Below, in pieces: positions 1 through 33,313 of a stretch of DNA of 33,313 bases (positions within the stretch are counted from its first letter, which is position 1; each line of letters begins with the position of its first letter). The notes below the pieces were generated by a model that was given only the letters and a program-made list of their open reading frames with translations, was not told the origin of the DNA and did not search any database. A program made the translations under genes and the position numbers. This DNA comes from Chloroflexota bacterium (GTDB lineage Bacteria > Chloroflexota > Anaerolineae > Anaerolineales > E44-bin32): contig JADFRQ010000034.1 of NCBI GenBank assembly GCA_022561215.1, positions 1 to 33,313 on the forward strand, given 5' to 3'.

Positions 1-122
1 ATAACGTGAATCTGACGGTGGAACTGATCATCCCCGTGGCGCTGGAAAAGGGCTCGAAGTTTGCGATCCGAGAAGGTGGCCTCACGGTTGGCGCGGGTGT
101 TATCACTGAAATTATCGAGTAA
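1..122 (+). CDS. tuf: Elongation factor Tu, C-terminal end (partial)
   Basis: Only the last 39 codons are present, read in frame from base 3 to the TAA at 120-122. The peptide ends with the EF-Tu domain III pattern: [20 protein letters not shown], then [17 protein letters not shown]-Tu delivers aminoacyl-tRNA to the ribosome as a GTP complex; the GTPase domain lies outside the window. Its position directly before rpmG, tRNA-Trp, secE and nusG is the common bacterial order, which supports the call. The 5' end is cut by the window edge. Confidence 0.95.
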
Positions 123-167
123 AGGACGCTGAGTTAAGAATTCCTCAAGCGCACTTGGGTTTTAGAA

Positions 168-193
168 GAGGAGCGATGCAAGAGTTTTATTAA
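168..193 (+). other. Possible five-codon leader ORF before rpmG
   Basis: A strong ribosome binding site (AGAGGAG at 167-173) sits 2-3 nt before an ATG at 176-178, which opens a tiny frame encoding MQEFY and stops at TAA 191-193. The real rpmG ATG at 213 has a much weaker upstream purine stretch. This may be a chance pairing or a translated minicistron that feeds ribosomes to rpmG. Nothing beyond the motif supports function. Confidence 0.25.
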
Positions 194-212
194 GCATCTT
201 GCAGATGAAAAC

Positions 213-377
213 ATGGCTAAAAAAGGTGCTCGACCCGTCGTTACCCTGGAATGTACAGAATGCCAGGAACGAAATTACACAACCGAAAAAAATCGTCGCA
301 ATGACCCGGGACGATTGGAATTAATGAAGTATTGTCAACGGCAACGAAAACACACGCTCCATCGTGAGACAAAGTAG
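213..377 (+). CDS. rpmG: 50S ribosomal protein L33
   Basis: A 54-residue basic protein of the large ribosomal subunit. It reads [20 protein letters not shown] and continues into [20 protein letters not shown]. The length fits L33 (about 50-55 residues). The zinc-ribbon form of L33 has two cysteine pairs; here CTEC (residues 14-17) is present, but the second pair is reduced to a single Cys in MKYCQRQ. This suggests a partly lost zinc site. It lies between tuf and tRNA-Trp, as in many bacteria. The start is the ATG at 213; its Shine-Dalgarno is weak, and a better one lies upstream at 167-173. Confidence 0.93.
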
Positions 378-387
378 GGGGCTATAA

Positions 388-461
388 AGGCGAGTAGCTC
401 AATCTGGCAGAGCACCGGTCTCCAAAACCGGGGGTTGCGGGTTCGATTCCTGCCTCGCCTG
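388..461 (+). tRNA. trnW: tRNA-Trp (anticodon CCA)
   Basis: A full cloverleaf is visible: acceptor AGGCGAG (388-394) pairs with CTCGCCT (454-460), with discriminator G461. The D arm is GCTC...GAGC. The anticodon stem CCGGT/ACCGG encloses loop CTCCAAA, with CCA at 422-424. The T arm is GCGGG-TTCGATT-CCTGC. The 3' CCA is not encoded. A tRNA-Trp between rpmG and secE is a recurrent bacterial arrangement. Confidence 0.97.
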
Positions 462-502
462 CCTGATCGATAGACGAAATTGTGGTTCTGTGGAGGCCCC
501 GA

Positions 503-712
503 GTGGCAAAATCTAGCTCGCGTAAAAAGAAAAACGCGATTTTAAGATATATTGGCGAGACGATAGCCGAGTTGAAGAAAGTTACTTGGCCAACCAGGAA
601 AGATGCAACTCGACTAACGATAATCGTACTCGTCGTTGTTACTGCGACGAGCATATTATTGGGTTCCTTGGATATTCTCTTTACACGTATCTTTGCGATA
701 TTTATTAGTTAA
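503..712 (+). CDS. secE: Preprotein translocase subunit SecE
   Basis: A 69-residue single-span membrane protein, the SecE clamp of the SecYEG translocon. The basic N-terminus is followed by an amphipathic helix with the SecE signature ELKKVTWPTRKDA. One hydrophobic segment (about residues 41-63, TIIVLVVVTATSILLG) follows. The start is GTG at 503, because GGAGG at 492-496 lies 6 nt upstream; the frame can be extended to a GTG at 482, but that has no binding site. Secretion and transcription/translation genes (secE-nusG-rplK) are collinear as usual. Confidence 0.96.
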   Translation: MAKSSSRKKKNAILRYIGETIAELKKVTWPTRKDATRLTIIVLVVVTATSILLGSLDILFTRIFAIFIS

Positions 713-732
713 GGACAATTGAAAGGCCTTCA

Positions 733-1710
733 ATGGCTGATATTGATAACGAGCAGAAGGAAGAAGTTCAGACAAACGAAATGGAGGGAATGGATTCTTC
801 CGACCAGGTAGACACTGAATCCATGAAGCCTCAAGATTCTGATTCGAAGGAGGATACACATACGCGGCCCGATGCAAGTGCAGATTCTGGGGCAGAAACC
901 GCGGATGGAGTCATACAAGCAGACGAGGTCGCCGAGGCGAAGGATGCAGTTGATAAGGAAGCAACATCACGCGGTGAGATCTCGGATGGGGATGCAGACG
1001 GGAGTGCTGCTGTTAAAGCTGAAGCAGAATTGAAGCAAGAAGATATGGGTGAAAGCGAAGATTTCGTTAAAATTAAAGCAGATGAAGTTGCCCAATCCGA
1101 TGGAGCCATTGCTGCGGCCGCTTTGATCGCCTCGCAAACCCCTGTCGAAGAAGTTGAAGAAACCCCGAAAGTCGAGGAACCGGAAGATGACAGGCATTGG
1201 TATGTGGTGCACTGTTACTCGGGTTACGAAAATAAGGTGCAGCATAACCTCGAACAACGAATTGAAACCATGGGCATGAAAGACAGAATATTCGATGTTG
1301 TTGTTCCCACCGAAGAAGAAATCGAGGTGAAGGAAGGCAAACGACGAACAGTCGAGCGCCGTGTGTTTCCGGGGTACATTCTTGTACAGATGATTATGTC
1401 CGAGGAATCATGGTACGTAGTGCGCAATACGCCGGGAGTTACGGGATTTGTGGGTATGGGTAATGAGCCTACTGCTTTGCGCCCCGAAGAAGTTAGTTCC
1501 ATCATTAAACGTATGGAGGCCGATGCACCGCGCATTAAGCTGACTTACGCAATAGGTCAAAAAGTGCGCATCATCGACGGCCCGTTTAATGATTTTATTG
1601 GAACCGTTGATGACATCGATATGGAGAGGGCGAAAGTGCGTGTCATGGTGTCTTTCTTTGGCCGTGATACGCCGGTTGAGCTAGATTTTCTCCAGGTGGA
1701 AAAATCATAA
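733..1710 (+). CDS. nusG: Transcription termination/antitermination factor NusG with long acidic N-terminal extension
   Basis: 325 residues, against about 180 for typical NusG. The NGN domain starts near residue 155 (WYVVHCYSGYENKV, W156) and carries the RNA-polymerase-contacting face including RRVFPGYILVQM. The KOW domain follows from about residue 274 (IGQKVRIIDGPFNDFIGTV). NusG binds the RNA polymerase clamp and couples it to Rho or to ribosomal S10. Residues 1 to about 152 are a low-complexity Glu/Asp/Ala-rich, presumably disordered region. The ATG at 733 has GAAAGG 7 nt upstream. It follows secE by 20 nt, presumably in the same transcript. The extension is in frame without interruption, so it is not a sequencing artefact of the start. 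Confidence 0.95.
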   Translation: MADIDNEQKEEVQTNEMEGMDSSDQVDTESMKPQDSDSKEDTHTRPDASADSGAETADGVIQADEVAEAKDAVDKEATSRGEISDGDADGSAAVKAEAELKQEDMGESEDFVKIKADEVAQSDGAIAAAALIASQTPVEEVEETPKVEEPEDDRHWYVVHCYSGYENKVQHNLEQRIETMGMKDRIFDVVVPTEEEIEVKEGKRRTVERRVFPGYILVQMIMSEESWYVVRNTPGVTGFVGMGNEPTALRPEEVSSIIKRMEADAPRIKLTYAIGQKVRIIDGPFNDFIGTVDDIDMERAKVRVMVSFFGRDTPVELDFLQVEKS

Positions 1711-1821
1711 TTTGTTGAATCGTCATCCTGCAACTTCCCTTCCTGGCGTACCCATCTGCACAGGAGCGGCGAATCAAAAATATCCAGGGTGCAATTCAAA
1801 AAGCCCTATAGGAGTGATTAA

Positions 1822-2247
1822 TTGGCAAAGAAATTGAAAACAGTCCTACGATTGCAGATTGAAGCGGGGAAGGCGAATCCTGCCCCACCAATCGGACCAG
1901 CTTTAGCGCCGCATGGTATCAACCTGATGGCGTTCTGCAAGGAGTACAATGCTCGAACTTCGAGCAAGATCGGCGAGATCATCCCGGCAGAGGTCAGCAT
2001 TTTCACGGATGGTTCCTTTTCTTTCATCCTGAAAACGCCACCTACGGCAGTTCTACTGCGCAAAGCGGCCGGCGTTGAGAAGGGATCAGAAGAACCAAAC
2101 CGCATCAAGGTGGGCAGCGTCACCCGAGATCAAGTACGCGACATTGCAGAAACCAAGATGAGGGATCTAAATGCAATTGATATTGAAGGCGCAATGCGCC
2201 AAATTGAAGGAACCGCAAGAAATATGGGCATACTTATTGAAGACTAA
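1822..2247 (+). CDS. rplK: 50S ribosomal protein L11
   Basis: 141 residues, the standard L11 length. The N-terminal domain has the hallmark proline-rich stretch [18 protein letters not shown], and the C-terminal rRNA-binding domain ends [13 protein letters not shown]11 forms the GTPase-associated centre with 23S rRNA and the L10/L12 stalk. The start is TTG at 1822, with AGGAGTGA at 1810-1817 at good spacing; no ATG is available in a fitting position. Confidence 0.97.
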
Positions 2248-2294
2248 GTGGGAGGGTGAGGGGCCATCACCCATTTGGACCACAAGGAGAGATT

Positions 2295-2999
2295 ATGGTT
2301 CAACGAGGACGGAAATACAAAGAAGCTGCAGCGAAGGTCGATCGTGAACGAAAATATACACCACATGAAGGATTGAAACTGGCACAGGAGACTTCGTTTT
2401 CGAAGTTTGATGGCACGATGGAAGTCCATGTCCGTTTAGGGATCGACCCACGTCATGCCAATCAGCTGGTTCGCGAAACTGTCCTTTTGCCGCACGGCTT
2501 AGGGAAAAATGTACGCGTGCTTGCATTTGCTGAAGGTGATGCGGCAAGAGAAGCGGAAAAAGCAGGAGCCGATTACATTGTCGATGACGAGCTTATCCAA
2601 AAAATTCAAGATGGTTGGTTTGAATTCGACGCAACCGTTGCTGTTCCTGAGATGATGAGCAAGGTAGGACGCTTGGGCAAGATACTTGGCCCGCGTGGAC
2701 TCATGCCGAGCCCAAAAGCGGGTACGGTTGTTCCGGCCGACGATTTACCGCGTGTCATCGAGGAACTTAAGGCGGGGCGTGTCGAATTCCGTGCAGATAA
2801 GTCAGCCAATATCCATGTACCCATTGGTAAAGTCTCTTTCGAGACGGACAAACTTTACGAGAATATGGCGGCACTAATGGAAGTGATCAAGAAAGCTCGC
2901 CCTGCGGCGGCCAAGGGAGTGTATATTCGCAAAATTGTGCTGAGCAGCAGCATGGGGCCTGGCGTGCCCATCGATCCGATGGAGGCTCAAGAAATGTAG
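2295..2999 (+). CDS. rplA: 50S ribosomal protein L1
   Basis: 234 residues, close to the family norm. It opens MVQRGRKYKEAAAKVD and contains the L1 signatures GRLGKILGPRGLMPSPKAGT and FRADKSANIHVPIGK. L1 binds the 23S rRNA stalk near the E site and in many bacteria represses its own operon. The ATG at 2295 is chosen because AAGGAGA (2284-2290) precedes it; the frame is open further up to 2256 but without a binding site. It lies 47 nt after rplK, so co-transcription is likely. Confidence 0.97.
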   Translation: MVQRGRKYKEAAAKVDRERKYTPHEGLKLAQETSFSKFDGTMEVHVRLGIDPRHANQLVRETVLLPHGLGKNVRVLAFAEGDAAREAEKAGADYIVDDELIQKIQDGWFEFDATVAVPEMMSKVGRLGKILGPRGLMPSPKAGTVVPADDLPRVIEELKAGRVEFRADKSANIHVPIGKVSFETDKLYENMAALMEVIKKARPAAAKGVYIRKIVLSSSMGPGVPIDPMEAQEM

Positions 3000-3030
3000 G
3001 GACGCGCGAAGAGACCGCGTCCGTGATTTT
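3000..3030 (+). terminator. Weak intrinsic terminator after rplA
   Basis: A perfect 7-bp stem GGACGCG (3000-3006) / CGCGTCC (3016-3022) with a 9-nt loop is followed by GTGATTTT. It starts directly after the rplA stop codon. The T-tract is short (four), so it may only partly separate rplKA from rplJL. Confidence 0.4.
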
Positions 3031-3032
3031 CC

Positions 3033-3041
3033 TGGTAAAAT
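3033..3041 (+). promoter_or_regulatory. Possible extended -10 promoter for rplJL
   Basis: TGGTAAAAT is an extended -10 (TG-N-TAAAAT) with no recognisable -35 box at 17 nt. The predicted start, near 3048, would lie just before the L10 leader, which fits a separate rplJL transcript. It is a motif match only. Confidence 0.3.
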
Positions 3042-3115
3042 ACGTTCGCTTCGCCCGAGACAGCAGGCGCCACTACGAAAGAGGCTTAATTTCCTGCCGA
3101 GGTGCTGATTCTGGC
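3042..3115 (+). ncRNA. Ribosomal protein L10 leader
   Basis: The 211-nt gap before rplJ holds the conserved blocks of the L10 leader: CCGAGACAGCAGGCGCC around 3054-3071, then GGCTTAATTTCCTGCCGAGG around 3083-3102. CAGCAGG pairs with CCTGC. In the known system the L10-L12 complex binds this mRNA structure and represses rplJL. Its place immediately upstream of rplJ is exactly as expected. The boundaries are approximate. Confidence 0.85.
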
Positions 3116-3157
3116 AAACAGGTTGTTTGTTTAGGCTATTTGGCTGATCGAATCTTT

Positions 3158-3189
3158 GCTTCGGAGTGTCCGTGGAGCAGAGATTTTTT
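3158..3189 (+). terminator. Possible attenuator hairpin between L10 leader and rplJ
   Basis: GCTTC-GGA (3158-3165) can pair with TCC-GT-GGAGC (3169-3178), leaving a 3-nt loop and a 2-nt bulge. It is followed by AGAGA and six T (3184-3189). This resembles a weak terminator that could be coupled to L10 binding upstream. The rplJ ribosome binding site begins at 3194, so the structure could also affect translation. Confidence 0.35.
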
Positions 3190-3210
3190 ATTTGGAGGAG
3201 GTGAAGTTCG

Positions 3211-3744
3211 TTGGCAATTCGAAGAAGACGAAAAGAAGAGCTTGTTGCGGACTATGAAGTCCTATTCAAGGAGAGCAGTGGTTTTGTTATCGCCTCTTGC
3301 TCGGGTGTCCCGGTAAAAGATCTCGAAATCCTTCGGCGTAACATTCGTGAAGTAGGTGGCGAATTTCATATCGTTAAAAATACCCTGGTCAAACGTGCGT
3401 TAGATGCAGTGGGCATCTCGCTTCCGGAGGAGAATCTCGTCGGGACGACGGCGATCGGATTTGCAACAGACGATGTCCCGGGTATGGCTCGGGCGGTTGT
3501 AGAATTGGCGCGCGGGTTCGACTCCGTAAATATTAAGGGCGGGTTCATAGATAAAATAGTTTACGACGCAGCACAAGTCACAATGCTGGCTGATCTTCCG
3601 CCTTTGCCCGTGCTGCGTGCGCAACTGCTGAGGCAGTTGCAAGCGCCCGGGAGCATGGTTGCCATGCTGCTGGAGAGTGCAGTTCGCCAACTGTTGAATG
3701 TAACAAAAGCATATTCTGAAAGCGAGGAAGCCAGCACGGCCTGA
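3211..3744 (+). CDS. rplJ: 50S ribosomal protein L10
   Basis: 177 residues, the usual L10 length. The N-terminal rRNA-binding domain is seen in RRRKEELVADYEVLF and GEFHIVKNTLVKRALD. The C-terminal helix that carries L12 dimers ends in a Ser/Glu/Ala-rich tail. L10 anchors the L7/L12 stalk and, with L12, is the autoregulator acting on the upstream leader. The start is TTG at 3211 behind the strong GGAGGAGGTGA (3194-3204). Confidence 0.96.
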   Translation: MAIRRRRKEELVADYEVLFKESSGFVIASCSGVPVKDLEILRRNIREVGGEFHIVKNTLVKRALDAVGISLPEENLVGTTAIGFATDDVPGMARAVVELARGFDSVNIKGGFIDKIVYDAAQVTMLADLPPLPVLRAQLLRQLQAPGSMVAMLLESAVRQLLNVTKAYSESEEASTA

Positions 3745-3807
3745 TAGCTAAAAGGGATACGAAAGAAGATAAACAATCCATTATTAATATCCAAGGAGAA
3801 AATGAAC

Positions 3808-4182
3808 ATGGCAAATATTGAAAAGATTGCAGAAGATTTAGGTAAGCTGACGGTTCTTGAAGCAGCCGAACTTACGAAAATGCTCGAAGAAAATTGGGGT
3901 GTCTCGGCTGCTGCGCCGATGGCTGTGGGGGTGATGCCTGGTGGCCCAGGCGCCGAAGCCGAAGAAGAGAAAACAGAATTTGATGTTATCTTGAAGGATC
4001 TCGGTCCTAAGAAAATCGATGTGATCAAAGCCATTCGACAGATTACAAGCTTGGGGTTGAAGGACGCCAAGGATCTGGCCGAAACTGTCGGAGGGAAGGT
4101 TCTTGAGGCGGCTGGCAAGGATGCTGCTCAAGCTGCCAAGGCCAAACTTGAGGCCGCGGGGGCTGAAGTAGCCCTCGAATAA
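3808..4182 (+). CDS. rplL: 50S ribosomal protein L7/L12
   Basis: 124 residues. It has the N-terminal dimerisation/L10-binding helices ([20 protein letters not shown]), an Ala/Gly/Pro hinge (about residues 38-55) and the C-terminal factor-binding domain [20 protein letters not shown]. Multiple L12 dimers recruit translational GTPases. Two ATGs are in frame (3802, 3808). AAGGAG (3793-3798) is 9 nt from the second and only 3 nt from the first, so 3808 is preferred. It ends just before a strong terminator and closes the ribosomal operon. Confidence 0.96.
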
Positions 4183-4200
4183 TGCTGATTGTGCAGGTAA

Positions 4201-4228
4201 AACCGCCCCTCGAAGGGGCGGTTTTTTT
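4201..4228 (+). terminator. Rho-independent terminator of the ribosomal operon
   Basis: A perfect 10-bp stem AACCGCCCCT (4201-4210) / AGGGGCGGTT (4214-4223) with a CGA loop runs into seven T (4222-4228). It lies 18 nt after rplL. Confidence 0.95.
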
Positions 4229-4282
4229 ATCCATATTTTCGCCGAGGTCGCTGTGGTATATTGGCTGTAGAGAAGGTGGCTT

Positions 4283-4960
4283 ATGCGTGAAAAACTTTTG
4301 ATCATTGAGGATGATGAACAAATACGCCAATTTCTGCGACGGGGACTGACCTACGAGGGTTATCAGATTGCTACGGCGGAGGATGGTTCCAGCGGTCTGG
4401 CAGAGGCGAGGGATAATCCGCCCGACTTGGTGATCCTCGATTGGATGCTGCCGGGCATGGACGGGCTTGAGGTATGTCGAAGACTACGAGCCTTTGGAGA
4501 TGTTCCAATTTTAATGTTGACCGCCAAGGATTCTGTGCCGGATCGTGTCGATGGACTCGATGCAGGAGCGGATGATTATCTGGTTAAGCCTTTTGAATTC
4601 GATGAACTTATGGCGCGCATTCGGGCACTGTTGAGGCGAACAAAAATAAGCGAGCCTGATATCATCATTTACTCCGACTTGAAGCTTGATACGGGAACGC
4701 ATCTCGCATTTCGTGGGGAACGATCAATAGAATTGACTGCAAAAGAATACGAACTTCTGGAATTGTTCCTGCGGCACCCTCGTCAAGTACTCACGCGTGA
4801 TGTGATTTATGATCGCGTTTGGGGATATGATTTCGGCGGAGAAAGCAATATTATCGAGGTATATGTTCGTTATCTGCGGCAAAAAACCGAAGCGGGTGGC
4901 GAGGCGCGCTTAATCCATACCGTCAGAGGAGTAGGTTACGTAATCAGGGACCCGAATTGA
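4283..4960 (+). CDS. OmpR/PhoB-family response regulator
   Basis: 225 residues. The receiver domain (about 1-118) has the acidic pocket IIEDDE, the phospho-acceptor Asp53 in ILDWMLPG, Thr80 and Lys102 (LVKPFE). The C-terminal winged-helix DNA-binding domain (about 130-223) has [16 protein letters not shown] and the closing [11 protein letters not shown]. It would be phosphorylated by the kinase encoded just downstream and bind DNA as a dimer. The ATG at 4283 follows AGAAGGTGG. The stop overlaps the start of the kinase gene, giving translational coupling. The regulon is not evident from the window. Confidence 0.95.
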
Positions 4961-6336
4961 CGCTACGCTCAAGATTGACTATCTGGTATACGGGAGTCCT
5001 GATTGTTGTTCTTTTTATCTTTGGGATTGTCGTCTACCTGGTGCTTTCAGCCAGCTTGACCCGCCAGGTTGAGGACACTCTGCAGCGAACAGGGGACGAT
5101 ATCTTGCGGGCGAGCCAGTTTAGGATTGGGGGAATCCCGCTTTCTGCGATTCAATTGGAACTCGATCTTACGGCTAATGTTTTTGTTCAAGTATACAACT
5201 ACGAAAAAACCCTCTTACAGCAGACCATGAATTTCCCGGAAACGGGTCATCCATTTGATAGCGAAGCGTTAAACACCACGGTGCCAATCTTTAGCACCAT
5301 CGTCCTAAATGAATCTCGCCTGCGCGTGTTAACCTTGCCCGTCCTGAACGAGGCAAATGGGGAAGTGGTTGGTTATCTTCAATTGGCGGAATCGATGGCG
5401 ACGGTCGATGGGGCGCGTGAATTGCTGGTTTTTATTCTTCTTGGTGGAGGTCTGATTGCCATCGGAGTGGCAGCGTTTGTGGGTTGGATATCAGCAGGCA
5501 GCGCATTGCGACCTATTGGGCAGGTGACAAAATCTGCCCTGCAGATTACTCAGGCGGATGACTTGTCGCGCAGGGTGAAACACACAGGACCACAGTACGA
5601 TGAAGTGGGTCAAATGGTAACTGCGTTCAACGATACTTTAGAGCGTCTTGAGAATTTATTTCAAACGCAGAGGCGATTTTTGCAAGATGTGTCGCATGAA
5701 TTACGGACGCCGCTCACCGCAATACGGGGAAATATTGACTTGATTCGGCGGATGGGGAAGGCGGATAAGATATCGCTCGATGCAGTTACAGGGGAAGTAG
5801 ACCGCATGACGCGTATGGTGAATGATTTGCTGCTGCTAGTGCAGGCGGAGACGGGAAAACTGCCTTTAGCGCAGGATATTGTTGAATTGGATACCTTGAT
5901 GCTGGAGGTTTTCCAGCAGGCGAAAATTTTGTCGAATGGTCAAGTTAAAGTGAGTATCGGCCAGGAAGATCAAGTGCGCGTAATCGGAGATCGAGATCGG
6001 CTGAAACAAGTCATGCTAAATCTGGTAGCCAATGCGTTGGAACATACGGATCAAAATGGCACTGTCACCCTCAGCTTGGCTCGTATTGAGGATCATGCTC
6101 GTTTTACAGTGTCCGATACGGGAGAAGGCATTGCAAAGAATGAACTGGCACATATTTTTGAGCGCTTTTATCGGGTCGATCCCGCCCGAAGAAGAAAGGA
6201 TCGCGGGGGTGCGGGACTCGGCCTTTCCATCGCCTATTGGATTACGCGTAGCCATCGGGGCCGACTGGAAGTCGCATCACAACCCGGAATGGGCTCAACA
6301 TTTTCTGTGTGGTTACCACTCATCGATGGCGTCTGA
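4957..6336 (+). CDS. Membrane sensor histidine kinase (HAMP-HisKA-HATPase)
   Basis: 459 residues. Order of parts: transmembrane helix about 10-32; an extracytoplasmic domain of about 120 residues with no recognised fold; a second helix about 154-177; HAMP about 178-232; HisKA with the H-box [16 protein letters not shown] (His247); then HATPase_c with N-box [12 protein letters not shown] (Asn355), DTGEGI and [12 protein letters not shown]. It autophosphorylates on His247 and passes the phosphate to Asp53 of the partner regulator. The start is TTG at 4957, in a TTGA overlap with the regulator's TGA. The unassigned sensor domain leaves the signal unknown. Confidence 0.95.
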
Positions 6337-6356
6337 CGCAAAAAAAAGATTCAAGA

Positions 6357-7052
6357 TCAGGAATTCAATACAAACGCGGCGCGTGAGCACAAGCTAGTTC
6401 CCCCGGCAGCCAGCCATTCAGCAAGACGTGGACTTTCATCAGCGCCTATGTTGATGTCTGCATAAATCCCAGAAGCCCAATAGACGTAGCGTATGGTTTC
6501 CTCCTGCCAAAACGATGAATCCCATTCAATAACGGCATGGCCGCCATTGTAGCCGGCCATCGCCAAGGATACATCCCCTTGGGCCAACTCTAATGCACGC
6601 GAAAGGTAGCGCAAGCCGCGACGTGCATTTGCTGCAGGATCGAAGGGATCTTCGCCGTTGGCGAAGTGAAATGGCATAACTTGAAAAAGACCCAAGGCAC
6701 CGGCAGAGGAAGTAACATTCGGGTGACCACAAGATTCGATTTGCATTACGCTGGCGATGAGGTTGGGATCCAACTCATATTCGATCGCCCAGCGCTCAAT
6801 TTCGATTGTCCAATGCAATATCTCTGCCGTAAATAACGTCGATAGTGAAGCACGGGAAGGAGGTGGGCTTTGCACCAGCAAAAGAGGCGGGGTGTCATTT
6901 AGCTGTTGTTTAGACCCGGCGTCTCTGTTGAAGGTGTTAAGCAAAGTATAGATTGCAGAGAGACTTACGAGGAAGGCCATTGCTAAAGGAACCAGGTGTA
7001 AGACGACCGTGAGAGTCGCCTTTTCACCTTCTGATTGAGAATAGACAATCAT
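6357..7052 (-). CDS. Membrane-anchored lytic transglycosylase (SLT domain)
   Basis: 231 residues. An N-terminal hydrophobic anchor (about residues 17-40) is followed by a Pro/Ser linker and an SLT/goose-lysozyme-like domain. The catalytic Glu is Glu106 in ASVMQIESCGHPN. It is followed by SSAGALGLFQVMPFHF and the substrate-cleft motif AMAGYNGG. Such enzymes cleave peptidoglycan glycan strands non-hydrolytically on the outer face of the membrane. It starts 33 nt after the membrane protein gene at 7086-7760 on the same strand, so both may share the promoter at 7801-7829 and its LexA-like operators. The Shine-Dalgarno at its own start is poor (GAAGG, distant). Confidence 0.9.
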   Translation of the reverse strand: MIVYSQSEGEKATLTVVLHLVPLAMAFLVSLSAIYTLLNTFNRDAGSKQQLNDTPPLLLVQSPPPSRASLSTLFTAEILHWTIEIERWAIEYELDPNLIASVMQIESCGHPNVTSSAGALGLFQVMPFHFANGEDPFDPAANARRGLRYLSRALELAQGDVSLAMAGYNGGHAVIEWDSSFWQEETIRYVYWASGIYADINIGADESPRLAEWLAAGGTSLCSRAAFVLNS

Positions 7053-7085
7053 CGTAGGTACTATGCCTTCGTTGGTTTGTCGCTA

Positions 7086-7760
7086 TTACGCGCGCCTGGG
7101 CTTGGGATTGGGAGTGATGGGTCGTTGATTGGTAAACGCCGATTTTGGTGAATCGGCATGCAAATGCCTGGGCTCTGAAGGATCGGAAGCGGATTTGCTG
7201 CTCGATCGGGAGGCTGTACGTGTCTTGCTACGTGCTGAGCCTGAGAGTGTAAATGAGCCGATCATCAGGATCCTGATGAGCCAGACAAGTATCGCGACAA
7301 AAACAGGTACGCTGGTAAGCAAGGCTTCCCGACCGACAATCTCATTCCCCAACCCAGAGTGGCGCAGCAGAGCGAGGGAGATGGCCCACCAGGTCAGGAT
7401 TGCGTTCATGGTCGCTGCGAGTAGCCAGGCCCCTAACAAATACCATACATCCAGGGCGGGCTTCGTGCCCCTTTGCGGAGTGAAGAGCCGAGCGATCCCT
7501 GCGAAGTCCATCCCGGCAAAGGCCAGCGCGAGAATAGTAGCCCAGCGCAGATTGGCAAATTGCAGATCGCCGATGAGATCGGTGAGTGCAAATTCTGTTG
7601 TGCTGTAATTGAAAATTTCAAATGCTATCAATGCCAGGACGATGAGCAGGCTGATAAAGGCGCCCTGTTGAACCTGCAGATGAGGTCGGATACGATGCAA
7701 GATGGAGGAGAAGCTGATGGAATTTCCAGTGGGACGAAGTCGGGTTGTGTAAGTTGCCAT
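7086..7760 (-). CDS. Four-helix membrane protein under LexA-like operators, unknown function
   Basis: 224 residues from the ATG at 7760, chosen because AGGAGG lies directly upstream; the frame is open to 7829, but that would run through the promoter. Four hydrophobic stretches are visible: around QGAFISLLIVLALIAFEIF, WATILALAFAGMDFAGIARL, WYLLGAWLLAATMNAILTWW and LLTSVPVFVAILVWLIRILM. A Ser/Arg-rich, then Pro/Lys/Arg-rich tail of about 50 residues follows, probably cytoplasmic. I recall similar uncharacterised proteins in Anaerolineae but know no function. A consensus promoter with two GAAC-N4-GTTC palindromes precedes it, and a lytic transglycosylase gene follows at 33 nt. A role in the envelope during DNA damage is a guess from context. 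Confidence 0.85.
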   Translation of the reverse strand: MATYTTRLRPTGNSISFSSILHRIRPHLQVQQGAFISLLIVLALIAFEIFNYSTTEFALTDLIGDLQFANLRWATILALAFAGMDFAGIARLFTPQRGTKPALDVWYLLGAWLLAATMNAILTWWAISLALLRHSGLGNEIVGREALLTSVPVFVAILVWLIRILMIGSFTLSGSARSKTRTASRSSSKSASDPSEPRHLHADSPKSAFTNQRPITPNPKPRRA

Positions 7761-7776
7761 GACGAACCTCCTGTAA

Positions 7777-7788
7777 GAACATACGTTC
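7777..7788 (-). promoter_or_regulatory. LexA/DinR-like operator, proximal
   Basis: GAACATACGTTC on the plus strand is a palindrome fitting the Gram-positive SOS core GAACRNRYGTTY. It lies between the predicted transcription start (near 7794) and the ribosome binding site of the 7760 gene. Its centre is exactly 30 bp from the distal box. A TetR-type repressor could also use such a site. Confidence 0.6.
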
Positions 7789-7800
7789 TGTTGTCGGCCG

Positions 7801-7829
7801 ATTATAGAACAAGCGTTCTGTGTTGTCAA
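7801..7829 (-). promoter_or_regulatory. Consensus sigma-70 promoter TTGACA-N17-TATAAT
   Basis: On the minus strand the -35 TTGACA lies at 7829-7824 and the -10 TATAAT at 7806-7801, separated by exactly 17 nt (7807-7823). Both boxes are perfect consensus. The transcription start should fall near 7794, followed by the AGGAGG and the ATG at 7760. A very strong promoter of this kind usually needs a repressor, which fits the operator in its spacer. Confidence 0.88.
7807..7818 (-). promoter_or_regulatory. LexA/DinR-like operator, in the promoter spacer
   Basis: GAACAAGCGTTC on the plus strand again fits GAACRNRYGTTY. It lies wholly between the -35 and -10 boxes, where a bound repressor would block RNA polymerase. 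With flanks, both boxes share AGAACA-NN-CGTTCTGT. Confidence 0.62.
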
Positions 7830-7909
7830 GCAGGGATCATATGTGGCGGCAGTTGATAAGCATGGGCGTATAACATCTTACTTTCAAAAGCGCAATTGAA
7901 TGGCAAACT

Positions 7910-8983
7910 ATGCCTATGGTTGCCTCGAAAAACGGTGTGTTGATGATTGCATTTGGCATTATATTGGCCAGTTGCGCTCCAGTGGCTATCGAAACGGATG
8001 GCGCAGCATCATCCGATTCCAAACCGCGCGCGAGCGACGAGAATGACTATCGGATCATTACGTTGCTCCCCAAAGATGCCATTCCCTCCATTGACAATCC
8101 CAAATTCTATTCGGCATCTGAAGCCGACGATGAGTATGCCCCGGATGAGATGGTACTCGGCGTGGTGTTTGATGGAGAGGCGCGTGCCTATTCCGTCAAT
8201 ATGTTATCTAGCCATGAGATCGTCAATGACAATATCGCCGGACGCCCAATAGCTGTAACTTGGTGACCGCTTTGTTTTACGGGGATCGTGTATTCCCGCG
8301 AAGTTGCCGGCCAAGTTTTAGAATTTGGAGTGAGCGGTAAGTTGATCATGAATGTGATGGTGATGTATGATCGCCAGACCAATTCGCTATGGAGCCAGCT
8401 TCTGGGAAGAGCTGTTGAAGGGAGCTTGGTTGGCGAGGAATTGGAATTCCTGCCTTCGTGGCAAACAACGTGGCAGGATTGGAAAACTCGCTATCCCGAG
8501 ACCAAGGTGTTGGTGAAAGGATACCGCGGACTGCGTGATCCCTATCTCAGTTATTATTCCTCAGGGCAAGCTGGAGTGATCGGGGAGACGAGGCGCGACA
8601 ATCGCCTAAATACGAAGGACTTTATCATCGGTGTCGCGGTAGGTGATTTGGCGGTGGTATACCCGTTTCGAACGCTGAATGATCAACCAGTAATCAATGA
8701 CCTCATCGGAGACCAGCCGGTTCTGGTCGTCTTCGATGCGCAGAACGCTAGTGGCGTCGTTTTCGACAGAGAAGTTGATGGGCAGATACTTTACTTTGAA
8801 GCGGTGGGGGAATTGCAGATTCGCGATGATCAGAGTGGATCGATATGGGATGGATTGACCGGAACAGGCATAAGTGGTGATTACGCGGGTGCGCAGTTGA
8901 AGCGCCTCAAAAGCACCACGGCATTCTGGTTTGGTTGGAAGGACTTCTACCCCGAAAGCAGAGTTTTCGGCCAAGAAAGTTAA
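7910..8983 (+). CDS. DUF3179 lipoprotein with in-frame TGA: candidate selenoprotein (Sec119)
   Basis: The frame runs from ATG 7910 to TAA 8981-8983 (357 residues), broken only by TGA at 8264-8266. Before it the protein reads ARAYSVNMLSSHEIVND and GRPIAVTW. After it, in the same frame, comes PLCFTGIVYSREVAGQ, then FGVSGKLIMNVMVMYDR. In DUF3179 proteins this junction is TWCPLC or TYCPLC, so TGA replaces the first Cys of a CxxC and would give U119-P-L-C122. The following 239 codons have no other stop and hold both halves of the domain to FWFGWKDFYPESRVFG. A SECIS-like hairpin lies at 8280-8298. An N-terminal lipobox (LASC, Cys22) predicts a surface lipoprotein. The function of DUF3179 is unknown to me. 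The alternative is a single nonsense change from TGC/TGT, or a base-call error. The ribosome binding site is weak. Confidence 0.72.
8280..8298 (+). promoter_or_regulatory. SECIS-like hairpin downstream of TGA 8264
   Basis: CGGGGAT (8280-8286) pairs with ATTCCCG (8292-8298): seven base pairs including one G-U, closing the 5-nt loop CGTGT (8287-8291). The apical loop starts 20 nt after the TGA, inside the 16-37 nt range I recall for bacterial SECIS elements, and has G at loop position 2 followed by U. It lies within the coding sequence, as bacterial SECIS elements do. Confidence 0.55.
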
Positions 8984-9002
8984 CCAAGGCGGCAACTAAT
9001 TT

Positions 9003-9260
9003 TAGGCAACAGTTCTTCCACCGGAGAAGCATTGCATCGTTCAAGAAAATTCTTCGCGGCGTATCTGCTTCCCTTGGGCAACATTTCGAATAATGGTAGG
9101 GACTTTCCCAAACGGCAATAGCAGCACAGCAATCGTAGAGCTTTTAAAGATGCTCGCTCATTACGCCATGGATATGGGCAACTGGCCGGTACGCCGAAAA
9201 GTGCGCAGCTATGGCGTGGCGGAGCGTTTATGGGGCATGCCCGCGCACCTCAATCCTTAA
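9003..9260 (+). pseudogene. Possible remnant of a mutator-type (IS256-like) transposase
   Basis: After a TAG at 9003-9005, one plus-strand frame stays open to the TAA at 9258-9260. It contains FRIMVGTFPNGNSSTAIVEL, then LLKMLAHYAMDMGNWPVRRK. The piece VGTFPNGNS resembles the V-(V/G)-T-F-P-(D/N)-G-N-S motif near the C-terminus of IS256-family transposases, where a similar spacing leads to a Trp. There is no upstream catalytic domain, no terminal repeats and no start codon before 9093. This is a weak call; it fills the 280-nt gap between the DUF3179 gene and the glycosyltransferases. Confidence 0.35.
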
Positions 9261-9266
9261 GCGATT

Positions 9267-10553
9267 TTAAAATCCGTTTAAACCGAAGGCAGTTGATAAG
9301 AGAACAAGGAGTTTGTTACGGAGAACACTGTATGAATAATAGCGAACTGCGAGCGCATAATTAAGGGTGCACAACCTATCCTGCAGTTCGGCATCATCCA
9401 GGATACGCAGGGTTTCTTCGACGGTTGATTGAGTGATGTAGTCATTAAATTCGATCACTTTGAATCCTTTGGGCCGAATGTCCGTTGCATAAATGGCATA
9501 GTTGTTAACGACAATAGGCTTGCGATAATAAAGTGCTTCGAGGAATGCATTCCCAAATCCTTCAATCAGCGATGGATAAGTGACCAGGTCGGCATTGGGA
9601 TACGCATCTGAAAGGCTGTATATTTTTTCCCCCTCCGCGCTGGTTCCCCGGTTTTCATCAAATCGTTCGGAAGAAAATATTGTTCGAACCCCCATTTGGT
9701 CAGCGAAATTTTTAACTCTTGCTTCGTATTGATAGCCATCATCCCCGGAAGCGTGCGAGATGACCAGGCGCGCTTTCCTTCCGAGACGGCTGACAAGTTC
9801 AATGGCATGCTCAATTCCTTTGCGCTGCACAACACGTGTTGGCTGCAATATAAAAAGCTCGTCCGCATCGATACCAAGGGATTCTCGCATATCGCTTGAA
9901 TAATCATCGGCCAGCGGTGGGGGGTTCTCAAAGTCCATGACGTTGGGAACGATGGTAGAGCTGACGCCAATACGGCGGGCCAATTGATGACTCGCCGAGG
10001 AATTGATCACCACATGTTGGACGGAGGGAAGATTTGGTGGGACCGCCATATAGATATAATCCCAAATAGAATTTACCAATAAGGGCTTACGTTCCCATGT
10101 GAAATCATGATGATGCGCAATTGTTGGAATAAGTGTCTCGGCAATTAACTCCGTAAGCGCCATGGATAAGGCAATATTGAGTGGAAAGGAGAGCACATTT
10201 TGTGGAATGAGCAGCTCAATATTGAATTCTCCGATGAACGTCCTCAGCTGCTCTTTGAAGAATTTCCTCTTGGCATGAATCCAACGCGTTTGTTCCTCGG
10301 TGCGTTGATGGGAGTCGAAAAAATTAGTATAGTAGTCTCGAATTTCGGGATGCAGAAAGTGGGCCTCCTCGACGACCATGGAAATTTCTGCGGGACGGTC
10401 GGATAGGCCCGAGAAATAAAAGCAGGAATGGCCCATTTCCTGCAAAACATCCGCCCATTTCGAAGTTTCTAATGAAACCCCGTCTGTGCCTTGAAATCGA
10501 AAGGAGATAAATCCGACATTGATGGATCTGGTTAAAGATTTGATCAAAGACAA
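9267..10553 (-). CDS. GT4-type glycosyltransferase (mannosylglucosylglycerate-synthase-like)
   Basis: 428 residues with the two-Rossmann GT-B plan. The N-terminal half has NVGFISFRFQGTDGVSLETS and HHHDFTWER. The C-terminal nucleotide-sugar half has LQPTRVVQRKGIEHAIEL and the EX7E motif EGFGNAFLE. The Q-P-T-R and R-K-G residues are those that usually hold the sugar-nucleotide phosphate. The overall pattern is like GT4 enzymes I recall as annotated for mannosylglucosylglycerate synthesis, but the substrate cannot be read from sequence. The start appears to be TTG at 10553 with only a weak GGA upstream; the conserved core begins at residue 11. It is last in a three-gene glycosyltransferase run, 56 nt after its neighbour. 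Confidence 0.88.
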   Translation of the reverse strand: MSLIKSLTRSINVGFISFRFQGTDGVSLETSKWADVLQEMGHSCFYFSGLSDRPAEISMVVEEAHFLHPEIRDYYTNFFDSHQRTEEQTRWIHAKRKFFKEQLRTFIGEFNIELLIPQNVLSFPLNIALSMALTELIAETLIPTIAHHHDFTWERKPLLVNSIWDYIYMAVPPNLPSVQHVVINSSASHQLARRIGVSSTIVPNVMDFENPPPLADDYSSDMRESLGIDADELFILQPTRVVQRKGIEHAIELVSRLGRKARLVISHASGDDGYQYEARVKNFADQMGVRTIFSSERFDENRGTSAEGEKIYSLSDAYPNADLVTYPSLIEGFGNAFLEALYYRKPIVVNNYAIYATDIRPKGFKVIEFNDYITQSTVEETLRILDDAELQDRLCTLNYALAVRYYSYSVLRNKLLVLLSTAFGLNGF

Positions 10554-10609
10554 ATTCCAATTATTGGATTTTAAATTCTGATCAGCAACTATGATTTATC
10601 AATTGTATA

Positions 10610-11737
10610 TCAATCATCGAAATTTACCTCGTGAAAATAGGATAAAAATTTATTAAACTGGTTCTCCTTATTGAACCGCTCTGTGATCAATCGCCGAGCA
10701 TTGGAACGCATTTCAGTGTATTTCTCTTGATCGGCCCAAATCTCATTAAGGGCATTGGCTAGCTCTGCTGAATCCCCCGGCTCAACCAAATAACCGGTCT
10801 CGCCACGCAGGACAACTTCCGCAACACCTCCGATGTCGGATGCAATTACAGGTACCCCCATTGCCAGGGATTCGAGCAAGACGTTGGGCAGGCCCTCCTT
10901 GTACAGGCTGGGCAGAACGGTGATATCTAATCGCTCAAACACATAGTTGGGTTGGTCGGTAAATGGAAAGAAGGATATATGCTCGGATAAAGCCATGTTT
11001 TTCACCTTCTCCTTTAACATTTCTTCGTCCGGACCATCACCGACGAGCATGAGATGAAGCGTGGGCAATGAGGAGGAGGTGAGTTCCTTGATGGCATCAA
11101 AAAGGACAAGATGTCCTTTGCGAGGTTCGAGAGATCCTATGCTTCCCACTATTGGTGCAGACTGGGTTGCCAATGGATAACGCTTTTCCGCTTCTCGCCT
11201 GGCGCTTTCCGAGCTGCGAAATCTGTGCACATCGGTGCCTAAGTAAATTAATCTGACCAGCTCCTCCGGGATTTTGTAGGTCTCGATTAGATAGCTTCGT
11301 GTGAAATCGGCTATGGCAACAACCGAGGAGCGTATGTTCTCATCGGGGAGATAAAATTCGCGCTGGTAGTCGGGAACGATGGTGCCTGTTTTCGGAATCA
11401 GATGGGTCTTTAAGTTACCCTTTCTTATCACTCGTGCAGCGAATACCGAAGGATGAAATCCAGCACGCGGTGGGTGTACGGTGCACAAAGCAATATCACA
11501 ATCCTCGAGTGCATTTTGCCAAATGTTGCTGTTTTGTTTATCTTCCTTGACAACATCGTCGAAGTTGTAGGTGGCAATAAGTGCACCCGTCCCTCGGGAT
11601 TGATCGACTACCCAGCTGCCCTCTGGGGCCAGCAAAGTCACCTTATGCCCGGCTTCGATGAATGCGCGAACGGCTTCACTCACCCATATCTGCGTGCCAC
11701 CGTGCAAATGTGTGTCCTCGATAAACCCAATATGCAT
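10610..11737 (-). CDS. GT4-family glycosyltransferase
   Basis: 375 residues, classical GT-B glycosyltransferase. The N-terminal acceptor half opens MHIGFIEDTHLHGGTQIWVS. The donor half contains VGSIGSLEPRKGHLVLFDA, LHLMLVGDGPDEEMLKEKV and the EX7E loop KEGLPNVLLESLAMGVPVIA followed by SDIGGVAEVV and GETGYLVEPGD. It presumably transfers an activated sugar to a cell-envelope or small-molecule acceptor in the cytoplasm. ATG 11737 has AAGGGA upstream. It differs in its N-terminal half from the two flanking glycosyltransferases, which resemble each other. Confidence 0.92.
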   Translation of the reverse strand: MHIGFIEDTHLHGGTQIWVSEAVRAFIEAGHKVTLLAPEGSWVVDQSRGTGALIATYNFDDVVKEDKQNSNIWQNALEDCDIALCTVHPPRAGFHPSVFAARVIRKGNLKTHLIPKTGTIVPDYQREFYLPDENIRSSVVAIADFTRSYLIETYKIPEELVRLIYLGTDVHRFRSSESARREAEKRYPLATQSAPIVGSIGSLEPRKGHLVLFDAIKELTSSSLPTLHLMLVGDGPDEEMLKEKVKNMALSEHISFFPFTDQPNYVFERLDITVLPSLYKEGLPNVLLESLAMGVPVIASDIGGVAEVVLRGETGYLVEPGDSAELANALNEIWADQEKYTEMRSNARRLITERFNKENQFNKFLSYFHEVNFDD

Positions 11738-11756
11738 TTTTATCCCTTAAGGGAAA

Positions 11757-11885
11757 TAATCCTGAATAGGCGCTGCGAGCAGCGGCGCAGCTCGCGACGG
11801 GGGTGCAACCAGTGGCGCAGCATGCAGCGGGCTGCAAACAAGGTGGCAGCTCGCGGCGGCGCAGCGCGAGCGTGTTGCGCGGTTC
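11757..11885 (-). repeat. GC-rich short-repeat patch between glycosyltransferase genes
   Basis: About 130 bp of strongly GC-rich sequence with recurring GGCGCAGC and CAGCTCGCG words (for example 11786-11799 and 11850-11858) between two AT-richer genes. The 12-mer CAGCTCGCGACG (11788-11799) recurs at 22063-22074. It looks like a decayed or composite intergenic repeat rather than coding DNA. Confidence 0.45.
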
Positions 11886-11891
11886 TTCATT

Positions 11892-13646
11892 TCAATCAAT
11901 GAGTTTATCGAGTAGGTTTGCCATATCCTTGCGCATGGAATCGCGGCTGTAGCGTGCTTGGACAGCTTTCTTGTTTTGCGCAATCTTGCTTCGATTTGTT
12001 TGTGGGTGCAGAAGAAGCTCAGCAACCTCATCCAAGAATTGTTGACTGAATTCCCCCTCCGGAAACAAAGTATAGTGAATTTGCTGCTCTTGTGGAAGGT
12101 GTTCTCCCACTACTTCCGCGAACACTTTCTCTGGACGATACCGACTGCAAATAATAGGAATTCCCACAGCACCGGCCTCGATGATTGGCAGCCCGCGCCC
12201 TTCCGACTCGCTGGGAAATACGACGGCATCCGCCATCCGGAAGATTTCATCAACTGTGAGCGGATCAAGTTTATTTTTTGCGAAGGAAGGGTGTTCCTGG
12301 TGGCCGACTGAAAAGGACAAAAAGAGCCTCTCGGCTATTTCAGGCGGCAGTGAACGCAACATGCCGTCGTAGCTCTGCAGAATCTGATTAAGATCCGCTT
12401 TGTGCTCCTTGGGGACTGGGCCAGTAATATGCAAGAGCAGTTTGCGCGACGCGTGTTGGTTAAAAACCCTGCCCAATGCGCTTCTATGGATTAGGGCGCC
12501 AATCAATTCCAAATTCCGCCCGATTCTTTTGCGCTGGATGATTCGTGTAGGTTGTAGAAGGATGATGAGATCATCCGATCGCAGATCCAATGAAAGTCCC
12601 GGACCCGCGCCGATGACTCGGGGCGATTGATCTCTCATCCATTGATCGATGTCATCCAGATGATCGCTGATTGGCAAGGGACGCAGGACGTCTTCTCCGT
12701 CTGATAGGATACGTCCCATACGCAGACGAGCGAGATTAATACTGCTTTGATCATATTTCTCGAAGAAGCTATTGCCCACAAATGTCGAAATTTCGAAGAC
12801 CTTTTCTCGATGAAAATGAAATTGATCGGTTAACTTTCGCGATTGCAGTTTATTGATGTTTGCTTGCAACCATCTTTTGCCATTGTAGGGATAAAGCGAT
12901 TGAAATAATGCGAAGAAAGACCTATTCTCCGAATTCATGAAGAAATGGTCTCGAATACCGGGCGCTTCATCCTCTCCCCTCTCGGAAAGCGTTCGTCCTT
13001 CTTCCCAATAAAAATCATGATTAATGTTGAGAACACCCATTCCAAGTATTTCCGAAACCAGGGCAACACTCAGGGTAAAGGAAAAATTCCCTGGATTGGA
13101 AGCGATGTTTACTGGGATTAGCAGCGCAACATTGTGCGCGATCAAGTAGGTGCCTAGCCGATTTGTTATCGAGATTGTTTGCTTGTACATTTCCTTCGCG
13201 AGGCGCGCAGATTCCCTGGAGCTCGGCGGCATCTTTTGTCGGTAGAGGGCTCGAAACCATTTGCCGCCATCCCACTTGTTCCACCCATTGATTCCTTTAA
13301 TAATGAATCTATGCCAGCGCTCTGCAAATAGCGATGAGGCGGCGGGGTAAAAAGCTTCCCCAATCAGGTGAATCGAAAACGCATCGTCCCTCCCGTAATT
13401 ATCTTCAAGCGCGCGCGCATATTTTGAAATTTCAATGGATACGCCGTCAATTCCATACTCGAAGGTAATAAATGCGACATTGCCTGGTGACGGTGGGTGA
13501 TCCTCGGAGGAAGGAGCAGAATCGCCAAATTCGTGATTTCCAGCCTGCAGCAAAACATTCGATAGGTCGTCCCAATCCCCTGGAACGAATGTTTCCATTT
13601 CTCTGATCGATCGATGGAAATGCTCACGTAAATCAGACGTATACAT
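11892..13646 (-). CDS. Large GT4-like glycosyltransferase
   Basis: 584 residues. After about 55 residues of variable N-terminus comes NVAFITFEYGIDGVSIEISK, then NINHDFYWEEGR. The C-terminal donor half has LLQPTRIIQRKRIGRNLELI and the EX7E motif EGRGLPIIE. The order and motifs parallel the 428-residue protein at 9267-10553 (GVS-E-SK, HDF-WE, LQPTR-QRK), so the two are homologous, with this one carrying about 150 extra residues in the middle. It is first in the run of three and probably starts the transcript. ATG 13646 has only AGGCGAAG upstream. The substrate is unknown. Confidence 0.87.
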   Translation of the reverse strand: MYTSDLREHFHRSIREMETFVPGDWDDLSNVLLQAGNHEFGDSAPSSEDHPPSPGNVAFITFEYGIDGVSIEISKYARALEDNYGRDDAFSIHLIGEAFYPAASSLFAERWHRFIIKGINGWNKWDGGKWFRALYRQKMPPSSRESARLAKEMYKQTISITNRLGTYLIAHNVALLIPVNIASNPGNFSFTLSVALVSEILGMGVLNINHDFYWEEGRTLSERGEDEAPGIRDHFFMNSENRSFFALFQSLYPYNGKRWLQANINKLQSRKLTDQFHFHREKVFEISTFVGNSFFEKYDQSSINLARLRMGRILSDGEDVLRPLPISDHLDDIDQWMRDQSPRVIGAGPGLSLDLRSDDLIILLQPTRIIQRKRIGRNLELIGALIHRSALGRVFNQHASRKLLLHITGPVPKEHKADLNQILQSYDGMLRSLPPEIAERLFLSFSVGHQEHPSFAKNKLDPLTVDEIFRMADAVVFPSESEGRGLPIIEAGAVGIPIICSRYRPEKVFAEVVGEHLPQEQQIHYTLFPEGEFSQQFLDEVAELLLHPQTNRSKIAQNKKAVQARYSRDSMRKDMANLLDKLID

Positions 13647-13967
13647 GGAAATCTTCGCCTATCCTTAAGCGTGGACCGTAATGCAAAACCTGCAGGCATC
13701 GAGCGCGCAGACATGGCAAGAACGATCGCGTGGATCAAGCCGAATATTGGGGGTAAATGCCGACCCAATTTCTAGGTGTTTTGACCATTATACATTGGGC
13801 GTTTCTTGCAAGAGACACCCAGCTTTTGCTCGACTGATTTATCCCCGGTTGAAGGTGATCCCCAATTTTTTATTTCAGGTTAACGTGAAGCAAACGCATG
13901 CTCGTTATCCCCACGTGGAGGCATCGTCCGATGGCGGCGTCAATGAATAAATTGGGTCGCGATTCTA
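13647..13967. other. Intergenic, 320 bp, no gene seen
   Basis: This holds the upstream region of the glycosyltransferase run and the end of the convergent-side CPBP gene. A minus-strand TATAAT (13792-13787) could be a -10 for the glycosyltransferases, but no fitting -35 is seen. The open frames here are short and have no recognisable motifs. Confidence 0.4.
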
Positions 13968-14912
13968 CTATGCTGTGGGATTAGGAAGTTGATCGTGTTC
14001 GCCGCGTCCGTGCTCGGAATACGTCCAAATGAGCAGCGCCCCAAAGAGCATTCCCGGCAGGACGATAAACCCGGCTTCCGGTCCAAAACTCCCGCCCGTA
14101 ATCCAATCCGGACCATTAATTGTGTGATGAACGAGACGAAATGAATCGGTGCCGCTTACTGGGAAACCAAATACATTTCCTTCGAAGAAGTTCCAGCCAA
14201 TATGGAGACCAATGGACAGCCAAAGCTGTTTTGTGAGCACCCAGCCGTAGGCGAGAAAGAATCCGGCGAAAATTAATCCGACGGTTGACCGGAAGGAAGT
14301 GAAAGGATTGCCCAGATGCAGTGCGGCGAAAATCAGAGAGGAAAGAAAAATGCCAATGCGGAGATTGCTACCTTCTATCAAATTTTGAAGCTGGTATCCT
14401 CGGCTGAGGAGCTCCTCTTGATAACCGACGGCGATGTAAACGAGAAGCCCGCCCAACAATCCAAGAACAACATCTCCCGATGGCCCTTCCTCCCAGGCGA
14501 ACGATTGAATCTCCAACCATCCGGCTGCCCATTCAACAAGAAAGATCATCCCCATAATGAATCCAGGTATAAGGATGCCCACCGCAAGATCGCGAAGCGA
14601 GTATCTTCCCCAATGGAATCCCAGGGAGGTGAAGGATTTACGATCCAGCCATCTTCGGGCAACTAACGTAGAGAGGGTTATGGAAGGGATGCTGATCAAA
14701 AATGTCAGCAGTACGGCACCCTCTTCAAAAACGCTCTCGGACGACCTGCCTGCAAGGAGCGATCCGGTAACCACCATCGCTCCAAATAACAGCATGAAAA
14801 ATAAGAAGATGACCCCATGCAGGATAAGCCTCCATCCTGCACGGAGGCGTGTTTCACCAGGGGAAAGAAAAATAATCATTGACTTGGATTTGTCCTCTGC
14901 AGGGCTGGCCAT
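13968..14912 (-). CDS. CPBP-family intramembrane metalloprotease
   Basis: 314 residues with about seven to eight hydrophobic segments. The CAAX/Abi motifs are intact: GYQEELLSRGYQLQNL (Glu166, Glu167, Arg171), FAALHLGNP (His199) and GLHIGWNFFEG (His237). These residues form the metal site of glutamic-type intramembrane proteases such as Rce1. Bacterial members are tied to prenyl-protein processing, bacteriocin immunity or unknown substrates, and nothing here narrows it. The start could also be Met12 (14879), which has GAGGAC at a long distance; neither site is convincing. Confidence 0.9.
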   Translation of the reverse strand: MASPAEDKSKSMIIFLSPGETRLRAGWRLILHGVIFLFFMLLFGAMVVTGSLLAGRSSESVFEEGAVLLTFLISIPSITLSTLVARRWLDRKSFTSLGFHWGRYSLRDLAVGILIPGFIMGMIFLVEWAAGWLEIQSFAWEEGPSGDVVLGLLGGLLVYIAVGYQEELLSRGYQLQNLIEGSNLRIGIFLSSLIFAALHLGNPFTSFRSTVGLIFAGFFLAYGWVLTKQLWLSIGLHIGWNFFEGNVFGFPVSGTDSFRLVHHTINGPDWITGGSFGPEAGFIVLPGMLFGALLIWTYSEHGRGEHDQLPNPTA

Positions 14913-15012
14913 TGGATCTTAATTACTGATCCGGTTAAGATGTTGGCCTCTTCCGACCTGCACTTCACGGGGTAACCATTCTTAAAGACCTTCTCTCATC
15001 GCAAATCGGGAG

Positions 15013-15032
15013 GGGCGACTGGCCAGTCGCCC
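15013..15032. repeat. Perfect 20-bp palindrome
   Basis: GGGCGACTGG is followed directly by its complement CCAGTCGCCC, then TTT. It could be an operator or, on the plus strand, the stem of a weak terminator. Confidence 0.6.
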
Positions 15033-15162
15033 TTTCAACTGTTATCACGTATACGAATAGTTGGCAGCGAGCTGTAGCCCGTAGCTTTAGCACGTAAAGT
15101 ATGCAAGCGTCGGGCCCAAGTCCTTAAATCATTTCTCAAGCCGCGAACGGGCGAAGCACACG

Positions 15163-15226
15163 GTTAGCAGGCGAATGTCTGCTAACTTTGGAGATTGGAC
15201 AACCTTCGGTTGTTTTCCCAATCTCC
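15163..15226. repeat. Two adjacent hairpins, one with a UUCG loop
   Basis: GTTAGCAG (15163-15170) pairs with CTGCTAAC (15179-15186). Four nt later, GGAGATTGG-ACAAC (15190-15203) pairs with GTTGT-(4 nt)-CCAATCTCC (15209-15226) around a C-TTCG loop. The stable tetraloop suggests RNA structure on the plus strand. Confidence 0.5.
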
Positions 15227-15470
15227 TGCACAGAGAATTCTCACTCCAATTTTAACCTGCTTGGCCCCGACAACTGACATTAGGCAACCATGCGCAACCG
15301 GCTTTGGATCGGCCCGATAACAGGGAGGTTTAGCCTCCTTGCGGATGAAAATGTCTTTGACAATCTCATGCAGCGATTTGCAACCCTTGCGCGCGCGGAA
15401 ACTCCAACGAGCGAACAGAAAATTAATTCCCGCAACGCAAGAGAAGGGTTCGAGCACGCCTGAGTAGCGA

Positions 15471-16235
15471 TTATCGACCGCTGAGGATATCCCCCAGAAT
15501 ACTACCGCCCAATCCGGAAACGCCCTTCTTCTCGCCGACATTCTTGAATTTCGCCGCGGCGAGGATGCGGTCCGCAAGGCGGGAAAAAGGAAGGCTTTGC
15601 AGGTAAACCAGGCCGGGTCCTGTGAGGTTCACCAGAAATAAACCCTCGCCACCAAAAAGCGCATTTTGAAAGCCGCCGATGAATTTTATGTCGTAATCCA
15701 CTGTCGGGGCAAAGGCCACGAGACAACCTGTATCAACACGCAACGTTTCGCCGGCGGCTAAATTCTTCTCGACAATGGTCCCTCCAGCGTGCACGAAAGC
15801 CAAGCCTTCTCCTTCAAGGCGCTGCAGGATAAATCCCTCACCGCCGAAAATCCCAGCGCCAATCCTTTTGGTGAATGCCACCTCAATTTCGATTCCCTGG
15901 GCAGCGCAAAGAAAGGCGTCCTTCTGACAGAGAAAATTGCCGCCAACTTCGCCCAGGTCTATCGGAATCACTTTTCCAGGATAAGGGGCTGCAAATGCCA
16001 CATGTGCCTTAACATTTCCGATATTTAGAAATGATGTAATAAAGAAACTTTCACCGGTGACCATGCGCTTCACGCCTTTGAACAGACCCCCTCCTGTGGA
16101 TGTCTGCATTTCGATACCATCTTCCATATAGGCCATCGTGCCTACTTCTGCGCGCACAGCCTCGCCTGGATCAAGCTCAATTTCGACCATCTGAAGATCA
16201 TTGCCATATATTTTATAGTCAATAACATCCGTCAT
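15471..16235 (-). CDS. AIM24 / TIGR00266-family protein
   Basis: 254 residues from ATG 16235, chosen because AAAGGAG lies 8 nt upstream; an ATG at 16253 has no such site. The family pattern is clear: DLQMVEIELDPGEAVRAEVG, GTMAYMEDGIEM, GGLFKGVKRMVTGESFF, then repeated Gly-rich beta segments with FGGEGFILQRLEGEGLAFVH and GLVYLQSLPFSRLADRI. These are soluble beta-rich proteins of the tryptophan-RNA-attenuator-like fold related to mitochondrial AIM24. The bacterial function is unknown to me. It stands alone. Confidence 0.9.
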   Translation of the reverse strand: MTDVIDYKIYGNDLQMVEIELDPGEAVRAEVGTMAYMEDGIEMQTSTGGGLFKGVKRMVTGESFFITSFLNIGNVKAHVAFAAPYPGKVIPIDLGEVGGNFLCQKDAFLCAAQGIEIEVAFTKRIGAGIFGGEGFILQRLEGEGLAFVHAGGTIVEKNLAAGETLRVDTGCLVAFAPTVDYDIKFIGGFQNALFGGEGLFLVNLTGPGLVYLQSLPFSRLADRILAAAKFKNVGEKKGVSGLGGSILGDILSGR

Positions 16236-16554
16236 ACCATTCGCTCCTTTCATGCATTGTTGTTTAGCATACTATAGCTTTCCCTGTATCCGAAATTTTC
16301 CTGGCAAACTCGGCCAGGGTTCGGGCTCATTCAAAAAGTGATGGTGGCTCGCTTCGTAGCTTATGCAGCAGGTTGCGTTTCTAAATTTCTTCAGTCACCT
16401 TAAATCATCGCTTCTTTTTCGGAGATAACCGGAAAGGTGCGTGTCTCGAAGCGCAGGCTTATGGCAAGCTGGGGTTTACGCGCAGCATTCGGCTTTTGAA
16501 CGGTTGGGTTCATTCTTTGAAGTTGCCCCCAGCTTGCTGCAAATGAGGAGTTCT
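16236..16554. other. Intergenic, 319 bp, with a spaced inverted repeat
   Basis: No gene seen. GCAAGCTGGGG (16464-16474) and CCCCAGCTTGC (16527-16537) are an 11-bp inverted repeat separated by 52 nt. Confidence 0.4.
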
Positions 16555-16788
16555 TCACTCCTCTCCGGGAGGAAAGCGGCCTAGTATTCTGCGAATGGTG
16601 TGGAAACGCGAGGGTGGTCTTATCTGGCTGCGCCGCGCGCGCCGCCAGAACAACAATCCAATCGCGCAGAATGAAATTCCGGCGATCAAGGTAGCGCGCT
16701 CGCCTTGCCCTGCCTGGAATGTAACCAAAAATACGACGAGTGATATTAATCCGATAAGAAGTAGGGCAGAGCCTAGACGGTAAAGCAT
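16555..16788 (-). CDS. Small two-helix membrane protein
   Basis: 77 residues: two hydrophobic segments (SALLLIGLISLVVFLVTF and ATLIAGISFCAIGLLFW) separated by a short loop, then a basic tail RRARRSQIRPP. It lies 42 nt downstream of the aldehyde dehydrogenase gene on the same strand and may share its transcript. No family is recognised and the Shine-Dalgarno is poor, so existence is likely but not certain. Confidence 0.5.
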   Translation of the reverse strand: MLYRLGSALLLIGLISLVVFLVTFQAGQGERATLIAGISFCAIGLLFWRRARRSQIRPPSRFHTIRRILGRFPPGEE

Positions 16789-16830
16789 CGCAATTAATCC
16801 GTTGAATCAATAATCATCGGTGAGCCATGA

Positions 16831-18435
16831 TCAGCGAATGAGTGTTTGGCTTTGTTCATGCATATACAGCGTCAGGTAGTAAGGACCCCCAGCGTTTTTG
16901 CCACTTGATCCCGATCCCTTCCATCCTCCGAAGGGCTGATAGCCGGGCCAGGCTCCGGTTGTCGAGCCTTGCGGCCGGTTTACGTAACAGACGCCAACTT
17001 CGATATTGTCGAAGAAATATTCGGCTTCATCCTCCGCTCCATAAAAACCTGCTGTCAGCCCGTAGACGGTTTCATTCGCAATGCGAATCGCTTGCTCGAT
17101 GCTGTTGACCGGGTGAACCATCGTTATGGGAAGGAACATTTCATGTGTCCACAACTTGTGATCGAGAGGTACATCTTTTGCTATCGTCGGTTCACAGAAA
17201 AAGCCACGCACATAATCGCCATTGGTGATCACTTTTCCGCCGGTTAAGAAGCTACCTGCGCGTGAAAGATCCTTCGTAAAGCGCTTAAATTCCCCATAGG
17301 CGCCTTTGTTGATAATTGGGCCCATGAAATTTTCCAATTCGCTTGGATCACCAACATTTAGATCCTTTGTTTTCTGCGCGAGAATATTGAGGAAATCCTT
17401 GTATACGCCGCGTTCGATGAAAATTCGAGAATTTGCCGAGCATTTTTGGCCCTGCAGTCCGAAGGCAGAGCGCACGATCCCGGAGGCTGCTTGTTCAAGA
17501 TCAGCATTATTGGATACGATGGAGGAATTCTTCCCCCCCATCTCGAGAATGGTTGGGCGAGGATAAGGACCGTTGGCGATTGTGCGGTACACGTGCATCC
17601 CCACATCGAATGACCCGGTGAATGTGATGCCATCGACATCAAGGCTGGAGATCAATGCATTTCCCAATGTGCCCCCGGGTCCGGTGACGTAGTTCATCAC
17701 ACCATCCGGGAGTCCTGCGTCGCGAAAACATTCCGCCAGCAAGCGTACCGTCCATGGAGTGTCGCTCGCCGGCTTCATAACAATCGTATTTCCGGCAAGA
17801 AGGGCTGCTCCAGCTGGCCCGCCCGTCAGCGCCGCAGGGAAATTAAAAGGACTGATGATAAGCCAGACGCCATAGGCGCGTAAGATGGAGGTGTTGCGCG
17901 GCTTGAACCCTTGCAGGGGATCTTTGCCCATGGGCACAATGTAGCCATTGTTTGCAAACATCTGATCGCAGGCGTAACGGATAAGATCCGCTGCTTCGGC
18001 GATATCACCCAACGCCTCCATCCGATTTTTTCCAACCTCCAGGGAAATCACGGCGGCAATTTCATAAACCCGTTTGTCGATATTTGCTGCCACCTTGCGA
18101 AGCAGGCGCACTCGTTCTTCCCAGGGTGTTTTCGACCAGCTCGGAAATGCCCTCCGCGCGGACTTTATCGCGCGTTTTGCATGCTCAGCTGTTCCCTTTT
18201 GAAACCTGCCTAGCAGCCAATCCTGATCAATCGGAGACCGATCGTCAAATTTCTCACGGGCGCGAACATCTTTTCCCCCAATAATCATGGGGTGCTCCAA
18301 GCCAAGGTTTGCTTTGACTTTCTTCAGCGCACTTTCGTAACGGGTATGCAATTCTGCGGGGGGTTCATACATCGTAGCGTACGTTAATTGGAAGGAATTC
18401 TTTTTCCCCACTTTTTTGGATTTTGGATTTGCCAT
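16831..18435 (-). CDS. rocA: L-glutamate gamma-semialdehyde (P5C) dehydrogenase, RocA/PutA-type
   Basis: 534 residues from ATG 18435 (GGAG 9 nt upstream; an upstream ATG at 18465 has a poorer site). It is an aldehyde dehydrogenase with SPFNFPAALTGGPAGAALLA and the Rossmann-type GSFDVG, the general base Glu298 in ILEMGGKN and the nucleophile Cys332 in GQKCSANSR. The N-terminal extension of about 80 residues and PFGGWKGSGSSGKNAGGPYY fit the P5C dehydrogenase class, which oxidises glutamate semialdehyde to glutamate with NAD in proline and arginine breakdown. No proline dehydrogenase gene is adjacent. Another aldehyde substrate remains possible. Confidence 0.85.
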   Translation of the reverse strand: MANPKSKKVGKKNSFQLTYATMYEPPAELHTRYESALKKVKANLGLEHPMIIGGKDVRAREKFDDRSPIDQDWLLGRFQKGTAEHAKRAIKSARRAFPSWSKTPWEERVRLLRKVAANIDKRVYEIAAVISLEVGKNRMEALGDIAEAADLIRYACDQMFANNGYIVPMGKDPLQGFKPRNTSILRAYGVWLIISPFNFPAALTGGPAGAALLAGNTIVMKPASDTPWTVRLLAECFRDAGLPDGVMNYVTGPGGTLGNALISSLDVDGITFTGSFDVGMHVYRTIANGPYPRPTILEMGGKNSSIVSNNADLEQAASGIVRSAFGLQGQKCSANSRIFIERGVYKDFLNILAQKTKDLNVGDPSELENFMGPIINKGAYGEFKRFTKDLSRAGSFLTGGKVITNGDYVRGFFCEPTIAKDVPLDHKLWTHEMFLPITMVHPVNSIEQAIRIANETVYGLTAGFYGAEDEAEYFFDNIEVGVCYVNRPQGSTTGAWPGYQPFGGWKGSGSSGKNAGGPYYLTLYMHEQSQTLIR

Positions 18436-18958
18436 ATCTTTAAACTCCATTTGATCGAGGAGCATCTTTCGGCGACAGCAAACTTTATCCTAGGCGGTAG
18501 TATACTCGAGTTGGAGAGCAACCTCTGACCTGGGTGCGCGATCAGATTTACGCTGCCGGCGGAGAACAAGTACCTACTTTTTAGGCAAAGTTCACGGACA
18601 GGAATTTCCTCAATTGTTCGTCTTCGAGATTCGGCTCCGGCGCATTGCAAAGGCCGGCGGTGCAGGCATTCCTTTGGCTAAATTAGACTGACGAAGCCCA
18701 GACGACGATGAAGGATCGTCGGCTTGCAGCGAAATTTGCGCGTGCTGTAGCATCACGACGAAGGTCGCTATTGAATTCTTTGCATCGTGTGGTTGCCTAT
18801 CTTATTCTGACGGGTTGCTCCGTCCATGGAGCCATCCGCCAAGTTGAACATGGCTGGCACCCCATCATGCACAAGTTGATGGCCGGCAAACTCTTTGAAG
18901 AGGTACGGAGCAGAAGGTAGTCGAGCACAATAAAAGTCAAAGCTACACAGGAGAAGGG
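18436..18958. other. Intergenic, 520 bp, divergent promoters expected
   Basis: It separates the minus-strand dehydrogenase and the plus-strand DUF429 gene. A minus-strand TATACT (18504-18499) is a possible -10 for the dehydrogenase, without a clear -35. A 70-codon plus frame at 18708-18920 has no ribosome binding site or motif. Confidence 0.4.
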
Positions 18959-19735
18959 ATGTTCTTCAGAAAGGCAATGTTTGTTGGCTTGACCTGCAGC
19001 GCGGGATCCCGCCCCATGCATTATGCAATTCTGGATAAGAAATTGAATATTCAGGCTCTTGACGCTGGGGATTTGGAAAATGTGTTGGCAGTTATCGGGG
19101 GTTTGAGAGCTCCTGTTGTTGCTGTCGGTGCACCGCAACGGCCGAGTCAGGGTGTGATGGCGCGCCCTGCAATAAGACGGCGTTATAACCTTAATCCTGA
19201 AAGCACGAACTGGACCCAGTGGCGGCTGGGCGAGTATGAGCTGCGCCGACGCAATATTCGTATACCGCGCACACCTGCGGAAATAGACAAGGCCCCGCGC
19301 TGGATGCAAAATGGATTTGAGCTTTATGTGCGCCTGAAAAAGATAGGATTGCGGCCTCTGGTCCCTGACGAACACGTTGAGCCATTAACATTTCTCGAGG
19401 TGCAATCGCATGCTTGTTATACGGTTCTGCTGGAGCGCAGGCCTTATCTGAAGCGCACCTTGGAGGGCAGGCTTCAACGCCAACTGGTGCTAAACCTGGA
19501 GGGTTTAAATCTGCGTAATCCCATGGAAATTCTGGGTGGAATTACGCGGCAACATTTATTGCAAAGCAGCTTGCCGATGGAGGATTTGTACAATGTCGAA
19601 GAGCTTGATTGCTTGATTAATGCTTACACCGCATATCTTGTCAGCATTAGTCCTGAGCGCATTCATCATGTGGGGGATGCAAAGGAAGGATTAATTTCTG
19701 TTCCTACGATGCAATTGAAAGAATTCTATGTCTGA
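18959..19735 (+). CDS. DUF429-family protein (RNase H-like fold), active-site Asp apparently lost
   Basis: 258 residues; ATG 18959 follows AGGAG by 5 nt. The pattern matches the DUF429 group I recall from Chloroflexota: RWMQNGFELYVRLKKIGLRP, LTFLEVQSHACYTVLL, TLEGRLQRQLVLNLEGLN and ELDCLINAYTAYLVS. DUF429 proteins are predicted RNase H-like nucleases whose first strand carries an Asp (GID). Here that place reads FVGLTCSAG, and the later A-P motif is VGAPQRPSQG, so the usual acidic residues are missing in both. It may therefore be a non-catalytic binding protein. Genes on both sides are unrelated. Confidence 0.8.
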   Translation: MFFRKAMFVGLTCSAGSRPMHYAILDKKLNIQALDAGDLENVLAVIGGLRAPVVAVGAPQRPSQGVMARPAIRRRYNLNPESTNWTQWRLGEYELRRRNIRIPRTPAEIDKAPRWMQNGFELYVRLKKIGLRPLVPDEHVEPLTFLEVQSHACYTVLLERRPYLKRTLEGRLQRQLVLNLEGLNLRNPMEILGGITRQHLLQSSLPMEDLYNVEELDCLINAYTAYLVSISPERIHHVGDAKEGLISVPTMQLKEFYV

Positions 19736-19834
19736 GGGTGAGCTGCAAAAATGCACAGAATCTTGTTTGCTTTTCTGTGTCGAGGGGAACGAGCCATGCG
19801 GCGAAATGGATTGAAGGGAAAAGGGGACAAAAAC

Positions 19835-20638
19835 TCATAGTCCTAGTTCGGCATCAATGATCTGGATAAACTTTGAAAGTGATTGCGCCCCCACCAGGGG
19901 GATGCCATTAATGAAAAACGTCGGTGTTCCTGTGATACCGAGACTCGTGGCGAACTGGGTATCGATGGCGATCTCGTCTTCATAACGCCCACTTTCCACA
20001 CAGTCCATTAACTCTTGTGCATTAAGCCCCAATTCAACGGCGTAGGTTTCATAGGCCTTGCTCCCGAGCTTATACTTATTCGAAAAGAGGGCATTATGAT
20101 ATTCCCAATAGCCGTCTTGTTCATTGGCACATGCTGCGGCCTGGGCTGCCAAGACGGATTCTTGACTCAGGATCGGGTAATCGCGGTAGACGAATAGGAT
20201 CTGACCGGGATAACTTTCGAGAAGTGGCTTAAAGGTTTCCTGGTGCCATTTACGGCAATAGGGACAATTAAAATCGCTGAACTCTACGAGAACAATAGGT
20301 GCATCTTCAGGTCCGATGAAGGGTTGATCATCGACGGGAATATCAAATCGCACACTTTCTTGGGAGTTGGTCACCTGCGAAATCAAAACATTTGGGGGAG
20401 GAGACCCACGTCCCCACATCTGATAACCCACAGCCATACCACCTGCAAAGGCAATGAGCACGAGCGCAACAGTGAAATGGCTGCGTTTGATGGTTATGTA
20501 CTCATCTTTTTCTGCAGGAGAATTCTCAATCAAGTCACCGTTTGGGCTTTGTTTCTCGTTGGTAAAAGATTGATCTTTGCCACCTTCAGGTACTGTTCTA
20601 TTCGTTGCATTTTCAAGAGTTACCAAATCATCTGACAT
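19835..20638 (-). CDS. Membrane-anchored DsbA-like thiol oxidoreductase
   Basis: 267 residues. A polar N-terminus of about 52 residues is followed by one transmembrane helix (about 55-74, HFTVALVLIAFAGGMAVGYQ) and an extracytoplasmic thioredoxin/DsbA domain. Its active site is FSDFNCPYCRKWHQ (Cys125, Cys128), with the cis-proline loop GITGTPTFFINGIPL. The CPYC centre and the inserted helical region (LAAQAAACANEQDGYWEYHN) fit the DSBA-like Thioredoxin_4 family, which oxidises or isomerises exported proteins. No Shine-Dalgarno precedes ATG 20638; instead an extended -10 box ends 6 nt before it, suggesting a leaderless mRNA. Confidence 0.92.
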   Translation of the reverse strand: MSDDLVTLENATNRTVPEGGKDQSFTNEKQSPNGDLIENSPAEKDEYITIKRSHFTVALVLIAFAGGMAVGYQMWGRGSPPPNVLISQVTNSQESVRFDIPVDDQPFIGPEDAPIVLVEFSDFNCPYCRKWHQETFKPLLESYPGQILFVYRDYPILSQESVLAAQAAACANEQDGYWEYHNALFSNKYKLGSKAYETYAVELGLNAQELMDCVESGRYEDEIAIDTQFATSLGITGTPTFFINGIPLVGAQSLSKFIQIIDAELGL

Positions 20639-20644
20639 GGCGGG

Positions 20645-20653
20645 ATTATAGCA
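20645..20653 (-). promoter_or_regulatory. Extended -10 promoter placing the start at the ATG (leaderless)
   Basis: On the minus strand TGCTATAAT (20653-20645) is a perfect -10 with the TGN extension and no -35. Six nt (CCCGCC) separate it from ATG 20638, so transcription would begin at or next to the A of the start codon. Confidence 0.5.
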
Positions 20654-20840
20654 TCCCTGATTAGGCGCCGCTGTAAGCGTCCCGTAATTAAATTTTGGGG
20701 AGGTGAAGGGTGCTATTTAGCCAGAAAATAATTGTCAAGCGGAAAAGCATGCCAGCGGGTGAAGCATCGATTCCAGGTGAGTATAGGTGTACTGGCCAAA
20801 TTTAGCGTCTGCTGGCGGGCTTAAAAAAACCTGACTGGGA

Positions 20841-21533
20841 TCAAATACTGTCGAAATAGCGGGCAAGTTCTGCTTTGCAGGCGTCGATGGATTCGAATTC
20901 GAAGAGGACCTCGTTAAAATTCCAGATTGCTTTCTCATTGAGAATAACGTTTTCAATTTTGAAGGGCAGGATGGGCGTTTCATCTGCAATCACGCGGTCA
21001 AGTTCGCTGGCTGAGGAAATAATTCCTGCCCCAAATACTTTGCGTTCGCCATTTTCACGGATTATGCCGAATTCGGTAGTGAACCAGGCCAAACGTTTGA
21101 TGTTCTCGCGCTGCTCATCGTTGGCACGCAAAAATGCAGGGGCGAACATTTCCTCGAGGGCGGCGTATTGCGGCAGCATCAGAAATGGGAGGTGCCCGAA
21201 CATATCATGAAACATATCGGGCTCCGGCGTGAAGTCTGCCTCGCTGCTCTCACGCATGTAATCGGTGACCAGAAAATGTCTTTTAGCAAATTGTTTGTAC
21301 CAGGGTACGGCATCGGTGTAACGTATACTGGTGCGCACGATTTTCCAGCCAGCGGCAGGTGTAATTTTTTCGTTGAGAAATTTTATGGAAGGAATTTCGT
21401 GCGCGGGCATGTCTAAAAGTTCAAATCCAGTGAGATACTCCTGGCAAGCGTTCGCCATCACCCTGGGCAGCTGCCGGGCATAAAGAGTCTCCCAAAGTTC
21501 ATGTTGTTCTTTGGTGAACTCCGTGATGCTCAT
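20841..21533 (-). CDS. phhA: Aromatic amino acid hydroxylase (phenylalanine 4-monooxygenase-like)
   Basis: 230 residues, somewhat shorter than typical bacterial PhhA. The iron-binding facial triad is present: His109 and His114 in EPDMFHDMFGHLPFL, and Glu154 in LAWFTTEFGII. AAGWKIVRTSIRYTDAVPWY matches the pterin-side region. The family uses tetrahydropterin and O2 to hydroxylate Phe to Tyr (tryptophan or tyrosine hydroxylation is possible in relatives). GGAG lies 6 nt before ATG 21533. A minus-strand TATAGT (21555-21550) is a possible -10. No pterin-recycling gene is adjacent. Confidence 0.92.
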   Translation of the reverse strand: MSITEFTKEQHELWETLYARQLPRVMANACQEYLTGFELLDMPAHEIPSIKFLNEKITPAAGWKIVRTSIRYTDAVPWYKQFAKRHFLVTDYMRESSEADFTPEPDMFHDMFGHLPFLMLPQYAALEEMFAPAFLRANDEQRENIKRLAWFTTEFGIIRENGERKVFGAGIISSASELDRVIADETPILPFKIENVILNEKAIWNFNEVLFEFESIDACKAELARYFDSI

Positions 21534-22507
21534 CCTAGACTCCGCGAATACTATACATTAAATGGGGCGCAAATAAAAATTCATCCCGAGTCATTAACAT
21601 GCTGCGTACGTTTGTGATGGGTTGTCATTCTGAGCCATGAGGTAGAGGATGCAAATGCCTTTCAACGAATGAAAGGATCTCGTTACCCATGGACAAGGAC
21701 ATTTTCATTGGAAAACGAGATTCTTCGTCTCTTCGGATTATGAAGCGCCTTCGCTCCTCAGAATGACATCGTTCCACCACGATCATGTTGACTCAGTACT
21801 AGTTTGCCACCTTCACGAAGATTCAGCAACCACGTGCGATTTAGGGCCGGTTCGCATCGATGGCAAGGGGCCCGGCACTACTATGACGATTGGAATGTTG
21901 GATAATCTTACAGCAAGGCTTGAGCATTGCGGCGGCAATGGGTCGTAGAAAATATAGGAATTCTCCCAAAACTGCGACACTTTTCTATTTGAAGTTCGAA
22001 AACCGATTTCTTGCCCTTTCCCGTGAAATGTTCCTGGTTGTAAGGACTACTCGGACGAGCTTCAGCTCGCGACGCGCCCACATCTCATTTTAAAAAGGGG
22101 CAACATCATGAAATGCTGATTATGAGGCGGTTCCCTCCAAGGAAAAAGCCAGGGTATCCTGTTGCTTGGAACATGGATGAATGGCAAACAAGATTTTTTT
22201 GGCGGAGGCACATAAGAGGACCAAGCTTGGAGGTGTAGCCTGAGGGCCACCTGCTTACTATGGGGTACTCCCCCATCTCGTGAAGTCCCCTCATCGAAAA
22301 TTACAAAGCACAAAGACGCAAGCTGAAACAATCGCCCTTCGCTACGTGAAGAACGCGTTCAAGAGATCGGGTTCAACCTTTTCCGCGGCGGCAATTTTGC
22401 ATACCCGCCCGGGTCTCCGCTATTGGAAGGGATGTGGATTGCGCTCCCTTTAAAACCCGGCATCCCTCGATTGTGAGATTCATCCACAAAACATACTTTC
22501 GTCTTGT
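21534..22507. other. Intergenic, 970 bp, repeat-bearing, no intact gene
   Basis: It holds a 146-bp MITE-like inverted repeat (21623-21768) and a hairpin CGAGC-TTCA-GCTCG (22056-22069) overlapping the 12-mer shared with 11788-11799. Two open stretches look slightly protein-like (a 41-codon frame from ATG 22113, and a plus frame about 22330-22470 reading RGGNFAYPPGSPLLEG), but both lack family match and clear starts. Confidence 0.45.
21623..21768. mobile_element. MITE-like inverted-repeat element
   Basis: Terminal 12-bp perfect inverted repeats TGTCATTCTGAG (21623-21634) and CTCAGAATGACA (21757-21768) enclose 146 bp. A nested pair, ATCTCGTT (21677-21684) / AACGAGAT (21714-21721), allows a long cruciform. 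The words GTCATTCTGAG and GAGATTCTTCG are familiar from high-copy small repeats in environmental bacterial genomes. There is no coding capacity. Target duplications were not identified. Confidence 0.65.
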
Positions 22508-24274
22508 TCAGAGACCTCCTGCCGCGAGGATCTCTTCGATGTTGCTGATCGTAATAGGGTGGTAATGAGCCTTGGCGCTTTCAAATATTCTTCGTGCTTC
22601 ATTCCTGGCCCAATTTGAACCAAGCATCGCTCGAAATATTTTCGTGACCAAGAATGATCTTCCGATAGATTTCGTAAAGCGCTCAATCCTGGGCAAACTC
22701 TCAGCATAATCACTTTGAAGGGCATTCACGTAAAAAGAAGTCAATATCGTGGCGTTTTTGCTTTCTTTGATGTTGAAGAGTGCCTCAAGGTAGCGAACGG
22801 ATGATCCCTCCAAATTCTTAGGGAGCAAGCGCAAGAATAATGTCACCTCGGCAGGTTTCCAACCGCCGATATCTGCTTCTACAATCTGATCTCCATTCGC
22901 AAACGCAGCGGCCTTTGCGAAAATGTTTTCATACACGCGGGAATTTAGGACTGGAGCGAACTCCGGAAATCCTGGTTCATACAGCCAGGTATCGATATCG
23001 ATATCCCTTATGTCTTCGCCTAGTTTTTCTTCCAAAAATGTTATAAATTGCCGGGTGGATAAAGACGTAAAACGATAGGTATCAATGTATGTCTTAATAA
23101 ACGCATCGAACTTTTTGCGTCCCACAGTTTCTTCCAAATGTGTGAGAAATGCATTCCCCTTGTGATAGGGGATGGTTGTTGTGATTAAGTCGGGATCGAG
23201 TCCCTGCATGGGAAAAGATAGAGCGGTTAATGCGGGATCGGAATCCAGGTGCTGCATATCTTCGAACATGTAATCGCGCCCCAGTGCACTACGAAACTGG
23301 GCGTATTCTCTTCCCTCGAGTGCTTCGGTTATGCGAATTTCGGCGTAAGTTGTCCAACCTTCATTAAGCCAGAAATCTTCCCAGGTGGCGTTGGTGATGA
23401 GGTTTCCTGTCCAGGCATGGGCGAGTTCATGGGTCACGATAATGGTTTCACTTCGATCGCCCACTAAATAGACTGGGCTGATAAAGGTTAATCTGGGATT
23501 TTCCATCCCGCCATAGGGAAAAGCCGGAGGGAGGACAAGAATGTCGTAGCGATCCCAAGCGTAGGGGCCAAAGAGATTTTCTGCTTTTGCCAGGATATCC
23601 TCTGTTTTCGCAAATTCCCAGGCCGCGGCCTCGAGAATTTCAGGTTCGGCGTAAACGCCACAACGTATGCCTAATGAGCGGAACTTGATATTTCCTGCCG
23701 CAATGGCGAATAGGTAGGATGGAATCGCTTGTGGCATTTCAAAACGATAGCGGGTTTTGGATCCTTCGTCCCTGCTCCCAATGCTCGCGGCGGCCATCAC
23801 CGCAACCAAAGGTTTGGGCAAAATTACATCCGCGGAGTATGTCAGGCGTACTACCGGCGAATCCTGGCACGCAAAAATGCTTCGGGCATGAATCGACTGA
23901 CATTGGCTGTAGAGATAGGGATGCTGCCCGCCGGCAGTGAGTTCTGGATTAAGCCATTGCAACGCGCTCGATTCAGGTGTGGTCGTGGATTCGATTGTGA
24001 AGCTTGCTATAGCATTCATATCTTTGATGTGCAATCGCTGGCCCAAAATTGGGTCGCTCAGATCGAGTTCCCAATTCAGCTCCTTCCCGCCAGAATGAAT
24101 GCGATGGATTTCAAGATCGCGCGTATCCAGAAATAAAGCGCCTTCCACAGGTGTATGCATCGTGTAGGCCGATTGCAAATGGAGGGTGCTTGAGACGAAA
24201 TCCACTTTGATTACAAAATCGATATGGCTTATTCTGGCCTGATTTGGATCATAGTAGGAATGTGGGTCGGGCAT
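22508..24274 (-). CDS. M1-family zinc aminopeptidase / leukotriene A4 hydrolase-like
   Basis: 588 residues. The exopeptidase motif GGMENP (255-260) precedes the zinc site HELAHAWTGNL (His282, Glu283, His286) and the third ligand Glu305 in WLNEGWTTYAE. The N-terminal beta domain is about 1-190, and the C-terminal about 130 residues are helical as in the LTA4-hydrolase C-domain (LPRIERFTKSIGRSF). It removes N-terminal residues from peptides in the cytoplasm; no signal peptide is seen. GGGGAG lies 8 nt before ATG 24274. Length and domain order fit the LTA4H-like branch of about 600 residues rather than PepN (about 870). Confidence 0.93.
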   Translation of the reverse strand: MPDPHSYYDPNQARISHIDFVIKVDFVSSTLHLQSAYTMHTPVEGALFLDTRDLEIHRIHSGGKELNWELDLSDPILGQRLHIKDMNAIASFTIESTTTPESSALQWLNPELTAGGQHPYLYSQCQSIHARSIFACQDSPVVRLTYSADVILPKPLVAVMAAASIGSRDEGSKTRYRFEMPQAIPSYLFAIAAGNIKFRSLGIRCGVYAEPEILEAAAWEFAKTEDILAKAENLFGPYAWDRYDILVLPPAFPYGGMENPRLTFISPVYLVGDRSETIIVTHELAHAWTGNLITNATWEDFWLNEGWTTYAEIRITEALEGREYAQFRSALGRDYMFEDMQHLDSDPALTALSFPMQGLDPDLITTTIPYHKGNAFLTHLEETVGRKKFDAFIKTYIDTYRFTSLSTRQFITFLEEKLGEDIRDIDIDTWLYEPGFPEFAPVLNSRVYENIFAKAAAFANGDQIVEADIGGWKPAEVTLFLRLLPKNLEGSSVRYLEALFNIKESKNATILTSFYVNALQSDYAESLPRIERFTKSIGRSFLVTKIFRAMLGSNWARNEARRIFESAKAHYHPITISNIEEILAAGGL

Positions 24275-24401
24275 ATTTGTTGCTCCCCAAGAAGAAGTGA
24301 ACGTATCGAGATAAAATCAATGAATCCAGATTTTAATTTTTCCAAAGGATTTTAATATGGATGACGTGGTTGCCAGTCCAGCAGCACGCGATCGCTAGGC
24401 A

Positions 24402-25655
24402 CTACCCGGAAGATAGGATCTCAAATTCCAATGTTGTCCACGTCCTGCCGCCGTCCCTGGTTTGAAGCAGGTTCATAAAACCGCCCTCTAAATTTACGGC
24501 CCAGCCTAATTGCGCGTCGATAAAGCTAAATTGGCCCTCCCAATCCAGGGTGCCGAGAAGTTCCCAGGTCACGCCGCCGTCCAGCGTCGAATAGAGTTTT
24601 TCTCCAATGGCCCATCCTGTTCTTCGATCCAGAAAAAGCAGCTTGCCTGCCGGAACTTCGCTCATGGCCCATGTGTCGCCGAGATCGTCGGTCGTGAAGA
24701 GATAATACCTGATAATTTCCCCCTCTTCGCCCAATCTGCATTCCAGACCAATAATAGCTATACCCTCTGTGAAAAGATGAGGCGAGTGAACATCGCAATA
24801 TGCGCTGGGGAGCTCGGCCGGAGGATCATCGGGTAAAGCTAACTGTTTCGCCATCCACGTTCTGCCGCCATCCACAGTCCATTCTACAAATGGTCTCTCA
24901 TATGGGCCTTGTCCAAATGTTGCCAAACCTGTGCGCGTGTCGCTAAAAACCATCCCTGTTTTGCAGCACGACTGTAGACCGCTGTCTTCAGAGGGATTGA
25001 GAATCTCTTCCCAAAATAGCCCCCCATCGATCGTCCTGTACAGGGTCACATAATCGTGTGACATGCCAGATTCTTCATAGATCATCAACCAGCCGTTCAT
25101 GGCATCGATAAACTGAATGGGCATTGAGAGCACGGGAAGAGGAAGATTAATATCCCTCTCTAACCCAATACTGGGTTCCCAGTTAGCGCCCTGATTGGAT
25201 GTTCGCCAAATGATGGTGGAATCAAGATAATGCACCCAACCCTGCTGGGAATTCAAGAAGAATGCACTGGCGGCTTTTTGATCTCCAAGGCTGAGATCAA
25301 TGTTTTCCGGTGGGCTGCTGTCAATCCATTGCAAACCGCCGTCTGCAGTTGTCAAAATGTGATCCTCCCCGGTCGCGGATGCCCCAATTGCCCAGCCGCT
25401 GCTGGCATCAAACATTTTCACGAAGCGCAAAGTTATTTCATCCCCGGCTTCGAGATGTGCGATAGGGAGGGGAGCGCTGGTTGGCTCCTGGGTTGCTGTT
25501 GAGCTTGGCTGCGGTGTTTCCGGGGAATTTTTAGCTGCCGTGATTGTTTCCGTCGAATTGCGCGCGATGGTAGGCGAAGCTGTCGCTGTAGAAAAGTTGC
25601 AGCTCGCAAGCAGAATGATGGCTGCACTGGAGTAGAAATAAAGCAAAAATTTCAT
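24402..25655 (-). CDS. BNR/Asp-box repeat lipoprotein (YCF48-like beta-propeller)
   Basis: 417 residues. A lipoprotein signal peptide ends in the lipobox LLASC (Cys19). A Thr/Ser/Pro-rich linker follows (about 20-65), then seven Asp-box-type repeats: TADGGLQW, TSNQGANW, TIDGGLFW, TVDGGRTW, TTDDLGDTW, TLDGGVTW and TRDGGRTW, each preceded by a G-W-A/V segment. Such repeats build a beta-propeller, probably displayed on the outer face of the membrane. The family includes the YCF48/HCF136 photosystem assembly factor, but bacterial members are mostly uncharacterised. It lies 127 nt downstream of nothing co-directional except the divergent PadR gene, and 128 nt before the aminopeptidase gene, possibly sharing its transcript. 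Confidence 0.85.
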   Translation of the reverse strand: MKFLLYFYSSAAIILLASCNFSTATASPTIARNSTETITAAKNSPETPQPSSTATQEPTSAPLPIAHLEAGDEITLRFVKMFDASSGWAIGASATGEDHILTTADGGLQWIDSSPPENIDLSLGDQKAASAFFLNSQQGWVHYLDSTIIWRTSNQGANWEPSIGLERDINLPLPVLSMPIQFIDAMNGWLMIYEESGMSHDYVTLYRTIDGGLFWEEILNPSEDSGLQSCCKTGMVFSDTRTGLATFGQGPYERPFVEWTVDGGRTWMAKQLALPDDPPAELPSAYCDVHSPHLFTEGIAIIGLECRLGEEGEIIRYYLFTTDDLGDTWAMSEVPAGKLLFLDRRTGWAIGEKLYSTLDGGVTWELLGTLDWEGQFSFIDAQLGWAVNLEGGFMNLLQTRDGGRTWTTLEFEILSSG

Positions 25656-25773
25656 CCAGACGAGTTCCCTGCGTGTCGCACAAGAATATCCGAGAAGCCT
25701 GCCGATGGCAATCCTCTTACCTTAGTATATGCTTCAGCCGCGGCATGACCCAGGAAAAGAGGAAATTTATTTC

Positions 25774-25802
25774 TTGACAAGAACGCTTGACTGTAATATC
25801 AT
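25774..25802 (+). promoter_or_regulatory. Promoter TTGACA-N17-TATCAT upstream of padR
   Basis: A consensus -35 TTGACA (25774-25779), 17-nt spacer and TATCAT (25797-25802). Transcription should start near 25809, just before the palindrome at 25815-25828. Confidence 0.65.
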
Positions 25803-25814
25803 CCAAACTAATTA

Positions 25815-25828
25815 TATTGAATTCAATA
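25815..25828 (+). promoter_or_regulatory. Palindromic operator, likely for the PadR protein
   Basis: TATTGAATTCAATA is a perfect 14-bp palindrome about 6 nt after the predicted transcription start and 27 nt before the padR start codon. Autorepression by the downstream PadR protein is the simplest reading; the position is shown, the binding is inferred. Confidence 0.55.
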
Positions 25829-25854
25829 CTATACCTTGTTTTGGGAGTTATCCA

Positions 25855-26439
25855 TTGAAAGGGAATAGAGGGCGAAGTCGATTTTGGAAGCGATGGATGG
25901 ATGCGCAGCATGCCTATGAACATCACCAGACCGATCAAACCTACGAGCCGCGACGTGAGTGGCATAAACATTTCTCTGCCTTTCTTGGCATAGCTCCCGA
26001 GAAGCATTGGTTGTTCCGCGGGAGAAGGTTTAAGCCATGGTTTTCAGCAAGCACGGGACCTCCGGGACTCTTCAATCCTTTTGTTGCCGGTGTATTAAGC
26101 CGCGGCGGAGGATTGCTGTCACTTTACATTCTGCATCTGCTTGCGCAAAAACCGCGCCATGGCAATGACCTCATGAAGGTGATTGAGCAGCGAACGGAGG
26201 GCCGATGGGGATCAAATCCTGGCGCCGTTTATCCACTGCTGAGTCAATTGGAAGAAGGCGGCCTACTTATTGGAGAGTGGCAAGATCCCGAAAAGCGCAC
26301 GCGCAGAATTTATAAATTGACATCCTTGGGCAGCAAGGAACTCGATAGATTAAAGCAGGTGATCCGGCCAAAATTGGAAGAGGCCATAGGCGTATTGCAG
26401 GATTTATTTCAGGATCTAGACGGTGGTGAGGAGGCGTGA
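25855..26439 (+). CDS. PadR-family transcriptional regulator
   Basis: 194 residues from TTG 25855, which has GGGAG 7 nt upstream and lies after the promoter and palindrome; the open frame to 25729 would start within the promoter. The first about 85 residues are basic, aromatic-rich and unassigned. The winged-helix PadR domain follows: LYILHLLAQKPRHGNDLMKV, GAVYPLLSQLEEGGLL and TRRIYKLTSLGSKEL, then a C-terminal helix for dimerisation. PadR proteins are ligand-responsive repressors, often of their own operon. Two small genes follow closely, the first coupled by an 8-nt-spaced AGGAGG within this gene's end. Confidence 0.9.
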   Translation: MKGNRGRSRFWKRWMDAQHAYEHHQTDQTYEPRREWHKHFSAFLGIAPEKHWLFRGRRFKPWFSASTGPPGLFNPFVAGVLSRGGGLLSLYILHLLAQKPRHGNDLMKVIEQRTEGRWGSNPGAVYPLLSQLEEGGLLIGEWQDPEKRTRRIYKLTSLGSKELDRLKQVIRPKLEEAIGVLQDLFQDLDGGEEA

Positions 26440-26442
26440 TTC

Positions 26443-26652
26443 GTGTCTGAAAAAGTTCTCTTTTCATATGTTTCGAAAAAAGTGGAAGATGGTATAAAAA
26501 TCGAAATTAGCCATGCTGAGGATTTCTTCCCAAGGGGAAAAGTGCAGTCTCATTGCGGATGCCTGATGTTTAATGATCATTTCGTCGATTTTGCAGCCGA
26601 TTTTGTCGCTGCGCCCGGATTTTTGGGACATAAAGAATCCAACCCAAGATAA
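26443..26652 (+). CDS. Small protein downstream of padR
   Basis: 69 residues from GTG 26443, only 3 nt after the padR stop and behind AGGAGG at the end of padR, so coupled translation is likely. The N-terminus reads EKVLFSYVSKKVEDGIKIEI, which shares EKV-x10-DG-x-(K/R)-IEI with the next small gene. The remainder has a Cys pair (HCGC) and a hydrophobic stretch (FVDFAADFVAAPGFLG). No family is recognised. A 9-bp hairpin overlaps its stop codon. Confidence 0.6.
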   Translation: MSEKVLFSYVSKKVEDGIKIEISHAEDFFPRGKVQSHCGCLMFNDHFVDFAADFVAAPGFLGHKESNPR

Positions 26653-26664
26653 ACCTTATCTTGG
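26644..26664 (+). other. Perfect hairpin over a stop codon
   Basis: CCAAGATAA (26644-26652) pairs fully with TTATCTTGG (26656-26664) around a 3-nt loop; the left arm contains the TAA of the preceding small gene. No T-run follows, so it may be an RNA stability or processing element between the two small genes rather than a terminator. Confidence 0.5.
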
Positions 26665-26809
26665 CTTCGATCCATGTACGAAGATTTGTATGGTGACAGT
26701 GAGTTTGATGACGCAAATTAGTATGGATATGGAAATTAAATGAATCCTCGGCGTGAGGATCGATTAGGCTGCCCATTCTCATGAGTAGGCAAAATTAAAG
26801 GAGCTGGAA

Positions 26810-27082
26810 ATGGAAAAAGTAATTAACGAATTTCGATTGATCGAAACCGATGATGGCTATCGCATCGAAATCAAGGGTGACAAAGAACGCTTGAAGAAAC
26901 TCTTGTTTGGTGGGTTTGGTGGATTCGGTGGCCGAAAGTATTGGAGAAGACGCCATCGGCGCGGGCCATTTGGATTTGGGTTTGGGCCCATGGCGTGGAT
27001 GCACGGTGATTTTTTTGGCGATCACGAGGGCGAACATGAACATGAAGAGGCGCATAAATCCGAGGAAAATTCCGAAGATTAA
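26810..27082 (+). CDS. Small Gly/Arg/His-rich protein of the padR operon
   Basis: 90 residues; AAAGGAG lies 7 nt before ATG 26810. Three parts are visible: residues 1-36 (VINEFRLIETDDGYRIEIKG), sharing EKV-x10-DG-x-(K/R)-IEI with the previous small protein; a Gly/Phe/Arg middle (GGFGGFGGRKYWRRRHRRG); and an acidic His/Glu tail (HEGEHEHEEAHKSEEN) that could bind metal ions. No enzyme motif is present. Its placement after padR suggests it is the regulator's target or a partner, but that is inference. Confidence 0.7.
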   Translation: MEKVINEFRLIETDDGYRIEIKGDKERLKKLLFGGFGGFGGRKYWRRRHRRGPFGFGFGPMAWMHGDFFGDHEGEHEHEEAHKSEENSED

Positions 27083-27163
27083 TCCTGTCGTAATCCCAAA
27101 AGGAGTTCTCTCAGCAGTTTAGATCGCCAAGAAAGGATTTTCAACAACTGCAAGTAATTTGTT

Positions 27164-27190
27164 CGGGGGCGGGCGTAATCCCCGCCCCCG
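27164..27190. terminator. GC-rich hairpin between convergent genes
   Basis: CGGGGGCGGG (27164-27173) pairs perfectly with CCCGCCCCCG (27181-27190) around a 7-nt loop, between the padR operon and the convergent acyl-CoA ligase gene. No T-run on either side, so termination would rest on the stem strength alone. Confidence 0.55.
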
Positions 27191-27219
27191 GAATTCCAGA
27201 ATCCGCTGCAAATTAATTA

Positions 27220-28908
27220 TTAAAACTCCTGCGCCTGCAGTTTACGTCGCAGGACCTTGCCTACGAGCGTCTTGGGCAAGTCATCACGAAATTCTATGAA
27301 TTTCGGGACTTTGTACGGCGCCAAATATTCCCTGCAAAAGGCAATTAATTCTTCTTCGGTAGCGCTCTCGCCTTGTTTGAGCACTACAAAGGCTTTAACC
27401 CGTTCACCTTTCCCTTCTATTTCAATACCAATCGCTGCAGCTTCTAATACTTTTGAATGTTCAAAGAGAACGTCCTCAATTTCCCGCGGGTAAACATTTA
27501 ATCCGCCTGCGCCCAGGATCATATCTTTTTTGCGATCGATGATTTGAAAATAGCCATCCTCGTCCATACTGGCGATATCGCCGGTATACAGCCAGGGTTT
27601 TCCACCATCAGCAGCGGGGCGAAGTGTGTTCGCAGTTTCTTCGGGAAGGTTCCAATATCCTTTCATTATCTGCGGGCCGCGAATACAAAGCTCGCCAACC
27701 TCCCCCGTCCCTAAAATCCGATTGCCATCTTCAATATCGACGATCTTTACCTCTGTATCTGGATAGGGCAATCCGATCGTGCCGATCCTGCTCTCACCAA
27801 ATGCTGGGTTGGTGTGCGTTACCGGTGATGCTTCGCTAAGGCCATAACCTTCCACCAGTCGTGCACCGGTGAGTTCCTGAAAGCGTTCCTGTACCTCGAC
27901 CGGCAGAGGTGCAGCCCCGCTATTGCAGCCTTTGAGCGAACGAAGATCATACTTACCAACATTCGGGTGGTTGTTGATGGCGATGTACATCGCGGGAACT
28001 CCCGGGTAGAAATCGGGTTTATGTTTGTCGATCGTTTTTAAGACATCATCGATGTCGCGCGGATTGGGCACCAGAACCATAGTATTGGGCACGATCGCGC
28101 CGGGGTTCATGCAGACTGTCATGGCATAGCTGTGGAACAGCGGCAAGGCCACCAAATAGGAACTATTTCCGTCTAGGCCATTAACCCAAACCGTTACCTG
28201 GTAGGCGTTGACAAAAATATTTCGATGGCTGAGCTCCGCTCCTTTGGAAAGGCCGGTTGTTCCACCGGTATACATCAGTACCGCCGTATCTTCTTCAGTT
28301 ATCTGCACATGCTCTGGCTCGGCGGCCGCATTTTCGAGAATATCAGAGAACCAATAGGTGTCGGCATCGCCAGCTATGTCAATCTTATGACCATCCTTTT
28401 TCTCTTTCAATAACGTGAAAAGAAGATTCAGAACCGGAGGAAAATAGGTCTTTATTTTCGCCACAAGAACGTCTTCGAGTTTCGTCTCCTGGCGTAATTC
28501 TTTGACCATTGGATAAAACGAACTTAAGGTGACAATCAATTTTGCGCCAGAATCATTTAACTGATGTTTTAGCTCGCGGGGGGTATATACCGGATTGCAG
28601 GGAACAACGATCGCTCCGGAGATCAAGACGCCGTAGTAGGCGATCGGGAATTGAGGACAGTTGGGCAGGTGAATGGCAACGCGATCTCCTTTTTTAATCC
28701 CCAGACCCTGCAGCGCGGAGGCAAAGCGCTTAATGGCTGCTTCCAGTTTTCGATAGGAAATTTTATTTCCCTTAAATATGACGGCCGTGTGATCGGGATT
28801 TTCCTGTGCTGTTTTGAGAATGGATGCCGCTATGGTTGTTTTAGGGTAGTCAATATGCTCGGGAACGTGGGCTTCATAGAACTTCAGCCAGGGTTTTTCT
28901 TGTGACAT
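27220..28908 (-). CDS. fadD: Long-chain fatty acid-CoA ligase (AMP-binding)
   Basis: 562 residues from ATG 28908, with AAGGAGG 6-7 nt upstream; an upstream ATG at 28971 lacks a site. ANL-superfamily motifs are complete: the P-loop YTGGTTGLSKG (213-223), VEGYGLSEASPVTHTNP, the hinge Asp region WLYTGDIASMDEDGYFQIIDR, KDMILGAGGLNVYPREIE, and the catalytic Lys near residue 551 in PKTLVGKVLRRK. It activates fatty acids through an acyl-adenylate to acyl-CoA. Chain length is an inference from overall similarity. It stands alone, so its place in degradation or lipid synthesis is not shown. Confidence 0.92.
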   Translation of the reverse strand: MSQEKPWLKFYEAHVPEHIDYPKTTIAASILKTAQENPDHTAVIFKGNKISYRKLEAAIKRFASALQGLGIKKGDRVAIHLPNCPQFPIAYYGVLISGAIVVPCNPVYTPRELKHQLNDSGAKLIVTLSSFYPMVKELRQETKLEDVLVAKIKTYFPPVLNLLFTLLKEKKDGHKIDIAGDADTYWFSDILENAAAEPEHVQITEEDTAVLMYTGGTTGLSKGAELSHRNIFVNAYQVTVWVNGLDGNSSYLVALPLFHSYAMTVCMNPGAIVPNTMVLVPNPRDIDDVLKTIDKHKPDFYPGVPAMYIAINNHPNVGKYDLRSLKGCNSGAAPLPVEVQERFQELTGARLVEGYGLSEASPVTHTNPAFGESRIGTIGLPYPDTEVKIVDIEDGNRILGTGEVGELCIRGPQIMKGYWNLPEETANTLRPAADGGKPWLYTGDIASMDEDGYFQIIDRKKDMILGAGGLNVYPREIEDVLFEHSKVLEAAAIGIEIEGKGERVKAFVVLKQGESATEEELIAFCREYLAPYKVPKFIEFRDDLPKTLVGKVLRRKLQAQEF

Positions 28909-29604
28909 ATTTTTCCTCCTTGGATTATCGTCCAGATTGAGCGATCGCTGACTACGCTCCCGAGAGGGCATCTTGCGAAAATATTTTCCAGTTAATATTC
29001 AAATAGGCGTGATCGGAGATGGCATGAGAAGGAATTTCCGCATCACGCGAGTACAACCTTCCCTATATAACGGGGAATTTAATAATTGACCTGACTATTA
29101 TAGACAAAGCAGCAGTTTCGTCACCCATCACGATCAATTATAAATTATTTACAGGGCTAAATACCCAACCATCAAGCCATTCGCGCGGATTTCCTCTTCG
29201 ATTATTATGCCCAGCGGTGTAGCAAAGCTTAAACGAGTTCGATCAGCATAGATTAATCGGCGTTGTGGGCTGAACCTCATGACTGAGAGTGCGCGAGCGG
29301 TGAAACTGCCGTTGGCGTATGGGAATTCATCTCTTTGTTGCGTTAGGACTAAAAAAAGAAACGTGTGTCTCGGCAATCACATCAAGTCGGTGAAGGAATC
29401 CGGGCGAATGGTCGGATGCGCTCAGCTCGGCGTTACAATTGGGAAATCTTTCCAAGTGGAGCAACATGGTATAAGCCACATCATCACCAACCTCTGCGCC
29501 AAGTTGGTGATTGATTCTACGAGGCGAAAATGAATCGACTACGGAAAATCCTGGACCATCAAGCAACTTCGCTCTTGACCACGGCACATTTGTTGAGCCA
29601 GGGA
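28909..29604. other. Intergenic, about 700 bp, no convincing gene
   Basis: A minus-strand TATAAT (29102-29097) is a possible -10 for the ligase with a poor -35. Plus-strand frames at 29279-29533 and 29530-29688 overlap in an ATGA, but lack recognisable motifs and the second runs through the tRNA promoter. Confidence 0.4.
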
Positions 29605-29633
29605 TTGCAGAATCGTGAGCGGATTTGTATAAT
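29605..29633 (+). promoter_or_regulatory. Promoter of tRNA-Val
   Basis: TTGCAG (29605-29610), 17-nt spacer and perfect TATAAT (29628-29633), with the tRNA 70 nt downstream. Confidence 0.6.
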
Positions 29634-29702
29634 GTTGGTCCTGGGTTTGGATGGGTATTTCAATAATTGCGGTCCCGCAATCCGCTGAATACGGGTTTTT
29701 TT

Positions 29703-29776
29703 GGGCGGTTAGCTCAGTTGGTTAGAGCGCATGCTTGACATGCATGAGGTCGTAGGTTCAAATCCTATACCGCCCA
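29703..29776 (+). tRNA. trnV: tRNA-Val (anticodon GAC)
   Basis: Acceptor GGGCGGT (29703-29709) pairs with ACCGCCC (29769-29775), discriminator A29776. The D arm is GCTC...GAGC. The anticodon stem CATGC/GCATG encloses loop TTGACAT with GAC at 29737-29739. The T arm is GTAGG-TTCAAAT-CCTAT. The 3' CCA is not encoded. Confidence 0.97.
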
Positions 29777-30645
29777 CTTTTATTCCCCGCTCAAAATAAA
29801 TGCTCTCGCCGTGATGGGACTCTTCAAACAGGAATCGAAACTCTATAGTTATGTCCCGCGTAATTGGGTGTCGACATCCTATGGTAGCAGTTGCACGTAT
29901 GTAGGTTTAATGAAGGGGGAAAGTGTGTTTAAGTGCGTCGCCGGTTCGCCGAACGTCGATTTTCTCCCATAGAGGGGAATTATCCATGCCATCGCCTGCC
30001 TGCGAATTCACTTGCAAGAGGGAAACGTAGGATTGAAACTGTCGATGATTCTCACAAGATGGCGATAACACCTTAACGACAAGAGCACACAATTTCTCCA
30101 CTCTTTCAATAGCGCCCCGCCAATATCCACGGCCGCTTTAACGAGGCCCGAATTCCAATAGTCCCATTCTTTTAATCTGCCTTAGTCGAAGCTTAATCAG
30201 TGCGATTGCATTGAGTTCTGACTTCCCCACTTGACCTTATGCCTTTTGCCGACATGCCCCCGGCGATCAAACACCTAGCAGCCTTCACCGCGGCGGCGTG
30301 CCCTCGGCTATGTTTTTGGTTGCCCACTTAATACAACAGGCAAACGTCTACACGCAGCTGCAAGGAGGGATGTGTTATCCAGTGAGGCTCAGATGCGAGC
30401 CATGGCCGGTGCACTGTATTGCGGCCTTTCCAAGCGCGAAATTGGAAGGACTGCGGAGTGAACTTATCAGCAGCGAGCTATGGCATATTCTGGGAATTGC
30501 TCATTAAAAATTTTAGACTCAACGAATTCTCCGGTAATTTCACCTTGACCTGACTAACTGATAAGGAATTTTTCGAACGGGAATAACCCAGAAAAAGAAA
30601 TCCCATTCGCAGCCATTGCAGCTTTTCTCTAAACCGATTATCATT
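29777..30645. other. Intergenic, 870 bp, nothing recognised
   Basis: No tRNA, coding motif or strong repeat found. Open frames (for example 30298-30507) have no ribosome binding site or family pattern. Confidence 0.4.
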
Positions 30646-30674
30646 TTGTTAAGCTATCATCGTTAAATTATGAT
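30646..30674 (+). promoter_or_regulatory. Promoter of the thrS T-box transcript
   Basis: TTGTTA (30646-30651), a 17-nt spacer and TATGAT (30669-30674). The start would be near 30681, just before T-box stem I. Confidence 0.55.
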
Positions 30675-30689
30675 GATTCAAGAAAATTG

Positions 30690-30965
30690 AATAATAGGCG
30701 CGTAGACCGGGACGAGTAATCGGCAAAGTGCGGACAGGGAAAGAGGATCTAGGATTGAGAACCCTCTTACGTCACAAACCGGCGAAAACCACCCGCGAGC
30801 AGAATCCGGAAAGATCGTATTTGATCGAGTAAGGTGACCGATTCAGCCCCGTTAGCGGCTGACAGAGATAGCCGGGCTGATTGAAACAGCCTAGAAAATG
30901 GCTAATCTGGGTGGAACCGTGTGAGCAGCTGCTCTCACCCCAGACCGGTGAGGGCGTTTTCTTTT
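30690..30965 (+). ncRNA. T-box riboswitch controlling thrS, specifier ACC (Thr)
   Basis: Stem I begins near 30698. AGTA of the specifier-loop S-turn is at 30715-30718. The opposite strand of that loop, bounded by CGG/CCGG and CGGG/CCCG pairs, reads GAAAACCA, which places the specifier ACC (Thr) at 30788-30790. The T-box sequence GGGTGGAACCGTG lies at 30909-30921, with the bulge TGGA (30912-30915) to pair with the 3' end of uncharged tRNA-Thr. A terminator stem CTCTCACC/GGTGAGGG (30932-30939, 30947-30954) and T-rich tail follow. Uncharged tRNA-Thr should stabilise the antiterminator and turn thrS on. Confidence 0.93.
30932..30965 (+). terminator. T-box conditional terminator
   Basis: An 8-bp stem (30932-30939 / 30947-30954, one G-U pair) with loop CCAGACC is followed by CG and TTTTCTTTT. 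It competes with the antiterminator that contains the T-box sequence. Confidence 0.85.
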
Positions 30966-30996
30966 AAAAGGTTATTTTTCATGAAGGAGGCGGAAT

Positions 30997-32790
30997 ATGG
31001 TTGAAAAGAAGGATGAACGTTATGAGGATTCGGATCTTTATCGCATCCGCCACTCCGCCGCACATATTATGGCGCAGGCTGTGATGGAAATGTTTCCTGG
31101 AGAGGTAAAAATCGCTATCGGACCTCCGATCGCCGAAGGTTTTTATTATGATTTTGAACTCCCGCGATCCTTAACGCCGGAGGATCTGGAAGTGATCGAA
31201 AAGCGCATGCTCGAGATTATTGGGAAAGATTTCGAATACGCCTTCGAGGTTATCAGCGCGGAAAAAGCCAAGGAAATCTTTGCTGATCAACCTTACAAGA
31301 TCGAGTTAATCGAGGGTTTAGAGGCGGGCGGAGTGGATGAATACGGCACCCCGACTGATGAAGCGCCAGAGATCTCAATTTACACTCAGGATACCTTTAC
31401 GGATCTATGCCGTGGTCCGCATGTGGCGAGGACAGGCGAGATAAATCCGGATGGACTAAAACTGCTGAATGTCGCCGGGGCCTATTGGCGCGGCGATGAG
31501 AATCGCCCCATGCTGCAGCGCATTTATGGAACCGCGTGGCAATCCGCCGACGACCTCGAGCAATTTCTTTGGAGGAGAGAGGAAGCCGCGAAACGCGATC
31601 ATCGCCGATTGGGGAGGGAATTGGATTTGTTCAGCACCAATGAAGATGTAGGACCAGGGTTGATTTTATGGCATCCCAAAGGCGGAATGGTGCGTAAAAT
31701 TGCCGAAGACTATTGTCGTGCTGAGCATGAAAAGGCTGGTTATGAGTTTGTCTATTCCCCGCATATCGGAAAATCCAAGTTGTGGGAAACAAGCGGTCAT
31801 TTGCAGTGGTTCAAAGAGAAAATGTACGCTCCGCTAGATATCGAGGGGCAGGAGTATTACTTGAAACCAATGAATTGTCCCTTCCATGTTCAAATTTATA
31901 AGAGCAATAAGCGCTCCTACCGTGATCTTCCACTGCGTTATGCGGAATGGGGAACGGTATATCGCTACGAGCGCAGCGGCGTATTACACGGACTGCTTCG
32001 AGTGCGAGGGTTTACGCAGGATGATGCCCATCATTTCTGCCGGCCAGACCAAATGCCCGAGGAGATCGACAAAGTTCTCAAATTCACGCTCGACATCCTG
32101 CGTGCTTTTGGATTTGAAAAATTCCAGGCATATCTGAGCACCCGCAATCCAGAGAAAGCAGCTGGTGATCTCGATGATTGGGATAGTTCCACAAAGGCAT
32201 TACGTGATTCTCTTGATCGATCAGGAATCCCCTACCAAATCGATGAAGGAGAAGCTGTTTTTTATGGTCCAAAGATCGATATTAAATTGCTCGATGCGCT
32301 GGGGCGTGAGTGGCAATTGAGCACAATCCAGTTTGATTTCAACCTCCCGGAGAGCTTTGATTTATCCTATATTGGGGAGGATGGCAAAGAGCATCGACCG
32401 GTCATGATCCACCGCGCTTTGCTCGGATCAATGGAACGTTTTATGGGGGTGCTTATCGAGCACTATGCCGGCGCATTTCCTGTTTGGCTTGCCCCGGTAC
32501 AAGCGGTCGTCATCCCCATCGCAGATCGTCATCTGGGTCACGCGGAGCGTATCGCCAAACGGCTGAAAAGTTCTGGTTTTCGGGTGGATGTAGATGCGCG
32601 TGGAGATCGGATGAATGCCAAAATCAGGCATGCTCAGCTGCAAAAAATTCCTTACATGTTGGTTGTGGGAGATCGCGAAGCAAAAACCGATTCGGTATCC
32701 GTGCGTCAGAGATCGGGTGAAGATATGGGCGCCATGCCGTTTGAGGAATTTGAAGCAATACTGGTCAGTGATGTTGCACCCTATCGCTAA
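30997..32790 (+). CDS. thrS: Threonyl-tRNA synthetase lacking the N-terminal TGS domain
   Basis: 597 residues, against about 640 for the common bacterial enzyme. It opens straight into the editing domain: RHSAAHIMAQAV (His19, His23) and DLCRGPHVARTG (Cys138, His142). The class II core has motif 2 (VYRYERSGVLHGLLRVRGFT), zinc ligands Cys294 (MNCPFHV), His345 (DDAHHF) and the His of MIHRALLGSMERF, which is motif 3. The anticodon-binding domain follows (LAPVQAVVIPIADRH). It charges tRNA-Thr and hydrolyses mischarged Ser-tRNA-Thr. AAGGAGG precedes ATG 30997. Expression is under the T-box upstream. The usual about 60-residue TGS domain is absent, and no in-frame upstream extension exists because the T-box terminator lies there. 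Confidence 0.96.
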   Translation: MVEKKDERYEDSDLYRIRHSAAHIMAQAVMEMFPGEVKIAIGPPIAEGFYYDFELPRSLTPEDLEVIEKRMLEIIGKDFEYAFEVISAEKAKEIFADQPYKIELIEGLEAGGVDEYGTPTDEAPEISIYTQDTFTDLCRGPHVARTGEINPDGLKLLNVAGAYWRGDENRPMLQRIYGTAWQSADDLEQFLWRREEAAKRDHRRLGRELDLFSTNEDVGPGLILWHPKGGMVRKIAEDYCRAEHEKAGYEFVYSPHIGKSKLWETSGHLQWFKEKMYAPLDIEGQEYYLKPMNCPFHVQIYKSNKRSYRDLPLRYAEWGTVYRYERSGVLHGLLRVRGFTQDDAHHFCRPDQMPEEIDKVLKFTLDILRAFGFEKFQAYLSTRNPEKAAGDLDDWDSSTKALRDSLDRSGIPYQIDEGEAVFYGPKIDIKLLDALGREWQLSTIQFDFNLPESFDLSYIGEDGKEHRPVMIHRALLGSMERFMGVLIEHYAGAFPVWLAPVQAVVIPIADRHLGHAERIAKRLKSSGFRVDVDARGDRMNAKIRHAQLQKIPYMLVVGDREAKTDSVSVRQRSGEDMGAMPFEEFEAILVSDVAPYR

Positions 32791-32916
32791 GATGCCTCGG
32801 CCAAACATGTGCGCTTTACAACATATGTAAGGCACCTGCCAGAAAGGCTCTACTATCCGTGTGAGAATCTCGTAATAATCCTAAGCCCGCGTGCAAAAGG
32901 ATGGTATAAGTAGTTC

Positions 32917-33313
32917 ATGTTATTCGGGGTACTCAAGCCAGATGAGAAGAGCGCAAAGCGGCTCGGGAAATTCTTTCTGCCGATGGCGTTGCTTGGCCTA
33001 TTGTTCGCATGGGGAGTTTCGCCTGTCTCTGCGGAAGGTGAGTCAATCGGTCCACTTCCAGCGGATGATGTTGCCATACTATGTACGCCGCGCATTCAGC
33101 TTCGACATTCTGCACAATGCGCTTCCTACGGACCTGCAAGCCAGTTGGCTAAGTACGCCCGTGATGGAGTTTTTCCTGCGGAACCACTGGCGGCGAATAA
33201 TGTCGACCGCGGTCTCTCCTATATACCCTACAAATATTTGAATGTCACAAAAAAGGACATCAATGTCTACGCGAGTGTTCAGTCTGCGCTGAACAGCTCC
33301 AATCCTACACGAT
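32917..33313 (+). CDS. Exported protein, N-terminal part (possibly an L,D-transpeptidase-type protein)
   Basis: Open from ATG 32917 to the window edge (132 codons). Basic residues and a hydrophobic stretch (FFLPMALLGLLFAWGVSPVS) ending AEGE form a signal peptide, cleaved after about residue 40. The mature part has CTPRIQLRHSAQCASYGPAS, then LAKYARDGVFPAEPL and YIPYKYLNVTKKDINVYAS. I recall this kind of leader region in front of L,D-transpeptidase domains in Anaerolineae, but the catalytic part would lie beyond the window, so the function is unproven. The ribosome binding site is weak (AAAGGA about 14 nt upstream). Confidence 0.7.
   Translation, partial: MLFGVLKPDEKSAKRLGKFFLPMALLGLLFAWGVSPVSAEGESIGPLPADDVAILCTPRIQLRHSAQCASYGPASQLAKYARDGVFPAEPLAANNVDRGLSYIPYKYLNVTKKDINVYASVQSALNSSNPTR

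Follow-up and report, generated by a model that had tools for sequence, protein, structure and literature searches.

A predicted DUF3179 lipoprotein gene in a Chloroflexota genome whose in-frame UGA is very probably read as selenocysteine

The window analysed here is a stretch of 33,313 nucleotides from a Chloroflexota bacterium (contig JADFRQ010000034.1 of assembly GCA_022561215.1), and the gene under study lies at positions 7910-8983 of its forward strand (Table 1). This frame contains exactly one internal stop, a TGA at residue 119 that is followed by 238 sense codons, and mechanical ORF calling cuts the gene in two (7910-8266 and 8288-8983). When the TGA is read through, the product matches the whole profile (positions 1-292 of 292) of the Pfam family DUF3179 (PF11376), with 312.8 bits and E = 3.2e-93 where the gathering score is 27 bits; an NCBIfam search with the window protein matched no model. 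The motif around the TGA is TW-U-PLC, and a lipobox read by eye as ILAS-C puts a Cys at residue 22, a residue that 25 of the 26 aligned same-family loci retain in this column. A reading made earlier from the letters alone (the sequence-only reading) had described a single TGA in an otherwise complete DUF3179 frame, and this was confirmed with its coordinates right. It had also placed the TGA at the first Cys of a CxxC motif, a claim borne out by the end-to-end profile match and by an alignment column occupied by TGA and Cys.

Table 1. Positions in the window of the DUF3179 gene and of the features predicted within it
Feature	Position	Strand	Details
DUF3179 lipoprotein gene, probable selenoprotein gene	7910..8983	+	357 codons if TGA is read as Sec; ends at TAA 8981-8983
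Signal peptide and lipobox LAS-C, with Cys22 as predicted lipid anchor	7910..7975	+	sequence; Cys22 column conservation
In-frame TGA, probable Sec119 of U-P-L-C motif	8264..8266	+	frame, alignment, pattern scan
Cys122, presumed resolving Cys of UxxC	8273..8275	+	26/26 aligned same-family copies
SECIS-type mRNA hairpin	8280..8298	+	stem 8280-8286/8292-8298; apical loop CGUGU 8287-8291, G at 8288
DUF3179 repeat 1, holds UxxC	8135..8533	+	isolated AF2 model pLDDT 92.9
DUF3179 repeat 2, without Cys/Sec	8597..8980	+	homologue of repeat 1 by HHalign (probability 99.9, E 1.2e-30)

Two further observations concern the flanking DNA. A minus-strand sigma-70-type promoter (7829-7801, perfect at 12/12) lies within the region 7776-7829 beside two AGAAC-N4-GTTCT palindromes (7776-7789 and 7806-7819), which we take to resemble LexA/SOS boxes, and both stand upstream of a divergent ORF (7086-7829) that has no Pfam match. 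The gene is also flanked by an exact 13-bp direct repeat, GGCAGTTGATAAG, at 7848-7860 and 9288-9300; these are the only two copies in the window, and the arrangement may be due to chance.

Homologues were aligned, as the sequence-only reading had proposed, and the column of the TGA proved to be shared by TGA and Cys. Of 26 same-family loci (30 were returned, and four with only short partial matches were omitted), 12 have TGA there, 13 have Cys and one has Arg, and the second Cys of the motif is present in every copy. The copy with Arg (CGT) in this column is a TW-x-PLC protein (L020, G021:C5) whose neighbour in the tree is a Cys copy, which suggests that a copy can keep the second Cys after losing the first redox residue. 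In a profile search DUF3179 matches were found in 14 of 27 same-family genomes, and the internal stops in 44 same-family DUF3179 rows were 17 TGA, one TAA and no TAG. DUF3179 was found in 101 of 298 genomes of the same class, where the internal stops among the matches listed, counted by eye and in any column, were 30 TGA, one TAA and no TAG. The genome that contains the window has eight DUF3179 copies, four of them with an internal TGA. The three besides the window gene (C22, C60 and C64 of this genome, G000; L034, L045) include two that were read, and these belong to different subfamilies with the motifs TWUPIC and YUIVC.

A wider scan of named genomes used the pattern T-W-x-P-x-C-[YF]-T-G, in which x was any TGN codon with the third base free, and found at least 118 loci. 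In the 120 matches listed, on 118 named contigs, this codon was TGA in 115, TGT in three, TGC in two and TGG in none; the first 80 loci taken alone held 78 TGA and two TGT. This describes one subfamily and not all of DUF3179, because the pattern fixes the flanking residues. Among the matches listed, those with TGA came from Chloroflexota (84), Zixiibacteriota (15), Methylomirabilota (6) and Fidelibacterota (Marinimicrobia; 5), with single matches in Acidobacteriota, Tectimicrobiota, Verrucomicrobiota, Planctomycetota and a GN15 bin; the single odd phyla may be mis-binned, because nearly all the genomes with the pattern are MAGs. The Cys codons among the matches listed were from Chloroflexota (three TGT and one TGC) and Acidobacteriota (one TGC). 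With 115 of 120 pattern matches among those listed carrying TGA, comparison of these sequences excludes chance as the source of TGA at the Cys column.

One stop in an otherwise intact frame nevertheless resembles a fresh nonsense mutation or a base error, and the gene could on that account be dead, its TGA being either a nonsense mutation or a miscalled TGC or TGT. The frames beyond the TGA bear on this directly. Among the matches listed, the next stop lies at least 200 codons past the TGA in 96 of the 102 TGA matches that have a stop inside the locus. The other six frames run for 198, 152, 115, 66, 34 and 31 codons, which may mean breakage or misassembly in some copies, and these six speak for decay. 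When the window gene was compared with six relatives that are 54-61% identical after the TGA, third positions differed in 0.56-0.63 of codons and second positions in 0.25-0.31, and the pattern before the TGA was much like that after it. The protein alignments of the part after the TGA have no internal gap in three of these relatives, and 1, 2 and 4 gapped residues in the rest. The sequence-only reading had named frameshifts and further stops in close relatives as signs of decay; the constraint after the TGA and the long frames in 96 of 102 matches favoured an intact gene instead. Since the codon is conserved and constraint persists past it, decay and miscalling were rejected. A dead or misread gene is hardly credible where TGA occupies the same place in 115 of 120 matches listed across Chloroflexota, Zixiibacteriota, Methylomirabilota, Fidelibacterota and others, where four of the eight copies in one genome have an internal TGA, and where the hairpin described next covaries.

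This hairpin lies within the coding sequence, its stem beginning 14 nt downstream of the TGA. The apical-loop G is present in all 115 TGA matches listed, a constancy that is partly forced by the Val/Gly codons. In an ungapped alignment of 79 genes, the seven pairs were formed in 84.8% of cells as against 75.8 +/- 0.8 in shuffles, slid pairings were formed in 24-48%, and the covariation score was 0.224 versus 0.083. A count with the structure fixed was less uniform in this set, as two of its five measures were no better than shuffles (double-changed pairs, 2 versus 2.0; further pair types, 10 versus 8.4, with 62 of 500 shuffles). Because the hairpin region is coding, synonymous codons were shuffled within columns, using 103 distinct sequences from the matches listed, of which 82 are in the main register. 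In these shuffles, which ignore sequence relatedness, two pairs stood out: the Gly wobble-base pair was formed in 81 of 82 sequences where 53.0 +/- 3.1 were expected, and the pair between the Thr wobble base and the first base of the codon at +33 in 74 of 82 where 41.5 +/- 3.8 were expected, with 0 of 1000 shuffles reaching the observed value in either case. The second pair follows codon choice, with Thr ACG accompanying Arg CGN, ACT accompanying Arg AGA and ACC accompanying Ala GCN; the eight unpaired sequences combine ACC with AGA (four), ACC with CGN (three) and ACG with GCT (one). The same two covarying pairs, which in the window gene lie at 8281/8297 and 8284/8294, emerged from the 79-gene set under codon shuffling. 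The 21 sequences in register II of the hairpin are unaffected by codon shuffles and hence uninformative. Hairpins of the 79 TGA genes had a predicted energy of -9.5 kcal/mol, those of 42 Cys homologues one of -4.9 (p = 3e-11), and the divergent UGA classes (YUAAC and YUVVC/YUIVC) have a hairpin at the same place too. As judged from these comparisons, the hairpin at 8280-8298 has the features of a bacterial SECIS element, namely a position just downstream of the UGA, a G in the apical loop and covariation.

The genes for decoding such a codon, selA, selB, selC and selD, which the sequence-only reading had singled out as a check, were all found in the same genome (3.39 Mb in 126 contigs, 90.8% complete). 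Its tRNA-Sec scored 66.3 bits with Rfam, above the cut-off, and was called by ARAGORN as tRNA-SeC with anticodon tca, and profile searches gave 344 bits for SelB, 552 bits for SelA and 368 bits for SelD. A second Rfam row for tRNA-Sec, just above the cut-off at 48.1 bits (L002), was rejected, as ARAGORN calls it tRNA-Ser. The SelD gene (L047, G000:C72:75817-76746) has an in-frame TGA of its own, and because this falls in the motif SSCAGUASKI, the selenophosphate synthetase SelD itself looks like a selenoprotein, which gives this genome a UGA gene independent of DUF3179. Beyond this genome, 50 of the at least 118 pattern loci (48 TGA, two TGT) were sampled, and SelA was found in 43 of these 50 distinct motif-bearing genomes; six of the seven that lack it are assemblies below 2 Mb. 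Within the class, SelB was detected at E <= 1e-60 in 239 of 298 genomes and, among the matches listed, in 14 of 18 genomes with TGA copies. This co-occurrence carries no weight, because SelB is so common that 14 of 18 is not above the base rate. Of the four genomes that have TGA copies and no SelB at this cut-off, two (G321 and G277) do have an ARAGORN tRNA-SeC, and G321 also has a partial SelB match of 184 bits, under the cut-off. In the other two (G212 and G216, 64% and 85% complete), the best Rfam match was a tRNA-Ser.

Because the full Sec machinery, the conserved TGA column, the covarying hairpin and the constraint after the TGA all point the same way, selenocysteine is very probably inserted at the UGA of 8264-8266, and the gene is very probably a genuine selenoprotein gene; the sequence-only reading had proposed this, and these four lines strongly support it. 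The codon would be decoded by tRNA-Sec and SelB, directed by the bacterial-type SECIS hairpin within the coding sequence; we infer this insertion in cells from sequence comparison. The identity of the inserted residue cannot be read from sequence comparison, and in known selenoprotein genes insertion of Sec is in competition with termination at UGA, so recoding of the UGA as Cys, Trp or another residue, or a programmed stop with a short product, was weighed as well. However, UGA is not globally reassigned, because the ordinary stops of DUF3179 members include TGA (e.g. L018, L019 and L025). The presence of tRNA-Sec, SelA, SelB and SelD in the genome, the SECIS-type hairpin, the alternation of the column with Cys and the protein-level constraint on the part after the TGA likewise argue against these readings. 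Both versions are very improbable beside decoding as Sec.

The distribution of Sec and Cys forms was followed in an 80-row tree (33 Sec, 46 Cys and one Arg) in which every fifth pattern locus was sampled and the midpoint root served for drawing only. Four changes separate Sec from Cys (bootstrap range 4-5), compared with about 25.5 for shuffled labels, several forks being weak, and one all-Cys clade holds 37 of the 46 Cys rows. This indicates that in the sampled DUF3179 proteins Sec is clustered and stable, with few switches.

The read-through protein was modelled with AlphaFold2 from a 66-sequence alignment (pLDDT 93.0, pTM 0.89). The domain is an internal duplication, the two repeats being 30% identical over 127 columns in HHalign. 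The only Cys or Sec residues are Cys22, Sec119 and Cys122, so that repeat 2 has none. Some other UGA-type DUF3179 copies (the tandem G193:C152:7511-7951 and 8507-8947, G246:C348:8895-9332, and G169:C257) match only about profile positions 1-150 although they sit in frames of about 330-410 aa, and these may form a subfamily whose second repeat has diverged.

A sequence search for a relative of solved structure found none, the best hit (E 0.27) being unrelated, and a Foldseek search of the PDB with the whole model gave no match at E <0.001 (best E 0.018). The high-probability matches in the latter search were Rieske proteins (2qpz, 3gce, 5bok and others, 0.98-1.00), in a list that also holds unrelated rows at probability <0.1. 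With the model of repeat 1 alone, NirD-type and Rieske ferredoxins came first (E 0.09-0.32, the best three at probability 0.90-0.99), 5cxm reaching a TM by target of 0.63 at probability 0.77. For the Rieske matches of whole protein and repeat 1, TM by target was mostly 0.49-0.63, and some rows were of low probability (2jo6 0.30, 3c0d_C 0.63). Profile comparison with HHalign gave marginal support for repeat 2 and none for repeat 1: repeat 2 scored 22.4 against Rieske where 20 column shuffles gave at most 15.3, and was also above the reversed profile, at a probability of 11.9% with one off-frame row of 32 dropped and 6.1% with that row, and repeat 1 scored 14.6, no better than chance in column shuffles that gave up to 17.5. 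Two uncharacterised giant-virus proteins in the BFVD viral fold library also resemble the DUF3179 model, A0A1V0SD44 (Indivirus) as the one clear match (E 3.1e-8) and A0A1V0SF28 (Hokovirus) at E 1.9e-3.

These model comparisons make a Rieske-like fold without the cluster possible for DUF3179. By Foldseek probability the model may resemble Rieske [2Fe-2S] ferredoxins and NirD-type Rieske-fold proteins (2qpz, 3gce, 3c0d, 5cxm, 2jo6); however, Rieske proteins carry Cys/His cluster ligands, and the window protein, which is internally duplicated, lacks the CxH...CxxH pattern of those ligands. A tentative proposal, with the chances rather against it, is that DUF3179 arose as a tandem Rieske-like duplication that lost its Fe-S ligands and has a Sec/Cys-x-x-Cys pair instead, in one repeat only, an electron-transfer fold thus turned into a selenol/thiol redox lipoprotein that many mostly uncultivated Chloroflexota, Zixiibacteriota and Marinimicrobia, some with several copies, keep almost always in its selenium form.

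The product would be an exported lipoprotein of two homologous beta-rich repeats with the Sec-x-x-Cys pair in the first only. Because this pair sits on a predicted exported lipoprotein, selenol/thiol redox chemistry is pointed to, and such chemistry is the probable role of the window protein. On the outer face of the membrane it would most likely reduce a disulfide by thiol/selenol chemistry, or a peroxide or organic oxidant, with Sec119 attacking and Cys122 resolving. Export, redox chemistry and any role towards a substrate are what we infer from the protein sequence, and both the lipobox and the UxxC motif agree with the suggestion of the sequence-only reading that DUF3179 may be a thiol/selenol redox protein outside the membrane. 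The neighbours name no substrate, because the 120 ORFs close to the first 78 UGA loci yielded no conserved operon, only scattered families. The counts were DUF3179 9, Pribosyltran 7, Iso_dh 6, AhpC-TSA 4, Redoxin 3 and Oxidored_molyb 2, from a crude ORF caller some of whose ORFs may be spurious.

The other function considered, still for a selenoprotein, is binding of a soft metal (Cu, Hg or Zn) by the UxxC site instead of redox catalysis. CPLC looks like a metal knuckle, and the published selenoprotein lists that include DUF3179 also hold the metal-handling MerT and ZntA (PMC9312934, PMC13188914). However, Cys22 would be the lipid anchor, which leaves Cys122 and Sec119 as the only two soft ligands where genuine metal sites would usually need more, and none of the 25 commonest families among the 120 neighbours handles metals. 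Metal binding is therefore considered unlikely, and redox catalysis by the Sec/Cys pair is preferred.

The sequence-only reading had presented the gene as a candidate new selenoprotein, and its newness was not supported. DUF3179/PF11376 is tabulated as a selenoprotein family with UxxC/T in a 2022 review (PMC9312934) and in a 2026 review (PMC13188914), and the former cites for it Zhang and Gladyshev 2007, on an Olavius algarvensis symbiont. PMC9230427 only lists a DUF3179 gene, and a Cys-type copy in NZ_CP147842 is annotated as "DUF3179 domain-containing (seleno)protein". In open-licence PubMed Central full text, no paper was found that joins DUF3179 with Rieske, or selenoprotein with SAR202. 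Because the family is already tabulated, the window gene adds a well-supported member to a selenoprotein family known before. What appears to be additional to the published lists is the near-fixed use of Sec in the subfamily, the four UGA genes among the eight copies of this genome, the two-repeat architecture and the tentative Rieske-like fold with the Sec/Cys pair in its first repeat. Sec would then be the rule and not the exception in this subfamily, making DUF3179 a large selenoprotein family of widespread uncultivated bacteria, and a testable fold and active site are offered for a family whose function is still given as unknown in Pfam.

Compared with known systems, the Cys-type DUF3179 proteins share the family profile of the window protein and sometimes occur as several copies in the same genomes. 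However, they have Cys in place of Sec, their motif is mostly T[FY]-C-PLC-N (mostly TF..N as against TW..[FY]TG in the Sec type), and the hairpin after the codon is weaker than in the Sec type. The tabulated DUF3179 selenoprotein (PMC9312934, PMC13188914) belongs to the same Pfam family and has the same UxxC arrangement, with Sec for the first Cys of CxxC; the review tables give one line to DUF3179, without structure, SECIS or distribution, whereas the genome studied here alone has four UGA copies.
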